This document shows positions 1 through 64,000 of a DNA stretch of 64,000 nt, in pieces. Under the pieces are notes generated by a model that was not told the DNA's origin, ran no database searches, and saw only the letters and a program-made list of their open reading frames with translations. A program made the translations under genes and the position numbers. The DNA is from Betaproteobacteria bacterium (lineage in GTDB: Bacteria > Pseudomonadota > Gammaproteobacteria > Burkholderiales > Casimicrobiaceae): NCBI GenBank assembly GCA_016861105.1, contig BOKS01000007.1, positions 62,001-126,000 on the forward strand, read 5' to 3'. Position 1 is the stretch's first letter, and each line of letters opens with the position of its first letter.

Positions 1-47
1 AGCCTGCGGAGGCGCCGGGCCCGCGGGCGCGGCGTAGGATGCGAAAC

Positions 48-191
48 GGGGTCAGAGCCGTCATCTCCCATCGGGGTCAGAGCCGTCATCTTCCGCGGCG
101 TCGCGGCCGCAGGAAGGGCGATGCGGGAATGGACGGCCCCGGTACCGATCCTGCGAACTCGCCTGTCTGGAAGACGACGGCCCTGACCCCG
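48..191. repeat. Two direct GGGGTCAGAGCCGTCATC copies plus an imperfect inverted copy
   Basis: 48-65, 73-90, and GAAGACGACGGCCCTGACCCCG at 170-191. Confidence 0.85.
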
Positions 192-225
192 ATGTTGTCC
201 TGATCCCGACCTCCTCGAGGTTCCG

Positions 226-3200
226 ATGAACGACGCCAGCCGCCAGCCGCTCGTCTACAAGCCCGTGCACAAGGTCCGCTTCGTCACCGCGGCGAGCCTG
301 TTCGACGGCCACGACGCGTCGATCAACATCATGCGGCGCATCCTGCAGGCGACCGGCTGCGAAGTGATCCACCTGGGGCACAACCGCGCGGTCGACGAGA
401 TCGTCACCACCGCGATCGAGGAGGACGCGCACGGCATCGCGGTGTCGTCCTACCAGGGCGGCCACGTCGAGTTCTTCCGCTACATGATCGACCTGCTGCG
501 CGAGCGTGGCGCCGGGCACGTGAAGGTGTTCGGCGGCGGCGGCGGCGTGATCGTGCCCGCCGAGATCGAGGCGCTGCACGCCTACGGGGTCGCGCGGATC
601 TACTCGCCCGAGGACGGCCAGCGGCTCGGCCTGCAGGGGATGATCAACGAGATCGTCGCCGCGTGCGACGTCGATCTCGCGCAGGGCGTCCCCGCGACGG
701 CGGACGCCCTGACGAAGGGCGACCGGCACGCGCGCACGCGCGCGCTCGCGCGGATCATCACGGCGCTGGAGAACGGCGTCGCGCCGGCGAAGCTGCGCGA
801 CGACATCCGCGCGAGGGCGAAGGCGGCGGGCGCTCCCGTGCTCGGCATCACCGGCACCGGCGGTGCGGGGAAGAGCTCGCTCACCGACGAGCTGGTGCGG
901 CGGCTGCGGCTCGACCAGCAGGACGGGCTGCGCATCGCGATCGTGTCGATCGACCCGTCGCGGCGCAAGTCGGGGGGCGCGCTGCTAGGCGACCGCATCC
1001 GGATGAACGCGACGCGCAGCCAGAACGTGTACATGCGCTCGCTCGCGACGCGCGAGGGTGGCAGCGAGGTGAGCCCGGCGCTGCCCGATGCGATCGCGGC
1101 CTGCAAGGCGGCGGGCTTCGACCTCGTCGTCGTCGAGACGTCGGGCATCGGGCAGGGCGACGCGGCGATCGTGCCCCACGCCGACGTCTCCCTCTACGTG
1201 ATGACGCCCGAGTTCGGTGCCGCGTCGCAGCTGGAGAAGATCGACATGCTCGACTTCGCCGACTTCGTCGCGATCAACAAGTTCGACCGCAAGGGCGCGG
1301 CCGACGCGCTGCGCGACGTTCGCAAGCAGGTCCAGCGCAACCGCGAGCGCTTCCGCGACCCGCCCGAGGCCATGCCCGTGTTCGGCACCATCGCCTCGCG
1401 CTTCAACGACGACGGCGTGACGGCGCTCTACCACGCGCTCCGGGAAGCGCTCGCGGCGAAGGGCCTGGAACTCGCCGCGGGCACGCTGCCGCGCGTGGAC
1501 GTCCGTCACTCGACCGGTCAGCACGCCGTCGTGCCGCCGCAGCGCGTGCGCTACCTCGCCGACATCGCGCAGGCGGTGCGCGACTACCGGCGCTGGGCCG
1601 AGGACCAGGCGCGCGTCGCGCGCGAGCGCCAGCAGCTGGCGGCGGCGAAGGCGATGCTGGAGCGCGAGTGCGGCGCCGACGCATCGTCGCTCGATGCGCC
1701 GATCGCGGCGCGCGAGGCGAAGCTCGACGCGCGGGCGAGGAAGCTGCTGGCGATGTGGCCGCAGACGAAGGCGGCCTACGCCGGCGACGAGTACGTCGTG
1801 CGGATCCGCGACAAGGAGGTGCGCACGAGCCTCGTCCACACGTCGCTGTCCGGCACGAAGGTGCGCAAGGTCGCGCTGCCGCGCTGGGAGGACGACGGCG
1901 AGATCCTGCGCTGGCAGCTGCTCGAGAACGTGCCGGGCAGCTTCCCGTTCACCGGCGGCGTGTTCGCGTTCAAGCGCGAGCACGAGGACCCGACGCGGAT
2001 GTTCGCCGGCGAGGGCGACCCGTTCCGCACCAACCGGCGCTTCCACATGCTCGCCGACGGCATGCCGGCGCAGCGGCTGTCCACGGCGTTCGACTCGGTG
2101 ACGCTCTACGGCTTCGACCCCGACCGCCGGCCGGACATCTACGGCAAGGTCGGCAACTCGGGCGTGTCGATCGCCACGCTCGACGACATGAAGGTGCTGT
2201 ACTCGGGCTTCGACCTCACCGACCCGAAGACGTCGGTGTCGATGACGATCAACGGCCCCGCGCCGACGATCCTCGCGATGTTCATGAACACCGCCATCGA
2301 CCAGCAGCTCGACAAGTTCCGCCGCGACAACGGCCGCGAGCCCACGGAGGACGAGGCCGAGAAGATCCGCGCGTGGGCCGTCTCGACGGTGCGCGGCACC
2401 GTGCAGGCGGACATCCTGAAGGAGGACCAGGGGCAGAACACGTGCATCTTCAGCACCGAGTTCAGCCTGAAGGTGATGGGCGACGTCCAGGAGTGGTTCG
2501 TCCACCACGGCGTTCGCAACTTCTACTCGGTGTCGATCTCGGGCTACCACATCGCCGAGGCCGGCGCGAACCCGATCAGCCAGCTCGCCTTCACGCTGTC
2601 CAACGGCTTCACGTTCGTCGAGGCCTACCTCGCGCGCGGGATGCACGTCGACGACTTCGCCCCCAACCTGTCGTTCTTCTTCTCCAACGGCATGGATCCG
2701 GAGTACGCGGTGCTCGGCCGCGTGGCCCGGCGCATCTGGGCGGTGGCGATGAAGCACCGCTACGGCGCGAACGAGCGCAGCCAGAAGCTCAAGTACCACT
2801 GCCAGACGTCGGGCCGCAGCCTGCACGCGCAGGAGATCGCGTTCAACGACATCCGCACGACGCTGCAGGCGCTGATCGCCACCTACGACAACGCGAACTC
2901 GCTGCACACCAACGCCTACGACGAGGCGATCACCACGCCCACCGAGGAGAGCGTCCGGCGGGCCATGGCGATCCAGCTCATCATCAACCGGGAGTGGGGG
3001 CTCGCGAAGAACGAGAACCCCAACCAGGGCAGCTTCGTCGTCGACGAGCTGACGGACCTCGTCGAGGAGGCCGTGCTGAAGGAGTTCGAGGCGATCAGCG
3101 AGCGCGGCGGCGTGCTCGGCGCGATGGAGACCGGGTACCAGCGCGGCAGGATCCAGGAGGAGAGCCTCTACTACGAGCACCGCAAGCACGACGGCAGCCA

Positions 3201-3492
3201 CCCGATCGTCGGGGTGAACACGTTCCGCAATCCGCACGGCGACCCGATCCCCGACGCGCTCGAGCTCGCGCGCTCGACGCCGGAGGAGAAGGAGTCGCAG
3301 CTCGCGCGCCTCGCGGACTTCCACGCGCGCCACGCGGCCGAGGCTCCTGCGGCGCTGGCGCGGCTGAGGCGGACCGTCGTCGACGGCGGCAACGTGTTCG
3401 CCGAGCTGATGGACACGGTGCGCGTGTGCTCGCTCGGGCAGATCACGCACGCGCTGCTCGAGGTCGGCGGGCAGTACCGGCGCAGCATGTAG
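226..3492 (+). CDS. icmF: Fused isobutyryl-CoA mutase (B12-binding domain, MeaB-type GTPase, mutase domain)
   Basis: 1088 aa; N-terminal B12-binding region, central P-loop GTPase ([18 protein letters not shown]), C-terminal mutase with [24 protein letters not shown]; IcmF architecture. Confidence 0.95.
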
Positions 3493-3571
3493 CGCGAGCA
3501 CCGCGTTTTCGGCGACACTTGGCGTCTCGCGGCGCGGCTCCCGTGCCGTTCCGGCCTGCAAGGAGTCATCC

Positions 3572-4528
3572 ATGTCGCAAATCGTCACGGTCTTCGGCGC
3601 CACCGGCGCGCAGGGGGGCGGCGTCGCGCGCGCCGCGCTCGCCGATCCCGCGCAGCGCTTCCGCGTGCGCGCGGTGACGCGCAAGCCCGACGCGCCCGCC
3701 GCGAAGGCGCTTCGCGACGCCGGCGCGGAAGTCGTCGCCGCCGACCTCGACGATCCCGCGAGCGTCGGGAGCGCGCTGCGGGGCGCGGACGCGGCGTTCT
3801 GCGTGACCAGCTTCTGGGAGCACTTCTCGCCCGAGCGGGAGCTCGCGCAAGCCCGGGCGATGGCCGAGGCGGCGGCCGCGGCCGGCGTGAAGCACGTCGT
3901 CTGGTCGACGCTCGAGGACACGCGGCGCTTCGTGCCGCCGGGCACCCCCGGCTGGAAGGTGCTGGGCGGCCGGTTCAACGTCCCCCACTTCGACGCGAAG
4001 GGCGAGGCGGACGCGTTCTTCGCCGAGCGCGGCGTGCCCACGACGCGGCTGCTGACGTCGTTCTACTGGGAGAACCTGATCCACTTCGGCATGCAGCCGC
4101 AGCGCGGTGCGGACGGCGTGCTGCAGTTCGTGCTGCCGATGGGCGAGGCGCGGCTGCCGGGCATCGCCGTGGAGGACATCGGCGGCTGTGCCTACGCGGT
4201 ACTCGCGCGCGGCGCCGAGTTCGCCGGCCGGGCGGTCGGCATCGCCGGCGAGCACCTGAGCGGCGGCGAGATGGCGCGGCAGCTGTCCGAGGCGCTCGGC
4301 GAGCGCGTGCGCCACGTCTCGCCGACCTTCGAGCAGTACGCCGCGTTCGGATTCCCCGGCGCGGACGACCTCGCGAACATGTTCCGCTTCAACCACGATT
4401 TCGCGCGCGAGTTCTGCGCTGCGCGCGACGTGGCAGCGACGCGCGCGCTGCATCCCCGGCTGCAGAGCTTCGCCGCGTGGCTGGCCGCGAACGCGAAGCG
4501 CATCCCGGTCGAGCCGACGAAGGGCTAG
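3572..4528 (+). CDS. NmrA-like NAD(P)-binding family protein
   Basis: N-terminal Rossmann motif VTVFGATGAQGGGVARAAL; 318 aa; paralogous to the 18301-19257 product. Confidence 0.85.
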   Translation: MSQIVTVFGATGAQGGGVARAALADPAQRFRVRAVTRKPDAPAAKALRDAGAEVVAADLDDPASVGSALRGADAAFCVTSFWEHFSPERELAQARAMAEAAAAAGVKHVVWSTLEDTRRFVPPGTPGWKVLGGRFNVPHFDAKGEADAFFAERGVPTTRLLTSFYWENLIHFGMQPQRGADGVLQFVLPMGEARLPGIAVEDIGGCAYAVLARGAEFAGRAVGIAGEHLSGGEMARQLSEALGERVRHVSPTFEQYAAFGFPGADDLANMFRFNHDFAREFCAARDVAATRALHPRLQSFAAWLAANAKRIPVEPTKG

Positions 4529-4700
4529 CGCGGAAATCCCGGGTCTGGCGGAACCCTGCATGGCGGTGGCAAGGCTGCCTCGTGGCCCGCGCTGCGCCAT
4601 CCCAGCTCTGCCTCCAGCAGGAACGTCGTTGGCGAGCCTTATCGGGCGCGATCCCGATCAGGCGGCGGCCCCACCGCCTGGGGAAGGGTCCCGGTGTCGG

Positions 4701-5564
4701 TCACCGGACCACGCTCGGTCGTTCCACGTCGAGCCGCAACGCGCCGGAACCCGTCTCGAGGAAGTTCACGATGCTGTGTGCGGCCAGCAACGACGTGCGC
4801 GGGTTCGACGGCGCGCTTCGTGCCTCTACCTCGAAGGTCATCTCCCCGGCGGGACCGCCGGCCTCGATGCGATGCACGTTGCGCTCCAGCCCGGGCGCGG
4901 CCACGAGCTTCACGATCGTGCGATCGAAGCCCAGCCCGGCGAGGGCGACCGTCGCCGCGACGTTCGCGTTCTGCGGAAACTGGGTCACCGCCTCGCGAGC
5001 GCGGCCTTCGAAGAACGCGACGGAGTTCTCGAGGTTGGAAAGGTCGATGCGCTTCGCGGCCGGGGTGCCCAGCCAGGCGCGAGGCGGCTTGCGCCCGATG
5101 TAGCGCACATGGGAAAGTCCACCCGCACGCAGCGCCCCAAGGACGTCCAGAGCCCCGATCGCGCCGCTCAGTGCGTAGAGCGCGCGGCCGTGCTCCCGTG
5201 CCGCGGCCCGCAGCGAGCGGAGCAGTTCGTCATCGGCGAGCGAAGCCGTGGAAACGATCGCCAGGTCGCGGCCGCTCTGCAGTACAGCGGCGCCGTGCTC
5301 ACGAACCGCTGCACCACCGGCAGCCTCCACCACCAGCGTGATCCGACGGTCGAGATCCGCGGCGCGGGCCACTGTCTGGAATGCCGAGGTCCCTCCGTCC
5401 GGTTGCCGCACGACGATTCCGCCGATCCGTTCCGGCGCGTCGATGCCGAGAGCATCGAGCACGGCTCGTGTGATGGCACCGTGACCGATCAGGGCGACAT
5501 TGCGCTCAGCCGTGCCGTCGCTTCTTGCGCAGCCAGCGGAGCGTTGCGCCGGGTCGGGACTCAC
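4701..5564 (-). CDS. L-aspartate dehydrogenase-like protein
   Basis: VALIGHGAITRAVLDAL, ALSGAIGALDVLGALRAGGL, YIGRKPPRAWLGTPA, FPQNANVAATVALAGLGFD resemble the NadX/aspartate dehydrogenase family. Confidence 0.85.
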   Translation of the reverse strand: MSPDPAQRSAGCARSDGTAERNVALIGHGAITRAVLDALGIDAPERIGGIVVRQPDGGTSAFQTVARAADLDRRITLVVEAAGGAAVREHGAAVLQSGRDLAIVSTASLADDELLRSLRAAAREHGRALYALSGAIGALDVLGALRAGGLSHVRYIGRKPPRAWLGTPAAKRIDLSNLENSVAFFEGRAREAVTQFPQNANVAATVALAGLGFDRTIVKLVAAPGLERNVHRIEAGGPAGEMTFEVEARSAPSNPRTSLLAAHSIVNFLETGSGALRLDVERPSVVR

Positions 5565-5691
5565 GGAGGGTCAGCGGTGTGAGCGGTCGAATGCGGGAAT
5601 GCGTCGCGCGATCCGGCCGCCTGCGTCCCGACGGCTCCGAATCGGGCGTGGTGCGCGGTCGACGATTTCCTGGACGGCAGCCGGGCGGGCG

Positions 5692-6537
5692 TCATGTCCA
5701 GCTCCGGCTGGCCCGCGAGGCGTCCACGTGCGAGAGGTTGACGACGTAGCGATAGCGATCCGTCCGGTAGAACGACTTCGCGAGCTGGATCAGCTTGCCC
5801 TTCGGCGTGTAGTTCTCACGCACCACGGTGAGGATGGGCGCGCCCGTCCGCAGGCGAAGGTGTCGCGCCGTTTGCGCGTCGGCCAGCTCGGCGCTCATCG
5901 CCTGTCGCACTTCGCTGACCGTGACCCCGCACTTCTCCTCGACGATGTTGATGGCGAGCCGGTTGCCGACTTCCGGACGCGTGAAGTCGCTCTTGCGCAG
6001 CTTCGCGCTGATCTCCGTCGGGTAGTAGGCATTGGTGACGAGGAAGGGCACGTCGTCGAAACGCCGCACGAGTTGCACCTGCAGGCAGCGCCGATCGAAT
6101 ACGCCGGGCACGAAGTCGTCGATCCATGCCGGAGTGGCGGCGTGGATCCATCCGGCCACCGTCAGCCGCGTCTTGCTCGAGATGTTGAGCAGGGACTCCA
6201 TCGAATCGAGGCCCCAGACGCCCTTGGTCCGTTGCCAGTCGGTGACGAACGTCCCGCGGCCGGGGTAGCGGACGATCAGGTTCTGATCGAGCAGCATGCG
6301 CATGGCGGCGCGGGCGGTGATGGGGCTGACGCCGTATTCCTCGGCGAGGTCCTTCTCGCCGGGGACGCGCGCGCCGGGCGCCAGTTCGCCCGACCGGATC
6401 CGCTGCTCCAGCGCGCTGCTGATGAGGTAGTACAGCGGAACCGGCGCCCTGCCGGGAGCCGGCCGGCCCGGTAGCACGCGAGCGTTGGCGTCGTCGGGAT
6501 CGGCTTCGGACGCGGTCGCGCGGTTGCGAGGCTGCAT
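5692..6537 (-). CDS. GntR family transcriptional regulator (UTRA-type effector domain)
   Basis: From MQPRNRATASE; GntR wHTH (IRSGELAPGARVPGEKDLAEEYGVSPITARAAMRMLLDQNLIVRYPGRGTFV) plus UTRA-like C-terminus. Confidence 0.9.
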   Translation of the reverse strand: MQPRNRATASEADPDDANARVLPGRPAPGRAPVPLYYLISSALEQRIRSGELAPGARVPGEKDLAEEYGVSPITARAAMRMLLDQNLIVRYPGRGTFVTDWQRTKGVWGLDSMESLLNISSKTRLTVAGWIHAATPAWIDDFVPGVFDRRCLQVQLVRRFDDVPFLVTNAYYPTEISAKLRKSDFTRPEVGNRLAINIVEEKCGVTVSEVRQAMSAELADAQTARHLRLRTGAPILTVVRENYTPKGKLIQLAKSFYRTDRYRYVVNLSHVDASRASRSWT

Positions 6538-7559
6538 CACGACCCCCTGTGCGGCGTACGCGGGACGCGGCCGGTGACCGGGTACTTGGGATCGGTGTAG
6601 CCGGGCGTCGAAGGATGACCGGGCGCCACGAGGCGATCGACGAAGGCCTCGTCGTCCTCGCTGAAATCGAACGCTAGCGCGCCGGCGTAGTCGCGCCATT
6701 GGTCCAGCGTGCGCGGCCCGGCCACCGCGGCGGCCACGTAGCGGTGGTTGAGGACCCATCGAAGGGCGAACTGCCCGGCGCTGATGCCGCGCGCCTGCGC
6801 GCGCTCTCGAAAAAGCTGCGCGATGCGCAGGGACTCCTGTCGATACTCGGTGGTCATGAGCCGCTCGTCGTTCCGCGCGAGCCGGCTCTCCTCGGGGGGC
6901 TTCGCGTCGGGCAGGTACTTGCCGGTCAGGACACCGCGTGCCAAGGGGCTGTACGGAACCACGCCGATGCCGTAGTGACCGCACGCCGGGAGGTATTCCA
7001 CTTCGGGCAGCCGGTTCACGGCATTGTAGTAGGGCTGCGCGCCGACCGGCCGGTCGATCCCGGCACTGTCGCACAGCCGGACGACCTCGGCGATGCGCCA
7101 GCCACGAAAGTTGCTGATGCCGAAATGCAGGATCTTTCCCTGCGCGATCAGATCCCCGATCGCGCTCAGGCTCTCCTCGAGCGGCGTGTGCGGATCGTCG
7201 CGGTGGAGATAGTAGAGATCGATGCGGTCGGTCTGCAGTCGGCGCAGGCTGTCCTCCGCGGAGCGGACGATGCGACGCCGGCCGAGGCCGTCGTCGTTGG
7301 GCCCCGTACCCATCGGGTTGCCCACCTTCGACGCCACGATCCAGTGCTCGCGGTCGCGCTTGACGAGACGGCCGACGATGCGCTCCGCTTCGCCGCCGTT
7401 GTAGCTGTCGGCCGTGTCGATGAAGTTCACGCCGGCCTCGCGCGCCTCCTGCACGATGCGCGACGCCTCGGCCTCGACGGTTCGCGAGCCGAAGAGCATC
7501 GTGCCCAGACACAGGGGAGAGACGCGCAGTCCGCTGCGTCCCAGTCGACGGTACTCCAT
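6537..7559 (-). CDS. Aldo/keto reductase
   Basis: MEYRRLGRSGLRVSPLCLGTMLFG; NFIDTADSYNGGEAERIVG; stop overlaps the GntR start (TGATG). Confidence 0.93.
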   Translation of the reverse strand: MEYRRLGRSGLRVSPLCLGTMLFGSRTVEAEASRIVQEAREAGVNFIDTADSYNGGEAERIVGRLVKRDREHWIVASKVGNPMGTGPNDDGLGRRRIVRSAEDSLRRLQTDRIDLYYLHRDDPHTPLEESLSAIGDLIAQGKILHFGISNFRGWRIAEVVRLCDSAGIDRPVGAQPYYNAVNRLPEVEYLPACGHYGIGVVPYSPLARGVLTGKYLPDAKPPEESRLARNDERLMTTEYRQESLRIAQLFRERAQARGISAGQFALRWVLNHRYVAAAVAGPRTLDQWRDYAGALAFDFSEDDEAFVDRLVAPGHPSTPGYTDPKYPVTGRVPRTPHRGS

Positions 7560-7681
7560 CCAAAGTCCTCGCTGGCATGCGGCGGCGCACGTCGCGCCTG
7601 GCCGCGAGCGCCCATCCGGCGCGCCCGATGGTACTGCCTGCGGCCGCCCAGCCGTCGAACCGGCTGGGCGGCACACGCACT

Positions 7682-7693
7682 TATAATATTATA
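7682..7693. promoter_or_regulatory. Perfect AT palindrome TATAATATTATA; candidate GntR operator overlapping a promoter
   Basis: 12-bp perfect palindrome in a GC-rich genome, between the divergent aldo/keto reductase (-) and PLP enzyme (+). Confidence 0.55.
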
Positions 7694-7725
7694 CTTTATC
7701 CGTGCAATCGGACGCACCTCGAAGC

Positions 7726-8748
7726 ATGAACGCGTCGGCCCTCGGGAAGCTCTCGGCGTTGCCGCGCGTGCGGCTGGCCCACTTTCCTACGCCACTCGAA
7801 CCGTTGACCGGCGTGTCGCGCGTGCTGGGCGGTCCGTCGCTGTTCGTCAAGCGCGACGATTGCACGGGGCTGGCGCTCGGCGGCAGCAAGGTCCGCAAGC
7901 TCGAGTATTCGCTGGGCGGCGCCGTGGCCGCTGGTTCCGACGTCGTGCTCGTCAGCGGCTCCATCCAGTCCAATCAGGCACGCCTGGTCGCATGTGCGGC
8001 GGCCCGCCTGGGGCTGCGCTGCGTCGCATTGCTCGAGGAGCGGCTGGACGACATGCCGGGCGGCTATCGCTACTCGGGGAACGTGTTGCTGGATCGGCTC
8101 TTCGGAGCCGAGGTCAGGATCTACCCCAAGGGCACGGACCTGGATGCCGAGGTCGATCGCGCAGCCGAACAGATACGGGCCGCCGGGAGCAACGCGGCCG
8201 TCGTGCGGGGCGGCGCGCCGGAGCCCCACGGCGTGGTCGGCTACGCCGCCGGCGCGCTCGAACTCTTCCAGCAGGCGGCGGAGCGGGAGCTCCGCGTCGA
8301 CGCGGTCGTGATGGCCTCCGAGAGCGCAGGGCTCCAGGCGGGCTTTCTCGCCGGATGTCGCGCACTCGACGCTCGCACGCGCGTCCTCGGCGTCAGCGCG
8401 AAGCGCACGGCGGCGGCGATGGAAGCATCGGTGCACGCGCTCGCCGTGCGGACGACCGCCTTCCTTGGGCTCGATCACCCGGTGCCGCGGGAGGCGGTCG
8501 AAGTCGACGACCGCTTCGTGGGCTCCGGTTATGGATACCCCGCGTCGTCGACGATCGAGGCAATGGCCGTCGCGGCCCGGCACGACGGCCTCGTCCTCGA
8601 TCCGGTCTACGCCGGAAAGGCGTTCGCCGGACTGATCGCGGCGGTGCGCGAGCGCCGCTTCCGGGCCGGCGACAACGTCGTGTTCCTGCACAGCGGGGGC
8701 GCGCCGTTGCTCTTCGCCTACGCGGAACGGCTCGACGCGCTGGAGTGA
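7726..8748 (+). CDS. D-cysteine desulfhydrase / ACC deaminase-like PLP-dependent enzyme
   Basis: LFVKRDDCTGLALGGSKVRKLEY and QSNQARLVACAAARLGL; fold-type II PLP family signatures. Confidence 0.88.
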   Translation: MNASALGKLSALPRVRLAHFPTPLEPLTGVSRVLGGPSLFVKRDDCTGLALGGSKVRKLEYSLGGAVAAGSDVVLVSGSIQSNQARLVACAAARLGLRCVALLEERLDDMPGGYRYSGNVLLDRLFGAEVRIYPKGTDLDAEVDRAAEQIRAAGSNAAVVRGGAPEPHGVVGYAAGALELFQQAAERELRVDAVVMASESAGLQAGFLAGCRALDARTRVLGVSAKRTAAAMEASVHALAVRTTAFLGLDHPVPREAVEVDDRFVGSGYGYPASSTIEAMAVAARHDGLVLDPVYAGKAFAGLIAAVRERRFRAGDNVVFLHSGGAPLLFAYAERLDALE

Positions 8749-8793
8749 GGGGCGAGCGGGCGTCCGATGGCACCGGTCTCTCCCACACTCCCA

Positions 8794-8809
8794 AATATTA
8801 TATTATTAT
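8794..8809. promoter_or_regulatory. AT-rich element AATATTATATTATTAT sharing AATATTATA with the 7682-7693 site; candidate second operator or internal promoter
   Basis: Located in the gap between the stop at 8748 and the ATG at 8863. Confidence 0.45.
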
Positions 8810-8862
8810 GCGATGGCGCTCCGCACCGACGCCCGACCTTCCACCTCGTTCCCGCCTGCCGG

Positions 8863-9945
8863 ATGCAGTCCCCGCTGACCGACGCGCAACGCGCTTCGCT
8901 GGCCGACGCCATCGATCGACTGATGAGCGTCGACGTTCCGGGCCGCGGCTTCGTCGCGGACGCCTACGCCGAAGCGCGCCGCCTGGCAGGCGGGCCGCTG
9001 GTCCGGCAGGCAGGCGATGCGTTGCTCGCGCGCCTCGAGGCACGGCGGGGGGCCGTGGTGCTGATTGCCACCGGAGCCACCGCTCAGCGACCAGGCCTGC
9101 CCGATCACATCGGGGAGATGGACGGCCCGCCGGGCGCGCTGGCCCTCGCCCGCACGCTCGGGCTCGCGTTCGGGGCGCTCCCGGTCCTCGTCACCGATCC
9201 GCGACAGGGCACGATGCTCTCGGGGGCGGCGGCGTCGCTCGGGTTGTACACGTTCTCGCACGCGGACCTGCGATTGCAGGCCTCCCGCATGCCGCATGTC
9301 TCCGCGATCGCGGTGGTCGAGATGCCCGATGACGACGCTGCGGCACGCGAGCAGTCCGAGCGACTCGTGGCGAGCCTGGATCCAGTCGCCCTCATCGCGA
9401 TCGAGAAGGCCGGGCGGAACGAGAAAGGCGTCTTCCACAACAGCTACAAGGACGACACCTCGGCAGGCAAGGCGCGGCTGGAACCGCTGTTCGACCTTTG
9501 CGCGGCGCGCGGCGTGCTCACGATCGGGATCGGCGACGGCGGCAACGAGCTCGGCATGGGCAGCATCCGCGACTTCATCCTCGGACGCTTCGAGCACATG
9601 CGCAGCTGCAACTGTCCCTGCGGCGGATCGATCGTGGCGGAGCAGAAGGCGGACGTGCTCCTCGTCGCGACGGTGTCCAACTGGGGAGCCTACGGGCTCA
9701 CGGCGTACCTCGCCGCGGTCGCCGGAAAGCCCTATGCGGCCCACTCACCCGAGCGCGAGCGCCAGCTGCTTCGAGGTTGCGCAACCGCGGGCTACGTGCA
9801 CGTGGACGGATTCCGCACGAGCGCCGCGGACGGGCTGCCGGAAGACATTCACGCAGCCTTCGTCGCGCTCCTGGGATGCATGACGTTCTGGCCGCCGCTG
9901 CAGTTCGGGCGGATGGGCATTCTCGCGGACATGCTTGCCAAGTGA
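8863..9945 (+). CDS. DUF4392 domain protein (D-glutamate cyclase C-terminal-like)
   Basis: Start MQSPLTDAQRASLADAIDRLMSVDVPGRG; FHNSYKDDTSAGKARLEPLFDLC, IGIGDGGNELGMGSI, SNWGAYGLTAYLAAVAG resemble DUF4392. Confidence 0.8.
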   Translation: MQSPLTDAQRASLADAIDRLMSVDVPGRGFVADAYAEARRLAGGPLVRQAGDALLARLEARRGAVVLIATGATAQRPGLPDHIGEMDGPPGALALARTLGLAFGALPVLVTDPRQGTMLSGAAASLGLYTFSHADLRLQASRMPHVSAIAVVEMPDDDAAAREQSERLVASLDPVALIAIEKAGRNEKGVFHNSYKDDTSAGKARLEPLFDLCAARGVLTIGIGDGGNELGMGSIRDFILGRFEHMRSCNCPCGGSIVAEQKADVLLVATVSNWGAYGLTAYLAAVAGKPYAAHSPERERQLLRGCATAGYVHVDGFRTSAADGLPEDIHAAFVALLGCMTFWPPLQFGRMGILADMLAK

Positions 9946-10084
9946 TCGCCAGGGCGCACCGCGGAACCCGATGGCGCGGCCTGGATGCCGCCCGCGCCGG
10001 CGGCGCATCCGGCGCGCGGCATGCCGCAGGACCGCGAACGCCCGTGCGCCGTACCTCGGAGATCCCCGTTCCCCGAGGCCGGCC

Positions 10085-11440
10085 ATGCTAGCGAGCCCGC
10101 CCCCGACGACCGACGCCCCGATCGGGGCGGCCGAACGCTCGCGCGACTTCCGCGAACGGCGACGCGCGAGCGTCCCTGCGTGCATCACGCCGTTGCACGA
10201 CATCTGCGTCGTCGCGGGACGGGGCGTCCACGTGGTCGACAGCGACGGCCGCTCCTACGTCGACCTGACGGGGGGGCTGGGCGCCATGCTGCTCGGCTAT
10301 GCGCATCCCGACCTCGAGTCCGCGGTCGTCGCGCAGTGGCGCAGGCTCGCCCACACGAGCTTCCCCACGATGCCTTCGGAGCCTTACGTGGCTCTTGCCG
10401 AGGCATTGGCCGGGCTGGCCGGTTCCACCGACGAGCCCTACAAGACCTTCTTCGTGAACTCCGGCGCGGAGGCGGTCGACAACGCGATGAAGATCGCGAG
10501 CTGGGTCACGGGTCGCAGCCGCTTCATCGCGCTGGAGGGAGCGTTCCACGGGCGGACGATCGGGTCGCTCGCGCTCACCGCACGCGAGCGGCCGTTCAAG
10601 GTCGACCTCAAGATCCCTCTCGCCGACACGGCCCGCCTGCCGCTGCGTCTCGCGCTGGACGCGCGCGACCAGGGCGACACCGCAACGTCGGTCGACGACG
10701 CGCTCGACGCGTTCTGCCGCATGAACGGAGGCGCCGAGAGCTTCGCCGCGATGATCGTCGAGCCGGTGCTCGGCGAAGGCGGCATCCTGTCGCTGCCGCC
10801 AGCGTTCCTGGTGGGAGCCGAGCGCTTCTGCCGCCGTTACGGCATCACCTTCGTGGCGGACGAAGTGCAGTGCGGGCTGGGGAGGACCGGTGCCTGGCTG
10901 GTCTCCCGGGCCCTGGGCGCCCGCCCCGACCTGGTCGTCGTGGGGAAGCCGCTCGGCGGGGGCTTGCCGCTGGCCGCGATCGTCGGAAGGTCCGCCCTTC
11001 TCGATCGCCTGCACGCCGGTGCACTGGGCACGACACAGGGGGGCAACCCTGTCGCGTGTGCCGCGGGACTCGCTCTTCTGGAGGTGATTCGACGCGACGG
11101 GTTGCTCGAGCGCGCAGCGGCGATCGGCGATGCGACGCGTCGGTGCCTCGGCCATCTGGACGGTCGCGAGCGATGCGGCGTCGCCCTAACGCTCCGCGTA
11201 AATGGCGCGATGGCTGCCTTGGCCCTGAACGTCGGGGGCGCCCCCGAGCGGGCCGCCGCTCTGGTCGCCGAGATCCTGCGCGAGGCACGCGACCGGGGCG
11301 TGCTGCTGCTGCGCGGCGGACTGGCGGGCGAGGCGGTGCGCATGCTGCCGCCGCTGGTCATCGAGGAGGGAACGCTGGAGGACGCCCTGCGGATCGCCGC
11401 ATCCGCAGTGGAGTCGGTCGTCGCGCGGCACGCCCCGTGA
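10085..11440 (+). CDS. Class III aminotransferase (4-aminobutyrate aminotransferase-like)
   Basis: FVNSGAEAVDNAMKIA, ADEVQCGLGRTG, VVVGKPLGGGLPLAAI; start MLASPPP. Confidence 0.9.
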   Translation: MLASPPPTTDAPIGAAERSRDFRERRRASVPACITPLHDICVVAGRGVHVVDSDGRSYVDLTGGLGAMLLGYAHPDLESAVVAQWRRLAHTSFPTMPSEPYVALAEALAGLAGSTDEPYKTFFVNSGAEAVDNAMKIASWVTGRSRFIALEGAFHGRTIGSLALTARERPFKVDLKIPLADTARLPLRLALDARDQGDTATSVDDALDAFCRMNGGAESFAAMIVEPVLGEGGILSLPPAFLVGAERFCRRYGITFVADEVQCGLGRTGAWLVSRALGARPDLVVVGKPLGGGLPLAAIVGRSALLDRLHAGALGTTQGGNPVACAAGLALLEVIRRDGLLERAAAIGDATRRCLGHLDGRERCGVALTLRVNGAMAALALNVGGAPERAAALVAEILREARDRGVLLLRGGLAGEAVRMLPPLVIEEGTLEDALRIAASAVESVVARHAP

Positions 11441-11471
11441 CCACCGGTGTACCCATGGACCCGCTTCCGAC

Positions 11472-12500
11472 ATGAACGCCGACTCCCGACGATACCGCGT
11501 CGCCGTGACCGAACTGGGCATGCGCGTCGAGGACGTCCCCGCCGACATCCTCGCGCGCTGCGACCTCGTGTGCGGCCCCACGGACCGACGGCTCACAGCC
11601 GAGGAAGCGTTGCAGCTGGCGCGCGGGGCCGATGCGCTGCTGCACACGTCGCGCGACGCCGTCTCGCGCGGCCTGATGGCAGGCGCGTCGCGACTTCGCG
11701 TGGTCGTCAAGCTCGGCGGGAAGCCCTCCAACCTCGACTTCGAAGCCGCCGACGAGCTCGGGGTTGCCGTGGGATGGACGCCCGGCGCGAACGTGCGCAG
11801 CGTTGCCGAGTACGCCGTGCTGCTGTCGCTGAGCGCGTTGCGCCGCATCGACAAGGGCATTGCCACGCTTGCCGGAGGCGGCTGGCGCAGCGCGGACCAC
11901 ATCGGTTACGAGCTGCAGGGTCGAACCGTCGGGATCGTGGGACTGGGCGCGATCGGCCAGGCAGCCGCGCGGCTGTTCGCGGGGTTCGGCGTGACGCTGC
12001 TCGCCTTCGATCCCTACCAGCGTCCCGAGACGTTCGCGGCCGCGGGCGCCCGGCAGGCGGGGCTCGACGAACTGCTTCGGGCCTCCGACGTCGTGACGCT
12101 GCACTGCGAGCTGACGCCTGAGACCCGCGGGTTGATCGATGCCCGCGCGCTCGCCGCGATGAAGCGCGGCGCCGTCCTGATCAACACGGCACGCGGCGAT
12201 CTCGTCGACGAATCGGCGTTGATCGCCGCATTGCACGACGGCGTCCTGTCGGCCGCGGCGATCGATGTCTTCTCCGAGGAGCCCCTGCCACCCGGACACC
12301 GGTTCCGCAACGTACCCAATCTCATCGCCACGCCGCACATCTCCGCACGAAGCCTCGAAGCGCTTCAGCGCGAGCGCTTCTGGGGGCTCCGTGGCGCCAT
12401 CGCCTACCTCGACGGGCATCCCGTCGAGAACATGCATCTCATCCGACCAACCTCGCCGTCTCGTGGCGCGACCGCGCGCGACACCGCTCAAGGAGCCTAG
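11472..12500 (+). CDS. D-isomer-specific 2-hydroxyacid dehydrogenase (phosphoglycerate dehydrogenase-like)
   Basis: GRTVGIVGLGAIGQAAARLFAGFG, TLHCELTPETRGLID, AVLINTARGDLVDESAL. Confidence 0.92.
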   Translation: MNADSRRYRVAVTELGMRVEDVPADILARCDLVCGPTDRRLTAEEALQLARGADALLHTSRDAVSRGLMAGASRLRVVVKLGGKPSNLDFEAADELGVAVGWTPGANVRSVAEYAVLLSLSALRRIDKGIATLAGGGWRSADHIGYELQGRTVGIVGLGAIGQAAARLFAGFGVTLLAFDPYQRPETFAAAGARQAGLDELLRASDVVTLHCELTPETRGLIDARALAAMKRGAVLINTARGDLVDESALIAALHDGVLSAAAIDVFSEEPLPPGHRFRNVPNLIATPHISARSLEALQRERFWGLRGAIAYLDGHPVENMHLIRPTSPSRGATARDTAQGA

Positions 12501-12504
12501 ACGA

Positions 12505-13410
12505 ATGTACAGACCCCAAGGCGTGCTCTCGTCGATGGTGACCAGCTTCGATGCCAAGGGTCACCTCGACGAGACAGGAATCCGCAGGAACGTCGATTTC
12601 CAGGCGAAGGCCGGCATCAAGTCGATCGTGATGCTCGGCGGCACCGGCGAGCCGCTCTCCATGACTCCGGAGGAGCGGAAGCGGACGATGCAGGTGTCCG
12701 TCGAGGCCGCCGCAGGCCGTCTCGACGTCGTGATCGGTGCCCTGGTGGGCAATCCCACCGAGGTCGCCCGGGACATCGAGAACGCCGCCGAGGCCGGTGC
12801 CAAGGCGTGCATGGTGACGACCACGCCGTTCGTGCGGCCCCACGAGCGGGACGTCCAGCGCTTCCTGACCGAGCTGGCCGACAGCTCGCCGCTTCCGCTG
12901 ATCGTCTTCAACGTGCCGAGCCGCTCGGGATTCCTGATGTCGGCGAAGCTGGTGTGCGATCTCGCGCGCAACGTCGAGAAGATCGTCGCGATCAAGGAGT
13001 CCAGCCGCGACATCGCGCTCTTCTCGGACATCCGCGCGGGCACCAACGCTTCGTTCTCGATGCTGCAGGGCAGCGACGCGCTGTTCCTGCCGTCGCTCGC
13101 GCTCGGCGGCAATGGAGGCATCCTCGCGGCGGCCGCTGTGTTTCCCGAGCACTGCCTGGCGATCGAACGCGCCGTGGCCGCAGGGGACCTGCAAACTGCG
13201 CGCGCGCGCCACTATGCGCTGATGGAGCTCGTGCACCTGATGTACGAGGCGTCGCACCCCGCGCCGCTGAAGCTCGCGATCGAGCTGCGCGGAATTCCGG
13301 CGGGTCGGACGCGCCCCCCGTTCTACGGGCTCACCGACGACCATCAGTCGCGCATCAAGCGCTGCGTGGAGAAGCTGCTGCGTTCCGAGGATCTGGTCGC
13401 GACGGCGTAG
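12505..13410 (+). CDS. DapA / N-acetylneuraminate lyase superfamily protein
   Basis: MLGGTGEPLSMTPEER, IVFNVPSRSGF, VAIKESSRD (Schiff-base Lys); 301 aa. Confidence 0.88.
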   Translation: MYRPQGVLSSMVTSFDAKGHLDETGIRRNVDFQAKAGIKSIVMLGGTGEPLSMTPEERKRTMQVSVEAAAGRLDVVIGALVGNPTEVARDIENAAEAGAKACMVTTTPFVRPHERDVQRFLTELADSSPLPLIVFNVPSRSGFLMSAKLVCDLARNVEKIVAIKESSRDIALFSDIRAGTNASFSMLQGSDALFLPSLALGGNGGILAAAAVFPEHCLAIERAVAAGDLQTARARHYALMELVHLMYEASHPAPLKLAIELRGIPAGRTRPPFYGLTDDHQSRIKRCVEKLLRSEDLVATA

Positions 13411-13595
13411 CGTCGAGCGCCCGCACGTCGAATCGAGATGCGGTCATCGCGCGACCGGCGGGCGTCCTTCGTGACCACCGCGGGCGAAGCGTCCTACATC
13501 ACGCGGTCCGCACCATCGCGATTCGGGTGGAGATCGTGGCAAGCCGCCGTTGCCACGCGGGCAACTGCAGTACCTCAACTTCATCGGAGAGGCAT

Positions 13596-14594
13596 ATGGG
13601 CAATCTGATTCGACGGCTGCGGCTCTGGAGCCTGATGGTGACGACGCTGATCATGGCCGCGGCGCCGGTGGTGCCGGCGGCGGCGGCGGAGCCCTGGGAT
13701 GCGCTGAAGGGACGACGCCTGACCTTCGTCGTCGCGTACGGCCCGGGCGGCTCGACCGACGTCACGACGCGCATCCTCGCCCAGAAGCTGACGGACATGG
13801 GGCTCACGGTGGTCGTCATGAACCGGGCGGGAGGCGGCGGTATCGAGGGAACGTTCTGGGTTGCACGACAGGAGCCCGACAGTGGGATCTTCCTCGCGGC
13901 GACGCCTACGGCGTTCCATTACCTGCCCAATGCGGAGAAGACCGGCTACACGTGGCAGGACTTCAGCCCGGTGGCGATGTGGAGCAGCGCCGCGTTCGCG
14001 TTCGCCGTCAAGGCCGATTCGAAGTACAAGACCTTCGCCGACCTGATCGCCGACGCCAAGGCGCGGCCCAGCCTCGTGTCCGTCGGCTCCACCGGCACCG
14101 GTGGGGAGTACCAGTTCCTGGTGGACAGCATCTTCAGGAAGGAAGGGACGAGCATCAATTACATCGGTTTCAAGGGCGGCGGCGACGTGACGACGAGCGT
14201 GCTTGGCGGGCACATCGACGTCGGGTACGGAAGCGTTGCCGGCCTGGGCCCGTTGGTGAAGTCCGGACAGCTCCGTTTCCTGGCCCACACTTCCGAGGCG
14301 GGCGACGTGCTGTCTGCGTTCCCCGACGTGCCGCACGTGCGCAAGCTGGGCTACGACGAGCAGCAGGCTTCTTCGTACGCGCTCTGGGCGCCGAAGGGGG
14401 CGAACGAGGCCATGCGCCGTGCGCTTGCCGCGGCCGTGAGGGTGGCGGCAAGCGACCCGGCCGTGATCGAAGCCAACATGAAGCTCGGCCTTACGATGCA
14501 ATACCGCGGCGTCGACGAGCTGTATGCGGCGAGCAAGGCCTTCGAGGAGAAGTCGATCGCGGCGTACTCGGCCTGGGCGAAGTCGAAGAAGTAG
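13596..14594 (+). CDS. Tripartite tricarboxylate transporter (TctC/Bug) family substrate-binding protein
   Basis: Signal peptide; LTFVVAYGPGGSTDVTTRILAQKL, VVVMNRAGGGG, YIGFKGGGDVTTSVLGGHIDVGYGS. Confidence 0.9.
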   Translation: MGNLIRRLRLWSLMVTTLIMAAAPVVPAAAAEPWDALKGRRLTFVVAYGPGGSTDVTTRILAQKLTDMGLTVVVMNRAGGGGIEGTFWVARQEPDSGIFLAATPTAFHYLPNAEKTGYTWQDFSPVAMWSSAAFAFAVKADSKYKTFADLIADAKARPSLVSVGSTGTGGEYQFLVDSIFRKEGTSINYIGFKGGGDVTTSVLGGHIDVGYGSVAGLGPLVKSGQLRFLAHTSEAGDVLSAFPDVPHVRKLGYDEQQASSYALWAPKGANEAMRRALAAAVRVAASDPAVIEANMKLGLTMQYRGVDELYAASKAFEEKSIAAYSAWAKSKK

Positions 14595-15326
14595 GGGTGG
14601 GCCCAGGGCGACCGGACCAGTTCCGGCGCCCTGGACGCGCATTCTCGACGACAAGGCCGCGAGGCCGGCCCGCGTCCCGAACGGTGCCGGTCTCGGTGCG
14701 ACGGGCCGGTCGCCCGGGGCTGAGCCTGCCGGCAGCCGGCGCAGCGCCTCCGGAACCCGCCACGCTAGGCCTTGAGGGGCGCGTGGCCGTGCCGCGCTCT
14801 GGGTCGCGACGCGCCACTCGTGTGTATCCGCACGCCCGGCGCCAGGGCGGGTGACGGATCCGACTTCGGCCCGCGGTCCCCGCGGCGATCCGCGATAGCC
14901 TTGTCGTCGGCGCGCCGCTCGTTTCGGGCGGGCGTCTCGTCCCCGGATACCTTTGACCGCCCGATGCCGGGCCGCAGCTGGGCGACGTCCGGCGACGGCG
15001 ACCCCGGGCGGGACCGGGGCATGCGGAGGTCCTTGCGGTTCGGCCTCCGCTCCAAACTCCTGAGCGCGCCGCGGTCGAAGCTTGGGCAAACGCTGCGCAA
15101 GCCCGCGGCGCGCGCCGCCTCGGATCGCGTCCACGAGAACTCGGAACAGCGTGCCAGGCCGGCGGCCCGTCGGGACAAGCTTCCCGCGCGCTCGCGTTGT
15201 TGCTGCACTTGTCTCGCGGGCCCGGCCCAACGCCCCACGGACCGTCGCGGGGACGCCGGTGGGCGTCCGACCGGTTATCTTCCGGGCATACTGACTTGCC
15301 GATTCCGCCGCTGCACGGACGCTGGC

Positions 15327-17987
15327 ATGACCTTCGCCCGCACCAAGATCCAGCCGCCGCGCCCCCGCCCCGGGTTCGTCCCGCGCGGCGCCGTGCAGGC
15401 GCGGCTCGCGCAGGCGCTGCTCGCGCGGCGCCTCGTGCTGCTGTGCGCGCCCGGCGGCTACGGCAAGACGACGCTGCTCGCCGAGGAGATCGCGCGCATG
15501 GGGGCGGGCCACGCGGTCGCCTGGGTGTCCGTCGACGCGGGCGACGACCTGCACCGGCTGCTCGACTGCATGGTCACGGCGCTGGAGCCCTACGACCCGC
15601 CGTGGCGCACGGCGCCGGAGGCCCTGATCGCGGCGGCGGCGCGCGGCGCGGCCGACGAGCAGCGGAAGGTCGCGGCGGAGCTCGTCAACACGCTGGACGC
15701 GTGCGAGGTGGCGCACGGCGTCGTCGTGTTCGACGACGTGCACCGCGTCGACGACCCGGCGTTCTTCCAGTTCCTCGACGTCGTCGTCGAGCGGCTGTCC
15801 CCGCGCTGGACGGTGGCGCTGACCACGCGCGACGAGCCTCCGCTGGCGCTCGCCCGCCTGCGCGCGCGCGACGAGCTCGCCGAGCTGCGCGAGGTGCAGC
15901 TGCGCTTCGCGCGCGACGAGGCGCGCCGGCTCGCGGCGGCGGCCGGCGTCGAGGCGTCCGTCGCCGACCGCCTGTTCGAGCGCACGCACGGCTGGCCGGC
16001 GGGCATGCGCATCGCGCTCGGCGCCCTGGGCGGCGGCACGCTGGCCGCGCTCGACGAGCGCGCCCTGCGCACCGTCGAGCGGCCGATGTTCGACTTCCTC
16101 GTCACCGAGGTCCTGGCGCAGCTTCGCCCGGAGCTCGCGGACTTCCTGCTCGCCACGAGCGTGCTGCCCGAGCTGGAGGCGACGCGCTGCGAAGCGGTGA
16201 CGGGGACGGCGCACGCGGCGCGCCTGCTCGACGAGATCGAGCGTCTCGGCCTGTTCGTCGACGTGCTGGACGCGCCCGCGCGCACGCTGCGGCTGCACGA
16301 CCTGTTCCGCGACGCGCTCCTGCAGCGGCTGGAGCTCGACGCGCCGCAGCGGCTCGCGGAGCTCCGCGCGCGGGCCGCGGCGAGCGAGCCGGACCCGGTG
16401 CGGCGCATCGGGTTCCTGATCGCGGCCGGGGAGCACGAGCAGGCCGCGCAGCTCGTCTTCGAGCACCTGCCGCTGCGCATGCCGGTGAGCGGTCCCTCCG
16501 GCGCGGTGCACGTGCTCGGGCAGTTCCCGGCCGCCTTCCGCGAGCGCTCGCCCGAGCTCCTGTACGTGCGCGGACTGGTCGCCTACCTGCGCTGGGAGTT
16601 CGGCGCGATGTTCGAGCTGCAGCAGCGCGCCGAGGCGGGCTTCGCCGCGCGTGACGACGCGGAGCGCCTGGGCATGGCGCGCGCGAGCCGGGTGATGGCG
16701 CTGATCGCGCTCGGCCGCATGGACGAGGCCGGGGATCTGCTCGCGACGCTGCGCGGCGAGCGGCTGTCGCTCGCGGGCCGCATCCTGATGCTGAACGCGG
16801 AGTCGTGGCTGGCGCTCGACACCGGCCGCGGCTACGAGGTGGCCGGCATCGTCGACGCGATGCTCGACCTGCTGGAGGATGCGGGGCGGCCCGATCTCTG
16901 GTACCAGACCACCACGCCCAACCGCTTCCCCGGGCTTCGCGGCATGGGCCCGCCGCTGGCGCGCCACGCGGAGCTGCTGCTGCGCGTGGCGGGCGACGAG
17001 CCCACGCCGCTGCGCGCGATCGGGCTGCTGTGCCAGGCGTGGGGTGCGCTCTGGCGGGGGCGGCTCGACGAGGCGCGCTCGCTCGAGGAGCGCGCGAACG
17101 CCGACGCCGACTGGGTGGGCCACACGGGAGCGGTGCGCGGCCACCTGCTGGCGCTGGGTGCGTTCCGCCACGCGATCCTCGGTGACGCCGCGGTCGCCGT
17201 CGACCTCGCGCGGCGCCGCGTCGGCGAGCTCCTCGGCGGCTACCGCGAGTGGGGACGCTACGTCCTCTGGTTCTTCGCCGGGCGCGTCGCCGGCAGCTGC
17301 GGCGACGCGCCGCTGCTGCGCGAGGCGCTGCGCGAGATCGACGTCGCCCGCTCGCGCCTCGGCACCGCCGGCCTGCCCGAGCGGACGCGGATGGTGGAAC
17401 CGCTCGCCGCGCAGCTCGCGTGGCTCGACGGACGCACCGGCGAGGCCATCGCCCGCTGGCAGGATGCGCTGTCGCACGAGCAGGCGATCGACGTGCTCGG
17501 CCAGGCCTCGGAGGTTCGGCTGCGTCTCGCGCGCGCCCTGGCGCGCGACCAGCGGGCGGGCGATGCGGAAGCGCTGCTGCGCGAGACCGTGGCGCGCGCG
17601 CGGGAGGACGAGGGACCCGGCGGCGCCCTGCTGGCACCGGATGCGTTGCGCGAGCTGTGCGAAGCGCCGGGCGTCGACGCGGGCCTGCGCGCACAGCTGC
17701 GGGCGTGGTGCGGCTGTCTCGACGCGGCCTGCCGCACGCAGTGCGCGCGGGACGACGCGACGCCGGCGGGCGACGCGAAGGAACGGCCGGCACCCGCCGT
17801 AGCGCTGTCGCCGCGCGAAGTGGAGGTGCTCGCCCGCATCGCGGCGGGTGACGGCAACAAGCAGATCGCGCGCTCGCTCGACCTCAGCCTGCACACCGTC
17901 AAGCGCCACGTGGCCAACATTCTCGCCAAGCTCGACGTCGCCTCGCGCGGCCAGGCCGCGCACTGGTACCGCACGCACGGCAGCTGA
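15327..17987 (+). CDS. MalT-like LuxR family ATP-dependent transcriptional regulator
   Basis: Walker A (CAPGGYGKTTLLAEEI), long helical region, C-terminal LuxR HTH (LSPREVEVLARIAAGDGNKQIARSLDLSLHTVKRHVANILAKLDVASR). Confidence 0.93.
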   Translation: MTFARTKIQPPRPRPGFVPRGAVQARLAQALLARRLVLLCAPGGYGKTTLLAEEIARMGAGHAVAWVSVDAGDDLHRLLDCMVTALEPYDPPWRTAPEALIAAAARGAADEQRKVAAELVNTLDACEVAHGVVVFDDVHRVDDPAFFQFLDVVVERLSPRWTVALTTRDEPPLALARLRARDELAELREVQLRFARDEARRLAAAAGVEASVADRLFERTHGWPAGMRIALGALGGGTLAALDERALRTVERPMFDFLVTEVLAQLRPELADFLLATSVLPELEATRCEAVTGTAHAARLLDEIERLGLFVDVLDAPARTLRLHDLFRDALLQRLELDAPQRLAELRARAAASEPDPVRRIGFLIAAGEHEQAAQLVFEHLPLRMPVSGPSGAVHVLGQFPAAFRERSPELLYVRGLVAYLRWEFGAMFELQQRAEAGFAARDDAERLGMARASRVMALIALGRMDEAGDLLATLRGERLSLAGRILMLNAESWLALDTGRGYEVAGIVDAMLDLLEDAGRPDLWYQTTTPNRFPGLRGMGPPLARHAELLLRVAGDEPTPLRAIGLLCQAWGALWRGRLDEARSLEERANADADWVGHTGAVRGHLLALGAFRHAILGDAAVAVDLARRRVGELLGGYREWGRYVLWFFAGRVAGSCGDAPLLREALREIDVARSRLGTAGLPERTRMVEPLAAQLAWLDGRTGEAIARWQDALSHEQAIDVLGQASEVRLRLARALARDQRAGDAEALLRETVARAREDEGPGGALLAPDALRELCEAPGVDAGLRAQLRAWCGCLDAACRTQCARDDATPAGDAKERPAPAVALSPREVEVLARIAAGDGNKQIARSLDLSLHTVKRHVANILAKLDVASRGQAAHWYRTHGS

Positions 17988-18300
17988 CCGGCCGGCGCGC
18001 CGCGCCGGCGGCGTGGCTCTCCGGATGGCTCCACGGCGCGGCGCGGGGTGGCTCCCCCGGGCGATGCGGCGCACGCGCCGGATCGCGACACTTCGCTCCG
18101 ATGCCGGCCGTGCGCCGGCGCCACCCCCCGGAGCCGACGGTGCCCCACGTCCTCGAAGTCCCCCGCGACGGCTGCGCGATCCCGTGCGCCGGGCGCGCCG
18201 CCTGCGCGGGCACCGCGGCGGCCGCGGCGCCGTCGCCGCAGACCGCAGCGCACGGATGCCCGGTGGCCCCGCCGGCGACGGCGGTGCCGGAGGGTTCGCG

Positions 18301-19257
18301 ATGAGCCGGCCGACGATCGTGGTGTTCGGTGCCACCGGCCGGGCGGGGAGCGCGCTCGTCCGGGCGGCGCTCGCCGATCCGCAGCGCCGCTTCCACGTGC
18401 GCGCCGCGACCCGCCAGCCGTCCGGGGAGGCCGCGGGTGCGCTGGCCCGCGCCGGCGCCGAGGTCGTGCACGCCGACCTCGACGCCGCTGCCACGGTCGT
18501 GCGCGCGATGCAGGGCGCGCACGGCGCCTACTGCACGGCCGCGTACTGGGAGCACCGCACGCCCGAGCGGACGCTCGCGCAAGCGCACACGCTGGCGTGG
18601 GCGGCCGCGCGTGCCGGCGTCGCGCACGTCGTCTGGTCCACCGCCGAGGACACGCGCGAGTTCGCGCCGCCGGGCACGACGATGCCCGTGCTGCACGGCC
18701 GCTACGCGGTGCCGGCGTTCGACGCGCTGGGCGAGGCCAATCACGCCTTCGTCGAGCCCGCCGTCCCGACGACGCTGCTGTACCCGGCGCTGGCCTGGGA
18801 GGACCTCGTGCGGCTGGGGTTGCGGCGCGGGCCGGCGGGTGCGCACACGCTGCTGCTTCCGTTCGGCGCGTCGCGCTTCGCCGGCATCGCGGGCGACGAC
18901 ATCGGCGCCTGCACGCTCGCGATCTTCGCCGCCGGCGACGACGCGATCGGCAAGGCGATCGGCATCGCCGGCGAACACCTGACCGGGCGGCAGATGGCGG
19001 ACCAGCTCGCCCTCGCGCTGCGCGCGCCGGTCGCGCACGCGCCCGCCACGCGCGCGGCCTGCGCGCAGCTCGACCTGCCCGGCGCCGACGAGATCGCGAA
19101 CCTGTTCCAGTTCCAGCACGACTTCGAGCACGCGTACCTGCGCGCGCGCAGCCTCGCCTGCGCGCGCGAGCTGCACCCGGGCCTGATGAGCTTCGCCGCG
19201 TGGCTCGCGCGCCGCCGGCGTGCGCTGCCGCGCGCGACGCGGGAGGCGTTCGCATGA
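18301..19257 (+). CDS. NmrA-like NAD(P)-binding family protein
   Basis: TIVVFGATGRAGSALVRAAL; close in pattern to the 3572-4528 product. Confidence 0.85.
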   Translation: MSRPTIVVFGATGRAGSALVRAALADPQRRFHVRAATRQPSGEAAGALARAGAEVVHADLDAAATVVRAMQGAHGAYCTAAYWEHRTPERTLAQAHTLAWAAARAGVAHVVWSTAEDTREFAPPGTTMPVLHGRYAVPAFDALGEANHAFVEPAVPTTLLYPALAWEDLVRLGLRRGPAGAHTLLLPFGASRFAGIAGDDIGACTLAIFAAGDDAIGKAIGIAGEHLTGRQMADQLALALRAPVAHAPATRAACAQLDLPGADEIANLFQFQHDFEHAYLRARSLACARELHPGLMSFAAWLARRRRALPRATREAFA

Positions 19258-20324
19258 AGCCGCGCACGCTCGACGTCCTCGTGTTCGCGGCCGCGGCCGC
19301 GCTCGCCGCGCACGCGCTGCTCGAAGGGGGCGCGCCGGCGGAGGCCGCGCTGCTCGCTCCGCCGTTGCCCGAGCTTCTCTCGGCGACGGGGCTGCACGAG
19401 CCGGGCACCACGCGCCCGCGCCCCGATCACCTCGCATTCGCGCCGCAGTACCCGCTGTGGTCCGACGGCGCCGCGAAGCGCCGCTGGATCCACCTCCCGC
19501 CGGGAACGTCGATCGACGCGAGCGACCCGGACGCGTGGTCGTTCCCGCCGGGCACGCGGCTGTGGAAGGAGTTCGCGCACGGCCGCGCGGTGGAGACGCG
19601 CTACATCGAGCGGTTGGCGGACGGAACGTGGCGCTTCGCCACCTACGTGTGGGACGAGGACGGGCGCGAGGCGCGCCTCGCGCCCGAGGACGGCGCCGTG
19701 GTCGTGCGGGCGGACGTGCCGGGCGGCCGCTACGTGGTGCCGTCGCGGCAGGACTGCCTCGCCTGCCACGAGGGCCCGTCCGTCCCCGTCCTCGGGTTCT
19801 CGGCCCTGCAGCTCTCGCCGGACCGCGACGGCCTCGCGCCGCACGCCGAGGCGCGCGAGGACGCGCACGTCGGCCTCGCGGAAATGGCTGCGCGCGGCCT
19901 CGTGCGCGGCCTTCCGGCGGCGCTGCTCGACGTCCCGCCGCGCGTGGCCGGACGCACACCGGTCGAGCGCGCGGCGCTCGGCTACCTGCACGCGAACTGC
20001 GGCCACTGCCACAACGCGGGCGGCGCGCTCGACGGCATCGACCTCGCGCTCGCGCAGGACGCACGCGATCCGCAGCGCAGCGCGGCGCGCACGCTGCGCT
20101 CGCTGCTCGGCCACGACAGCCGCTTCCGCCCGCACGGCGCGGCGGCCACGCAACGCATCGCCTCCGACGGCGGTCCGTCGGTGCTCGCGCTGCGCATGCG
20201 CACCGACAACCCGCTCGCGCGGATGCCCCCGCTCGGGGTTGCGATCGCCGACGACGAGGGCATTGCCCTCGTCGAGCGATGGATCCACCACGACCTGCAA
20301 CGACCCTCGGAGACCCAGCGATGA
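19254..20324 (+). CDS. Secreted or anchored protein with two c-type heme motifs
   Basis: CLACH and CGHCH; N-terminal hydrophobic segment; ATGA overlap with the upstream gene. Confidence 0.8.
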   Translation: MKPRTLDVLVFAAAAALAAHALLEGGAPAEAALLAPPLPELLSATGLHEPGTTRPRPDHLAFAPQYPLWSDGAAKRRWIHLPPGTSIDASDPDAWSFPPGTRLWKEFAHGRAVETRYIERLADGTWRFATYVWDEDGREARLAPEDGAVVVRADVPGGRYVVPSRQDCLACHEGPSVPVLGFSALQLSPDRDGLAPHAEAREDAHVGLAEMAARGLVRGLPAALLDVPPRVAGRTPVERAALGYLHANCGHCHNAGGALDGIDLALAQDARDPQRSAARTLRSLLGHDSRFRPHGAAATQRIASDGGPSVLALRMRTDNPLARMPPLGVAIADDEGIALVERWIHHDLQRPSETQR

Positions 20325-20926
20325 ACCGTTCGAACCTCAAGGCCGCGGCATTCGCCGCGGCTGCCGCCGCGCTGCCCTGCCTCTGGCAGGCCGGCGCCAC
20401 CCCCGCGCTCGCGCAGGAGCCGGCGGCGAAGCCCGCCGCGCAGGCCGCGAAGGTCGAGCGCGGCCGCTACATCGTGTCCACCTCGGGCTGCCACGACTGC
20501 CACACGCCGTGGATCGTCGGGCCGAAGGGACCGGAGCCCGACATGACGCGCGCGCTGTCCGGCCACCCCGAGTCGATGACGCTGCCGCCGCCGCCGAAGG
20601 CGGACGGTCCGTGGGTCGTGACCGCCGCGGCCACCAACACCGCGTGGGCGGGGCCGTGGGGGATCAGCTTCACCGCCAACCTCACGCCCGACCCGGAGAC
20701 CGGGCTGGGCAAGTGGACCGAGCGCAACTTCCGGGAGACGATCCGCTCCGGCCGTCACATGGGCCGCGGCCGCCCCGTGCTGCCGCCGATGCCGGTGCAG
20801 GTGTACCGCAACTGGACCGACGCCGACTTCGAGGCGGTGTACGCCTACCTGCAGTCGATTCCCGCGATCCGCAACCGCGTGCCCGAGCCGCTGCCTCCGG
20901 CGGCGCCGGTGGCCGCGTCGCGCTAG
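20321..20926 (+). CDS. c-type cytochrome, one CXXCH
   Basis: Signal peptide, RGRYIVSTSGCHDCHTPW, ATGA overlap with the upstream gene. Confidence 0.85.
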   Translation: MNRSNLKAAAFAAAAAALPCLWQAGATPALAQEPAAKPAAQAAKVERGRYIVSTSGCHDCHTPWIVGPKGPEPDMTRALSGHPESMTLPPPPKADGPWVVTAAATNTAWAGPWGISFTANLTPDPETGLGKWTERNFRETIRSGRHMGRGRPVLPPMPVQVYRNWTDADFEAVYAYLQSIPAIRNRVPEPLPPAAPVAASR

Positions 20927-20936
20927 CGAGCTTCGC

Positions 20937-20968
20937 CGCTGCCGGGCGGCGCGCTCCGCCCGGCAGCG
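20937..20968 (+). terminator. Strong 13-bp stem hairpin downstream of the cytochrome operon
   Basis: CGCTGCCGGGCGG-CGCGCT-CCGCCCGGCAGCG perfect arms, 10 bp after the stop at 20926; no T tract. Confidence 0.6.
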
Positions 20969-21079
20969 TACGCGCCGCGCCCGCGGCGCTTCGCCGCCGG
21001 CCGCGTGCCCGGTGCTACAGTGCGATGGCGCCACGGCCCGCGCACCGATCCTGCGACGCGCCGCGGACGGGGGGACCTC

Positions 21080-22891
21080 ATGCGCTGCCTGCCTCGTCGC
21101 CTGCCATCGCGCCGCGGTTGCCTCGCGCGCGGCGCGTTCGCAGTGCTGACGCTCGCCTTCGCGGCCGCGGCCGCGGGCGCCGGCGATCCCGCGAAGGTCC
21201 TGCGCGTCGCGTTCCCCGACGTGAGCGGGCTCGATCCGCAGCAGATCTCGGACCTGTACTCCGTCCGCATCGCCCAGCAGATCTTCGAGTCGCTCTACGA
21301 GTTCGACTATCTCGCCGAGCCCGCGCGGGTCGTGCCGAACACCGCCGAGGACCTGCCGCGCATCGACGACGACGGCAGGCGCTGGACGATCCGCGTGAAG
21401 CGCGGCATCCGCTTCACCGACGATCCCGCGTTCGGCGGCCGGCCGCGCGAGCTCGTCGCCGAGGACTACGTCTACTCGATCAAGCGCTCGCTCGATCCGG
21501 CGCTGCGCACGGGCGGCGACGCGGCGCTCACCGACCTCATCGTGGGCGCGCGCGCCGTGGTGGACGCGGCGCGCCGTCCCGGCGGCCGCTTCGACTACGA
21601 CGCGCCGATCGAGGGGCTGCGCGCGCTCGACCGCCACACCCTCGCGATCCGCCTGGTCGCGCCCGACTACACGCTGCTCGAGCGCCTCGCGGCGTGGCGC
21701 TCGCTCGCGGTCGCGCGCGAGGTGATCGAGGCCCGCGGCGCCGACACGTCGGTCGCGCCGGTCGGCACCGGCCCGTTCCGGTTGCTGCAGTGGAAGCGCG
21801 GGTCGCAGATCGTGCTCGAGGCCAACCCCGGCTACCGGCCGCTCGCCTTTCCCGCCGTCGCGCCGCGGTACGCCGCGCTCGCGGCCGAGATGAAGGGGGT
21901 GCGGCTGCCCGCCCTCGGTCGCATCGAGATCGCGATCATCGAGGAGCAGGTGCCGGAGCTCCTCGAGTTCGAGCGCGGCCGGCTCGACTACGCCCTGCTC
22001 GGCGGCGCGGCGGCGCGCCGGCTGCTCGACGGCGGCCGGCTGCGGTCCGAGGCCGCGCAGCGCGGCATCCGCCACGTCCGCTACGTGGTGCCGGCGCTGC
22101 TCTACACGTACTTCAACCTCGACGACCCGGTGGTCGGCGGGGACGCGCCCGAGCGCATCGCGCTGCGGCGCGCCATCGGCCTCGGATTCGACGTCCCCGA
22201 GGCGATCCGCGTGATCGACGGCGGCGACGGCGTGCCGGCCTCGCAGCTGCTGCCGCCGGGCGTCGACGGCCACGATCCGCGCGCCGGGGCGAAGGCCCTG
22301 CACGACCCGGCGGCCGCGCGCGCATTGCTCGACCGCTTCGGCTATCGCGACCGCGACGGCGACGGGTTCCGCGAGCGTCCCGACGGCAGCCCGCTCGCGC
22401 TCGTGACCGCGTCGACGCCCGACTCGATCGCGCGGCAGAACGACGAGCTGTGGGTGAAGAGCATGAAGGCGATCGGCCTGCGCGTGAGCCCGCGGTCGGC
22501 GCCGTTCGCCGACCTCCTCAAGCAGGCCGCCGCCGGCCAGTTGCAGATGTTCGACCTCGGCTACCGCTCGCCGAGCCCCTCCGGTTACGCGATCCTCGCG
22601 ACGCTGTGGGGCCGCTCGCCACCGGACACGAACCACTCGCGCTTTCGCAATGCCGACTACGACGCGGCCTACGAGGCGTTCCTGCGCACGCCGCCCGGCG
22701 CGCAGCGCGACGCGATCGCGCGGCGCATGTCGGCGATCGTGTCCGCGTATGCGCCCATCGCGTACCGCTCGTACCCGGTGGGGCACGCGTTCGCGCAACC
22801 GTGGGTCAAGGGCTTCCATCCGACCACGTTCGGCACCACGTGGAAGTACCTGGACATCGACGTCGCGCGGCAGCGCACCGCGCGCCGGTGA
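21080..22891 (+). CDS. ABC transporter substrate-binding protein, family 5 (oligopeptide type)
   Basis: Signal peptide; LDPQQISDLYSVRIAQQIFESLYEFDY, DYVYSIKRSLDP, VGTGPFRLLQWKRGSQIVLEANPGYR. Confidence 0.9.
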   Translation: MRCLPRRLPSRRGCLARGAFAVLTLAFAAAAAGAGDPAKVLRVAFPDVSGLDPQQISDLYSVRIAQQIFESLYEFDYLAEPARVVPNTAEDLPRIDDDGRRWTIRVKRGIRFTDDPAFGGRPRELVAEDYVYSIKRSLDPALRTGGDAALTDLIVGARAVVDAARRPGGRFDYDAPIEGLRALDRHTLAIRLVAPDYTLLERLAAWRSLAVAREVIEARGADTSVAPVGTGPFRLLQWKRGSQIVLEANPGYRPLAFPAVAPRYAALAAEMKGVRLPALGRIEIAIIEEQVPELLEFERGRLDYALLGGAAARRLLDGGRLRSEAAQRGIRHVRYVVPALLYTYFNLDDPVVGGDAPERIALRRAIGLGFDVPEAIRVIDGGDGVPASQLLPPGVDGHDPRAGAKALHDPAAARALLDRFGYRDRDGDGFRERPDGSPLALVTASTPDSIARQNDELWVKSMKAIGLRVSPRSAPFADLLKQAAAGQLQMFDLGYRSPSPSGYAILATLWGRSPPDTNHSRFRNADYDAAYEAFLRTPPGAQRDAIARRMSAIVSAYAPIAYRSYPVGHAFAQPWVKGFHPTTFGTTWKYLDIDVARQRTARR

Positions 22892-23049
22892 AGGCGCGGG
22901 TGCCTGCGCGAAGTCGGGCGTGAACGGCGGGTGCGCGCGCGCCACGCCGTTCCTCGCGGAGCACCCCTCGGGCGCCGGGCTCCTGAGCGCGATGCCTCGA
23001 GAGGTCGCGACGGTTGGCGAACCCCGGGGTCCGTGCGACGTGCGTGCTC

Positions 23050-23333
23050 GTCGTTACCGGGGAAGCGGGGCTGGTGACGATGCCGGCCAGCGATCGGCGC
23101 GGCGTCGAAAGACGCCGGGTCCCCGTCTTCGAGGGGACGGCGACGGGGGAGGATCGACCGCTGGACTCCTCCTTCGTGGAACGACGACGGAAGCGGTCGG
23201 CAGGCTGCGCGTGCCGGCGCGACGCCGGGTTCCTGCATGGCGAATGACCACGAGCGGGCCCGCTCGCACGGGCGCGACGACGCGATGGGTGCTGCTCCCG
23301 TCGTCGTCCCGCGAAAGCGTGGGCCCGCCGTCG
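23050..23333. repeat. Cluster of degenerate copies of a GGRTTCCCGCTTTCGCGGGAAYGACG-type palindromic intergenic repeat
   Basis: Imperfect copies near 23050-23071, 23111-23145, 23162-23190, 23221-23252, 23301-23333. Confidence 0.6.
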
Positions 23334-23456
23334 TTCTGCGCCTTTCTCCTTCGCGCGTGCGGCGAGGCCGTGACGCGCGCCTGCCCGGCGCGTCGGCCGT
23401 CACGCCGGGCTGCCCTCGTCGACGTGCGGGAGGATCGCGGTCACGTGCGTGCGCGG

Positions 23457-23702
23457 TCAGACGTCGCGGCTCCACGCGCCGGTGGCGACCTGATTCAGGT
23501 AGCCCCGGCTGACGCCGATGTCCTTGAGCTCGCGATCGTTCATCTGCGCGAGCGTGGCGCGGTCGCTCGCCGTCTTCGCGCGCAGCGCGAGCCACGCGTC
23601 GAGGTCGTGCGCGATGCGCGCGAGACCCGCGGCCGCGGCGCGCAGCGCGTGGGCGAGGGTGAGCAGCGTGGCGGGTCCGGCGCGTGTGGCGAGGGTTTGC
23701 AT
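23457..23702 (-). CDS. DUF1127 family small protein
   Basis: C-terminal LAQMNDRELKDIGVSRGYLNQVATG motif. Confidence 0.85.
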   Translation of the reverse strand: MQTLATRAGPATLLTLAHALRAAAAGLARIAHDLDAWLALRAKTASDRATLAQMNDRELKDIGVSRGYLNQVATGAWSRDV

Positions 23703-23755
23703 GTCGTTGCTCCGTGGCTGTCGTTCGGTTCGTCTTGTCGTATCCGCCGGGACGA

Positions 23756-24052
23756 TCAGGCCTCCGGCGTGCTGCCTTGCGCGGTCCCCGCGGCGTGCGC
23801 GTCCAGCACGCGCTCGATCACCTCGGGCAGCGCGAGGAAGAGCTCGGCGCGGTCGCGCACCACGATCGTCGGCAGGCGGTAGACCGGGCCGTTCGCCGTC
23901 ACCTCGCCGGTGAACTCGGCCGCGATGGCCGGCGGCGGACGTCCGCTCGCGGCTTCGACCTGCACGGCGGCGAGCACGCCGGCGGTGAGCGCGACCGCGG
24001 CGGCGCCGGCGAGGGCGCGCGGCAGGACGTCAAGGCGGAAAGTCGGGTTCAT
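23756..24052 (-). CDS. Hypothetical small protein with N-terminal hydrophobic segment
   Basis: 98 aa ORF, divergent from the LysR gene and upstream of the DUF1127 gene. Confidence 0.55.
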   Translation of the reverse strand: MNPTFRLDVLPRALAGAAAVALTAGVLAAVQVEAASGRPPPAIAAEFTGEVTANGPVYRLPTIVVRDRAELFLALPEVIERVLDAHAAGTAQGSTPEA

Positions 24053-24184
24053 CGTGCTCTCCTCGTGCAGGTTCGTTGCACGCTGGTCAGATTAGTGATC
24101 CAATGAGCAGCACGGAAGCGATATCTTTTGACCGATTTGGTCGTTTTTGCTTACCAAGGGTCTCCTGCCGTCCTCGTCTCCTCG

Positions 24185-25183
24185 ATGTCACGGCTTCCAC
24201 TCAACACGCTGGCCGCCTTCCGCACGGTCGCGGAGCTGCAGAACCTCCGCGCGGCCGCGGACAAGCTGCACCTCACGCACAGCGCGGTCAGCCAGCAGAT
24301 CCGCGGCCTCGAGGAGCATCTCGGCTTCGCGCTGTTCGATCGCCGCGGCCGCCGGGTCGTGCTGAATCCGGCCGGCGAAGCGTTGCTGCGCAGCGTGCAG
24401 GGCGCGCTCGAGCGGCTGGACGAGGGCGTTGCGGCCGCGCGCGCGGCGTCCGCGGGCGACGCGCAGCAACTTCGCGTCAGCGTGCTGCCGTCGTTCGCCC
24501 ATCGCTGGCTGCTGCCGCGCATCGCGCGCTGGCGGGCGCGCCATCCGGAGCTGATGCTCGACATCGACGCGACGCTGCGCCCTGTCGACCTGCTGCGCGA
24601 GGGCTTTCACGCTGCGGTGCGCGAAGGGCGCGGGCCGTGGCCCGGCCTCGCGTCCGAGCGCCTGTTCGATCACCGGAAGATCGTCGTCGGCTCGCCGGCC
24701 GCCGCGGGCCGGCTCGCGGGCGCGCCGATCGAGGCATTCGCGCGCGAGCCGCTGCTCGGCGAGGACGCGATGTGGAAGGACTGGTTCGCCGCCGCCGGGC
24801 TGGGCCTCGAGGTGCGGCCGGTCGCCGTGTTCAACGACGCGGGGCTGATGCTCCAGGCGGCCGAGCAGGACTTCGGCATCGCGGTGTCGCGCGAGCTGCT
24901 GGCCGCCGACGCGCTCGTCGCCGGACGCCTCGTCAGGCTGTCGCCGGTGGCGATCTCGCATCCGGACGTGCGTCCCTACCACTTCGTGTTCCCGCCGCAC
25001 CTCGCGCAGTGGCCGCCCCTCGTCTCGTTCAAGCAGTGGCTGCACGACGAGCTCGAACGCTTGCGCGCGGCGATCGCCGTGCTCGCGGACAGGCCGGCGA
25101 CGGGCGGCGGGACACCCGGCCGGCGCGCGCGCGGCGCCAGGGCGCCGGCCGCGAAGGGTCGTGGCGCCGGCGCGGCTCCCTAG
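24185..25183 (+). CDS. LysR family transcriptional regulator (GcvA-like)
   Basis: LPLNTLAAFRTVAELQNLRAAADKLHLTHSAVSQQIRGLEEHLGFALFDRRGR. Confidence 0.93.
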   Translation: MSRLPLNTLAAFRTVAELQNLRAAADKLHLTHSAVSQQIRGLEEHLGFALFDRRGRRVVLNPAGEALLRSVQGALERLDEGVAAARAASAGDAQQLRVSVLPSFAHRWLLPRIARWRARHPELMLDIDATLRPVDLLREGFHAAVREGRGPWPGLASERLFDHRKIVVGSPAAAGRLAGAPIEAFAREPLLGEDAMWKDWFAAAGLGLEVRPVAVFNDAGLMLQAAEQDFGIAVSRELLAADALVAGRLVRLSPVAISHPDVRPYHFVFPPHLAQWPPLVSFKQWLHDELERLRAAIAVLADRPATGGGTPGRRARGARAPAAKGRGAGAAP

Positions 25184-25307
25184 TTCGCGATGCGGGCGCG
25201 CGCATTGCGCGGCCGCACGGCGATCGTGACCATGCGCGCCGCCGCGCATGCGGCGCGACGATCGCTGCGAGTGCGGCGCGGCGCGCGAGGCGCGACGCCG
25301 CGCGCGT

Positions 25308-26492
25308 TCACGGCGGCGTGACGATGTCGACCTGGATCTGGCACAAGAGCAGCGTGCCGTGGATCCCGTCGTTGACGCCGCCGTCCAGGAACAGGCCGAA
25401 CCGGTACGTCTTGTCCGGCGCGAGGGCGAGCGGCGGCGCGAGCACGGTGGCGCTGGCGATGCTGCCGGGGTTCGCGGTGGCCGACGACGGGAACTGGTCG
25501 ACCATCCAGTTGCCGACGTGGCCCCACGTCGTGCCGCCGTCGGTGGAGTACCGCCAGTAGCCGCGCGACACGACCGGGAGCTGGGCCGGATACGCGTGGT
25601 AGGTCGCCGTGAAGCGCGCCGAGCGGGCGAAGCCGCCGGTCGCGAAGTCGCCCGTCGCGCACGCGAGCAGCCCGGGCGGGGTGTTCTCGTTCGGAAGCAC
25701 GAAGTTCTGCAGCTGCGCCTGGTTGTGCAGCGCCTCCGGCGCCAGCGCCCTGCCGAGGCGGTTCATGAAGAGCGCCATCTGCGCGCGCGTGACCGTCAGC
25801 GTGGGGCAGTACTGCGTCGCCGAGCAACCGGAGGTGACGCCGCGGTTCTTCAGCCAGATCGTGGCCTGGCAGAACGACTCGTCGGCGGCGACGTCGGAGA
25901 ACCCGGCGCACGGGTCCGTCGGCGCGACGGCGGCGAAATCCAGCCGCACGTTGTCGTAGTAGCCCGTGATGGGCTGACTGAACGAGTTGCCCGCCGCGAG
26001 TCCGAAGCGCGTGGCGGTTGCGCCCGAGAAGTCCGGCTGGTCGGGACCGGGACCGTCGAGCTTGACGAACGACGCCGCATCGAACGTGCCGTTGAACACG
26101 CGCGTCGTCCACGTGGCCGGCGTCCCGGTGTCGCCGAGGGCCCGGCGATAGAAGGTCCCGCCCTGCTCGACGAGCAGCTCGACCGCCTGGAGGCCGGGGC
26201 TTCCCAGCAGGACGTCCACCGTGAGCGTGAACGCCGTTCCCGCGAGCGCGACGCTGGCCACGTAATCCGACTTGAGGCCGTAGCCGTAGGCCGTGCCCGA
26301 CGGGGTGCTGGTGGTCAACGTCAGGCGCGCGCCGGGATTCCCGCCGCTGGCCTCGCGGGACGCGGTCGCGCTCGTCCCGTGGGATCCGAAGGTCCAGGAC
26401 GAGAAGTCGCCGTCGTTGACGACCACTGTGCCGTGCGCCACGCCTGCCGCGAGCGCGACCAGGCATGCAACGGTTGCGATCCATCGCGTCAT
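25308..26492 (-). CDS. Secreted protein with S-layer-homology-like segment
   Basis: Signal peptide; FSDVAADESFCQATIWLKNRGVTSGCSATQYCPTLTVTRAQMALFMNRLG. Confidence 0.75.
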   Translation of the reverse strand: MTRWIATVACLVALAAGVAHGTVVVNDGDFSSWTFGSHGTSATASREASGGNPGARLTLTTSTPSGTAYGYGLKSDYVASVALAGTAFTLTVDVLLGSPGLQAVELLVEQGGTFYRRALGDTGTPATWTTRVFNGTFDAASFVKLDGPGPDQPDFSGATATRFGLAAGNSFSQPITGYYDNVRLDFAAVAPTDPCAGFSDVAADESFCQATIWLKNRGVTSGCSATQYCPTLTVTRAQMALFMNRLGRALAPEALHNQAQLQNFVLPNENTPPGLLACATGDFATGGFARSARFTATYHAYPAQLPVVSRGYWRYSTDGGTTWGHVGNWMVDQFPSSATANPGSIASATVLAPPLALAPDKTYRFGLFLDGGVNDGIHGTLLLCQIQVDIVTPP

Positions 26493-26679
26493 CGGGTCCC
26501 CCTCGATCGGGAAGTCGGGCCAGGCTGCGGCGACGTTAGCACGGGCGACGCGGCTCGTCCTCGCATGAACATGGGATGGCCGCCGGGCGGGCCTGCCGGC
26601 CTGGTCCGGCGCGGGCTGTTACCGGCACCGGCCATCCAACGGTCCCACGCCGGCCGCGCGTCCGTGGTCAAATCGCGCG

Positions 26680-28875
26680 ATGCGGGAGGACGGTCGAGCG
26701 TCGGGCGAGCGGACGTACCTGGACGTCGGGGCAGGCGACCCCGAGGCGCCCGCGAACGCCATCCCCAACGTCCTCGCCAACCTCGTCGAGACGGAGACGT
26801 GGCGCAACTCGGCCACGGTGATCGTCGCGCTGCTGATGACCGGGTTGGGCTGGTGGGCCTACCACGGCGTGCGCGACGCGATGGCGCGCACCCAGGCCGC
26901 CGGCCTCGATGCCATCCTGGGCACGGTGGTGCGCGGGATCGACGTCTGGGTGAACGAATACCGGCTCGAGGTGACGCGCATCGCCGGCCATCCTGCCGTC
27001 GCCGAGCGCGCGGTGCGGCTCGCGGTCGCGGCGCGTACGAGCGTGCCGGCGGCGTGCGGCATGCACGAGGACGACGAACTGCGCGAGGCGGTGCCGAGGC
27101 TCGCGCAGTCCGCCGACATCGTCGCGTTCGCCGTCCTCGACCGCGAGGGCCGGCTCCTCGCGACGAATCTGCCGACGCCCTGCGGCGAGCGCATCCGCGC
27201 TCCCGAGTTCCGTCAGCGGCTCGACCGCGCGCTCGACGGCGCGCAGCAGTTCGTCGCGCCGCGCCCCGACCCGCAGCTCGTCTACGAGTCGGCGCGCAAC
27301 GGCGGGCGGCGTCCGCTCGCCTGGGAGCTGGCGCCGGTGCGCGGGACCGATGGCTCCGTGGTCGCCGTGCTCGGCCTCGGCGTGCTCGCCGACCGCGAGT
27401 TCGCGCGCCTGTTCGCCTCGGCGCGTGCCGGCGGCACGACCGAGGCGTACGCGTTCGGCGAGGACGCCGTGCTGGTGACGTCGACGAACTTCGCGAACGA
27501 CCTCGTGGAAACCGGCGTCTATCGCAGCCCCACCGGCTCGGCCGTGTTCGTCGTGCCGGTCCGCGATCCGGGCGGCGATCTCACGACCGGGCATCGGCCG
27601 CGCCTCGAGCCCGCAGCGCGGCCGCTCACGCAGGCCGCGGCGCTGGCGATCGCCGCGAAGTCCAAGGCCGAGAGCGACCAGCGCGGCACGATCCTCGAGC
27701 CGTATCGCAGCTACACGGGCCGCGAAGTGCTGGGCGCCTGGCGCTGGCTGCCGGCCTACGACCTCGGCGTCGTCGCCGAGCGCGGCGTCGACGAGGCCTT
27801 CGCGGCGCTGCGCTACCTGCGCATCGCGTTCGCCGTCATCGGCGGGTTCATCCTCATCTCGATCGTCGCCGCCGTCTGGTCGGGCACGTCGATCGCCCGG
27901 CTGCAGCGCCAGTTCGGCCGCCTGCAGCGCCTCGGCGCCTACACGCTGGAGCGCGAGATCAGCGAGGGCGGCATGGCGAAGATCTACCTGGCGCGCCACT
28001 CGCTGCTCAAGCGCCCCACGGCCGTCAAGGTGCTGAAGAAGACGATCGGCTCGGACGAGTTCGTGCACCGCTTCGAGCGCGAGGTGCAGCTCGCGAGCCA
28101 GCTGCGCCACCCGAACACCGTGCAGATCTACGACTTCGGCCGCACGCGCGACGGCCAGCCCTACTACGTGATGGAGTACCTGAACGGCGTGACGCTGACC
28201 GAGCTGGTCAACGACGCCGGGCCGGTGCCGCCGGGCCGCACGATCCACATCCTGCGGCAGGTCGCGGCGGCCCTGCGGGAGGCCCACCTGCTCGGCCTCG
28301 TGCACCGCGACGTCAAGCCGGACAACATCATGCTGTGCCGGCGCGGCGAGGACGACTTCATCAAGCTGCTCGACTTCGGGCTGGTCAAGGACATCGAGAG
28401 CGAGCAGACGCGCGACGTGACCAAGCAGATGCGCATCCTCGGCACGCCGCGCTACATGTCGCCGGAACGCATCCGCAACCCGGCGGACGTCGACGCGCGC
28501 TCCGACCTCTACGCGCTGGGCGCCGTCGGCTACTTCCTGCTGACCGGTCGGCACCTCTTCGACAGCGACGACAGTGCGGACGTCGGGCAGCAGGTGCTGC
28601 ACGCGCCGGCGCCCCGGGTCTGCGCATCGGCGCCCGCGGTGCCGGAGGCGCTCGACGCCCTGATCGCGGCCTGCCTCGAGAAGGAGCCGGCGCGACGGCC
28701 GCCGTCGGCGCAGGCGTTCATCGAGGCGCTCGACCGCATCGCCGGCCCGCTCGCGTGGACGCAGCGCGACGCGACGGCGTGGTGGGAGGACTACGAGGCG
28801 CGGCGCAAGGCGGCGGCCGCAACGCCGCCAGCGACGCAGGCGGCGGCCCGCGAGAAGAGCGGCACGGCGGCCTGA
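26680..28875 (+). CDS. Membrane Ser/Thr protein kinase with N-terminal Cache-like sensor
   Basis: Two TM segments flanking an about 300-aa domain, then Hanks kinase with ISEGGMAKIYLARH, AVKVLKK, HRDVKPDNIML, LLDFGLVKD, GTPRYMSPE. Confidence 0.9.
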   Translation: MREDGRASGERTYLDVGAGDPEAPANAIPNVLANLVETETWRNSATVIVALLMTGLGWWAYHGVRDAMARTQAAGLDAILGTVVRGIDVWVNEYRLEVTRIAGHPAVAERAVRLAVAARTSVPAACGMHEDDELREAVPRLAQSADIVAFAVLDREGRLLATNLPTPCGERIRAPEFRQRLDRALDGAQQFVAPRPDPQLVYESARNGGRRPLAWELAPVRGTDGSVVAVLGLGVLADREFARLFASARAGGTTEAYAFGEDAVLVTSTNFANDLVETGVYRSPTGSAVFVVPVRDPGGDLTTGHRPRLEPAARPLTQAAALAIAAKSKAESDQRGTILEPYRSYTGREVLGAWRWLPAYDLGVVAERGVDEAFAALRYLRIAFAVIGGFILISIVAAVWSGTSIARLQRQFGRLQRLGAYTLEREISEGGMAKIYLARHSLLKRPTAVKVLKKTIGSDEFVHRFEREVQLASQLRHPNTVQIYDFGRTRDGQPYYVMEYLNGVTLTELVNDAGPVPPGRTIHILRQVAAALREAHLLGLVHRDVKPDNIMLCRRGEDDFIKLLDFGLVKDIESEQTRDVTKQMRILGTPRYMSPERIRNPADVDARSDLYALGAVGYFLLTGRHLFDSDDSADVGQQVLHAPAPRVCASAPAVPEALDALIAACLEKEPARRPPSAQAFIEALDRIAGPLAWTQRDATAWWEDYEARRKAAAATPPATQAAAREKSGTAA

Positions 28876-28909
28876 CGCGGGGCGCAGGCCGCCGCCCCGG
28901 CGTCAGGCC
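28869..28909. terminator. Convergent hairpin shared by the kinase gene and a short minus-strand ORF
   Basis: GGCCTGACGCGGGGC ... GCCCCGGCGTCAGGCC near-perfect arms; TGA of each gene lies in opposite arms. Confidence 0.6.
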
Positions 28910-28971
28910 TTCGGCTTCTTCGGCTGCTTGGGCTTCTTGGGTTCCTTGCGCTGGCGGTCGCGATTTCCCAT
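28903..28971 (-). CDS. Putative 22-aa Lys/Pro-rich microprotein MGNRDRQRKEPKKPKQPKKPKA
   Basis: Complete ATG-TGA reading frame on the minus strand, below the ORF-track size cutoff; stop lies inside the terminator-like stem. Confidence 0.5.
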   Translation of the reverse strand: MGNRDRQRKEPKKPKQPKKPKA

Positions 28972-29074
28972 CGATGGCTCCTTCGTCGTGCGCGGCGCCG
29001 GGACGGGCCGCATGGCGGGCGACATGGTGCGCCGACGCCGCGCGCCGCGCAAGACGCGCACACGCGTCGCAGCC

Positions 29075-29812
29075 TCATCGCGCGCCCGCGCGCTCGAGGA
29101 TCTCCACCATGCGCCGGTGGCCGCGCGCCTTCGCGAGCGCCAGCGGCGTACGGCCGCCGCGGTCGGCGAGATCGACGTTCGCGCCGGCGGCGACCAGCGC
29201 CTGCAGCGTCGCCACGTGCGCCGGCCCGCCGTCGCCGAGCACGATCGACTCGATCAGCGCGGTCCAGCCGAGGTTGTTCACGTGGTCGAGCGGCGCGCCG
29301 GCGCGGATCAGGCGCCGCACGACGTCCGCGTGCCCGAGGTGCGCCGCGGCGATCAGCGCGGTGCCGTCGTAGCGGCTCGTGACGTTGCGCGGGCTGCAGC
29401 CCAGCGCGAGGCCGGCCTCGAGCGCGGGCAGGTCGTTGGCGACGGCGGCGATGGTCACGACGTCGTAGCGGTCGCCTTCGAGCGCGTCGGGATCCGCCCC
29501 GGCCGCGACCAGGGCGCGCATGGCGTCGACGTGCCCGCCGAACGCGGCGACGTGCAGCGGCGTGCGGCCGTGGCCGTCGCGCGCGTCGACGCGCTCGCCC
29601 GCGGCGGCGAGCTGCGCGATCAGCTTCGCGTCGCCGCGCGCAGCGGCTGCGAAGAGCCCCCGATAGGCGGCGACCTCGGCGCGGTCGGGTGCGCGCTGCG
29701 CCGAGGCGCCGGGCGCGGTCACGGACAGCGCGAGCGCGGCGAGCACTGCCAGCAGCGCGCGGGCGGGTGTCGAGGCGACCCGCCTGCGGCGCGGCCGCGA
29801 ATCGCGTACCAT
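29075..29812 (-). CDS. Ankyrin repeat protein with signal peptide
   Basis: DGHGRTPLHVAAFGGHVDAMRALVAAGADPDA and further ANK repeats; start MVRDSRPRRRR. Confidence 0.88.
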   Translation of the reverse strand: MVRDSRPRRRRVASTPARALLAVLAALALSVTAPGASAQRAPDRAEVAAYRGLFAAAARGDAKLIAQLAAAGERVDARDGHGRTPLHVAAFGGHVDAMRALVAAGADPDALEGDRYDVVTIAAVANDLPALEAGLALGCSPRNVTSRYDGTALIAAAHLGHADVVRRLIRAGAPLDHVNNLGWTALIESIVLGDGGPAHVATLQALVAAGANVDLADRGGRTPLALAKARGHRRMVEILERAGAR

Positions 29813-29818
29813 CGATCG

Positions 29819-30838
29819 ATGCGGGCCCGCGAGCGGCCCGCCGACCTGCGCAGGATCCGCGTCGTGTCCGCTCCCGATCGCTGGGCGTTTCCGCCCGAGC
29901 TGCAGCCGCGGCCCGAGGACGTCGCGTTCGACCTCGCCGGCGCGCTGGATGCCATCGTGACGGTGCATGCGGAGATTCCGGACGACGCGTTCACCGCCGG
30001 CATCCTGGGCACCGAGCGGATGGGAAGCGGCGTGGCGATCCGCGACGACGGCCTGATCCTCACGATCGGCTACCTCGTCACCGAGGCCGACACCCTGTGG
30101 CTCACCGACAACCGCGGGCGCGTGGTGCCGGGCCACCCGCTGGCCGTCGATTTTGCAACGGGCTTCGCCCTGGTACAACCGCTGGACCGGCTGCAGGCGA
30201 AGCCGCTGCCGCGCGGCCCGGCCGCGGGGCTGCTGCCGGGCGACGCGGTCTACGTGCTCGGCCGCGGCGGGATCGGGCACACACTGGCGGGCGAGGTCTA
30301 CGCGAAGCGCGAGTTCGCCGGCTACTGGGAGTACCTGCTCGACGAGGCGATCTTCACCACGCCGATGCATCCGGAGTGGAGCGGCGCGGCGCTGCTCGAC
30401 GACCGGGGTCGGCTGTGCGGCATCGGCTCGCTGTTCCTGCAGGAGCAGTCCGGCGACGAGCAGGTCCGCGGCAACATGTTCGTGCCCATCGACCTGCTCG
30501 CGCCGATCGAGGAGGACCTCGCGCGCCTCGGCCGCGCGCGGCGCCCGCCGCGGCCGTGGCTCGGTCTCTACATCGCCGAAGCCGACGGGCGGCTGGTCGT
30601 GCAGGGGCTGGTCAAGAACGGCCCGGCGTTCGCTGCCGGCGTGCGCCTCGGGGATGCGATCGTCGAGGTCGCGGGGCGCAAGGTCGGCCGTCTCGCCGAC
30701 TGCTATCGCATGATCTGGGCCCAGGGCCCGGCGGGCGCGCACGTGCCGCTCGGCGTCGCGCGCGGCGGTGCGACGCTCGAGGTGTCGGTGGCGTCCGGCA
30801 ACCGCGAGGACTACCTCCGCAAGCCCTCGCTGCAGTGA
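29819..30838 (+). CDS. S1C (HtrA-like) trypsin-fold protein with PDZ domain, catalytic residues degenerate
   Basis: GSGVAIRDDGLILTIGYLVTEADT, MHPEWSGAALLDDRGRLCGI, PDZ region GLVKNGPAFAAGVRLGDAIVEVAGRKV. Confidence 0.8.
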   Translation: MRARERPADLRRIRVVSAPDRWAFPPELQPRPEDVAFDLAGALDAIVTVHAEIPDDAFTAGILGTERMGSGVAIRDDGLILTIGYLVTEADTLWLTDNRGRVVPGHPLAVDFATGFALVQPLDRLQAKPLPRGPAAGLLPGDAVYVLGRGGIGHTLAGEVYAKREFAGYWEYLLDEAIFTTPMHPEWSGAALLDDRGRLCGIGSLFLQEQSGDEQVRGNMFVPIDLLAPIEEDLARLGRARRPPRPWLGLYIAEADGRLVVQGLVKNGPAFAAGVRLGDAIVEVAGRKVGRLADCYRMIWAQGPAGAHVPLGVARGGATLEVSVASGNREDYLRKPSLQ

Positions 30839-30903
30839 GGCGGCGCCCGCCCGCGGCCCGCTGCGCGCGAACCTGCCGTCCGGCGCGCGGCCGCGGAGTT
30901 CGG

Positions 30904-31362
30904 CTACCCGGCACCGGCGGCCAGGCGGCCGCGCTGCTTCGCCGCGACGTAGGACGCGTGCGGCAGGTGCAGCAGGTCGGCGATCTTGCGGATGACGTGC
31001 ATCTCGTGCGCGGACACGGACGCGTCGGCCCAGGCGACGCGCCACATCAGCTCGACGATGCGCTCCTTGCGCGCGACGTCGTAGTGCCGGTTGATCAGCG
31101 ACGTGAACTGGTAGTAGCCGACGGCCTCGCGCACCTCGTCCTCGGCCATCGCGACCAGCGCCTGCGCCTCGTCGTCGGCGAGCCCGAACTTGTCGGTGAC
31201 GGCCCGCAGCACGGTCGCGCGCTCGTCCTGGTCCACGCCGTCGAGGCGCATCACCTCGACCAGCAGCGCGGCCGTCGCGAGCTCGAGCTGGCGCTCCTCG
31301 CCCATCCCGACGACGGGCGAGGCGAGCTGCTGGTCGAAGAAGCGGCGGATGGAGTCGAGCAT
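30904..31362 (-). CDS. TerB-like (tellurite resistance-type) family protein
   Basis: MLDSIRRFFDQQL; ATAALLVEVMRLDGVDQDERATV; RIVELMWRVAWADASVSAHEMHVIRKIADLLHL. Confidence 0.85.
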   Translation of the reverse strand: MLDSIRRFFDQQLASPVVGMGEERQLELATAALLVEVMRLDGVDQDERATVLRAVTDKFGLADDEAQALVAMAEDEVREAVGYYQFTSLINRHYDVARKERIVELMWRVAWADASVSAHEMHVIRKIADLLHLPHASYVAAKQRGRLAAGAG

Positions 31363-31551
31363 GGACGAAGTCGACGGTGCGCGCGCCCGCCGGCGAGCGG
31401 GACGGGACGCCTGCGCGAAGGCCGAGGAGTGTAGACCAGCCGGCGTCCGTCGAGTTTCGTCGCCGCGGGAACTGCGCCCGCCGGCGGCGGGATGCTCGCG
31501 CGGGGGCGCGGTTGCACCTATCCTTGGCGCTTTGCGACCGGAGGCGCGCCG

Positions 31552-32424
31552 ATGGCTCCGAAGGTGGACGAACGCATCCTGCGGCTGTTCGACGAGTACA
31601 CGCACGCGCCGCAGTCGCGGCGGGTGTTCCTCGAGCGGCTGACCTCACTGGCGGGGGGCACGGCGGCCGCCGCGGCGGTGCTGGCGCTGCTCGACAGCGA
31701 CTACGCGCACGCCGCGGTCGCGGCGGACGACGCCCGCATCGTCGCGTCGCGCGTGTCCTATCCTGCGCCCGGCGGCACGATCGGCGGCTATCTCGTGCTG
31801 CCGAAGGATGCGCCGCCGCGCCGCGGCGGCGTCGTCGTCGTGCACGAGAACCGCGGGCTCACGCCGCACATCGAGGACGTCGCGCGGCGCACGGCGCTCG
31901 CCGGGTTCAACGCGCTCGCCGTCGACCTGCTGGCGCCGCACGGGGGAACGCCGCCGGACGAGGACAAGGGGCGCGAGCTCTTCGCGGCGAAGGTCGACCG
32001 CGGCCGCGCCTGGCAGGACGTCGCGCCGGCGGTCTCGCTGCTCGCCGCGCGCGACGAGGGCAACGGCAAGGTCGGCGCGATGGGCTTCTGCTTCGGCGGC
32101 GGCGTGGTGAACGACCTCGCCGTGAACGTGCCCGCGCTCGCCGCGGGCGTCGTGTTCTACGGCCGCGCGCCCAGTCCCGCCGATGCCGCGCGCATCCGCG
32201 CCGCGATGCTGCTGCACTACGCGGGCAACGACCCCGGCATCAACGCCGGCATGGCCGGCTACGAGGCCGCGCTGAAGGCTGCGGGCGTGCGCCACGAGCA
32301 GCACGTCTACGCCGGCGCGCAGCACGCGTTCCACAACGACACCAGCGCCGCGCGCTACGACAAGGCCGCCGCCGAGCTGGCGTGGTCGCGGACCGTGGCC
32401 TTCCTGCGCCGCGAGCTCGCCTGA
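31552..32424 (+). CDS. Dienelactone hydrolase family protein
   Basis: VVVVHENRGLTPHIEDVARRTALAGFNALAVDLLAPHGG; GFCFGGG nucleophile (Cys); AQHAFHND. Confidence 0.92.
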   Translation: MAPKVDERILRLFDEYTHAPQSRRVFLERLTSLAGGTAAAAAVLALLDSDYAHAAVAADDARIVASRVSYPAPGGTIGGYLVLPKDAPPRRGGVVVVHENRGLTPHIEDVARRTALAGFNALAVDLLAPHGGTPPDEDKGRELFAAKVDRGRAWQDVAPAVSLLAARDEGNGKVGAMGFCFGGGVVNDLAVNVPALAAGVVFYGRAPSPADAARIRAAMLLHYAGNDPGINAGMAGYEAALKAAGVRHEQHVYAGAQHAFHNDTSAARYDKAAAELAWSRTVAFLRRELA

Positions 32425-32448
32425 GATTCGGGAGTTCGGGGTCAGGGA

Positions 32449-32513
32449 CGGGAATTCGGGATCAGAGACATAGGCGGCTCCGACCCAGAGCCGTCTCTGA
32501 CCCCGAATTCCCG
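32449..32513. repeat. Long inverted repeat made of the GGGGTCAGAG repeat family
   Basis: CGGGAATTCGGGATCAGAGACATAGGCGGCTC / GAGCCGTCTCTGACCCCGAATTCCCG arms. Confidence 0.8.
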
Positions 32514-32515
32514 AA

Positions 32516-32533
32516 GATGACGGCTCTGACCCC
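32516..32533 (-). repeat. Inverted exact copy of GGGGTCAGAGCCGTCATC
   Basis: GATGACGGCTCTGACCCC is the exact reverse complement of the copies at 48, 73 and 44947. Confidence 0.85.
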
Positions 32534-32573
32534 GTAGTGCGTCGGGTCAGAGACGGCGCCGACCCGCGGCCGC

Positions 32574-32951
32574 TCAGGCGGCCATCTCGACGAAGCGCTT
32601 GAAGATGTCGCTCTCGGTGATGATGCCGACGACCTCGCCGTTCTCGACGACCGGCAGGCCGCCGATGCGCAGCTCGAGCATCGTGCGCGCCACCTGCTGC
32701 AGCGTCATGTCGGGCGTGGCGGTGACGACGTTGTGCGTCATGATGTCGGCGAGCTCCACGTGCGCGCCCGCGAAGCGCGTCGCGGCGATCAGCAGGTCGC
32801 GCTCGACGACGATCCCCGCGAGCTTTGCCTGCGCGTCGAGCACCGGCAGGCGGCGCAACCGCTTCTCCTGCATGCGGGCGAGGGCCTGGTGCAGGTCGGC
32901 ATCCTGGCGGATCGTCACTGCCGGGGACGACATGCGCGAGCGGACGAGCAT
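32574..32951 (-). CDS. CBS domain protein (two CBS motifs)
   Basis: LHQALARMQEKRLRRLPVLDAQAKLAGIVVERDLL; LQQVARTMLELRIGGLPVVENGEVVGIITESDIFKRFVE. Confidence 0.93.
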   Translation of the reverse strand: MLVRSRMSSPAVTIRQDADLHQALARMQEKRLRRLPVLDAQAKLAGIVVERDLLIAATRFAGAHVELADIMTHNVVTATPDMTLQQVARTMLELRIGGLPVVENGEVVGIITESDIFKRFVEMAA

Positions 32952-33117
32952 CGCAATCCTCCTTCGTGCGGCCGTGCGGGTGCGGCCTCGTGTCGATGCG
33001 TCGGATTATGGAATCGGCGCCGGCGCGCGGGGCGGAAGCCCGCGCCTTCGTTGACTGGACACAACGTTTTCCGGCGCGCCCGCCCGTCGTTGCCGGAATT
33101 GCCGGGAGATGCGCGGA

Positions 33118-33141
33118 CGCGCTTGACGCGCGTCAAGCGCG
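33118..33141. promoter_or_regulatory. Perfect palindrome containing TTGAC-GCGC-GTCAA, candidate FNR/CRP-superfamily box
   Basis: CGCGCTTGACGCGCGTCAAGCGCG, 24-bp perfect palindrome between the CBS gene and feoB. Confidence 0.6.
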
Positions 33142-33180
33142 CGGCGCACCGCAGTTGCGCGGCGCGGGCGTTCTGCTAGC

Positions 33181-33205
33181 ATGAACAAGAATCATTCTTG
33201 TTCAT
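33181..33205. promoter_or_regulatory. Perfect 12-1-12 palindrome ATGAACAAGAAT-C-ATTCTTGTTCAT, candidate Fur-type box of feoB
   Basis: Core AAGAATCATTCTT resembles the GAGAATCATTCTC type of Fur site; directly at the feoB start. Confidence 0.65.
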
Positions 33206-35186
33206 GGCGCCCATGCGGAGCTGCAGCCTTCCCGCCGTCGACGACGTTCCCGCGTCGCCGGGCCGCACCTACGCGCTGGTGGGCGCCCCCAACGTCGGCA
33301 AGTCGGTGGTCTTCCACCGCCTGACCGGCGCGTACGTCAACGTCTCGAACTACCCGGGGACGACGGTCGAGGTGGCGCGCGCCCCCGTGCGCTTCGCCGG
33401 CGGCGCGACGCTGCTCGACACGCCAGGCGCGCTCGCGTTCCCGTCGCGCAGCGACGACGAGCGCGCGGCGATGCGCGCGCTGCTGCACGAGGACCTGCGC
33501 GCGATCGTGCAGGTGGCGGACGCCAAGCACCTGCGCCGCAGCCTGGCGATCACGCTCGCGCTCGCCGAGACCGGCCTGCCGATGGTGCTCGCGCTCAACA
33601 TGAGCGACGAGGCGGACGCGCGCGGGATGACGATCGACGGACCGCGCCTCGCGCAGGCGCTCGGCGTCGAGGTCGTGCGCACGGTGGCGACGACCGGGGA
33701 GGGCCTGCGCGCGCTGGCGCAGGCGACGACTCGTGCGCGCTCGGCGTCGGCGCAGGTCGCCTATCCGGCGGGCGTGGAACGGCTGATCGCGGACACCGCG
33801 CAGCGCCTCGCGGAGCGCCTGCCGCGCGCCCCGATCGCGCCGCGCGCGCTCGCGATCCTGTTCCTCGGCCGCGACCCGGAGGTCGAGGCGTGGCTCGCAG
33901 TGCACGCGCCCGGCGCGATGCGCGACCTGGTGCTGCTGCGCGAGGACGCGGAGCGCCGGGGCGGACGGATCGCGAGCGCGATCGCCCACGCGCGCGCCGA
34001 AGCGGCGGGGCGCATCGCCGCCGTCGCCCTCGCGAGCCGCGGCGCCGCGCCGATGCGCTCCACGCGCATCGGCCGCCTCGTGCTGCACCCGGTCTGGAGC
34101 CTGCCGATCCTCGCGGCCGTCCTCTACCTCACCTACCTGTTCGTCGGCGACTTCGGCGCGGGGACGCTGGTCGGGTGGACCGAGGAACAGCTCTTCGGCG
34201 GCACGGTCAACCCCGCGGTGACGCGCTTCGTCGAGGCGCACGCCCCGTGGCCGTGGCTCGCGAGCCTGCTCGTGGGCGACTACGGGCTGTGGACGATGGG
34301 CGTCACCTACGCCATCGCGCTGGTGCTGCCGGTCGTCACGACGTTCTTCCTCGCCTTCGGCTTCCTCGAGGACTCCGGCTATTTCGCGCGCCTGTCGGTC
34401 ATCGCCAACCGCGGCTTCGCGCGCATCGGCCTCAACGGCCGCGCGGTGCTGCCGATGGTCCTCGGCCTGGGCTGCGTGACGATGGCCACGCTGACGACGC
34501 GCATCCTCGCCACGCGGCGCGAGCGCCTGATCGCGACCTTCCTCATGGCGCTCGCGATCCCCTGCTCGGCGCAGCTCGGCGTCGTGATGGGCATGCTGGG
34601 TGCGATCGGGTTCGTCTGGGTCGCGGGCTGGGCCGGCGTGCTGGTCGCCGTGATCGCGCTCGCCGGCTTCCTGGCCGCGCGGCTGATCCCGGGCAGGCGC
34701 ATCCCGCTGGTCGCCGAGATGCCGCCGCTGCGCTGGCCCGTCGCCGGCAACGTGCTGAAGAAGACGTGGGGACGGCTCGTCTGGTACCTGCGGGAGGTGA
34801 TCCCGCTGTTCCTGATCGGGACTTTCGCGATGTGGGCGCTGGATCTGCTCGGCGTGCTGCCGTGGATCGTCGAGCGCGCCGAGCCGCTGGTCACGGGATG
34901 GCTGGGCCTGCCGAAGGAGGCCGCGGCCGCGTTCGTCATGGGCTTCCTGCGCCGCGACTTCGGCGCGACCGGCCTGTTCGCGATGGGGAGCGCGCTCACC
35001 GCCGCGCAGGCGCTGATCGGCATGGTCACCATCACGCTGTTCGTGCCGTGCATCGCCAGCGTGCTGATGATCGGGCGGGAACAGGGTGCGCTGCGCGCCG
35101 CGGCGATGCTCGCGATGATCATGCCCACGGCGCTGCTGGTGGGCGGCGTCGTGCGCCTGGCGCTCGCGGCCCTCGGGGTGGCATGA
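33204..35186 (+). CDS. feoB: Ferrous iron transport protein B
   Basis: G motifs GAPNVGKSVVFHRLTGAYVNVSNYPGTT, DTPGA, LNMSDEAD; Gate/TM region FGFLEDSGYFARLSVIANRGFARIGLNGRAVLPMVLGLGC. The true start may be ATG 33204 or 33213. Confidence 0.95.
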   Translation: MAPMRSCSLPAVDDVPASPGRTYALVGAPNVGKSVVFHRLTGAYVNVSNYPGTTVEVARAPVRFAGGATLLDTPGALAFPSRSDDERAAMRALLHEDLRAIVQVADAKHLRRSLAITLALAETGLPMVLALNMSDEADARGMTIDGPRLAQALGVEVVRTVATTGEGLRALAQATTRARSASAQVAYPAGVERLIADTAQRLAERLPRAPIAPRALAILFLGRDPEVEAWLAVHAPGAMRDLVLLREDAERRGGRIASAIAHARAEAAGRIAAVALASRGAAPMRSTRIGRLVLHPVWSLPILAAVLYLTYLFVGDFGAGTLVGWTEEQLFGGTVNPAVTRFVEAHAPWPWLASLLVGDYGLWTMGVTYAIALVLPVVTTFFLAFGFLEDSGYFARLSVIANRGFARIGLNGRAVLPMVLGLGCVTMATLTTRILATRRERLIATFLMALAIPCSAQLGVVMGMLGAIGFVWVAGWAGVLVAVIALAGFLAARLIPGRRIPLVAEMPPLRWPVAGNVLKKTWGRLVWYLREVIPLFLIGTFAMWALDLLGVLPWIVERAEPLVTGWLGLPKEAAAAFVMGFLRRDFGATGLFAMGSALTAAQALIGMVTITLFVPCIASVLMIGREQGALRAAAMLAMIMPTALLVGGVVRLALAALGVA

Positions 35187-35193
35187 TGCGCCC

Positions 35194-35442
35194 ATGACGC
35201 GCACGAGCACCGCCCTGGACCTCCTGGCGCCGGGCACGTCCGCGCGCCTCGCCGAGCCCGACCCCTCGCTGGAGCCGACGTTCCGCGAGCACCTGGCCGC
35301 CTACGGGCTCGTTCCGGGGCACGTGGTCACGGTCCTGGCGCAGCGGCCGATGACGGTGGTGCTCTGCGACCACGTCGAGCTGGCGCTGGAGGCGGTCGTC
35401 GCGCGCAAGCTGCGCGTCGAGGCCCCGCTGCCGCAGGGCTGA
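35194..35442 (+). CDS. feoA: FeoA domain protein
   Basis: 82 aa, LAAYGLVPGHVVTVLAQRPMTVVLCDHVELALEAVVARKLRVE; immediately downstream of feoB. Confidence 0.8.
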   Translation: MTRTSTALDLLAPGTSARLAEPDPSLEPTFREHLAAYGLVPGHVVTVLAQRPMTVVLCDHVELALEAVVARKLRVEAPLPQG

Positions 35443-35459
35443 CGCGGGTCGCCCGGACG

Positions 35460-36347
35460 CTACTCCGGCGCGTCGAGCGACCGCGGCCAGCTTGCGTGCA
35501 GCAGGCGCGAGAGCGCGCGGTCGGCGAGGATCGTCCCGCGCGTCTGGCAGCGCGCGCAGTAGTTGCACTCGTTCTCCGCGTAGACGATGCGCTGCACCGG
35601 CGCGCCGCACGCCGGGCACGGCTGCCCGTAGCGGCCGTGCACCGCCATCTGCGGGCGGAACGCCGTCACCTTCTCGGGGAACCTTCCGTCCGCCTCGTCG
35701 CGCAGACGCGCGGTCCACTCGCGCAGCACCCCGCGGGCGGCGTCGAAGAGCCGCGCGACGCCGTCGTCGTCCAGCTTCGACGTGAGGGCGAGCGGCGAGA
35801 GCCGCGCGCGGTGCAGGATCTCGTCGGAATACGCGTTGCCGATGCCGCTGAACAGCGCGGGGTCCGCGAGCGCGCGCTTCAGCGTGTGGTTCGCCGATCG
35901 CAGCCGCGCGCCGAACTTTGCGAGGTCGGCGTCGAGCACTTCCAGGCCGCCCGCGTCGAAGGCCGCCAGCGCCCTCTCGTCGGAGGCGACGTGCAGCGAG
36001 GCGCGACGCCTGGTGCCCGCCTCGGTGAACGCGAGGCGGCCGCTGGTGAAGTGGAACACGGCGAGCGTGATGCGCCCCGGCGGCTTGCGGGCCGCGTCCT
36101 CGAGCCACAGCAGGCGCCCTGCGACCATCAGGTGCACGACGAGAAGGGGGCCGCCGTCGAGCGCGACGACGATGCGCTTGCCGAGCCTGCGCACGCCGGT
36201 CACGCGGCGGCCGTGCGCGGCCTCGAGCGGCGGCTGCGCCGTGCGGAGCACGAACGGACTGCGCAGCTCGACGCGTTGCAGCGTCGCGCCGACGATGCGC
36301 GCAGCGAGCGCTTCGCGGTAGACCTCGACGTCGGGCAGCTCCGGCAT
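35460..36347 (-). CDS. Fpg/Nei family DNA glycosylase
   Basis: MPELPDVEVYREAL, GIGNAYSDEILHRARLSP, C-terminal zinc finger CPACGAPVQRIVYAENECNYCARCQ. Confidence 0.93.
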   Translation of the reverse strand: MPELPDVEVYREALAARIVGATLQRVELRSPFVLRTAQPPLEAAHGRRVTGVRRLGKRIVVALDGGPLLVVHLMVAGRLLWLEDAARKPPGRITLAVFHFTSGRLAFTEAGTRRRASLHVASDERALAAFDAGGLEVLDADLAKFGARLRSANHTLKRALADPALFSGIGNAYSDEILHRARLSPLALTSKLDDDGVARLFDAARGVLREWTARLRDEADGRFPEKVTAFRPQMAVHGRYGQPCPACGAPVQRIVYAENECNYCARCQTRGTILADRALSRLLHASWPRSLDAPE

Positions 36348-36411
36348 TGCGCCGATGCTACGCCCGATCGGCAGCGGAGCGGAGCGCGCGACACCGGGAC
36401 GCGCGCGAACG

Positions 36412-37833
36412 TCAGCGCTGGGCTGCCGCGAACGCCTCCGGCGACCAGCCGCCGCCGAGCGCCCGGGCGAGGTCGACGAGGGCGTTGCGCGCGTCGCGCG
36501 CCGCGGCGATCTCCAGCGTCTGCGCCTGCAGCAGCTCGCGCTGCGCGTCGAGCACCTCGAGGTAGCCGGAGTAGCCGGCGCGGTAGCGCAGGTCCGCGAG
36601 ATCGAGCGCCTGCTCGAGCGCCGCGCGCCGTTGCGCCTGCGCGGCGAGCGCCTCGCGCGCCTTGCGATTCACGACGAGCGCGTCGTGCGTCTCGCGGAAC
36701 GCCTGCTGCACGGTCTGCCGGTAGGCGACGATCGTCTCCTCGCGGCGCGCCTGCTGCGCCGCGACGTTCGCCTCGATCGCCTTGAGGCCGATCAGCGGCT
36801 GCAGCAGCCCGGCGCCCAGGCTCCAGACGAACGCCGGGCCGCTGAACAGGTTGCGCAGCGCCGCCGACTCGCTGCCGAGGAACCCGGTCAGCGACACCGA
36901 GGGAAAGTAGTCGGCGCGCGCGGCGTCGACGCGCAGGCTCGCCGCCGCGAGCTCGGCCTCGACGCGGCGCACGTCGGGGCGGCGCTCCAGCAGTCCCGAC
37001 GGCAGGCCCTCGGGAATCGCCGGGACGGCGAGCAGTCCCCGGTCCGACGGGGCGCGCGCGACGGCCGGCACGAAGACCTCGCGCGGCGATCGCCCCGCGA
37101 GTGCGGCGATCGCGGTCTCGTAGAGGCCGATCGCGCGCTCGACGGTGGCGATGTTGGCGACGACGGACGCCCGCTCGGCCTCGGCCTGCCGCAGGTCCAG
37201 CGCGCCCACGATCCCGGCGTCGAAGCGGTCGCGCTGCAGCGCGACCGACTCCTCGCGCGAGCGCAGCGTGTCGCGCAGCAGCGCGAGCTCCGCGTCGGCG
37301 GCGAGCAGCGAGAGGTAGGTTTGCGCGACCTCCGCGGCGATCGTGGCGCGGACGGTCTCGCGCGCGTACTCGGTGGCGAGCAGCGTCCGGCGCGCGGCCT
37401 CGGTCGACGCGCGGTACTTGCCCCACAGGTCGAGCTCGTAGCCCGCGGCGAGGCCGACGCGGAAGGTGCTCGACAGCGGGTCGACGTCCCGCGGCAGCGG
37501 CTGCGAACCGACCGTCGAGATGCGGCTGCGGCTGGCGCCCGCCTGCAGGTTCACCGTCGGATACAGGTCGGACTGCGCCAGCAGCACGCTGGAGCGCGCG
37601 AGCTCGACGCGGGCCACCGCCGCGGCGAGGTCGAGGTTGTGTGCGAGGGCCTCCTCGACGAGCGTGTCCAGCACCGGGTCGCCGAAGGCCGTCCACCAGC
37701 GGTCGAGGTCCACCGCCGGCTGCGCGAGCGTGGGTTGCGGCAGGTCGAGCGCCGGCGGGGCGGTGGGCGTGGTCTGGCAGGCGGCCAGCGCGAGCGCGGC
37801 CAGCGCCGCGGCCAGCGTGCGCTTCGCGGTCAT
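36412..37833 (-). CDS. NodT-type efflux outer-membrane lipoprotein
   Basis: Lipobox LALAACQTT; YELDLWGKYRASTEAARR; LLERRPDVRRVEAEL. Confidence 0.93.
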   Translation of the reverse strand: MTAKRTLAAALAALALAACQTTPTAPPALDLPQPTLAQPAVDLDRWWTAFGDPVLDTLVEEALAHNLDLAAAVARVELARSSVLLAQSDLYPTVNLQAGASRSRISTVGSQPLPRDVDPLSSTFRVGLAAGYELDLWGKYRASTEAARRTLLATEYARETVRATIAAEVAQTYLSLLAADAELALLRDTLRSREESVALQRDRFDAGIVGALDLRQAEAERASVVANIATVERAIGLYETAIAALAGRSPREVFVPAVARAPSDRGLLAVPAIPEGLPSGLLERRPDVRRVEAELAAASLRVDAARADYFPSVSLTGFLGSESAALRNLFSGPAFVWSLGAGLLQPLIGLKAIEANVAAQQARREETIVAYRQTVQQAFRETHDALVVNRKAREALAAQAQRRAALEQALDLADLRYRAGYSGYLEVLDAQRELLQAQTLEIAAARDARNALVDLARALGGGWSPEAFAAAQR

Positions 37834-40800
37834 GCGCCCTCCCTCGCCATCGGCGGATGGCCGGGCGTGCTCGGCACCGTGTGCGACACGCTGCGCAGGT
37901 GGCGCACCTCGTCGAGCAGCTCGTCGTGCGAGCGCTTCTCGCGGATGCGCCGCTCGTAGAGCACCTTGAAGAACAGCGGCACGTGGAACACGGCGAGCAG
38001 CGTCGCCGCGATCATCCCCCCCATCACGCCCGTGCCCACCGAGTGGCGCGCCCCCGCGCCCGCGCCGGTCGAGATCGCCAGCGGCAGCACGCCGAGGATG
38101 AAGGCGAGCGAGGTCATCAGGATCGGCCGGAAGCGCAGCCGCGCCGCCTCGATCGCCGCCGCCGACGGCGACAGGCCCTCCTCGTGCTTGAGCTGCGCGT
38201 ACTCGACGATCAGGATCGCGTTCTTCGCCGCGAGGCCGAGCAGCGTGACCAGCCCGATCTGGAAGTAGACGTCGTTGGTCAGCGGCGTCCCGCCCAGGAA
38301 CGGGATCGACAGGTTCTTGGCCCAGATCGCGACCAGCGCGCCGAACGTGCCGAACGGCAGCGCCAGCAGCACCGACAGCGGCAGCGACCACTTCTCGTAC
38401 TGCGCGGCGAGGATCAGGAACACCAAGACCACGGCCAGCCCGAGCGCGAAGAGCGACGCGCCGCCGGAGCGCTTCTCCTGGAAGCTCGTGCCGCCCCAGT
38501 CGAAGCTGAAGTCGGGCGGCAGCACCTCGGCGGCGATCTGCTCGACGCGCGCGATCGCCTGGCCCGACGAGACGCCCGGCGCCGCCTGTCCCAGCACCTT
38601 CACCGCGGGCAGGTTGTTGAAGCGCTCCAGCGAGTCCGCGCCCGACGAGTAGCGCACGCGCACCAGCGACGACAGCGGCACCATCTCGCCCTTGTCGGAG
38701 CGCACGTAGACGCCCTGGATGTCGTCGGGGCGCATGCGCGCGGCCGGCTCGGCCGACATCAGCACCTGCCAGGTGCGGCCGTACTTGTTGAAGTCGTTGA
38801 CGTAGTAGGTGCCGAGCGTGGCCGCCAGCGCGTTGAACACCTCGTCGACGGCGACGCCCAGCTTCTTCGCCTTCTCGCGGTCGACGTCGGCGAAGAGCTG
38901 CGGCGAGGTCGCGCGCCACAGCGTCTGCGCGCCGCCCAGCATCGGGTCCTGGTTCGCGCGCGCGAGGAACGCCTGCGTCACCTCGGAGAGGCGCCGCGTC
39001 CCGCCGTCGCCGCGGTTCTGGATGTAGAACTCGTAGCCGCCGGCGGTGCCCAGCCCGAAGATCGGCGGCGGGTTGAACGCGAGCACCAGGCCTTCCCTGA
39101 TGCCCATCGTGCGCCCGAACAGCTCGCCGACGAGCTGCGCCGCCGTCACCTCGCGCTCGTCCCAGTGCTTCTGGGTGACGAAGATGGTCGCGGCGTTGTT
39201 GCGGAAGCCGCCGCCGATGAAGTCGAAGCCGGTGAAGGCGACGACGTCGAGGTTGTTCGGGTTCGCGCGGATCGCCTGCTCGACCTGCCGGACCACGCGG
39301 TCGGTGCGCTCGAGCGTCGCGCCGTCGGGGAGGATCACGGCGCTGATGTAGAAGCCCTGGTCCTCGTCGGGCACGAGGCTCCCCGGCGTGGTCTTCCACA
39401 GCCAGACCGTGAACGCGCACATGAGCGCGAAGACGACGAGCACGAGCGCGGCACGCCGGATGACCCAGACGACGCCGTCGACGTAGCCGGCCGTGACGCG
39501 GCCGAACCAGCGGTTGAACGCGCGGAAGAAGCGGTTGGGCTCGTGCCCGCCGGGCTTGAGCAGCAGCACGCACAGCGCCGGCGAGAGGGTCAGCGCCACC
39601 AGCCCCGAGATCACCACGGAGATCGAGATCGTCACCGCGAACTGGCGGTACAGCTCGCCGGTGAGGCCCCCGAGGAAGGCGATGGGCACGAACACGGCGA
39701 CCAGCGTCAGCACGATCGCCACGATCGGGCCGGACACCTCGCGCATCGCCTTGACGGCGGCGTCGCGCGGCGGCAGCTTCTCCTCGCGCATGATGCGCTC
39801 GACGTTCTCGAGCACGACGATCGCGTCGTCGACGACGATGCCGATCGCGAGCACCATGCCGAACAGCGTCAGCGTGTTGATCGAGTAGCCGAGCAGCTCG
39901 ATCCCGGCGAACGTGCCGATCAGCGACACCGGCACCGCGGCGAAGGGGATGATCGCCGCGCGCCAGCTCTGCAGGAACAGGTAGACGACGAGGAACACGA
40001 GCAGCATCGCCTCGCCCAGCGTCTTCAGCACCTCGCGGATCGACACCTCGACGAAGCGCGTCGTGTCGTAGGGTACGGCGTAGGCGAGACCCTCGGGGAA
40101 CCGCGTCGCCAGCTCGTCGACGGCGGCCCGGACGCTCTTCGCGACGTCGAGCGCGTTCGCGCCGGGCGCGAGGAAGACGCCGACCAGCGTCGCCTCGCGG
40201 CCGTTGTAGCGGCCGGTGAACTCGTAGTCCTTCGAGCCCAGCTCGACGCGCGCGACGTCGCGCAGCCGCACGGCCGAGCCGTCGGCGTTCGCGCGCACGA
40301 TGATCTCCTCGAACTCGCGCGGCTCGGAGAGCCGCCCGCGCGAGGTGATCGTGTAGACGAGGTCCTGCCCGCGTGCCGATGGCGGCTGGCCGACCTTGCC
40401 GGCGGCGAACTGCGCGTTCTGCTCGGCGATCGCGCGCGCCACGTCGCCCGGCGTGAGCTTCAGCGACGCGAGGCGGTCCGGCCGGATCCAGATCCGCATC
40501 GCGTAGTCCTTCGCGCCGAAGATCTGGACGTTCGTCGTGCCCGGCAGCCGCTTCAGCTGGTCGAGCACGTTCAGGGTGACGTAGTTCGACGTGAACAGGT
40601 CGTCGAAGCGGCCGTCCGGCGAGTAGAACGCGAGCACCTGCAGGAAGGCCGAGCTGCCGCGCTCGACGGTCACGCCCTGCCGGCGCACCTCGAGCGGCAG
40701 CCGCGACTCGATCTGCTTCACGCGGTTGTTGACGTTGATCGCCGCTTCGTCGACGTCCGTGCCGATCTCGAAGGTCACCTGGATCTGCACCAGGCCGTTG

Positions 40801-41054
40801 CTCGAGCTGTTCGACTGCATGTAGATCATGCCCGGCACGCCGTTGATCGCGTTCTCGATCGGGGCGGCGACGGTCTGCTCGAGCACCTCGGCGGACGCGC
40901 CCGGGTAGACGGCCTGGACGGTCACGACCGGCGGGGCGATCTCCGGGTACTGCGCGACGGGCAGCGCGCGCATCGCGGCGAGGCCCGCGAGCACGACGAA
41001 GATCGAGATCACCGCCGCGAAGATCGGGCGGTCGATGAAGAAGCGCGAGAACAT
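37830..41054 (-). CDS. RND efflux pump permease (HAE1/AcrB family)
   Basis: MFSRFFIDRPIFAAVISIFVVLAGLAAMRALPVAQYPEIAPPVVTVQAVYPGASAEVLEQTVAAPIE; 1074 aa. Confidence 0.96.
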   Translation of the reverse strand: MFSRFFIDRPIFAAVISIFVVLAGLAAMRALPVAQYPEIAPPVVTVQAVYPGASAEVLEQTVAAPIENAINGVPGMIYMQSNSSSNGLVQIQVTFEIGTDVDEAAINVNNRVKQIESRLPLEVRRQGVTVERGSSAFLQVLAFYSPDGRFDDLFTSNYVTLNVLDQLKRLPGTTNVQIFGAKDYAMRIWIRPDRLASLKLTPGDVARAIAEQNAQFAAGKVGQPPSARGQDLVYTITSRGRLSEPREFEEIIVRANADGSAVRLRDVARVELGSKDYEFTGRYNGREATLVGVFLAPGANALDVAKSVRAAVDELATRFPEGLAYAVPYDTTRFVEVSIREVLKTLGEAMLLVFLVVYLFLQSWRAAIIPFAAVPVSLIGTFAGIELLGYSINTLTLFGMVLAIGIVVDDAIVVLENVERIMREEKLPPRDAAVKAMREVSGPIVAIVLTLVAVFVPIAFLGGLTGELYRQFAVTISISVVISGLVALTLSPALCVLLLKPGGHEPNRFFRAFNRWFGRVTAGYVDGVVWVIRRAALVLVVFALMCAFTVWLWKTTPGSLVPDEDQGFYISAVILPDGATLERTDRVVRQVEQAIRANPNNLDVVAFTGFDFIGGGFRNNAATIFVTQKHWDEREVTAAQLVGELFGRTMGIREGLVLAFNPPPIFGLGTAGGYEFYIQNRGDGGTRRLSEVTQAFLARANQDPMLGGAQTLWRATSPQLFADVDREKAKKLGVAVDEVFNALAATLGTYYVNDFNKYGRTWQVLMSAEPAARMRPDDIQGVYVRSDKGEMVPLSSLVRVRYSSGADSLERFNNLPAVKVLGQAAPGVSSGQAIARVEQIAAEVLPPDFSFDWGGTSFQEKRSGGASLFALGLAVVLVFLILAAQYEKWSLPLSVLLALPFGTFGALVAIWAKNLSIPFLGGTPLTNDVYFQIGLVTLLGLAAKNAILIVEYAQLKHEEGLSPSAAAIEAARLRFRPILMTSLAFILGVLPLAISTGAGAGARHSVGTGVMGGMIAATLLAVFHVPLFFKVLYERRIREKRSHDELLDEVRHLRSVSHTVPSTPGHPPMAREGA

Positions 41055-41067
41055 GGCGGCGGCCCCG

Positions 41068-42315
41068 CTACTTCCTGTCGCCCGCGGGCGCGGGCGCGGG
41101 GGCGGCCGGGGCGCCGCCGGGCGCGGCGCCCGCCGGTTGCGCGCCGGCCGCCGGCCCGCCGGGCACGATCGGGGCGCCCGGCATCAGGCGCGCCATGCCG
41201 TCCACGATCACCGGGTCGCCGGGCGCGAGGCCCGACTCGACGATCCAGCGGTTGCCGTCGCCCTGCGTCCAGTCGCCGACGACCACCGGCCGCGGCAGCG
41301 CCACGTCCTTGCCGTCCTTGTCCTTGCCGGCGACGTAGACGAACTTGCCCTGCGGGCCGTCCATCACCGCCACCTGCGGCACGGTGATCGCGTTCAGCCG
41401 CTGCGCGCCCTTGAGCACGACGCGCACGTACTGCCCCGGCTTGATGGCCCGGTCCGCGTTGGCGACGGTGGCGCGCATCTCGTAGGTGCCGGTCTGCGGA
41501 TTGACGCGCGCGTCGGCGAAGTCGATGCGCCCGCTGCGCGGGAACCGCGACCCGTCGGCGAGCCGCAGCTGGACCTCCCACGCGCTGGTCGCGGGAAGCT
41601 GCAGGAGTCCCTCGCCGCGCGCCCGCTCGAGGCGCAGGCGCTCGTTCTCCGAGACGTTGAACACGATCCAGATCGGGTCCTGCTGCGAGATCGTCGTCAA
41701 CAGCGTCTGGTTCGCCGTCGCGAGGCTGCCCTCGGACTGGAGCGCACGCCCGGTGACGCCGGAGATCGGCGCCAGTACGCGCGTGTACGACAGGTTGAGC
41801 CGCGCCTCCGTGAGCCGCGCCTCGGCGGCCTTGATCGCCGCGGCCGCGAGCTCCGCCTGCGAACGGGCGTCGTCGGCCTCCTTCTGGCCGATCGCGCGGC
41901 GCTCGGCGAGCGGCGCCAGCCGCGCGGCCTCGCGGTCGGCCTGCGCCTTCTGCGCCTGCGCGCGCATCAGCTCGGCCTCGGCGGCCGCGAGCTGCGCCTC
42001 GTAGGGCCGGCGGTCGATCTCGAACAGCGGCGTGCCCTGGCGCACGGTCGCGCCCTCCTGGTAGAGGCGCCGCTCGACGATGCCGGTGACGCGCGCCCGG
42101 ACCTCCGCGTCCTTCGATCCGGCGGCCTGCCCCACGTACTCGAAGGCGACCGGGTAGTTGCCGGGCACGACCTTCTGGACGGTGACCGCGGCCGGCGGGA
42201 ATCCCATGCCGTTGCCGCCCTTCGGCGCGCCGCCGTCGCCGCAGGCGGCGACGAGCAGTACGCCGGACACGACGGCGGCGGACGCGCGCAGGGCGGGACC
42301 GAGGGACGGCGGCAT
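41068..42315 (-). CDS. RND efflux periplasmic adaptor (MFP/AcrA family)
   Basis: VRARVTGIVERRLYQEGATVRQGTPLFEIDRRPYEAQLAAAEAEL. Confidence 0.95.
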   Translation of the reverse strand: MPPSLGPALRASAAVVSGVLLVAACGDGGAPKGGNGMGFPPAAVTVQKVVPGNYPVAFEYVGQAAGSKDAEVRARVTGIVERRLYQEGATVRQGTPLFEIDRRPYEAQLAAAEAELMRAQAQKAQADREAARLAPLAERRAIGQKEADDARSQAELAAAAIKAAEARLTEARLNLSYTRVLAPISGVTGRALQSEGSLATANQTLLTTISQQDPIWIVFNVSENERLRLERARGEGLLQLPATSAWEVQLRLADGSRFPRSGRIDFADARVNPQTGTYEMRATVANADRAIKPGQYVRVVLKGAQRLNAITVPQVAVMDGPQGKFVYVAGKDKDGKDVALPRPVVVGDWTQGDGNRWIVESGLAPGDPVIVDGMARLMPGAPIVPGGPAAGAQPAGAAPGGAPAAPAPAPAGDRK

Positions 42316-42382
42316 GGCGGGCTCCGGCTCAGGTGGCAGTTGCGTCGCATGTTGCGGCGCAGCTTGCCAAGGGCGGTGATCT

Positions 42383-42406
42383 TAAATACATTCACGAATG
42401 TTTGTA
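42383..42406. promoter_or_regulatory. AcrR-type operator
   Basis: Minus strand TACAAACATTCGTGAATGTATTTA, 21/24 to the E. coli AcrR site as I recall it (TACATACATTTGTGAATGTATGTA); between the efflux operon and a divergent TetR gene. Confidence 0.75.
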
Positions 42407-42523
42407 AAGCGCGATGCCGGAATTGTTTGACGGACGGCGCTGCCGGCCGACGCGTCCCCGGGGGCGGCCACGCCGACCGGACAAGCGCAGCGCGATGGCC
42501 GGCCCCCCACCCAGCGGAGCACG

Positions 42524-43231
42524 ATGGTCCGGAAGACGAAAGAGGCCGCGCTCGCCACGCGCGAGGCGCTGATCGACGCGGCGGAGCGCGCGTTCCGGCG
42601 CAATGGCGTGATGCGGACGTCGCTCGCCGACGTCGCCGCGGAGGCCGGCATGACGCGCGGCGCGATCTACTGGCACTTCCGCGACAAGGCGGAACTGCTC
42701 GAGGCGATGTGCGCGCGCACCACGATGCCGATGGACGCCGCGCTGGCCGAGGCGGCGCGGCACCCGCCCGACGATCCGCTCGCCGCGCTGCGGGCGCTGG
42801 CGGTCGAAGCGCTGACGCGGCTCGCCCGCGACCCGCACACGCAGGCCGTGGTCGAGATCCTGATGCACAAGTGCGAGTTGTCCGGGGACCTCGCCGAGGG
42901 CGGCGCCGGAAGCGCGCAGGGCCGCGCGTCCTGCGTCGCCGGCGTCGAGGCGCTCGTGCGCCACGCGGTGGCGCGCGGCCAGCTCCCGGCCGACACGGAC
43001 GTCATGCTCGCCGCGCGGCTGCTGCACGGCGGCGTCGCCGGCCTGATGCACGACTGGGTCGCCGCCTCCGACGAGTACGACCTCGCCGACGCCGCGCCGG
43101 CGCTCGTCGACGCGCTCGTCGCGGGCGTGCGCGCGGCGCCGCCGCGCGTGCGCGCCGCGCGTCCCGACGCGGAATCCGGCATCCGCAAGGTCGCGGCGCG
43201 GCCGGCCGCACGCGGGTCCGTCGGCGCGTAG
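42524..43231 (+). CDS. TetR family regulator (AcrR/TtgR-like)
   Basis: REALIDAAERAFRRNGVMRTSLADVAAEAGMTRGAIYWHFRDKAELLEAM. Confidence 0.93.
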   Translation: MVRKTKEAALATREALIDAAERAFRRNGVMRTSLADVAAEAGMTRGAIYWHFRDKAELLEAMCARTTMPMDAALAEAARHPPDDPLAALRALAVEALTRLARDPHTQAVVEILMHKCELSGDLAEGGAGSAQGRASCVAGVEALVRHAVARGQLPADTDVMLAARLLHGGVAGLMHDWVAASDEYDLADAAPALVDALVAGVRAAPPRVRAARPDAESGIRKVAARPAARGSVGA

Positions 43232-43291
43232 CAGGCGCGCCGCGCGGCGCATAATTCCGCCTTCGTGCAATCCACTGCGGGCGGACATTCC

Positions 43292-44149
43292 ATGGCAGCG
43301 ATCGGGACCGTCGGCGTCATCGGCGCCGGCACGATGGGCAACGGCATCGCGCAGGCGTGCGCGGTGGCGGGCATCGACGTCGTGATGGTCGACGTCGGCG
43401 ACGCGCAGCTCGAGCGTGGCCGCTCGGCGATTGCGGGCAGCCTCGAGCGGCTGGTGAAGAAGGAGAAGCTCTCCGCCGGCGACCGCGACGCGGCGCTCGC
43501 GCGCGTGCGGACGGCGACCGACTACGCGGCGCTCGCGCGTGCCGGCCTCGTCGTCGAGGCGGCCACGGAGAATCCGTCGGTCAAGTTCGACATCCTGCGC
43601 AAGGTGGACGCGCTCGTCGGGGACGACGCGATCCTGGCGACCAACACGTCGTCGATCTCGATCACGCAGCTCGGCGCCGTGCTGAAGCGCGCGGACCGCT
43701 TCGTCGGCCTGCACTTCTTCAACCCGGTGCCGATGATGGCGCTGGTCGAGGTGATCCGCGGGCTGGCGACGTCCGAGGCGACCGTCGACGCGGCCGGTGC
43801 GTTCGCGCGCGCGCTCGGCAAGACGCCGATCGTGGTCAGGAACAGCCCGGGCTTCGTCGTCAACCGCATCCTGTGCCCGATGCTGAACGAGGCGATCTTC
43901 CTCTACGGCGAGGGCGTGGCGTCGGCGCAGGAGATCGACGACGGCATGAAGCTCGGCTGCAACCACCCGATCGGGCCGCTCGCGCTCACCGACATGATCG
44001 GCCTGGACGTGCTGCTCGCCGTCATGCAGGTCTTCCACGCCGACTTCGGCGACGACAAGTACCGGCCCGCGCCGCTGCTGAAGGAGATGGTCGCCGCCGG
44101 CTGGCTCGGCCGCAAGAGCGGCCGCGGCTTCTACACCTACGCGAAGTGA
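43292..44149 (+). CDS. 3-hydroxybutyryl-CoA dehydrogenase
   Basis: IGTVGVIGAGTMGNGIAQACAVAGIDVVMVDV; GLHFFNPVPMMALVEVIRG; NSPGFVVNRIL. Confidence 0.95.
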   Translation: MAAIGTVGVIGAGTMGNGIAQACAVAGIDVVMVDVGDAQLERGRSAIAGSLERLVKKEKLSAGDRDAALARVRTATDYAALARAGLVVEAATENPSVKFDILRKVDALVGDDAILATNTSSISITQLGAVLKRADRFVGLHFFNPVPMMALVEVIRGLATSEATVDAAGAFARALGKTPIVVRNSPGFVVNRILCPMLNEAIFLYGEGVASAQEIDDGMKLGCNHPIGPLALTDMIGLDVLLAVMQVFHADFGDDKYRPAPLLKEMVAAGWLGRKSGRGFYTYAK

Positions 44150-44157
44150 GCGCGGCG

Positions 44158-44943
44158 ATGGCCCACGGGACGCTGCGCGTCACCGATCCCGCGCCCGGCG
44201 TGCGGCTGCTGACGATCCACCGCCCGCAGGCGCTCAACGCGCTGAATCCGCAGGTGCTGCGCGAGCTGATGCAGGCGCTGGCCGACGCGTCGGGCGACGC
44301 CTCGGTGCGCGCGCTGCTCCTGACCGGCGCCGGCGAGAAGGCCTTCGTCGCGGGCGCGGACATCGCGGCGATGCGCGCCATGTCGGCGCTGGAGGGCCGC
44401 GAGTTCGCCGTGCAGGGGCACGCGCTCATGCGCGCCCTCGAGATGGCGCCCTTCCCGGCGATCGCGCTGGTGAACGGCTACGCGCTCGGCGGCGGCTGCG
44501 AGCTCGCGCTCGCCTGCGACTTCATCGTGGCCTCGGAGAAGGCGGTGTTCGGCCAGCCGGAGGTCGGCCTCGGCATCGTGCCCGGCTTCGGCGGCACGCA
44601 GCGCCTGACGCGGCTGGTAGGCAAGGGGATGGCGGTGGAGCTGTGCACGACCGGCCGGCAGGTGAAGGCCGACGAGGCGCTGCGCATCGGGCTCGTCAAC
44701 CACGTGGTCGCGCCCGCCGCGCTCCTCGACAAGGGCCTCGAGCTCGCCGGCCAGATCGCGCAGAAGGCGCCGGTCGCGGTGAAGCTCGCCAAGCACCTGG
44801 TCCAGCGCGGCCAGGACATGGACCTCGCGAACGCGAACGCCTTCGAGGCGGACGTGTTCGGCGTCGCGTTCGGCACCGACGACCGCGTCGAGGGGATGGG
44901 CGCGTTCCTGGAGAAGCGGAAGGCGGAGTTCCGGGGGCGTTAG
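44158..44943 (+). CDS. Enoyl-CoA hydratase/isomerase family protein
   Basis: RPQALNALNPQVLREL; GEKAFVAGADI; ALGGGCELALACD; GIVPGFGGTQRL. Confidence 0.95.
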   Translation: MAHGTLRVTDPAPGVRLLTIHRPQALNALNPQVLRELMQALADASGDASVRALLLTGAGEKAFVAGADIAAMRAMSALEGREFAVQGHALMRALEMAPFPAIALVNGYALGGGCELALACDFIVASEKAVFGQPEVGLGIVPGFGGTQRLTRLVGKGMAVELCTTGRQVKADEALRIGLVNHVVAPAALLDKGLELAGQIAQKAPVAVKLAKHLVQRGQDMDLANANAFEADVFGVAFGTDDRVEGMGAFLEKRKAEFRGR

Positions 44944-45699
44944 CCCGGGGTCAGAGCCGTCATCTTCGCGTCCACAAGCCCACGCGGCGTGGCGGCGGGG
45001 CCGCCGGCGGATGCCGACGTCAGCGAGCCATCGCGCGGCCTGCGGCGGCGTTGCGTCGTCGCCCGCGCTGTGGAGCCCTCGATGCGCTCCTTGAAGGCGT
45101 CGCTCCCGAACGCGAGATCGCTCGCCGTCGCCTGGCGCAGCGCCGTGAGCGCCTGCTCGTTGCCCGGTGCATCGCACCAGCGGGCGTACGCGGGGCCGAT
45201 CTCGCGGCCCAGGGTCCTCCATCGCCGGGTGGGGCGCGAGCAAAGGGTCCCGACGCAGGCCGGCGAGACCGGCATAGCCGCTTCATGGCCAGGCACCAGG
45301 TGCCGGGGCCATGCCGGCGCGCACCGGGTCGAGGTCGATGTAGCGGCAGGCGGCGAGGACCTAGGCGTCCTCGCCCACGCGACACGCGCGGTACCTTCCT
45401 TCCCAGAGCGTTCCGGTCCGGCCGCGCGCGAGGTTGACGTAACGAACGAAACGCGCGCCGACCGATTGCATCGTGCGCGACACCGCGCCCAGGTCGAGCG
45501 GCGCGACGAGCAGGTGGACGTGGTTGGTCATGAGCATATGCGCGTGGACCTGCACGCGGTAGTGCGTGACCGCAGCCTGCAGTGCATCGAGATAGAAGCG
45601 GAAGTCGGCCTCGCCGAAGAGGCACCGCCCCCGGTCGTTGCCGCGCTGGACGACGTGCAGCGGGTGGCCCGTCAGGGGGAAGCGCGGACGGCGTGGCAT
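44940..45699 (-). pseudogene. Decayed REP-associated (Y1/RAYT-type) transposase
   Basis: N-terminal MPRRPRFPLTGHPLHVVQRGNDRGRCLFGEADFRFYLDAL..VHAHMLMTNHVHLLVAP; in-frame TAG (45361-45363) and TGA (45283-45285) interrupt VLAACRYIDLDPVRAGMAPAPGAWP / SGYAGLAGLRRDPLLAPHP; C-terminus continues in another frame. Confidence 0.85.
44947..44964 (+). repeat. GGGGTCAGAGCCGTCATC repeat
   Basis: Exact 18-mer also at 48-65, 73-90 and inverted at 32516-32533. Confidence 0.85.
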
Positions 45700-45785
45700 G
45701 GCGGGGATCCCATGCGCGCATGCTCCCCGAACCTCGCCGTGGGCCGGTATCGGCCGTCGGTCGTACGGTGATCGGGCAGTACGGT

Positions 45786-45883
45786 GGGGTCAGAGCCGTC
45801 TCCGTCCCCCGCTTCGGCGCAGCAGTGCGTCGGGGTCAGAGCCGTCTCCGCCCCGCGTCGGCGCAGAAAAAGGCTCTGACCCC
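45786..45883. repeat. Two direct copies and one inverted partial copy of the GGGGTCAGAGCC repeat
   Basis: GGGGTCAGAGCCGTC at 45786-45800 and 45832-45846; GGCTCTGACCCC at 45872-45883. Confidence 0.85.
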
Positions 45884-45887
45884 GAAG

Positions 45888-46667
45888 TCAGAGAGTGGCG
45901 TTGACGGCGCCGCCGTCGATCAGCAGGTTGTGCCCGACGATGAAGCCGGCGTGCGCGCTGCACAGGAACGCGCAGGCGCGGCCGAACTCGTCGGGATCGC
46001 CGAAGCGGCCGGCCGGCACCTCGGCGCGCCGCGCGGCGGCGAAGGTCTCGAAGTCCTGGCCTGCCTTGGCGGAGCGCTTGCGCAGGCCGTCGACGGTCCG
46101 CGCGGTCTCGAACGGCCCGGGCAGCAGGTTGTTGATCGTGACGTTGTGCTTCGCGACCTGCCGCGCGAGGCCGGCGACGAACCCGGTCAGCCCGGCGCGG
46201 GCGCCGTTGGACAGCCCGAGGTCGGGCAGCGGGGCCTTCACCGAGCGCGACGTCACGTTGACGATCCGGCCCCAGCGGCGCGCGATCATGCCGTCGACCG
46301 TCGCGCGGATCAGCATGATCGGCGTGATCATGTTCGCGTTGACCGCCTGCTGCCAGACCCGCTCGTCCCAGTCGCGGAAGTCGCCGATCGGCGGGCCGCC
46401 CGCGTTGTTGACGAGGATGTCCGGCTGCGGGCACGCGGCCAGGACGGCCGCACGACCCTCGGGCGTGGTGATGTCGCACGCGACCGGCGTGACCGTCACG
46501 CCGGCCTCGCGGCGGATCTCCTCGGCGGTCGCCTCGAGGACGTCGCGCGTGCGGGCGTTCAGCACGAGGTCGACGCCCTCGAGCGCGAGCGCGCGGGCGC
46601 ACGCCTTGCCGAGGCCCTGCGACGAGGCGCAGACGATGGCCTTGCGGCCGCGGATGGCGTAGTCCAT
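45888..46667 (-). CDS. Short-chain dehydrogenase/reductase
   Basis: GRKAIVCASSQGLGKACARALALEG; DILVNNAGGPPIGDF; 259 aa. Confidence 0.93.
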   Translation of the reverse strand: MDYAIRGRKAIVCASSQGLGKACARALALEGVDLVLNARTRDVLEATAEEIRREAGVTVTPVACDITTPEGRAAVLAACPQPDILVNNAGGPPIGDFRDWDERVWQQAVNANMITPIMLIRATVDGMIARRWGRIVNVTSRSVKAPLPDLGLSNGARAGLTGFVAGLARQVAKHNVTINNLLPGPFETARTVDGLRKRSAKAGQDFETFAAARRAEVPAGRFGDPDEFGRACAFLCSAHAGFIVGHNLLIDGGAVNATL

Positions 46668-46699
46668 GGCGTGGTCCGGAAGCGGCGGAAGCCGCGAGC

Positions 46700-47665
46700 C
46701 TACTGGATCGGGATGCCCGCGTCCTTGACGGTCTTCGCCCACTTGGCGACGTCGTCGGCGAGGAACCTGCGGAACCCCTCCGGGTCGAGCGGCGGCTGCG
46801 CGGCCAGCATCGTGTTGCGCTGCAGCCGCTCGCGCACGGAGGCGTCGCCGAACGCCTCGGCGAACGCGCGGTGCAGCTTCTCGCGCACGGCCTGCGGCGT
46901 CTCCTTGGGCACGACGAAGCCGACCCAGTCGCGCACGTCGATCGTCCCCATGCCGGCCTCGGCGAGCGTGGGCACGTCGGGCAGCTCGGAGAGCCGCGCG
47001 GCCGACGTCACCGCGAGCGCACGCACCTTGCCGCCCTTGATCTGCGGCAGCGCGGCGGACGCGGTCGCGAACATGAACGCGGTCTCGCCGGTCACCACCG
47101 ACAGCACAGCCGGCGGCGCGCCCTTGTACGGCACGTGCGTCAGCGCGAGCCCGGTACGCAGGCGGAACGTCTCGCCGGACAGGTGGCCGGGGCTGCCGAC
47201 GCCGCCGGACGCGTAGTTCGTCGGGCCCTTCTCCCTGAGCTCGCGCACCAGCGCCTCGACGCCGTCCGCCTTGACCGCGGGGCCGACGATCAGCACGTTC
47301 GCGAGCCACGCGTACAGGCCGACCGGCTCGAGGTCGTTCACGAGGCTGTACGACTTGCTCTTCATGATCGTCTCGTTCGCGGCGTTCGAGACCGTGACCA
47401 GGCCGATCGTCGTGCCGTCGGGCTTCGCGTTCTTCACGATCTCGGCGGCGACGACGCCGCCCGCACCGGGCCTGTTCTCGACGATGACCGTCGTGCCGAG
47501 CGACTGCGCGAGCTTCTCGGCGACCAGCCGCGCGGCGATGTCGGTGTTGCCGCCGCCGGGGCCGCCGACGACGATGCGGGTGGTCGCGGGCTGCGCGTGC
47601 GCCGCGAGCGAGGCCGCGAGCGCGGCAGCCGCGCACGCGGCGCGGAGAGTGCGGTGGACGGTCAT
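46700..47665 (-). CDS. TctC/Bug family substrate-binding protein
   Basis: Signal peptide; RIVVGGPGGGNTDIAARLVAEKL; VIVENRPGAGGVVAAE; LTHVPYKGAPPAVLSVVTGE. Confidence 0.93.
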   Translation of the reverse strand: MTVHRTLRAACAAAALAASLAAHAQPATTRIVVGGPGGGNTDIAARLVAEKLAQSLGTTVIVENRPGAGGVVAAEIVKNAKPDGTTIGLVTVSNAANETIMKSKSYSLVNDLEPVGLYAWLANVLIVGPAVKADGVEALVRELREKGPTNYASGGVGSPGHLSGETFRLRTGLALTHVPYKGAPPAVLSVVTGETAFMFATASAALPQIKGGKVRALAVTSAARLSELPDVPTLAEAGMGTIDVRDWVGFVVPKETPQAVREKLHRAFAEAFGDASVRERLQRNTMLAAQPPLDPEGFRRFLADDVAKWAKTVKDAGIPIQ

Positions 47666-47709
47666 GCGGGGGCCTCCTGGCGGTTGCGGATCGGACGGAT
47701 GCAGCGGAC

Positions 47710-49149
47710 TCAGCGGAACGCGTCGGCCCAGTCGCGCGCGTCGTACGCGCTGCGCAGCCGCCAGTCGATCCACTGCGCGCGCAGCGCCTCGCGGACGCCG
47801 CGCAGCGCCGGGTCGTTCCAGCGGTCGCGCTCCTCGTGCGGGTCGTCGGCGAGGTCGAACAGCTGGCCGAAGGACTCGCCGAGGAAGTGCACGAACTTGT
47901 AGCGGTCGGTGCGCACCATCGAGACGAAGTCCGAGAACTGGAAGACGACGTCGCGCCCCTGCTCGCAGTAGACGGCCTCGCGGCCCGCGAATGGTTCGCC
48001 GCGCAGCGCGGGCAGCAGCGAGCGCGCCTCCCACCAGGGCGGCACCTCGCAGCCGGCGAGCTCCATGAGCGCCGGCGCGAGGTCGATCGACTGCACCAGC
48101 GCGTCCACGCGCCCGCGGCCCGGCAGCCGCGGCGACCAGACGACGAGCGGGACGCGCACGACCTCCTCGTACATCGTCCACTTCTGGCTGTGCCCGTGGT
48201 CGCCGAGGCAGTCGCCGTGGTCGGACGTGAACACGACGACGGCGTCGTCGAGCCGCCCGGCCGCGTGCAGCGCCGCGAGCAGGCGGCCGACTTCGTGGTC
48301 GATCAGCGAGACGTTCGCGAGGTAGTGCGCGAGCTGGCGCTCGCGCAGCGGGCGCGGCGCGTCGACGATGTGCGGCGCGGCGTCGTGGTGGCCGGTCGCG
48401 TGCTTGTCGCGCAGCTGGCGGAACGGCGGCGGCTGCGCCTCGAGGTCGTCGCGCCGGACCGGGCGGACCGGCAGATCGCGGCCGCGGTAGCGCGCGATCC
48501 ACGACGCCGGCGGGTCGTAGGGCGGGTGCGGGCCCGGGAACCCGACCTGCAGGAACAGCGGCTCGCCGTCGCCGGCGTGTGCGGTGACGGCCGCGGCGGC
48601 AGCCGTCCCCACGAACGCGTCGGCGTGCAGGTCGTCGGCGAGCGGCCACTCGTAGGCGCCGAGGCGTTGCGCGTAGTCGGGCAGCAGACGGTAGCTCGCG
48701 AGCCCCGGCTTGGCGACGCCCGCGTCGGCCAGCGCCCGGTCCCACGCGTCGACGAAGTCGCGGCCGCGCTTCGCCATCGAGCGGTCCTTGTTCTCGACCA
48801 CGGTGCGCTCGTGGAAGCCCGCCGGCGCGTCCATCGGCTGCGTGTGCATCTTGCCGACGTTGACGCAGCGGTAGCCCGCCTCGGCGAGCCGCTCGACCCA
48901 GGTGCGCCGCCACGTCGAGGCGTTGGTCAGGATGCCGTTGGTGTGCGGGTACACGCCGGTGAACAGGCTCGCGCGCGCCGGCACGCACGAGGCGCCGGTC
49001 ACGTAGCAGCGCGCGAAGTGCGTGCCCTCGCGCACGAGGCGGTCGAGGTGCGGCGTGTCGACGTGCGGGTAGCCGAGCGCCGCGATCGTGTCGTAGCGCT
49101 GCTGGTCGGTGACGACGACGACGATGTCGGGGCGCGGATCCGCCTTCAT
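47710..49149 (-). CDS. Type I sulfatase
   Basis: DIVVVVTDQQRYDTIAALG; CVPARASLFTG (CXPXR formylglycine motif); FTSDHGDCLGDHG. Confidence 0.93.
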   Translation of the reverse strand: MKADPRPDIVVVVTDQQRYDTIAALGYPHVDTPHLDRLVREGTHFARCYVTGASCVPARASLFTGVYPHTNGILTNASTWRRTWVERLAEAGYRCVNVGKMHTQPMDAPAGFHERTVVENKDRSMAKRGRDFVDAWDRALADAGVAKPGLASYRLLPDYAQRLGAYEWPLADDLHADAFVGTAAAAAVTAHAGDGEPLFLQVGFPGPHPPYDPPASWIARYRGRDLPVRPVRRDDLEAQPPPFRQLRDKHATGHHDAAPHIVDAPRPLRERQLAHYLANVSLIDHEVGRLLAALHAAGRLDDAVVVFTSDHGDCLGDHGHSQKWTMYEEVVRVPLVVWSPRLPGRGRVDALVQSIDLAPALMELAGCEVPPWWEARSLLPALRGEPFAGREAVYCEQGRDVVFQFSDFVSMVRTDRYKFVHFLGESFGQLFDLADDPHEERDRWNDPALRGVREALRAQWIDWRLRSAYDARDWADAFR

Positions 49150-50573
49150 GGCGGCGCCTTGTGGAACACGCCGTCCTTCATGATCGCGCGCAGCCGCGCG
49201 CGGTCCTGCAGGATCGCGACGTCGGCGAGCGGGTCGCCGTCGACCAGCAGCAGGTCGGCGAGGGCGCCCGTGCGCAGCACGCCGAGCTCGCCCGGCAGGA
49301 TGGTGCCCACGCGCGCCGAAGGACCGCCCCGAGGCGCGCGTTCCGCCCCCTCGGGGGGCAGCGAAGCCGCGCCAGCGGCGAGCGTGGGGGTCGTCACGCG
49401 CGCCGAAGGACCGCCCCGAGGCGCGCGTTCCGCCCCCTCGGGGGGCAGCGAAGCCGCGCCAGCGGCGAGCGTGGGGGCACACATCAGTTCGCCGCCCCAC
49501 TTCGTCGCGGCGACGATCGCCTCCATCGGCGTGAAGCCCATCAGGTCGACGAAGAACGCGAGGTCGCGCGCGTTGTTGCCGTGCGGGTTCCACGCGAAGC
49601 CGTAGTCGCCGCCGGGCAGCACGCGCACGCCGCGCTTCCTGAGCTCGACCATGCGCTCGCAGGTCATCTCCAGGTCGCGCTCGATGCGCGCGCGCATCGC
49701 CGGCGACGACGGCAGCCCGTACTTCCCCGATTCGTGCAGGCGCGTCCACGTCACCGACATCGCCGGGGCGACGAAGACGCGGTCCTTCGCGGCCTCGAGC
49801 ATGTCGAGCGCCTCGGCGTCGGCGCAGGTCGCGTGGTAGATCACGTCGACGCCGTGGCGCACGCACATCTTCACCGACGCGGCGCTGCGCGCGTGCGCGG
49901 CGACGCGCCTGCCGCGCTCGCGCGCCACCTCGCAGACGGCCGCCACCTCGTCGTCCGCCATCAGCGTCGTCGGCGACGGGATCGCCGGCGTCGACGTGTC
50001 GCCGGAGGGGACGATCTTCAGGACGTCGACCCCTTCGCGGCAGGCCTCGCGCGCGGCACGGCGGAACTCGACCGGACCGTCGCACGGCAGCGTGTACATC
50101 GCCTCGCCGGGGTCGAGGTGCAGCTGCCGCAGGTCGCCCACGCCGCCGGTGACCGTGAGCTGCACGCTCGCCGCCCGCAGGCGCGGCCCCGGGTGCTCGC
50201 CGCGGTCGATCGCGTCGCGCACCACGACGTCGAGGCGCGGCTTCGTGGCCGCGGCCGAGAAGCACGACGTGAAGCCGCAGTCGAGGTAGAGCTTCGCGTG
50301 CCTGAGCGTGGCGAGCAGGTGCTCCTCCACCGGCACGGCGGAGAACTGGGCGGGGTTCGACTGGTCGAGGAACGAGAGGTGCGCGTGCGGCTCGACGAGG
50401 CCCGGCATCAGCGTCGCGCCGGCGCAGTCGACGATCCGGTCGCGCGCATCGGCGGCGATGCTGCCCGGCGCGCCCACGGCGGCGATGCGCTGCCCGTCGA
50501 CGCGCAGGTCGCCGCGGAACGGCGCTGCGCCGCTGCCGTCCAGGATCTGCGCATCGCGGAACAGGACGCTCAT
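49146..50573 (-). CDS. Amidohydrolase family protein (imidazolonepropionase-like) with in-frame repeat insertion
   Basis: LMPGLVEPHAHLSFLDQSNP; GRRVAAHARSAASVKMCVRHGVDVIYHAT; VLPGGDYG; ADLLLVDGDPLADVAIL; ATGA overlap with the sulfatase. Confidence 0.9.
   Translation of the reverse strand: MSVLFRDAQILDGSGAAPFRGDLRVDGQRIAAVGAPGSIAADARDRIVDCAGATLMPGLVEPHAHLSFLDQSNPAQFSAVPVEEHLLATLRHAKLYLDCGFTSCFSAAATKPRLDVVVRDAIDRGEHPGPRLRAASVQLTVTGGVGDLRQLHLDPGEAMYTLPCDGPVEFRRAAREACREGVDVLKIVPSGDTSTPAIPSPTTLMADDEVAAVCEVARERGRRVAAHARSAASVKMCVRHGVDVIYHATCADAEALDMLEAAKDRVFVAPAMSVTWTRLHESGKYGLPSSPAMRARIERDLEMTCERMVELRKRGVRVLPGGDYGFAWNPHGNNARDLAFFVDLMGFTPMEAIVAATKWGGELMCAPTLAAGAASLPPEGAERAPRGGPSARVTTPTLAAGAASLPPEGAERAPRGGPSARVGTILPGELGVLRTGALADLLLVDGDPLADVAILQDRARLRAIMKDGVFHKAPP
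49309..49477. repeat. Tandem pair of identical 82-bp palindrome-containing elements (87-bp period) inside the amidohydrolase ORF
   Basis: 49309-49390 and 49396-49477 read identical (ACGCGCGCCGAAGGACCGCCCCGAGG...GAGCGTGGGGG); each contains GCCCCCTCGGGGGGC. Confidence 0.95.
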
Positions 50574-50627
50574 CGGGGGGCCGCGGCGCGTGCGGGCGGA
50601 GCCCCTCGGCCGCGCGCGCTGCAAATG

Positions 50628-50642
50628 TGGAACACCGTTCCA
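50628..50642. promoter_or_regulatory. IclR-type palindrome TGGAAC-ACC-GTTCCA
   Basis: Extended AAATGTGGAACACCGTTCCATTTT between the divergent amidohydrolase operon and 50696 CDS. Confidence 0.55.
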
Positions 50643-50695
50643 TTTTCGCCGATGACGGGGTAAAGTCAACCGGCACGGCGGACGGGAGGCGGCGG

Positions 50696-51367
50696 ATGGC
50701 GTTGGCGGGCGGCGGCGCGGTGGCGATCTGGCACGACATCGCGCCCGAGGGGCGCGACGAGTTCTACGCGTGGCACGGGCGCGAGCACATGCCCGAGCGG
50801 ATCGCGATCCCGGGGTTCGTGCGCGGACGCCGGTTCGTCGCGATCGAGGGGACGCCGGAGTTCTTCAACCTCTACGAGACCGCGTCCACCGCGGTCGTCA
50901 CCGGCGACGCCTACCTCGCGCGGCTCAATGCGCCCACGCCCTGGACGGTCGCGACGGTCCGGCACTTCCGCGGGGTCGCGCGCTCGCTGTGCGAGGTCGC
51001 GGCCAGCGTGGGCGACGGGATGGGCGGCCTGTGCGCGACGCTCCGCTACGACGTCGGCGCCGCGGACGCGGCAGCCCATCGCGCCGCGATGGCCGCGGCG
51101 TTGCGCGGGCTCGCGCAGGCCCCCGGGGTCGCCGCGGCGCACCTGCTCGTCGCCGACGAGGCGGCGAGCGCGGTCGAGACCGCCGAGAAGCGGGTGCGTG
51201 CCGAAGGCAACCTGATCCCGCGCTGGATCGCGATCGTCGAGGGCTGGGGCGACGCGCCGGCGTTCGTGCAGGCGTGCCGGACGTTCGCGGCCTCCGCCGC
51301 CTTCGCCGGCGCGACCGTCGCGCCGGAGCTCGCCGTCTACCGGCTGCAGAACCAGCGCGAGCGCTGA
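50696..51367 (+). CDS. Hypothetical protein, possible dimeric alpha-beta-barrel/EthD-like
   Basis: AIWHDIAPEGRDEFYAWHGREHMPERIAIPGFVRGRRF; 223 aa from the ATG at 50696. Confidence 0.7.
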   Translation: MALAGGGAVAIWHDIAPEGRDEFYAWHGREHMPERIAIPGFVRGRRFVAIEGTPEFFNLYETASTAVVTGDAYLARLNAPTPWTVATVRHFRGVARSLCEVAASVGDGMGGLCATLRYDVGAADAAAHRAAMAAALRGLAQAPGVAAAHLLVADEAASAVETAEKRVRAEGNLIPRWIAIVEGWGDAPAFVQACRTFAASAAFAGATVAPELAVYRLQNQRER

Positions 51368-51523
51368 GGGGCGCCGCCGGGGCCCCCGCGCCGGGAAACG
51401 AGGGTCAGACTCGAATTTCGCCGGGGCTGCCGCGCGGGCCGGCGCCGACGACGCCCCTCGCGCCGGAATGCCGCGAACGCGTGCGCGGGCGACCCGCGCG
51501 TGACGCGAATGCGGATGCGCGCG

Positions 51524-52264
51524 TCAGCCGCGAAGCTGCAGTGCCGCGCCGCCCAGGCCCTCGATCGCGACCTCGATGCGGGCCGCACGCTCGACGCGCA
51601 CGGGCTTGTTGAGGCTGCCCGTGGTGACGACGTGGCCGGCACGCAGGCCACCGAGACGATCGTTCGACCGCGCGAGGTACGCGCGGATCGGCGCGATCGG
51701 ATCGCCCTGCGGGTGCCCGCCGGCCTTCTCGTGCTCGACGGCCCCGTCGATCGCGAGGCGGCAGGGAAGCGCCGTCAGGTCGAGCGCGCCGAACGCGCGC
51801 GTGCCGCCGCCGGTGACGTAGGCGAGGTTCGCGCCGTTGTCGGCGAGGAACGCGAGGAACGGGATCGCAGGGGGCTCGCCGAGCCGCCCGCGGATCACCT
51901 CGATGCCGACCAGCACCTCGCCGACGGCGTCGAGGATCGCCGCGCGCGAGTGCTCGCCGGGGGCGAGGTCGCGCGCGAGGCGCACGGCGATCTCCATCTC
52001 GATCAGCACGTGCGTGCCCACCGGCAGCGCGGCGGGCGAAGCGTGCAGCGCGCCGGCGAGCAGCGGCGCCGCGAACGGCGTGCCGTCGCCGCCGATGCCC
52101 ACCTTCCAGCCGGCCACCTTCTCGCCGAGCTCGCGGGCCACGGCAGCCTGCACGGCCATCGCGGCCGCCGCGTCGGGCGGGGCGAGCGCATCCTCGTAGG
52201 CGGCGGGGCGGCCGGCGCGGGCTTCGAGCAGGCGTCGCGCAAGCAGGTCGGCGGGGTCGGTCAT
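51524..52264 (-). CDS. 2-keto-4-pentenoate hydratase / oxalocrotonate decarboxylase family (MhpD-like)
   Basis: VAGWKVGIGGDGTPFAAPLLAGAL; EMEIAVRLARDL; GEVLVGIEVI; VVTTGSLNKPVRVERAARIEV. Confidence 0.88.
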   Translation of the reverse strand: MTDPADLLARRLLEARAGRPAAYEDALAPPDAAAAMAVQAAVARELGEKVAGWKVGIGGDGTPFAAPLLAGALHASPAALPVGTHVLIEMEIAVRLARDLAPGEHSRAAILDAVGEVLVGIEVIRGRLGEPPAIPFLAFLADNGANLAYVTGGGTRAFGALDLTALPCRLAIDGAVEHEKAGGHPQGDPIAPIRAYLARSNDRLGGLRAGHVVTTGSLNKPVRVERAARIEVAIEGLGGAALQLRG

Positions 52265-52288
52265 GGGGGGCCTCGGTCGGAAGGGTTC

Positions 52289-52987
52289 TCAGTCCTCGAA
52301 GCGGCGCAGGCCGTCGAGGTCGCGCACGGTGACGCCGCCGTAGCCGATGGCGAGCAGTCCCGCCTGCTCCAGTCGCTTGAGCGCCTGGTTGACGCGCTGC
52401 CGCGACAGGCCGACGAGCTGCCCCAGCTCCTCCTGCGAGATCGGCAGCGTCGGCCCGATGCCGGGGTAGAGGTGCGGGTTGAAGAGCGCCGCCAGCCCGC
52501 GCGCGAGCCGCGCGTCCGGGCCGAGGAGCCGGTCGTGCTCGACCATCCCGATGAACTGGCCGAGCCGCTCGTTCAGCTGGATCAGCAGGAAGCGGTTGAA
52601 CGCCACGGACTCGTCGAGCAGCGCCATGAACGTCGAGCGCGGCATGTAGGCGATCGTCGAGTCGCGCAGCGCGACGATGTCGTAGCGGCGCGGCTCGTCC
52701 TTGAGCAGCGAGCCCTCGCCGAACCAGCCGCCGGAGGGGATGCCGGTGAAGGAGGTCGGCTTGCCGTCGAGCGACACGTTGGCCATCTTGACCAGCCCGT
52801 CGATCACGCCGATCCAGTGCTCGACCGGCTCCCCCTTGCGGCAGACCAGCGTGCCGGCCGGGGCCGGGCGGACGACGGTCTCGGCGACGGCGCGCGCCCG
52901 CAGCCCGGGGGCGAGTCCCGCCGCCCAATGGGCGGCGTCGACGAAGTCGGCGAGGGATGGCATCGGGAAATGTCGGCGGGACGACAA
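52289..52987 (-). CDS. Crp/Fnr family transcriptional regulator
   Basis: cNMP-binding-like N-domain (GWFGEGSLLKDEPRRYDIVALRDSTIAYMPRSTF) and HTH ISQEELGQLVGLSRQRVNQALKRLEQAGLL. Confidence 0.9.
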   Translation of the reverse strand: MSSRRHFPMPSLADFVDAAHWAAGLAPGLRARAVAETVVRPAPAGTLVCRKGEPVEHWIGVIDGLVKMANVSLDGKPTSFTGIPSGGWFGEGSLLKDEPRRYDIVALRDSTIAYMPRSTFMALLDESVAFNRFLLIQLNERLGQFIGMVEHDRLLGPDARLARGLAALFNPHLYPGIGPTLPISQEELGQLVGLSRQRVNQALKRLEQAGLLAIGYGGVTVRDLDGLRRFED

Positions 52988-53289
52988 CCGGGGGCGCAGC
53001 CAGCCTCTAGAGTCGGCGCGGGGATTCTACGCAATCGCCCCTGGCCGCCCGCCGCGGGCCCGCCGGCGGCAAAGCGTTGATACCATAGTCCCGCGATCCC
53101 GCGCGCCGCCAGCGCCCGCCCCGGGGGGGCGGCGTGCGGCGGACGTTCGCTCCCGGCTGCGCCAGCGCCCGCCACGAGGCGCGCAGGCGGGGGGTGCGGA
53201 AGGCATCGGGCCGGCGGCCCGGGGCCCGCCCGGGGGGAGCGGCGAGGCGAACGCGGACGGCGGGCACGGCCGCCGCGACGGAGGAGGCG

Positions 53290-55233
53290 ATGGCAGGAAC
53301 GCTCGACACGTTCCCGCGGCTCATGCTGGAGCACGCGCGGGTGCGGCCGGACCATCCCGCGACGCGGGAGAAGGACCTCGGCATCTGGCAATCCTGGACG
53401 TGGCGCGAGGTCGCGGACGAGGTCCGCGCGCTCGCCTGCGGGCTCGCCTCGCAGGGCTTCCGCCGCGGCATGCACCTCGCGATCATCGGCGACAACCGCC
53501 CGCGCCTGTACTGGTCGATGCTCGCCGCGCAGTGCCTCGGCGGCGTCCCGGTGCCCATGTACCAGGACGCGCCGGCCGTCGAATTCGTCTACGTGCTCAA
53601 CGACGCCGAGATCGTCTTCGCGATGGTCGAGGACCAGGAGCAGGTCGACAAGGTGCTGGAGGCGCGGCCGCAGGTGCCCACGCTCCAGCGGATCTTCTAC
53701 GACGACCCGCGCGGCCTGCGCCACTACGACGGCATCGTGTCCTACGAGCGCCTCGTGGAGCTCGGCCGCGCGTTCGACCGCGAGCACCCCGGCTTCTTCG
53801 ACGGCGAAGTGGCGCAGGGCCGCAGCGACGACGTCTCGGTGATGCTCTACACGTCCGGCACGACGGGCAAGCCCAAGGGCGTGCGCGCCACGCACGCGGC
53901 GTTCCTCGCCGCGAGCCGCGGGGGCACCGAGTTCGACCGGCTGGATCCCTCGGACAGCGTGCTCTCGTACCTGCCGATGGCCTGGGTCGGGGACCACCTG
54001 TTCTCGTTCGCGCAGTGGGTGTACGTCGGCTTCACGATCAACTGCCCCGAATCCGGCGACACCGTGATGACCGACCTGCGCGAGATCGGCCCCACCTACT
54101 ACTTCGCGCCGCCGCGGGTCTTCGAGAACCTGCTGACGCAGGTGATGATCCGCATGGAGGACGCGGGGCGGCTGAAGCGGTGGATCTTCCATCGCTTCAT
54201 GGCGGTGGCGCGGCGCTGCGGCGCCGAACTGCTGGACGGCAGGCCGGTGGGCGCGGGCGACCGCATGCTCTACGCCATCGGCGACCTGCTGGTCTACGGG
54301 CCGCTGCGCAACGTCCTCGGCATGAGCCGCATCCGCGTCGCGTACACCGCGGGCGCCGCGATCGGACCGGACCTGTTCCGCTTCTACCGCTCGATCGGCG
54401 TCAACCTGAAGCAGCTCTACGGCTCGACCGAGACCTGCGCGTACTGCTGCCTGCAGCCCGACCGCGCGGTGAAGCTGGACACGGTGGGACTGCCCGCGCC
54501 CGGCGTCGAGGTGCGCATCGGGGACAACGGCGAGGTGCTGGTGCGCGGCGCGATGCTGCTCAAGGAGTACTACCGGCGCCCGGACGCGACCGCCGAGGCG
54601 ATCGACGCCGACGGCTACTTCCACACCGGCGACGCCGGCTACTTCGACGCGGACGGCCATCTCAAGATCATCGACCGCGCGAAGGACGTCGGGGCGCTGG
54701 CCGGCGGCGCGATGTTCGCGCCCAACTACCTCGAGAACAAGCTCAAGTTCTTCCCGCACATCAGGGAGGCGGTCGCCTTCGGCCACGGCCGCGACCGCGT
54801 GTGCGCGTTCATCAACATCGACATCGGCTCGGTGGGCAACTGGGCCGAGCGGCGCGGCCTCCCGTACTCGGGCTACACCGACCTCGCCGCGAAGCCCGAG
54901 GTCTACGCGCTGATCCGCGAGTGCGTCGAGCAGGTCAACGCGGAGCTCGCGCAGGACCCGGCGCTGGCCGCCTCGCAGGTGCACCGCTTCCTGATCCTGC
55001 ACAAGGAGCTCGACCCCGACGACGACGAGCTCACGCGCACGCGCAAGGTGCGCCGCGGCTTCGTCGCGGAGAAGTACGCGGTGCTGATCGACGCGCTGTA
55101 CGGCGGGAAGACGGTCCAGCACATCGAGACGCAGGTCAAGTTCGAGGACGGCCGCAGCGGCATGGTCGCGGCCGACCTCGTCGTCGCGGACGCCCGCACG
55201 TTCGGGCCGGACGTCGCGAAGCGGGCGGCGTAG
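53290..55233 (+). CDS. Long-chain acyl-CoA synthetase-type AMP-binding enzyme
   Basis: VMLYTSGTTGKPKGVRATHAAF; LKQLYGSTETCAYCC; YFHTGDAGYFDADGHLKIIDRAKD. Confidence 0.93.
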   Translation: MAGTLDTFPRLMLEHARVRPDHPATREKDLGIWQSWTWREVADEVRALACGLASQGFRRGMHLAIIGDNRPRLYWSMLAAQCLGGVPVPMYQDAPAVEFVYVLNDAEIVFAMVEDQEQVDKVLEARPQVPTLQRIFYDDPRGLRHYDGIVSYERLVELGRAFDREHPGFFDGEVAQGRSDDVSVMLYTSGTTGKPKGVRATHAAFLAASRGGTEFDRLDPSDSVLSYLPMAWVGDHLFSFAQWVYVGFTINCPESGDTVMTDLREIGPTYYFAPPRVFENLLTQVMIRMEDAGRLKRWIFHRFMAVARRCGAELLDGRPVGAGDRMLYAIGDLLVYGPLRNVLGMSRIRVAYTAGAAIGPDLFRFYRSIGVNLKQLYGSTETCAYCCLQPDRAVKLDTVGLPAPGVEVRIGDNGEVLVRGAMLLKEYYRRPDATAEAIDADGYFHTGDAGYFDADGHLKIIDRAKDVGALAGGAMFAPNYLENKLKFFPHIREAVAFGHGRDRVCAFINIDIGSVGNWAERRGLPYSGYTDLAAKPEVYALIRECVEQVNAELAQDPALAASQVHRFLILHKELDPDDDELTRTRKVRRGFVAEKYAVLIDALYGGKTVQHIETQVKFEDGRSGMVAADLVVADARTFGPDVAKRAA

Positions 55234-55242
55234 GGGCGCGGC

Positions 55243-56034
55243 GTGTCCGGGGGCGGACGACGCATCGGCGAGGTCATCCTGCGCCTCGAGGGGATCTCGC
55301 TGTCGTTCGGCGGCGTGAAGGCGCTCTCGGACATCAGCTTCGACGTTCGCGAGCACGAGATCCGGGCGATCATCGGGCCCAACGGCGCCGGCAAGAGCTC
55401 GATGCTGAACGTCATCAACGGCGTCTACCGGCCGCAGCAGGGCACGATCACCTTCCACGGCGAGACGCGCCGCGACATGGTGCCGCACCAGGCGGCGATG
55501 CAGGGCATCGCGCGGACGTTCCAGAACATCGCGCTGTTCAAGGGCATGTCGGTCCTCGACAACATCATGACCGGCCGCAACCTGCGGATGAAGGCGACGA
55601 TCCTCGAGCAGGCGATCCACTTCGGCCGCGCGCGGCGCGAGGAGCTCGCCAACCGCGCGAAGGTCGAGGAGATCATCGACTTCCTGGAGATCCAGCACAT
55701 CCGCCGCACGCCCGTGGGACGGCTGCCGTACGGCCTGATGAAGCGCGTCGAGCTCGCGCGGGCGCTGGCCGCCGAGCCCACGCTGCTGCTGCTCGACGAG
55801 CCGATGGCGGGGATGAACGTCGAGGAGAAGCAGGACATGTGCCGCTTCGTGCTCGACGTCAACGAGCAGTACGGCACGACGATCGTGCTGATCGAGCACG
55901 ACATGGGCGTGGTGATGGACATCTCCGACCGCGTGGTCGTGCTCGACTACGGGCGCAAGATCGGCGACGGGACGCCCGACGTGGTGCGGGCCAACCAGGC
56001 GGTCATCGACGCGTACCTCGGGGTGGCGCATTGA
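55243..56034 (+). CDS. Branched-chain amino acid-type ABC transporter ATP-binding protein (LivG-like)
   Basis: Walker A GPNGAGKSSML, ARTFQNIALFKGMSVLDNIMTGRN, LLLLDEPMAGMN. Confidence 0.93.
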   Translation: MSGGGRRIGEVILRLEGISLSFGGVKALSDISFDVREHEIRAIIGPNGAGKSSMLNVINGVYRPQQGTITFHGETRRDMVPHQAAMQGIARTFQNIALFKGMSVLDNIMTGRNLRMKATILEQAIHFGRARREELANRAKVEEIIDFLEIQHIRRTPVGRLPYGLMKRVELARALAAEPTLLLLDEPMAGMNVEEKQDMCRFVLDVNEQYGTTIVLIEHDMGVVMDISDRVVVLDYGRKIGDGTPDVVRANQAVIDAYLGVAH

Positions 56035-56175
56035 CGGCGGCGCGCGCGAAAGCCGGGAACGGGGCACTCGGAACACGGAGGCTGCGATGACGGGGCTCGA
56101 CGAAAGCGGGCGGGGACGACCTCCCCGCCATTCCCCATGGCCCGTTCCGCGCGAAGCGAGCGCTGCGGGCGAGCC

Positions 56176-57069
56176 ATGACGTTCTTCTTCGAGGTGCTGA
56201 TCGGCGGCCTGCTCTCGGGCGTGATGTACTCGCTCGTCGCGCTGGGCTTCGTGCTGATCTACAAGGCGTCCGGCGTCTTCAACTTCGCGCAGGGCGCGCT
56301 CGTGTTCATGGCGGCGCTGACCTTCGTCGGGCTGACCGAGATGGGGCTGGGCTTCGCGATGGCCCTCGCGGTGACGCTGGTGGTGATGATCGCCGGCGCG
56401 CTGCTCACCGAGCGCCTCGTGCTGCGCAAGCTGGTGAACCAGCCGCAGATCACGCTGTTCATGGCCACGATCGGGCTGACCTTCTTCATCGAGGGGCTGA
56501 CGCAGCTCGTCTGGGGCAGCCAGCCGCGCGGCCTGGACCTCGGCATCCCCGACCAGCCGATCGAGTGGGTGCTCGACCGCGCCGGCATCGTCGTCAGCCA
56601 GTTCGAGCTGTTCGCCGCCGGTGTTGCGGCGGTGATGGTGGCCGCGCTGGCGCTGTTCTTCCAGAAGACGCGCATCGGCCGCGGCCTGCGCGCCGTCGCC
56701 GACGACCACCAGGCCGCGCAGTCGATCGGCATCCCGCTGCACCTGATCTGGGCGTACGTCTGGGCGGCCGCCGGCTTCGTCGCGCTGGTCGCCGGCCTGC
56801 TGTGGGGCGCGCGCAACGGCGTGCAGTTCGCGCTGACGTTCACCGCGCTGAAGGCGCTGCCCGTGCTGATCCTCGGCGGCTTCGAGTCGGTCCCCGGCGC
56901 GATCATCGGCGGCCTCATCATCGGGGCGGTCGAGAAGCTCGCCGAGGTCTACGTCGGCCCGATGGTCGGCGGCGGCATCGAGGGCTGGGTCGCCTACGTG
57001 ATCGCGCTCCTCTTCCTGCTCGTGCGGCCCGAGGGGCTGTTCGGCGAGAAGCACATCGACCGCGTGTGA
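56176..57069 (+). CDS. Branched-chain amino acid-type ABC transporter permease (LivH-like)
   Basis: GVMYSLVALGFVLIYKASGVFNFAQGALVFMAAL. Confidence 0.94.
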   Translation: MTFFFEVLIGGLLSGVMYSLVALGFVLIYKASGVFNFAQGALVFMAALTFVGLTEMGLGFAMALAVTLVVMIAGALLTERLVLRKLVNQPQITLFMATIGLTFFIEGLTQLVWGSQPRGLDLGIPDQPIEWVLDRAGIVVSQFELFAAGVAAVMVAALALFFQKTRIGRGLRAVADDHQAAQSIGIPLHLIWAYVWAAAGFVALVAGLLWGARNGVQFALTFTALKALPVLILGGFESVPGAIIGGLIIGAVEKLAEVYVGPMVGGGIEGWVAYVIALLFLLVRPEGLFGEKHIDRV

Positions 57070-57115
57070 CGCGGCGACAGACGACCGGCCCCAGCCCACT
57101 TTCGACCGCCAGACG

Positions 57116-58204
57116 ATGCTCTACCGCGAAGCCGGCCAGTTCAAGACGTCGTACGCGACGGACCAGCAGATCTTCCCGATCCGCCAGGACCGCGTCGCGG
57201 TCGTCGCGCTCGCCGCGCTGGCCTTCGTCGTCGTGCCGCTGATCGCCACGCAGTACTGGCTCTCGGCGATCCTGATCCCGTTCCTGATCTTCGCGCTGGC
57301 GGCGCTGGGGCTCAACATCCTCACCGGCTACGCGGGCCAGCTGTCGCTCGGCACGGCGGCGTTCATGGCGGTGGGGGCGTTCGCCGCCTACAACTTCGTG
57401 CTGCGGGTCCCCGGCATGCCGGTGCTGCTCGCGTTCGTGCTGGCCGGCGGCTGCGCGGCGCTGGTCGGCGTCCTGTTCGGGCTGCCCAGCCTGCGCATCA
57501 AGGGCTTCTACCTCGCGGTCGCCACGCTCGCGGCGCAGTTCTTCGTGGTCTGGGCGCTGGTCAAGTTCCCCTGGTTCTCGAACTACTCGAGCTCGGGGGT
57601 GATCACCGCGCAGAAGATGACGATCCTCGGCATCGACATCGACACGCCGCTGCGCAAGTACATGCTCACGCTGACGATCGTCACGCTCCTCGCGCTCGCG
57701 GCGAAGAACATGGTGCGCAGCTCGATCGGGCGCGCGTGGATGGCGGTGCGCGACATGGACGTCGCGGCGGAGGTGATCGGCTTCCCGCTGATGCGCACCA
57801 AGCTCACCGCGTTCGCGGTCAGCTCGTTCTACTGCGGCGTCGCCGGCGCGCTCTACGCCTACGCCTACCTCGGCACGGTCGAGCCCGAGGCGTTCACGCT
57901 CGACCTGTCGTTCCGCATCCTGTTCATGATCATCATCGGCGGGATCGGCAGCATCCTGGGGTCGTTCCTCGGCGCCGGCTTCATCGTGCTGCTGCCGATC
58001 TTCCTCAACATCGTCGTGCACTGGCTGAACGGCGTCGCGCAGTCGCTGTTCTCGGCGTCGCTGCCGGCGTCGATCACCAGCAACCTCGAGCTGATGGTGT
58101 TCGGCGGGCTCATCATCTTCTTCCTGATCGTCGAGCCGCACGGGCTGGCGCGGCTGTGGCAGATCGGCAAGGAGAAGCTGCGCCTGTGGCCGTTCCCGCA
58201 CTGA
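57116..58204 (+). CDS. Branched-chain amino acid-type ABC transporter permease (LivM-like)
   Basis: LAALGLNILTGYAGQLSLGTAAFMAVGAFAAY; GSILGSFLGAGFIVLLPIFL. Confidence 0.94.
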   Translation: MLYREAGQFKTSYATDQQIFPIRQDRVAVVALAALAFVVVPLIATQYWLSAILIPFLIFALAALGLNILTGYAGQLSLGTAAFMAVGAFAAYNFVLRVPGMPVLLAFVLAGGCAALVGVLFGLPSLRIKGFYLAVATLAAQFFVVWALVKFPWFSNYSSSGVITAQKMTILGIDIDTPLRKYMLTLTIVTLLALAAKNMVRSSIGRAWMAVRDMDVAAEVIGFPLMRTKLTAFAVSSFYCGVAGALYAYAYLGTVEPEAFTLDLSFRILFMIIIGGIGSILGSFLGAGFIVLLPIFLNIVVHWLNGVAQSLFSASLPASITSNLELMVFGGLIIFFLIVEPHGLARLWQIGKEKLRLWPFPH

Positions 58205-58289
58205 TTCGCTATGCTGGGCCGCCGCAGGCGGTCCCGCGAGGTCCAGGGAGGCTGTTGTCCGGTCTATGCTGTCACTGAGGAGGAGAGAA

Positions 58290-59618
58290 ATGATGCATCG
58301 CACCAAACTGATGGCCTGGCTGGCGGCGGCGACGCTCGGCGCCGCGTCGACGGCCGCGTTCGCGCAGGCCGAGCAGTTCGTCCCGCTTCTCTCGTACCGC
58401 GTGGGCGCGTACGCCGCCGGCGGTTCCGGGATCTTCGGCGGGTACATCGACTACATGAACTACATCAACATGAAGGAGGGCGGCGTCAACGGCGTCAAGC
58501 TCTCCTGGGAGGAGTGCGAGACCGAGTACAACAACTCGCGTGGCGTCGAGTGCTACGAGCGCCTGAAGAAGCGGGGGAGCGGCGCGACGTTGGTGCAGCC
58601 GCTGTCCACGGGCATCACCTACTCGCTGATCGACCGTGTCGCCACCGACAAGATCCCGATGGTCACGCTGGGCTACGGCCGCACCGACGCGGCGGACGGG
58701 CGCGTGTTCCCGTGGGTCTTCCCGATGATCACGACCTACTGGTCGCAGGCCTCGGCGATGATCAAGTACATCGCGCGCAAGGAGGGCGGCGAGGACAAGC
58801 TCAAGGGCAAGAAGATCGTCCACCTCTACCACGACTCCGCCTACGGCAAGGAGCCGATCGCGGTGTTCCAGGAGTACCAGAAGCGCCTCGGCGTCGAGGT
58901 CACGTCGATCGCCGTGCCGCACCCCGGCAACGAGCAGCAGTCGCAGTGGCTGCAGATCCGCCAGATCCGCCCGGACTACGTGATCCTGTGGGGCTGGGGC
59001 GTGATGAACACGGTCGCGCTCAAGACCGCGCAGCGCAACGGCTACCCGAGCGGGAAGATCCTCGGCGTGTGGTGGGCCGGCTCCGAGGAGGACGTAATCC
59101 CGGCCGGCGACGCGTCGAAGGGCTATACGACGGCGGTGTTCAACGTCGCCGGCGCCAACCTGCCGCTCGTGCAGGACGTCAAGCGCGTCGTCTACGCCAA
59201 GGGCAAGGGCAACATGGAGGACGCGACGCGCGTGGGGTCCGTCTACCACGTCCGCGGCCTGGTGCACGGGATCATCACGGTCGAGGCGATCCGCAAGGCG
59301 CAGGAGCGCTTCGGCAAGGGCAAGGTGATGACGGCCGAGCAGGTGCGCTGGGGCCTCGAGAACCTCAACCTCGACGAGGCGCGGCTCAAGCAGCTCAACG
59401 CCGCGGGCATGATGCCGCCGCTGAAGATGTCGTGCGCCGACCACGAGGGCTCCGGCCTGGTCAAGTTCCAGACCTGGGACGGCAACCAGTGGAAGGTCGT
59501 GACGCCCGACTGGATCGCGCCCGACAAGCAGATGATCCGCGGGATGATCGAGGAGTCGGCGGCGAAGTACGCGAAGGAGAAGAACATCACGCCGCGCGAC
59601 TGCAGCAAGGAGTCCTGA
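58290..59618 (+). CDS. Branched-chain amino acid-type ABC transporter substrate-binding protein
   Basis: Signal peptide; periplasmic binding protein type I pattern, KKIVHLYHDSAYGKEPIAVFQEYQKRLGVEVTSIAVPHPGNEQQSQWLQIRQIRPDYVILWGWG. Confidence 0.92.
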   Translation: MMHRTKLMAWLAAATLGAASTAAFAQAEQFVPLLSYRVGAYAAGGSGIFGGYIDYMNYINMKEGGVNGVKLSWEECETEYNNSRGVECYERLKKRGSGATLVQPLSTGITYSLIDRVATDKIPMVTLGYGRTDAADGRVFPWVFPMITTYWSQASAMIKYIARKEGGEDKLKGKKIVHLYHDSAYGKEPIAVFQEYQKRLGVEVTSIAVPHPGNEQQSQWLQIRQIRPDYVILWGWGVMNTVALKTAQRNGYPSGKILGVWWAGSEEDVIPAGDASKGYTTAVFNVAGANLPLVQDVKRVVYAKGKGNMEDATRVGSVYHVRGLVHGIITVEAIRKAQERFGKGKVMTAEQVRWGLENLNLDEARLKQLNAAGMMPPLKMSCADHEGSGLVKFQTWDGNQWKVVTPDWIAPDKQMIRGMIEESAAKYAKEKNITPRDCSKES

Positions 59619-59759
59619 CGCGGTAGGGCCGTGCCGGCGGGCCCGCCGTCCGGCCGCGCGCCGGGCCGCGGGCGCGCCCGTCGTCCCGCGCTGCGCCGTG
59701 GGCGCAGCGCCGCCCGGCGGCGGGCTTCCGGAATCCCGAATGCGATCGAGCGAACCGTC

Positions 59760-60584
59760 ATGAGCACCGCTGCCGCGCCCGCCGCGCCGATCCTGTCCGT
59801 CAACAACATCGAGGTCATCTACGACCACGTGATCCTCGTGCTGAAGGGCGTGTCGCTCGAGGTGGCGGAGGGCCGCATCGTGGCGCTGCTGGGCGCGAAC
59901 GGCGCCGGCAAGTCGACCACGCTGAAGGCGATCTCCAACCTGCTCGCCGCGGAGCGCGGCGACGTCACGAAGGGCACGATCGAGTTCAAGGGCCGGCGCG
60001 TCGACAAGCTCACGCCCAACCAGCTGGTGCGCATGGGCGTGTGCCAGGTGATGGAGGGCCGGCACTGCTTCCAGCACCTCACGGTCGAGGAGAACCTGCT
60101 GACCGGCGCGTTCACGCGGCGGATCTCCCGCGCCGAGCTCAGGGCGGACCTCGAGCGCGTCTACCACTACTTCCCGCGGCTCAAGCAGCGGCGCACGAGC
60201 CAGTCCGGCTACACCTCGGGCGGCGAGCAGCAGATGACGGCGATCGGCCGGGCGCTGATGGCGAAGCCGACGACGATCCTGCTCGACGAGCCGTCGATGG
60301 GGCTGGCGCCGCAGATCGTCGAGGAGATCTTCGGCATCGTGCGCGACCTCAACGCGAAGGAGAGGGTCTCGTTCCTGCTCGCCGAGCAGAACACGATGAT
60401 CGCGCTGCGCTACGCGAACTACGGCTACATCCTGGAGAACGGCCGCGTGGTGATGGACGGCGATGCGGGGGAGCTCGCGAACAACGAGGACGTGAAGGAG
60501 TTCTACCTCGGCCTGTCGACGGCCGGGCGCAAGAGCTTCCGCGACGTCAAGCACTACCGGCGCCGCAAGCGCTGGCTCGCCTGA
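59760..60584 (+). CDS. Branched-chain amino acid-type ABC transporter ATP-binding protein (LivF-like)
   Basis: GANGAGKSTTLKAISNLL, YTSGGEQQMTAIGRALMAKPTTILLDEPSMGLAP. Confidence 0.94.
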   Translation: MSTAAAPAAPILSVNNIEVIYDHVILVLKGVSLEVAEGRIVALLGANGAGKSTTLKAISNLLAAERGDVTKGTIEFKGRRVDKLTPNQLVRMGVCQVMEGRHCFQHLTVEENLLTGAFTRRISRAELRADLERVYHYFPRLKQRRTSQSGYTSGGEQQMTAIGRALMAKPTTILLDEPSMGLAPQIVEEIFGIVRDLNAKERVSFLLAEQNTMIALRYANYGYILENGRVVMDGDAGELANNEDVKEFYLGLSTAGRKSFRDVKHYRRRKRWLA

Positions 60585-60681
60585 CGCGGCACGCGCGGCC
60601 CGGCCGCCGGTGCGCGCCCGCCGGCGCGCGCAGGGTGCGGCGCGCCGCTCCGGCAGCGCCGGGCGCGACGAGGAGCGGGGG

Positions 60682-61923
60682 ATGACGCAGGCCCACTTCG
60701 ACACGCTGGAGACCCGCGACCCGCAGGCGCGCGAGCGCGCGCTGCGCGACGCCCTGCCGGCGCAGGTCGCGCACGCAAAGGCGCGCACGAGCGCGTTCGC
60801 GCGCCTGCTGGCCGACGTCGACCCGGCGTCCGTCGCGTCGCGCGCCGCGCTCGCGCGGCTGCCGGTGACGCGCAAGTCCGACCTGGCGCAGCTGCAGAAG
60901 GCCGAGCGTCCGCTCGGCGGCTTCGCGGCGGCCGGCTGGGGCGACCTCGCGCACGCGTTCGCCTCGCCCGGCCCGATCTACGAGCCCGACGGCCGCCGCC
61001 CGGACTGGTGGCGGCTCGCGCGCGCGCTCTTCGCCGCCGGCTTCCGCCGCGGGGACCTCGTGCACAACGCGTTCGCGTATCACATGACGCCGGCCGGGTT
61101 CATGCTGGAGAGCGGCGCGCACGCCCTCGGATGCACCGTGTTCCCGGCGGGCACCGGGCAGACCGAGCAGCAGGTGCAGGCGATGGCCGACCTGCGGCCC
61201 GCCGGCTACGTCGGCACGCCGTCGTTCCTGCGCATCCTGCTCGAGAAGGCCGACGAGCTCCGCGCCGACGTCACTTCGCTGCGCAAGGCGCTGGTGTCCG
61301 GCGAGGCGTTCCTCGCCCAGCACCGCGACGCGCTGAAGGCGCGCGGCATCGACGGCTACCAGGTCTACGCGAGCGCCGACCTCGGCAGCATCGCCTACGA
61401 GACGCCGGCCCGCGAGGGTCTGGTCGTCGACGAGGGCGTGCTGGTCGAGATCGTGCGTCCCGGCACCGGCGATCCGGTCCCGGACGGCGAGGTCGGCGAG
61501 GTGGTGGTGACGCAGCTCGCCAACACCGACTACCCGCTGATCCGCTTCGGCACCGGCGACCTCTCGGCGGTGCTGCCGGGACCCTCGCCCTGCGGCCGGA
61601 CGAACATGCGCATCCGCGGCTGGATGGGGCGCGCCGACCAGACGACGAAGGTGAAGGGCATGTTCGTGCATCCCGCCCAGGTCGCCGCGATCCTCGCGCG
61701 CCACCCGCAGCTCGCGCGCGCGCGGCTCGTCGTCGACAACCCGGGCGGCGTCGACCGCATGACGCTGCGCGCGGCCCGGCACCCGGGGGCGGCGGTTGCG
61801 GCGGACGAGGTCGTGGCTACGATCCGCGACGTCACCAAGCTGCGCGGCGAGGTCGCGTTCGTCGAGCCGGCCGACCTTCCGAACGATGGCAAGGTGATCG
61901 ACGACGTGCGCAAGCTCGACTGA
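60682..61923 (+). CDS. Phenylacetate-CoA ligase-like AMP-binding enzyme
   Basis: PaaK-like pattern: FAYHMTPAGFMLESGAHALGCTVFPAGTGQTEQQVQAM, YPLIRFGTGDLSAV, RIRGWMGRADQTTKVKGMFVHP. Confidence 0.9.
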   Translation: MTQAHFDTLETRDPQARERALRDALPAQVAHAKARTSAFARLLADVDPASVASRAALARLPVTRKSDLAQLQKAERPLGGFAAAGWGDLAHAFASPGPIYEPDGRRPDWWRLARALFAAGFRRGDLVHNAFAYHMTPAGFMLESGAHALGCTVFPAGTGQTEQQVQAMADLRPAGYVGTPSFLRILLEKADELRADVTSLRKALVSGEAFLAQHRDALKARGIDGYQVYASADLGSIAYETPAREGLVVDEGVLVEIVRPGTGDPVPDGEVGEVVVTQLANTDYPLIRFGTGDLSAVLPGPSPCGRTNMRIRGWMGRADQTTKVKGMFVHPAQVAAILARHPQLARARLVVDNPGGVDRMTLRAARHPGAAVAADEVVATIRDVTKLRGEVAFVEPADLPNDGKVIDDVRKLD

Positions 61924-62270
61924 GCAGGCGTTGCATCGCAAGTAAGCGCTCGCATCTGAGCGACCGCGGGCGATGCCGGACAACGGCAGGGGACGCTCGT
62001 CTCGGGCGTGCGGCGGGCGTCGTCGCAGCGCTGTGGCACCCCGGTGCGCAAGGGCGTGCAGGCGCACCGCCGCTGCGGTCTTCGGCTACACTGGCCTCCC
62101 CCCGGGGGGGCCTTGCTGCGGCCGGGCACCGAGCGCCGCGCCCGTCCCCCGGGATCGCGCCCTTCGTGCATCGCGCGGGCGTGCCGGTCGCACGGACCGG
62201 GAGGCGTCGCGCGCCGCAGGCCGAACGGGTCCGCGCCGGCGCCTGCCACGGACAGGAGGCAGGAGGCGTC

Positions 62271-63485
62271 ATGCCGGAACGGCTCGAAGGTGCGCGAATC
62301 CTCATCTACAGCCACGACACGTTCGGGCTCGGCCACCTGCGCCGCTGCCGGGCGATCGCGCATTCGCTCGTCGAGCGCTTCAAGGGGCTGTCGGTCCTGA
62401 TCCTGTCCGGCTCGCCGATCATCGGCAGCTTCGACTTCCGCGCGCGCGTGGACTTCGTGCGCATCCCCGGCGTCATCAAGCTGCACGACGGCGAGTACAA
62501 GTCGCTCGGCCTGCACATCGACCTCGACCAGACGATGGCGATGCGCGCGGCGATCATCCGCCACACCGCGGAGGCGTTCCGTCCGAACGTGTTCCTCGTG
62601 GACAAGGAGCCGCTCGGGCTCAAGTCCGAGGTGGTGCCCACGCTCGCGATGCTGAAGCAGATGGGCTCGCGGCTGGTGCTCGGCCTGCGCGACATCATGG
62701 ACGAGCCGACGCTGCTCTCCCGCGAGTGGGAGCACAAGCAGGTGATGCCCGCGCTGGAGACGCTTTACGACGACATCTGGGTCTACGGCCTCGAGGCGAT
62801 CGCCGACCCGCTGGCGGGTCTCGCCTGCCCGCCGAGCGTGCTGCGCAAGCTCCACTACACCGGCTACATCCGCCGCACGCTGCCGCGCGTCCAGCGCCCG
62901 CCCGAGCGGCCGTTCGGCGAGGCGCCGTACCTGCTCGTCACCGTCGGCGGAGGCGGCGACGGCATGGCGGTCATCGACTGGGTGCTCTCCGCCTACGAGC
63001 ACGACCCCGCGATCCCCTATCCGGCGGTCCTGGTGCTCGGCCCGTTCATGACGCCGGCCCGCCAGCGGGAATTCCACCGGCGCGCCGACGCGCTGGGCCG
63101 CGTGCGCGTGCTCACGTTCGACAGCCACCTCGAGCTGATGATGGCCAACGCCGCCGGGATCGTGGCGATGGGCGGCTACAACACGTTCTGCGAGATCCTG
63201 TCGTTCGACCGCCCGGCGCTGCTGGTCCCGCGCGTGGCGCCGCGGCGCGAGCAGCTGCTGCGCGCCACGCGCGCCACGGAGCTGGGCCTGACGCGCGTGC
63301 TGGACGTCGAGGCCGGCAACGACCCCGCGCTGATGGCCCGCGAGCTGCGCGCGCTGCCGCTGCGCCCGCGGCCGTCGGCGCACGGCGCGGCGAACATGCT
63401 GCGCGGGCTGGAGACGATCGCCCGCCTCGCCTCGCCGTACCTGCCCGCGCGGCGGCGCCGCGCGCGGGAGGCCGCGCTCGGGTGA
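62271..63485 (+). CDS. Predicted glycosyltransferase (GT28/MurG-like)
   Basis: ILIYSHDTFGLGHLRRCRAIAHSL; LLVTVGGGGDGMAVIDWVLSAY; MANAAGIVAMGGYNTFCEILSFDRPALLVPR. Confidence 0.85.
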   Translation: MPERLEGARILIYSHDTFGLGHLRRCRAIAHSLVERFKGLSVLILSGSPIIGSFDFRARVDFVRIPGVIKLHDGEYKSLGLHIDLDQTMAMRAAIIRHTAEAFRPNVFLVDKEPLGLKSEVVPTLAMLKQMGSRLVLGLRDIMDEPTLLSREWEHKQVMPALETLYDDIWVYGLEAIADPLAGLACPPSVLRKLHYTGYIRRTLPRVQRPPERPFGEAPYLLVTVGGGGDGMAVIDWVLSAYEHDPAIPYPAVLVLGPFMTPARQREFHRRADALGRVRVLTFDSHLELMMANAAGIVAMGGYNTFCEILSFDRPALLVPRVAPRREQLLRATRATELGLTRVLDVEAGNDPALMARELRALPLRPRPSAHGAANMLRGLETIARLASPYLPARRRRAREAALG

Positions 63486-64000
63486 CGCGCGTCCTCGCCT
63501 GGGTCCAGCACCTGCTGGGCACGGGCCACGTCGAGCGGCTGCGGTGGATCGCGGAGGCGCTCGTGCAGCGCGGCGCCGAGGTCACGTTCGTGCACGGCGG
63601 CATGCCGCTGCCGTCGCGGATGCCGCGCGGCGCGCGCGTCGTCGAGCTGCCGCCGCTGCGCGCGACGGACGCCACCTTCGCCACGCTGGTCGACGCGGAG
63701 GGCCGGCCCGTCGACGCCACCTACGCCAGGCGCCGCCGCGCCGCGCTGCTGGACGCCTTCGTGCACGCGCGCCCGAACGTCGTGCTGCTGGAGACCTACC
63801 CGTTCGGCCGACGCGCCCTGCGCGCCGAGCTCGGCGCGCTGCTCGACACCGCGGCCGTCGCCTCGCCGCGCCCGCGCGTGGTCGCCTCCGTGCGCGACCT
63901 GCTGCACAAGCGCGACGACCCGCGGCGCGACGCCCAGGTCTGGGCGGAGGCGCAGCACCGCCTCGACGCGATCCTGGTGCACGGCGACCCGGCGTTCGCG
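63482..64000 (+). CDS. Second glycosyltransferase-like protein, truncated by window end
   Basis: GTG start overlapping the upstream TGA (GTGA); open for 173 codons: VTRVLAWVQHLLGTGHVERLRWIAEALVQRGAEVTFVHGG; not in the supplied ORF track. Confidence 0.75.
   Translation, partial: MTRVLAWVQHLLGTGHVERLRWIAEALVQRGAEVTFVHGGMPLPSRMPRGARVVELPPLRATDATFATLVDAEGRPVDATYARRRRAALLDAFVHARPNVVLLETYPFGRRALRAELGALLDTAAVASPRPRVVASVRDLLHKRDDPRRDAQVWAEAQHRLDAILVHGDPAFA

Follow-up and report, generated by a model that had tools for sequence, protein, structure and literature searches.

An in-frame tandem array of Beta-proteobacterial Repeat Elements within an amidohydrolase gene, and the operon-junction setting of the repeat family

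The window analyzed here is a 64,000-nucleotide stretch of contig BOKS01000007.1 (positions 62,001 to 126,000, forward strand) from the Betaproteobacteria bacterium assembly GCA_016861105.1. It contains an amidohydrolase gene that carries a tandem array of a repeat identified below as the Beta-proteobacterial Repeat Element (BRE), followed by a sulfatase-like gene whose ATG overlaps the amidohydrolase stop codon (ATGA). The features, in window coordinates, are as follows.

49149..50573, minus strand: array-bearing amidohydrolase gene, a 475-codon frame with a match to Pfam Amidohydro_1 (E=1.1e-18)
47710-49151: downstream sulfatase-like gene, with PRK13759 arylsulfatase as its top NCBIfam match, scoring below cut-off
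49482..49487, minus strand: CTGATG, putative entry site, like the stop-start sequences ahead of operon-junction arrays
49308..49481, minus strand: inserted segment, 174 nt = 58 codons = 2 x 87, missing in four relatives, with coding score and GC3 below those of its flanks
49395..49477, minus strand: BRE unit 1 (the first on the coding strand), from tandem repeat detection
49308..49390, minus strand: BRE unit 2, identical to unit 1
49453..49466 (unit 1) and 49366-49379 (unit 2), minus strand: GCCGC-TGGC-GCGGC hairpin of the long subtype, from sequence and fold
49432..49446 (unit 1) and 49345-49359 (unit 2), minus strand: C-tract/G-tract hairpin GCCCCCCGAGGGGGC, already seen in the initial annotation, from sequence and fold
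49396..49428 (unit 1) and 49309-49341 (unit 2), minus strand: 3' hairpin with arm ACGCGCGCC, loop TCGGGGCGGTCCTTC, and arm GGCGCGCGT, from covariation

The array is by far the strongest tandem repeat of the window (TRF score of 340 vs 80 for the runner-up). The initial annotation had described two identical copies with an 87-bp period, in frame inside an amidohydrolase, and repeat detection and translation agree on identity, period, and frame; the copies are, however, 83 bp long (83/83 identical, start-to-start distance of 87 bp) and not 82 bp. The peptide PTLAAGAASLPPEGAERAPRGGPSARV is indeed encoded twice between GGELM and GTILPGELG, and the insert measures 58 amino acids when counted from the two periods and 60 by alignment. 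Because two 87-nt units add 174 nt and the gene's frame is free of stops, the amidohydrolase frame stayed open through both copies, as had been claimed. Five of the six frames of the window unit are stop-free, and the one used by the amidohydrolase is not the one with the single stop; it also differs from the micro-ORF frame of the junction arrays considered below. Since the amidohydrolase stop overlaps the start of the sulfatase-like gene, loss of the frame would have affected that downstream gene as well. Elsewhere in the window, at a distance of about 3.6 kb, a Y1_Tnp (IS200/RAYT-like) match with an in-frame TAG is found at 45334-45660 on the minus strand. The sequence GGGTCAGACTCGAATT, at 51402-51417 and in L010 (about 3853-3925), represents another dispersed palindrome family with no relation to BRE; in L010 it makes up a nearly perfect inverted repeat that follows a permease gene.

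The nearest PDB relative of the amidohydrolase is 3mtw, an L-arginine carboxypeptidase, with 2qs8 as a further relative, and alignment indicates that the expected metal-binding residues (H63, H65, K186, H227, H247, and D323) are all kept. Four relatives (G021, L015, L016, and L018) lack the insert, the nearest being that of G021, which is 74% identical, and at the insert site they read through as GGELM-GMGHELGQV (G021), GGEIM-MRGNELGQI, or GGEIM-KAGNEMGQV, in keeping with the expectation that amidohydrolases normally run uninterrupted here. The insert has a codon score of -0.15, compared to +0.49 and +0.74 for its flanks, and a GC3 of 0.78, compared to 0.98 and 1.00. This foreign codon usage and low GC3 make it look recent and unadapted as coding sequence, and it is apparently young. 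An AlphaFold2 model of the enzyme, built from five sequences, had a mean pLDDT of 52, with the lowest values (22-28) in the insert and low values in the C-terminal part as well. As this model was too weak for placement, PDB alignments and general knowledge of the amidohydrolase fold were used, and these suggest that the insert sits between the last barrel helix and the segment returning to the beta-sandwich.

The BRE was described by Hot et al. (2011; PMC3110155) as a tandem repeat of 75-91 bp with 69% GC and variable copy number, found mostly between genes, with a few bases of overlap at gene ends, and in some cases wholly within coding sequence; no function could be suggested for it. In the same work, BRE arrays behave as VNTRs in Bordetella, and two repeats are recorded between BP1793 and lexA of B. 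pertussis (Table 3, PMC3110155). LexA was searched across the family of Achromobacter agilis; there was no element copy at the A. agilis lexA locus itself, so the lexA comparison needed other genomes, and in one of them (G431, 4.04 Mb), with a LexA 86% identical to that of Achromobacter, two tandem copies of the element lie directly 3' of lexA. The window repeat is assigned to BRE, then, on the strength of lexA synteny in G431 and not by a match to the published BRE sequence. The other features are consistent with this assignment. The unit is 87 bp in the window, with periods of 75-87 bp across the family; arrays have one to four copies; they are mainly intergenic, with some copies within coding sequence; and the informative titles among the matches listed in a pattern scan were all beta-proteobacterial. 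The repeat analyzed here and the BRE thus share length, GC richness, tandem arrangement, occurrence in Betaproteobacteria, overlap with gene ends, and two copies by lexA. An operon-junction rule, micro-ORFs, a covarying hairpin, and an in-frame analysis are absent from the BRE paper (PMC3110155), and a long subtype was seen here in one family only. A literature search on the repeat sequence and translational coupling returned nothing beyond that paper.

Read on its forward strand, the unit consists of CCCCCACGCTYGC, a short spacer or hairpin, GCTGCCCCC, two to three bases, GGGGGCG, a 9-nt arm, a 15-nt loop (TTGGGGCGGCCCGGC or variants), and the complementary arm. The long form has an extra GCGGC hairpin, and the window copies belong to it. 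The GCCCCCTCGGGGGGC hairpin to which the initial annotation drew attention is present, although the complete unit folds no more stably than its composition would lead one to expect (single-unit fold energy z of about -0.7 against shuffles), and the convincing hairpin is another one, at the unit's 3' end. With single-unit folding no better than that of shuffles, the hairpin argument rests instead on covariation. The 3' end of every unit is formed by a covarying stem of 9 bp that closes a conserved, nearly invariant 15-nt loop. Among 79 distinct hairpins, which were anchored on the loop so that pairing did not pick the sequences, 94% of the nine stem positions pair, vs 53% in column shuffles. 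In a subset of 33 hairpins that differ in their 5' arms, pairing reaches 98.5% of cells vs 61.8%, with a covariation score of 0.876 vs 0.179, and the covariation vanishes when the partner is shifted by one to three columns; these 33 were picked by hand from the 79, with some imperfect ones omitted, which makes the 79-hairpin figure the fairer one. Overall, the covariation is strong evidence that the hairpin forms, whether as RNA or as single-stranded DNA. An Rfam 15 scan of window positions 48000-51000 gave no match up to E=1.

A search of the genome for the unit, as the initial annotation had proposed, found four further loci with the same architecture, three of which are clear operon junctions. 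The gene names given here were read from translations, with no family search.

L011, about 2580-2755 (G000:C5): ribosomal spc operon, gap separating rpsH from rplF, array of 2 copies, 78 bp
Between two ABC permease genes: array of 3 copies, 81 bp
L009, about 3460-3720 (G000:C20, about 49950-50220): array at a gspJ/gspK-like junction, 3 copies, 87 bp
Ahead of another gene: a single copy

The three 87-bp copies of L009 form an in-frame N-terminal extension of the GspK-like protein, read from ATGs that overlap the stop of the upstream gene. The element is found in 28 of the 64 genomes of the window's taxonomic family, with up to 90 matches per genome (G014, 90, and G025, 43, are the richest). Its likeness to the dispersed GC-rich intergenic repeats of Burkholderiales, noted at the outset, holds and extends to other Betaproteobacteria: among the matches listed, the short form occurs in Rubrivivax, Denitromonas, Thiomonas, Achromobacter, Paucibacter, Zoogloea, Azoarcus, and Burkholderia, while within a sample of 299 genomes of the order the long form was seen only in the window's family. 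The rpsH-rplF gap holds the two-copy array in the window's genome, measures 17 bp in G002 (the closest by RplF), and contains degraded pieces in G009 and G021; these filled, empty, and degraded states show that a single genus both gains and loses BRE sites. As to MITE-like features, the unit has no clear terminal inverted repeat, and certain sites, such as rpsH-rplF (TGACGG), bear short direct repeats.

The genomic setting of the family was analyzed with 133 nonredundant arrays sampled by pattern, a procedure that favors well-kept copies, and the flanking coding strands were called by a codon model with a frame accuracy of 94% on 240-nt windows. Coding sequence is co-directional on both flanks in 95 of the 105 confidently called arrays. 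The usual share of co-directional neighbors is about 70%; against this value P is 4e-7, a figure that overstates the independence of the arrays, since these share descent. At many junctions, the array occupies the entire gap between the genes. Orientation is also strongly biased: the short form is in sense orientation by 69:5 (30:3 outside the window's family), whereas the long form is mostly antisense (18:3, in genomes of the same family, f1, e.g., L123-L126, L158, and L160). Few long arrays lie in sense, and that of the window is among them. A role as transcription terminator was also considered and is judged unlikely, since arrays lie within the spc operon (rpsH-rplF) and other tight operons and carry no T run.

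At many of these junctions, the upstream gene ends in a stop codon 4-16 nt ahead of the first C tract, with an ATG or GTG that overlaps or follows this stop. From there the frame stays open across the array until a TGA at the foot of the last hairpin, and this TGA overlaps or adjoins the start of the next gene. Among short sense arrays with both ends, the start-to-stop length is divisible by three in 35 of 46, and all 35 are open; single-copy micro-ORFs of this class measure 72, 75, 78, or 81 nt, with one of 96 nt. The same divisibility holds for 14/14 long antisense arrays with both ends (lengths from 84 to 264). In multicopy arrays, the period is divisible by three in 27 of 38, and most of the others have an internal stop followed immediately by a start codon. 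Several arrays have internal copies without the stop that the last copy keeps, as in L118, which has CACTGGACGG inside and CACTGACATGG at the end. A looser ribosome-walk test passed 50 of 71 arrays, a modest excess over the 39.2 ± 2.5 of shuffled ones; its deletion controls were unclean (24/71 with 1 nt deleted and 41/71 with 2 nt deleted) and were left unused. Many arrays outside the window's family lack one end of the micro-ORF, and since arrays share descent, P values for the micro-ORFs overstate the evidence. The pattern itself is present in these sequences, and we infer that the micro-ORFs are translated.

This operon-junction pattern is the most interesting lead of the analysis. One possible reading, which we offer tentatively and rate as less probable than not, is that BREs are translation-transparent junction cassettes, i.e., mobile repeats shaped to keep stop-start coupling between operon genes by a relay of stop/ATG, micro-ORF, and TGA/ATG. 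Unit lengths divisible by three, or internal stop-restart sites, would then maintain the coupling in tandem arrays too, and the 3' hairpin, which has a fixed loop and sits where the downstream gene starts, may set the translation level of that gene. The same transparency would explain the survival of BREs inside genes, as in the window. The BRE family and its genic copies were already published; the junction rule, the micro-ORFs, the covarying stem, and the further in-frame intragenic copies appear to be new here, from the 133 arrays.

The amidohydrolase is not the only enzyme to carry such an insert. In-frame BRE copies were also found in an isoleucyl-tRNA synthetase (L176, two copies), a threonine aldolase (L185, two copies), LpxB (L199), a Pyr_redox_2 protein like NADH dehydrogenase (L195), and, with a less certain frame call, an HrpA-like helicase (L225). 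One further copy lies in frame in a Fic protein of an isolate of Rhodoferax antarcticus, shortly after the HPFDDGNGR motif (L374, 1501-1577). For the isoleucyl-tRNA synthetase (IleRS), LpxB, and threonine aldolase, PDB relatives align on both sides and skip the insert. The insert peptides vary with the frame in which the element is read, an APLGGSExSERGG frame being common to those of L176, L185, and L225. Most bacteria require IleRS and LpxB for viability, and inserts in both argue that such additions can be tolerated.

The window holds a real in-frame, two-copy BRE array, and taken together, these data make it probable that this array, of a repeat whose ordinary home is the operon junction, entered an amidohydrolase gene and is tolerated there as a flexible loop. 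At its home site, the array lies between co-directional genes, often fills the whole gap, and frequently has a micro-ORF that could let ribosomes pass. Insertion may favor stop-start-like sequence, and entry into the amidohydrolase gene would have been at CTGATG, which is out of frame within the gene, resembles a stop-start junction (compare ggacTGATGaaccg in L153 and cgTGATGacgg in L011, both ahead of the first C tract), and could have served as a decoy. The 58 added codons encode a segment rich in Pro, Gly, and Ala between the last barrel helix and the returning beta-sandwich, and this segment would be tolerated as a flexible loop and not selected. The identity of the two copies fits local array expansion, as in the VNTRs of Bordetella (PMC3110155), which could have preceded or followed entry into the gene. 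The initial annotation placed the duplication after the insertion, an order that is not demonstrated, as the element is often tandem (one to four copies) wherever it is found and a ready-made array may have gone in.

Among the alternatives, gene decay, in which the array recently knocked out the enzyme and the open frame is left over from that event, is unlikely but fares best. It would agree with the youth of the insert as judged by codon usage and with the tendency of GC-rich DNA to keep frames open by chance, which the stop-free frames of the unit illustrate. However, apart from the insert the gene is intact, it retains every metal ligand, and coding bias is strong on either side of the array; similar inserts are present in ileS and lpxB, genes essential in most bacteria. 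Exaptation, as first proposed, would have the 58 residues serve the enzyme, for example in oligomer contacts or substrate gating, with the duplication selected. The open frame through two copies and the intact catalytic residues are compatible with such a role, but the insert's codons and GC3 look unadapted, no relative shares it, and the in-frame inserts of unrelated enzymes differ in peptide sequence, which speaks against a shared role; we found no sign of insert function and regard exaptation as very unlikely. The insert is most likely tolerated rather than functional.

Equally improbable, in our judgment, is that the repeat is a REP-like element moved by a RAYT/IS200-type transposase. Like REPs, BREs are short, GC-rich, and hairpin-forming, are found at gene ends, and are sometimes intragenic (PMC3733652). 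REP/BIME sequences are likewise palindromic and can supply stop codons, and REP/BIME clusters coding for 43-82 amino acids are known from Thauera and R. conorii (PMC3733652). However, REP units are 20-40 bp long, carry a tag tetranucleotide (GTAG/CGTC), and are linked to RAYTs (PMC3733652), whereas BRE units measure 75-87 bp, neither tag occurs in the window unit, and no RAYT link was found: the genomes richest in the element (G014 and G025, both incomplete) have no Y1_Tnp, and many are found in an element-free genus (g2). The least likely alternative is an assembly artifact, in which the assembler decided whether one, two, or more copies appear, for although this is a draft genome (28 contigs, 85% complete) and identical 87-bp tandem units are hard for short reads, the locus lies within a 194-kb contig, another locus of the genome has an array of 87-bp period with diverged copies, comparable arrays occur in many other assemblies, and the frame continues correctly into the conserved C-terminal part.

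The boxC/TMECO repeat (PMC4666352) resembles BRE in having a C tract and a pair of G tracts on the same strand, an arrangement that could allow a triplex, but TMECO is always intergenic and has no strand bias, and the third tract of the BRE unit lies beyond another segment. The suggested analogy to Rickettsia palindromic elements (RPEs) holds up: RPEs, like BREs, are short repeats found in frame in unrelated protein genes, conserved ones included (PMC3733652 and general knowledge), and the window array is likewise an in-frame insert in a conserved enzyme that is missing in orthologues. This is a likeness of behavior and not of membership, as by description RPEs are set apart by a presumably unrelated sequence, a different class of bacteria, a different base composition, and the lack of characteristically tandem operon-junction arrays (PMC3733652 and general knowledge).

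BRE thus appears to be a beta-proteobacterial counterpart of RPE, free-living bacteria included, in which a repeat lies in frame within unrelated and even essential enzymes, and the window array is one more such case among several enzymes. The wider operon-junction rule is the part worth pursuing, as it provides a testable rule for a repeat that in 2011 had no suggested function: fixed-orientation operon junctions, many with a micro-ORF and a hairpin at the next start. If the junction pattern is selected, the repeat can spread inside operons without cutting downstream translation, and VNTR copy number could tune translation.
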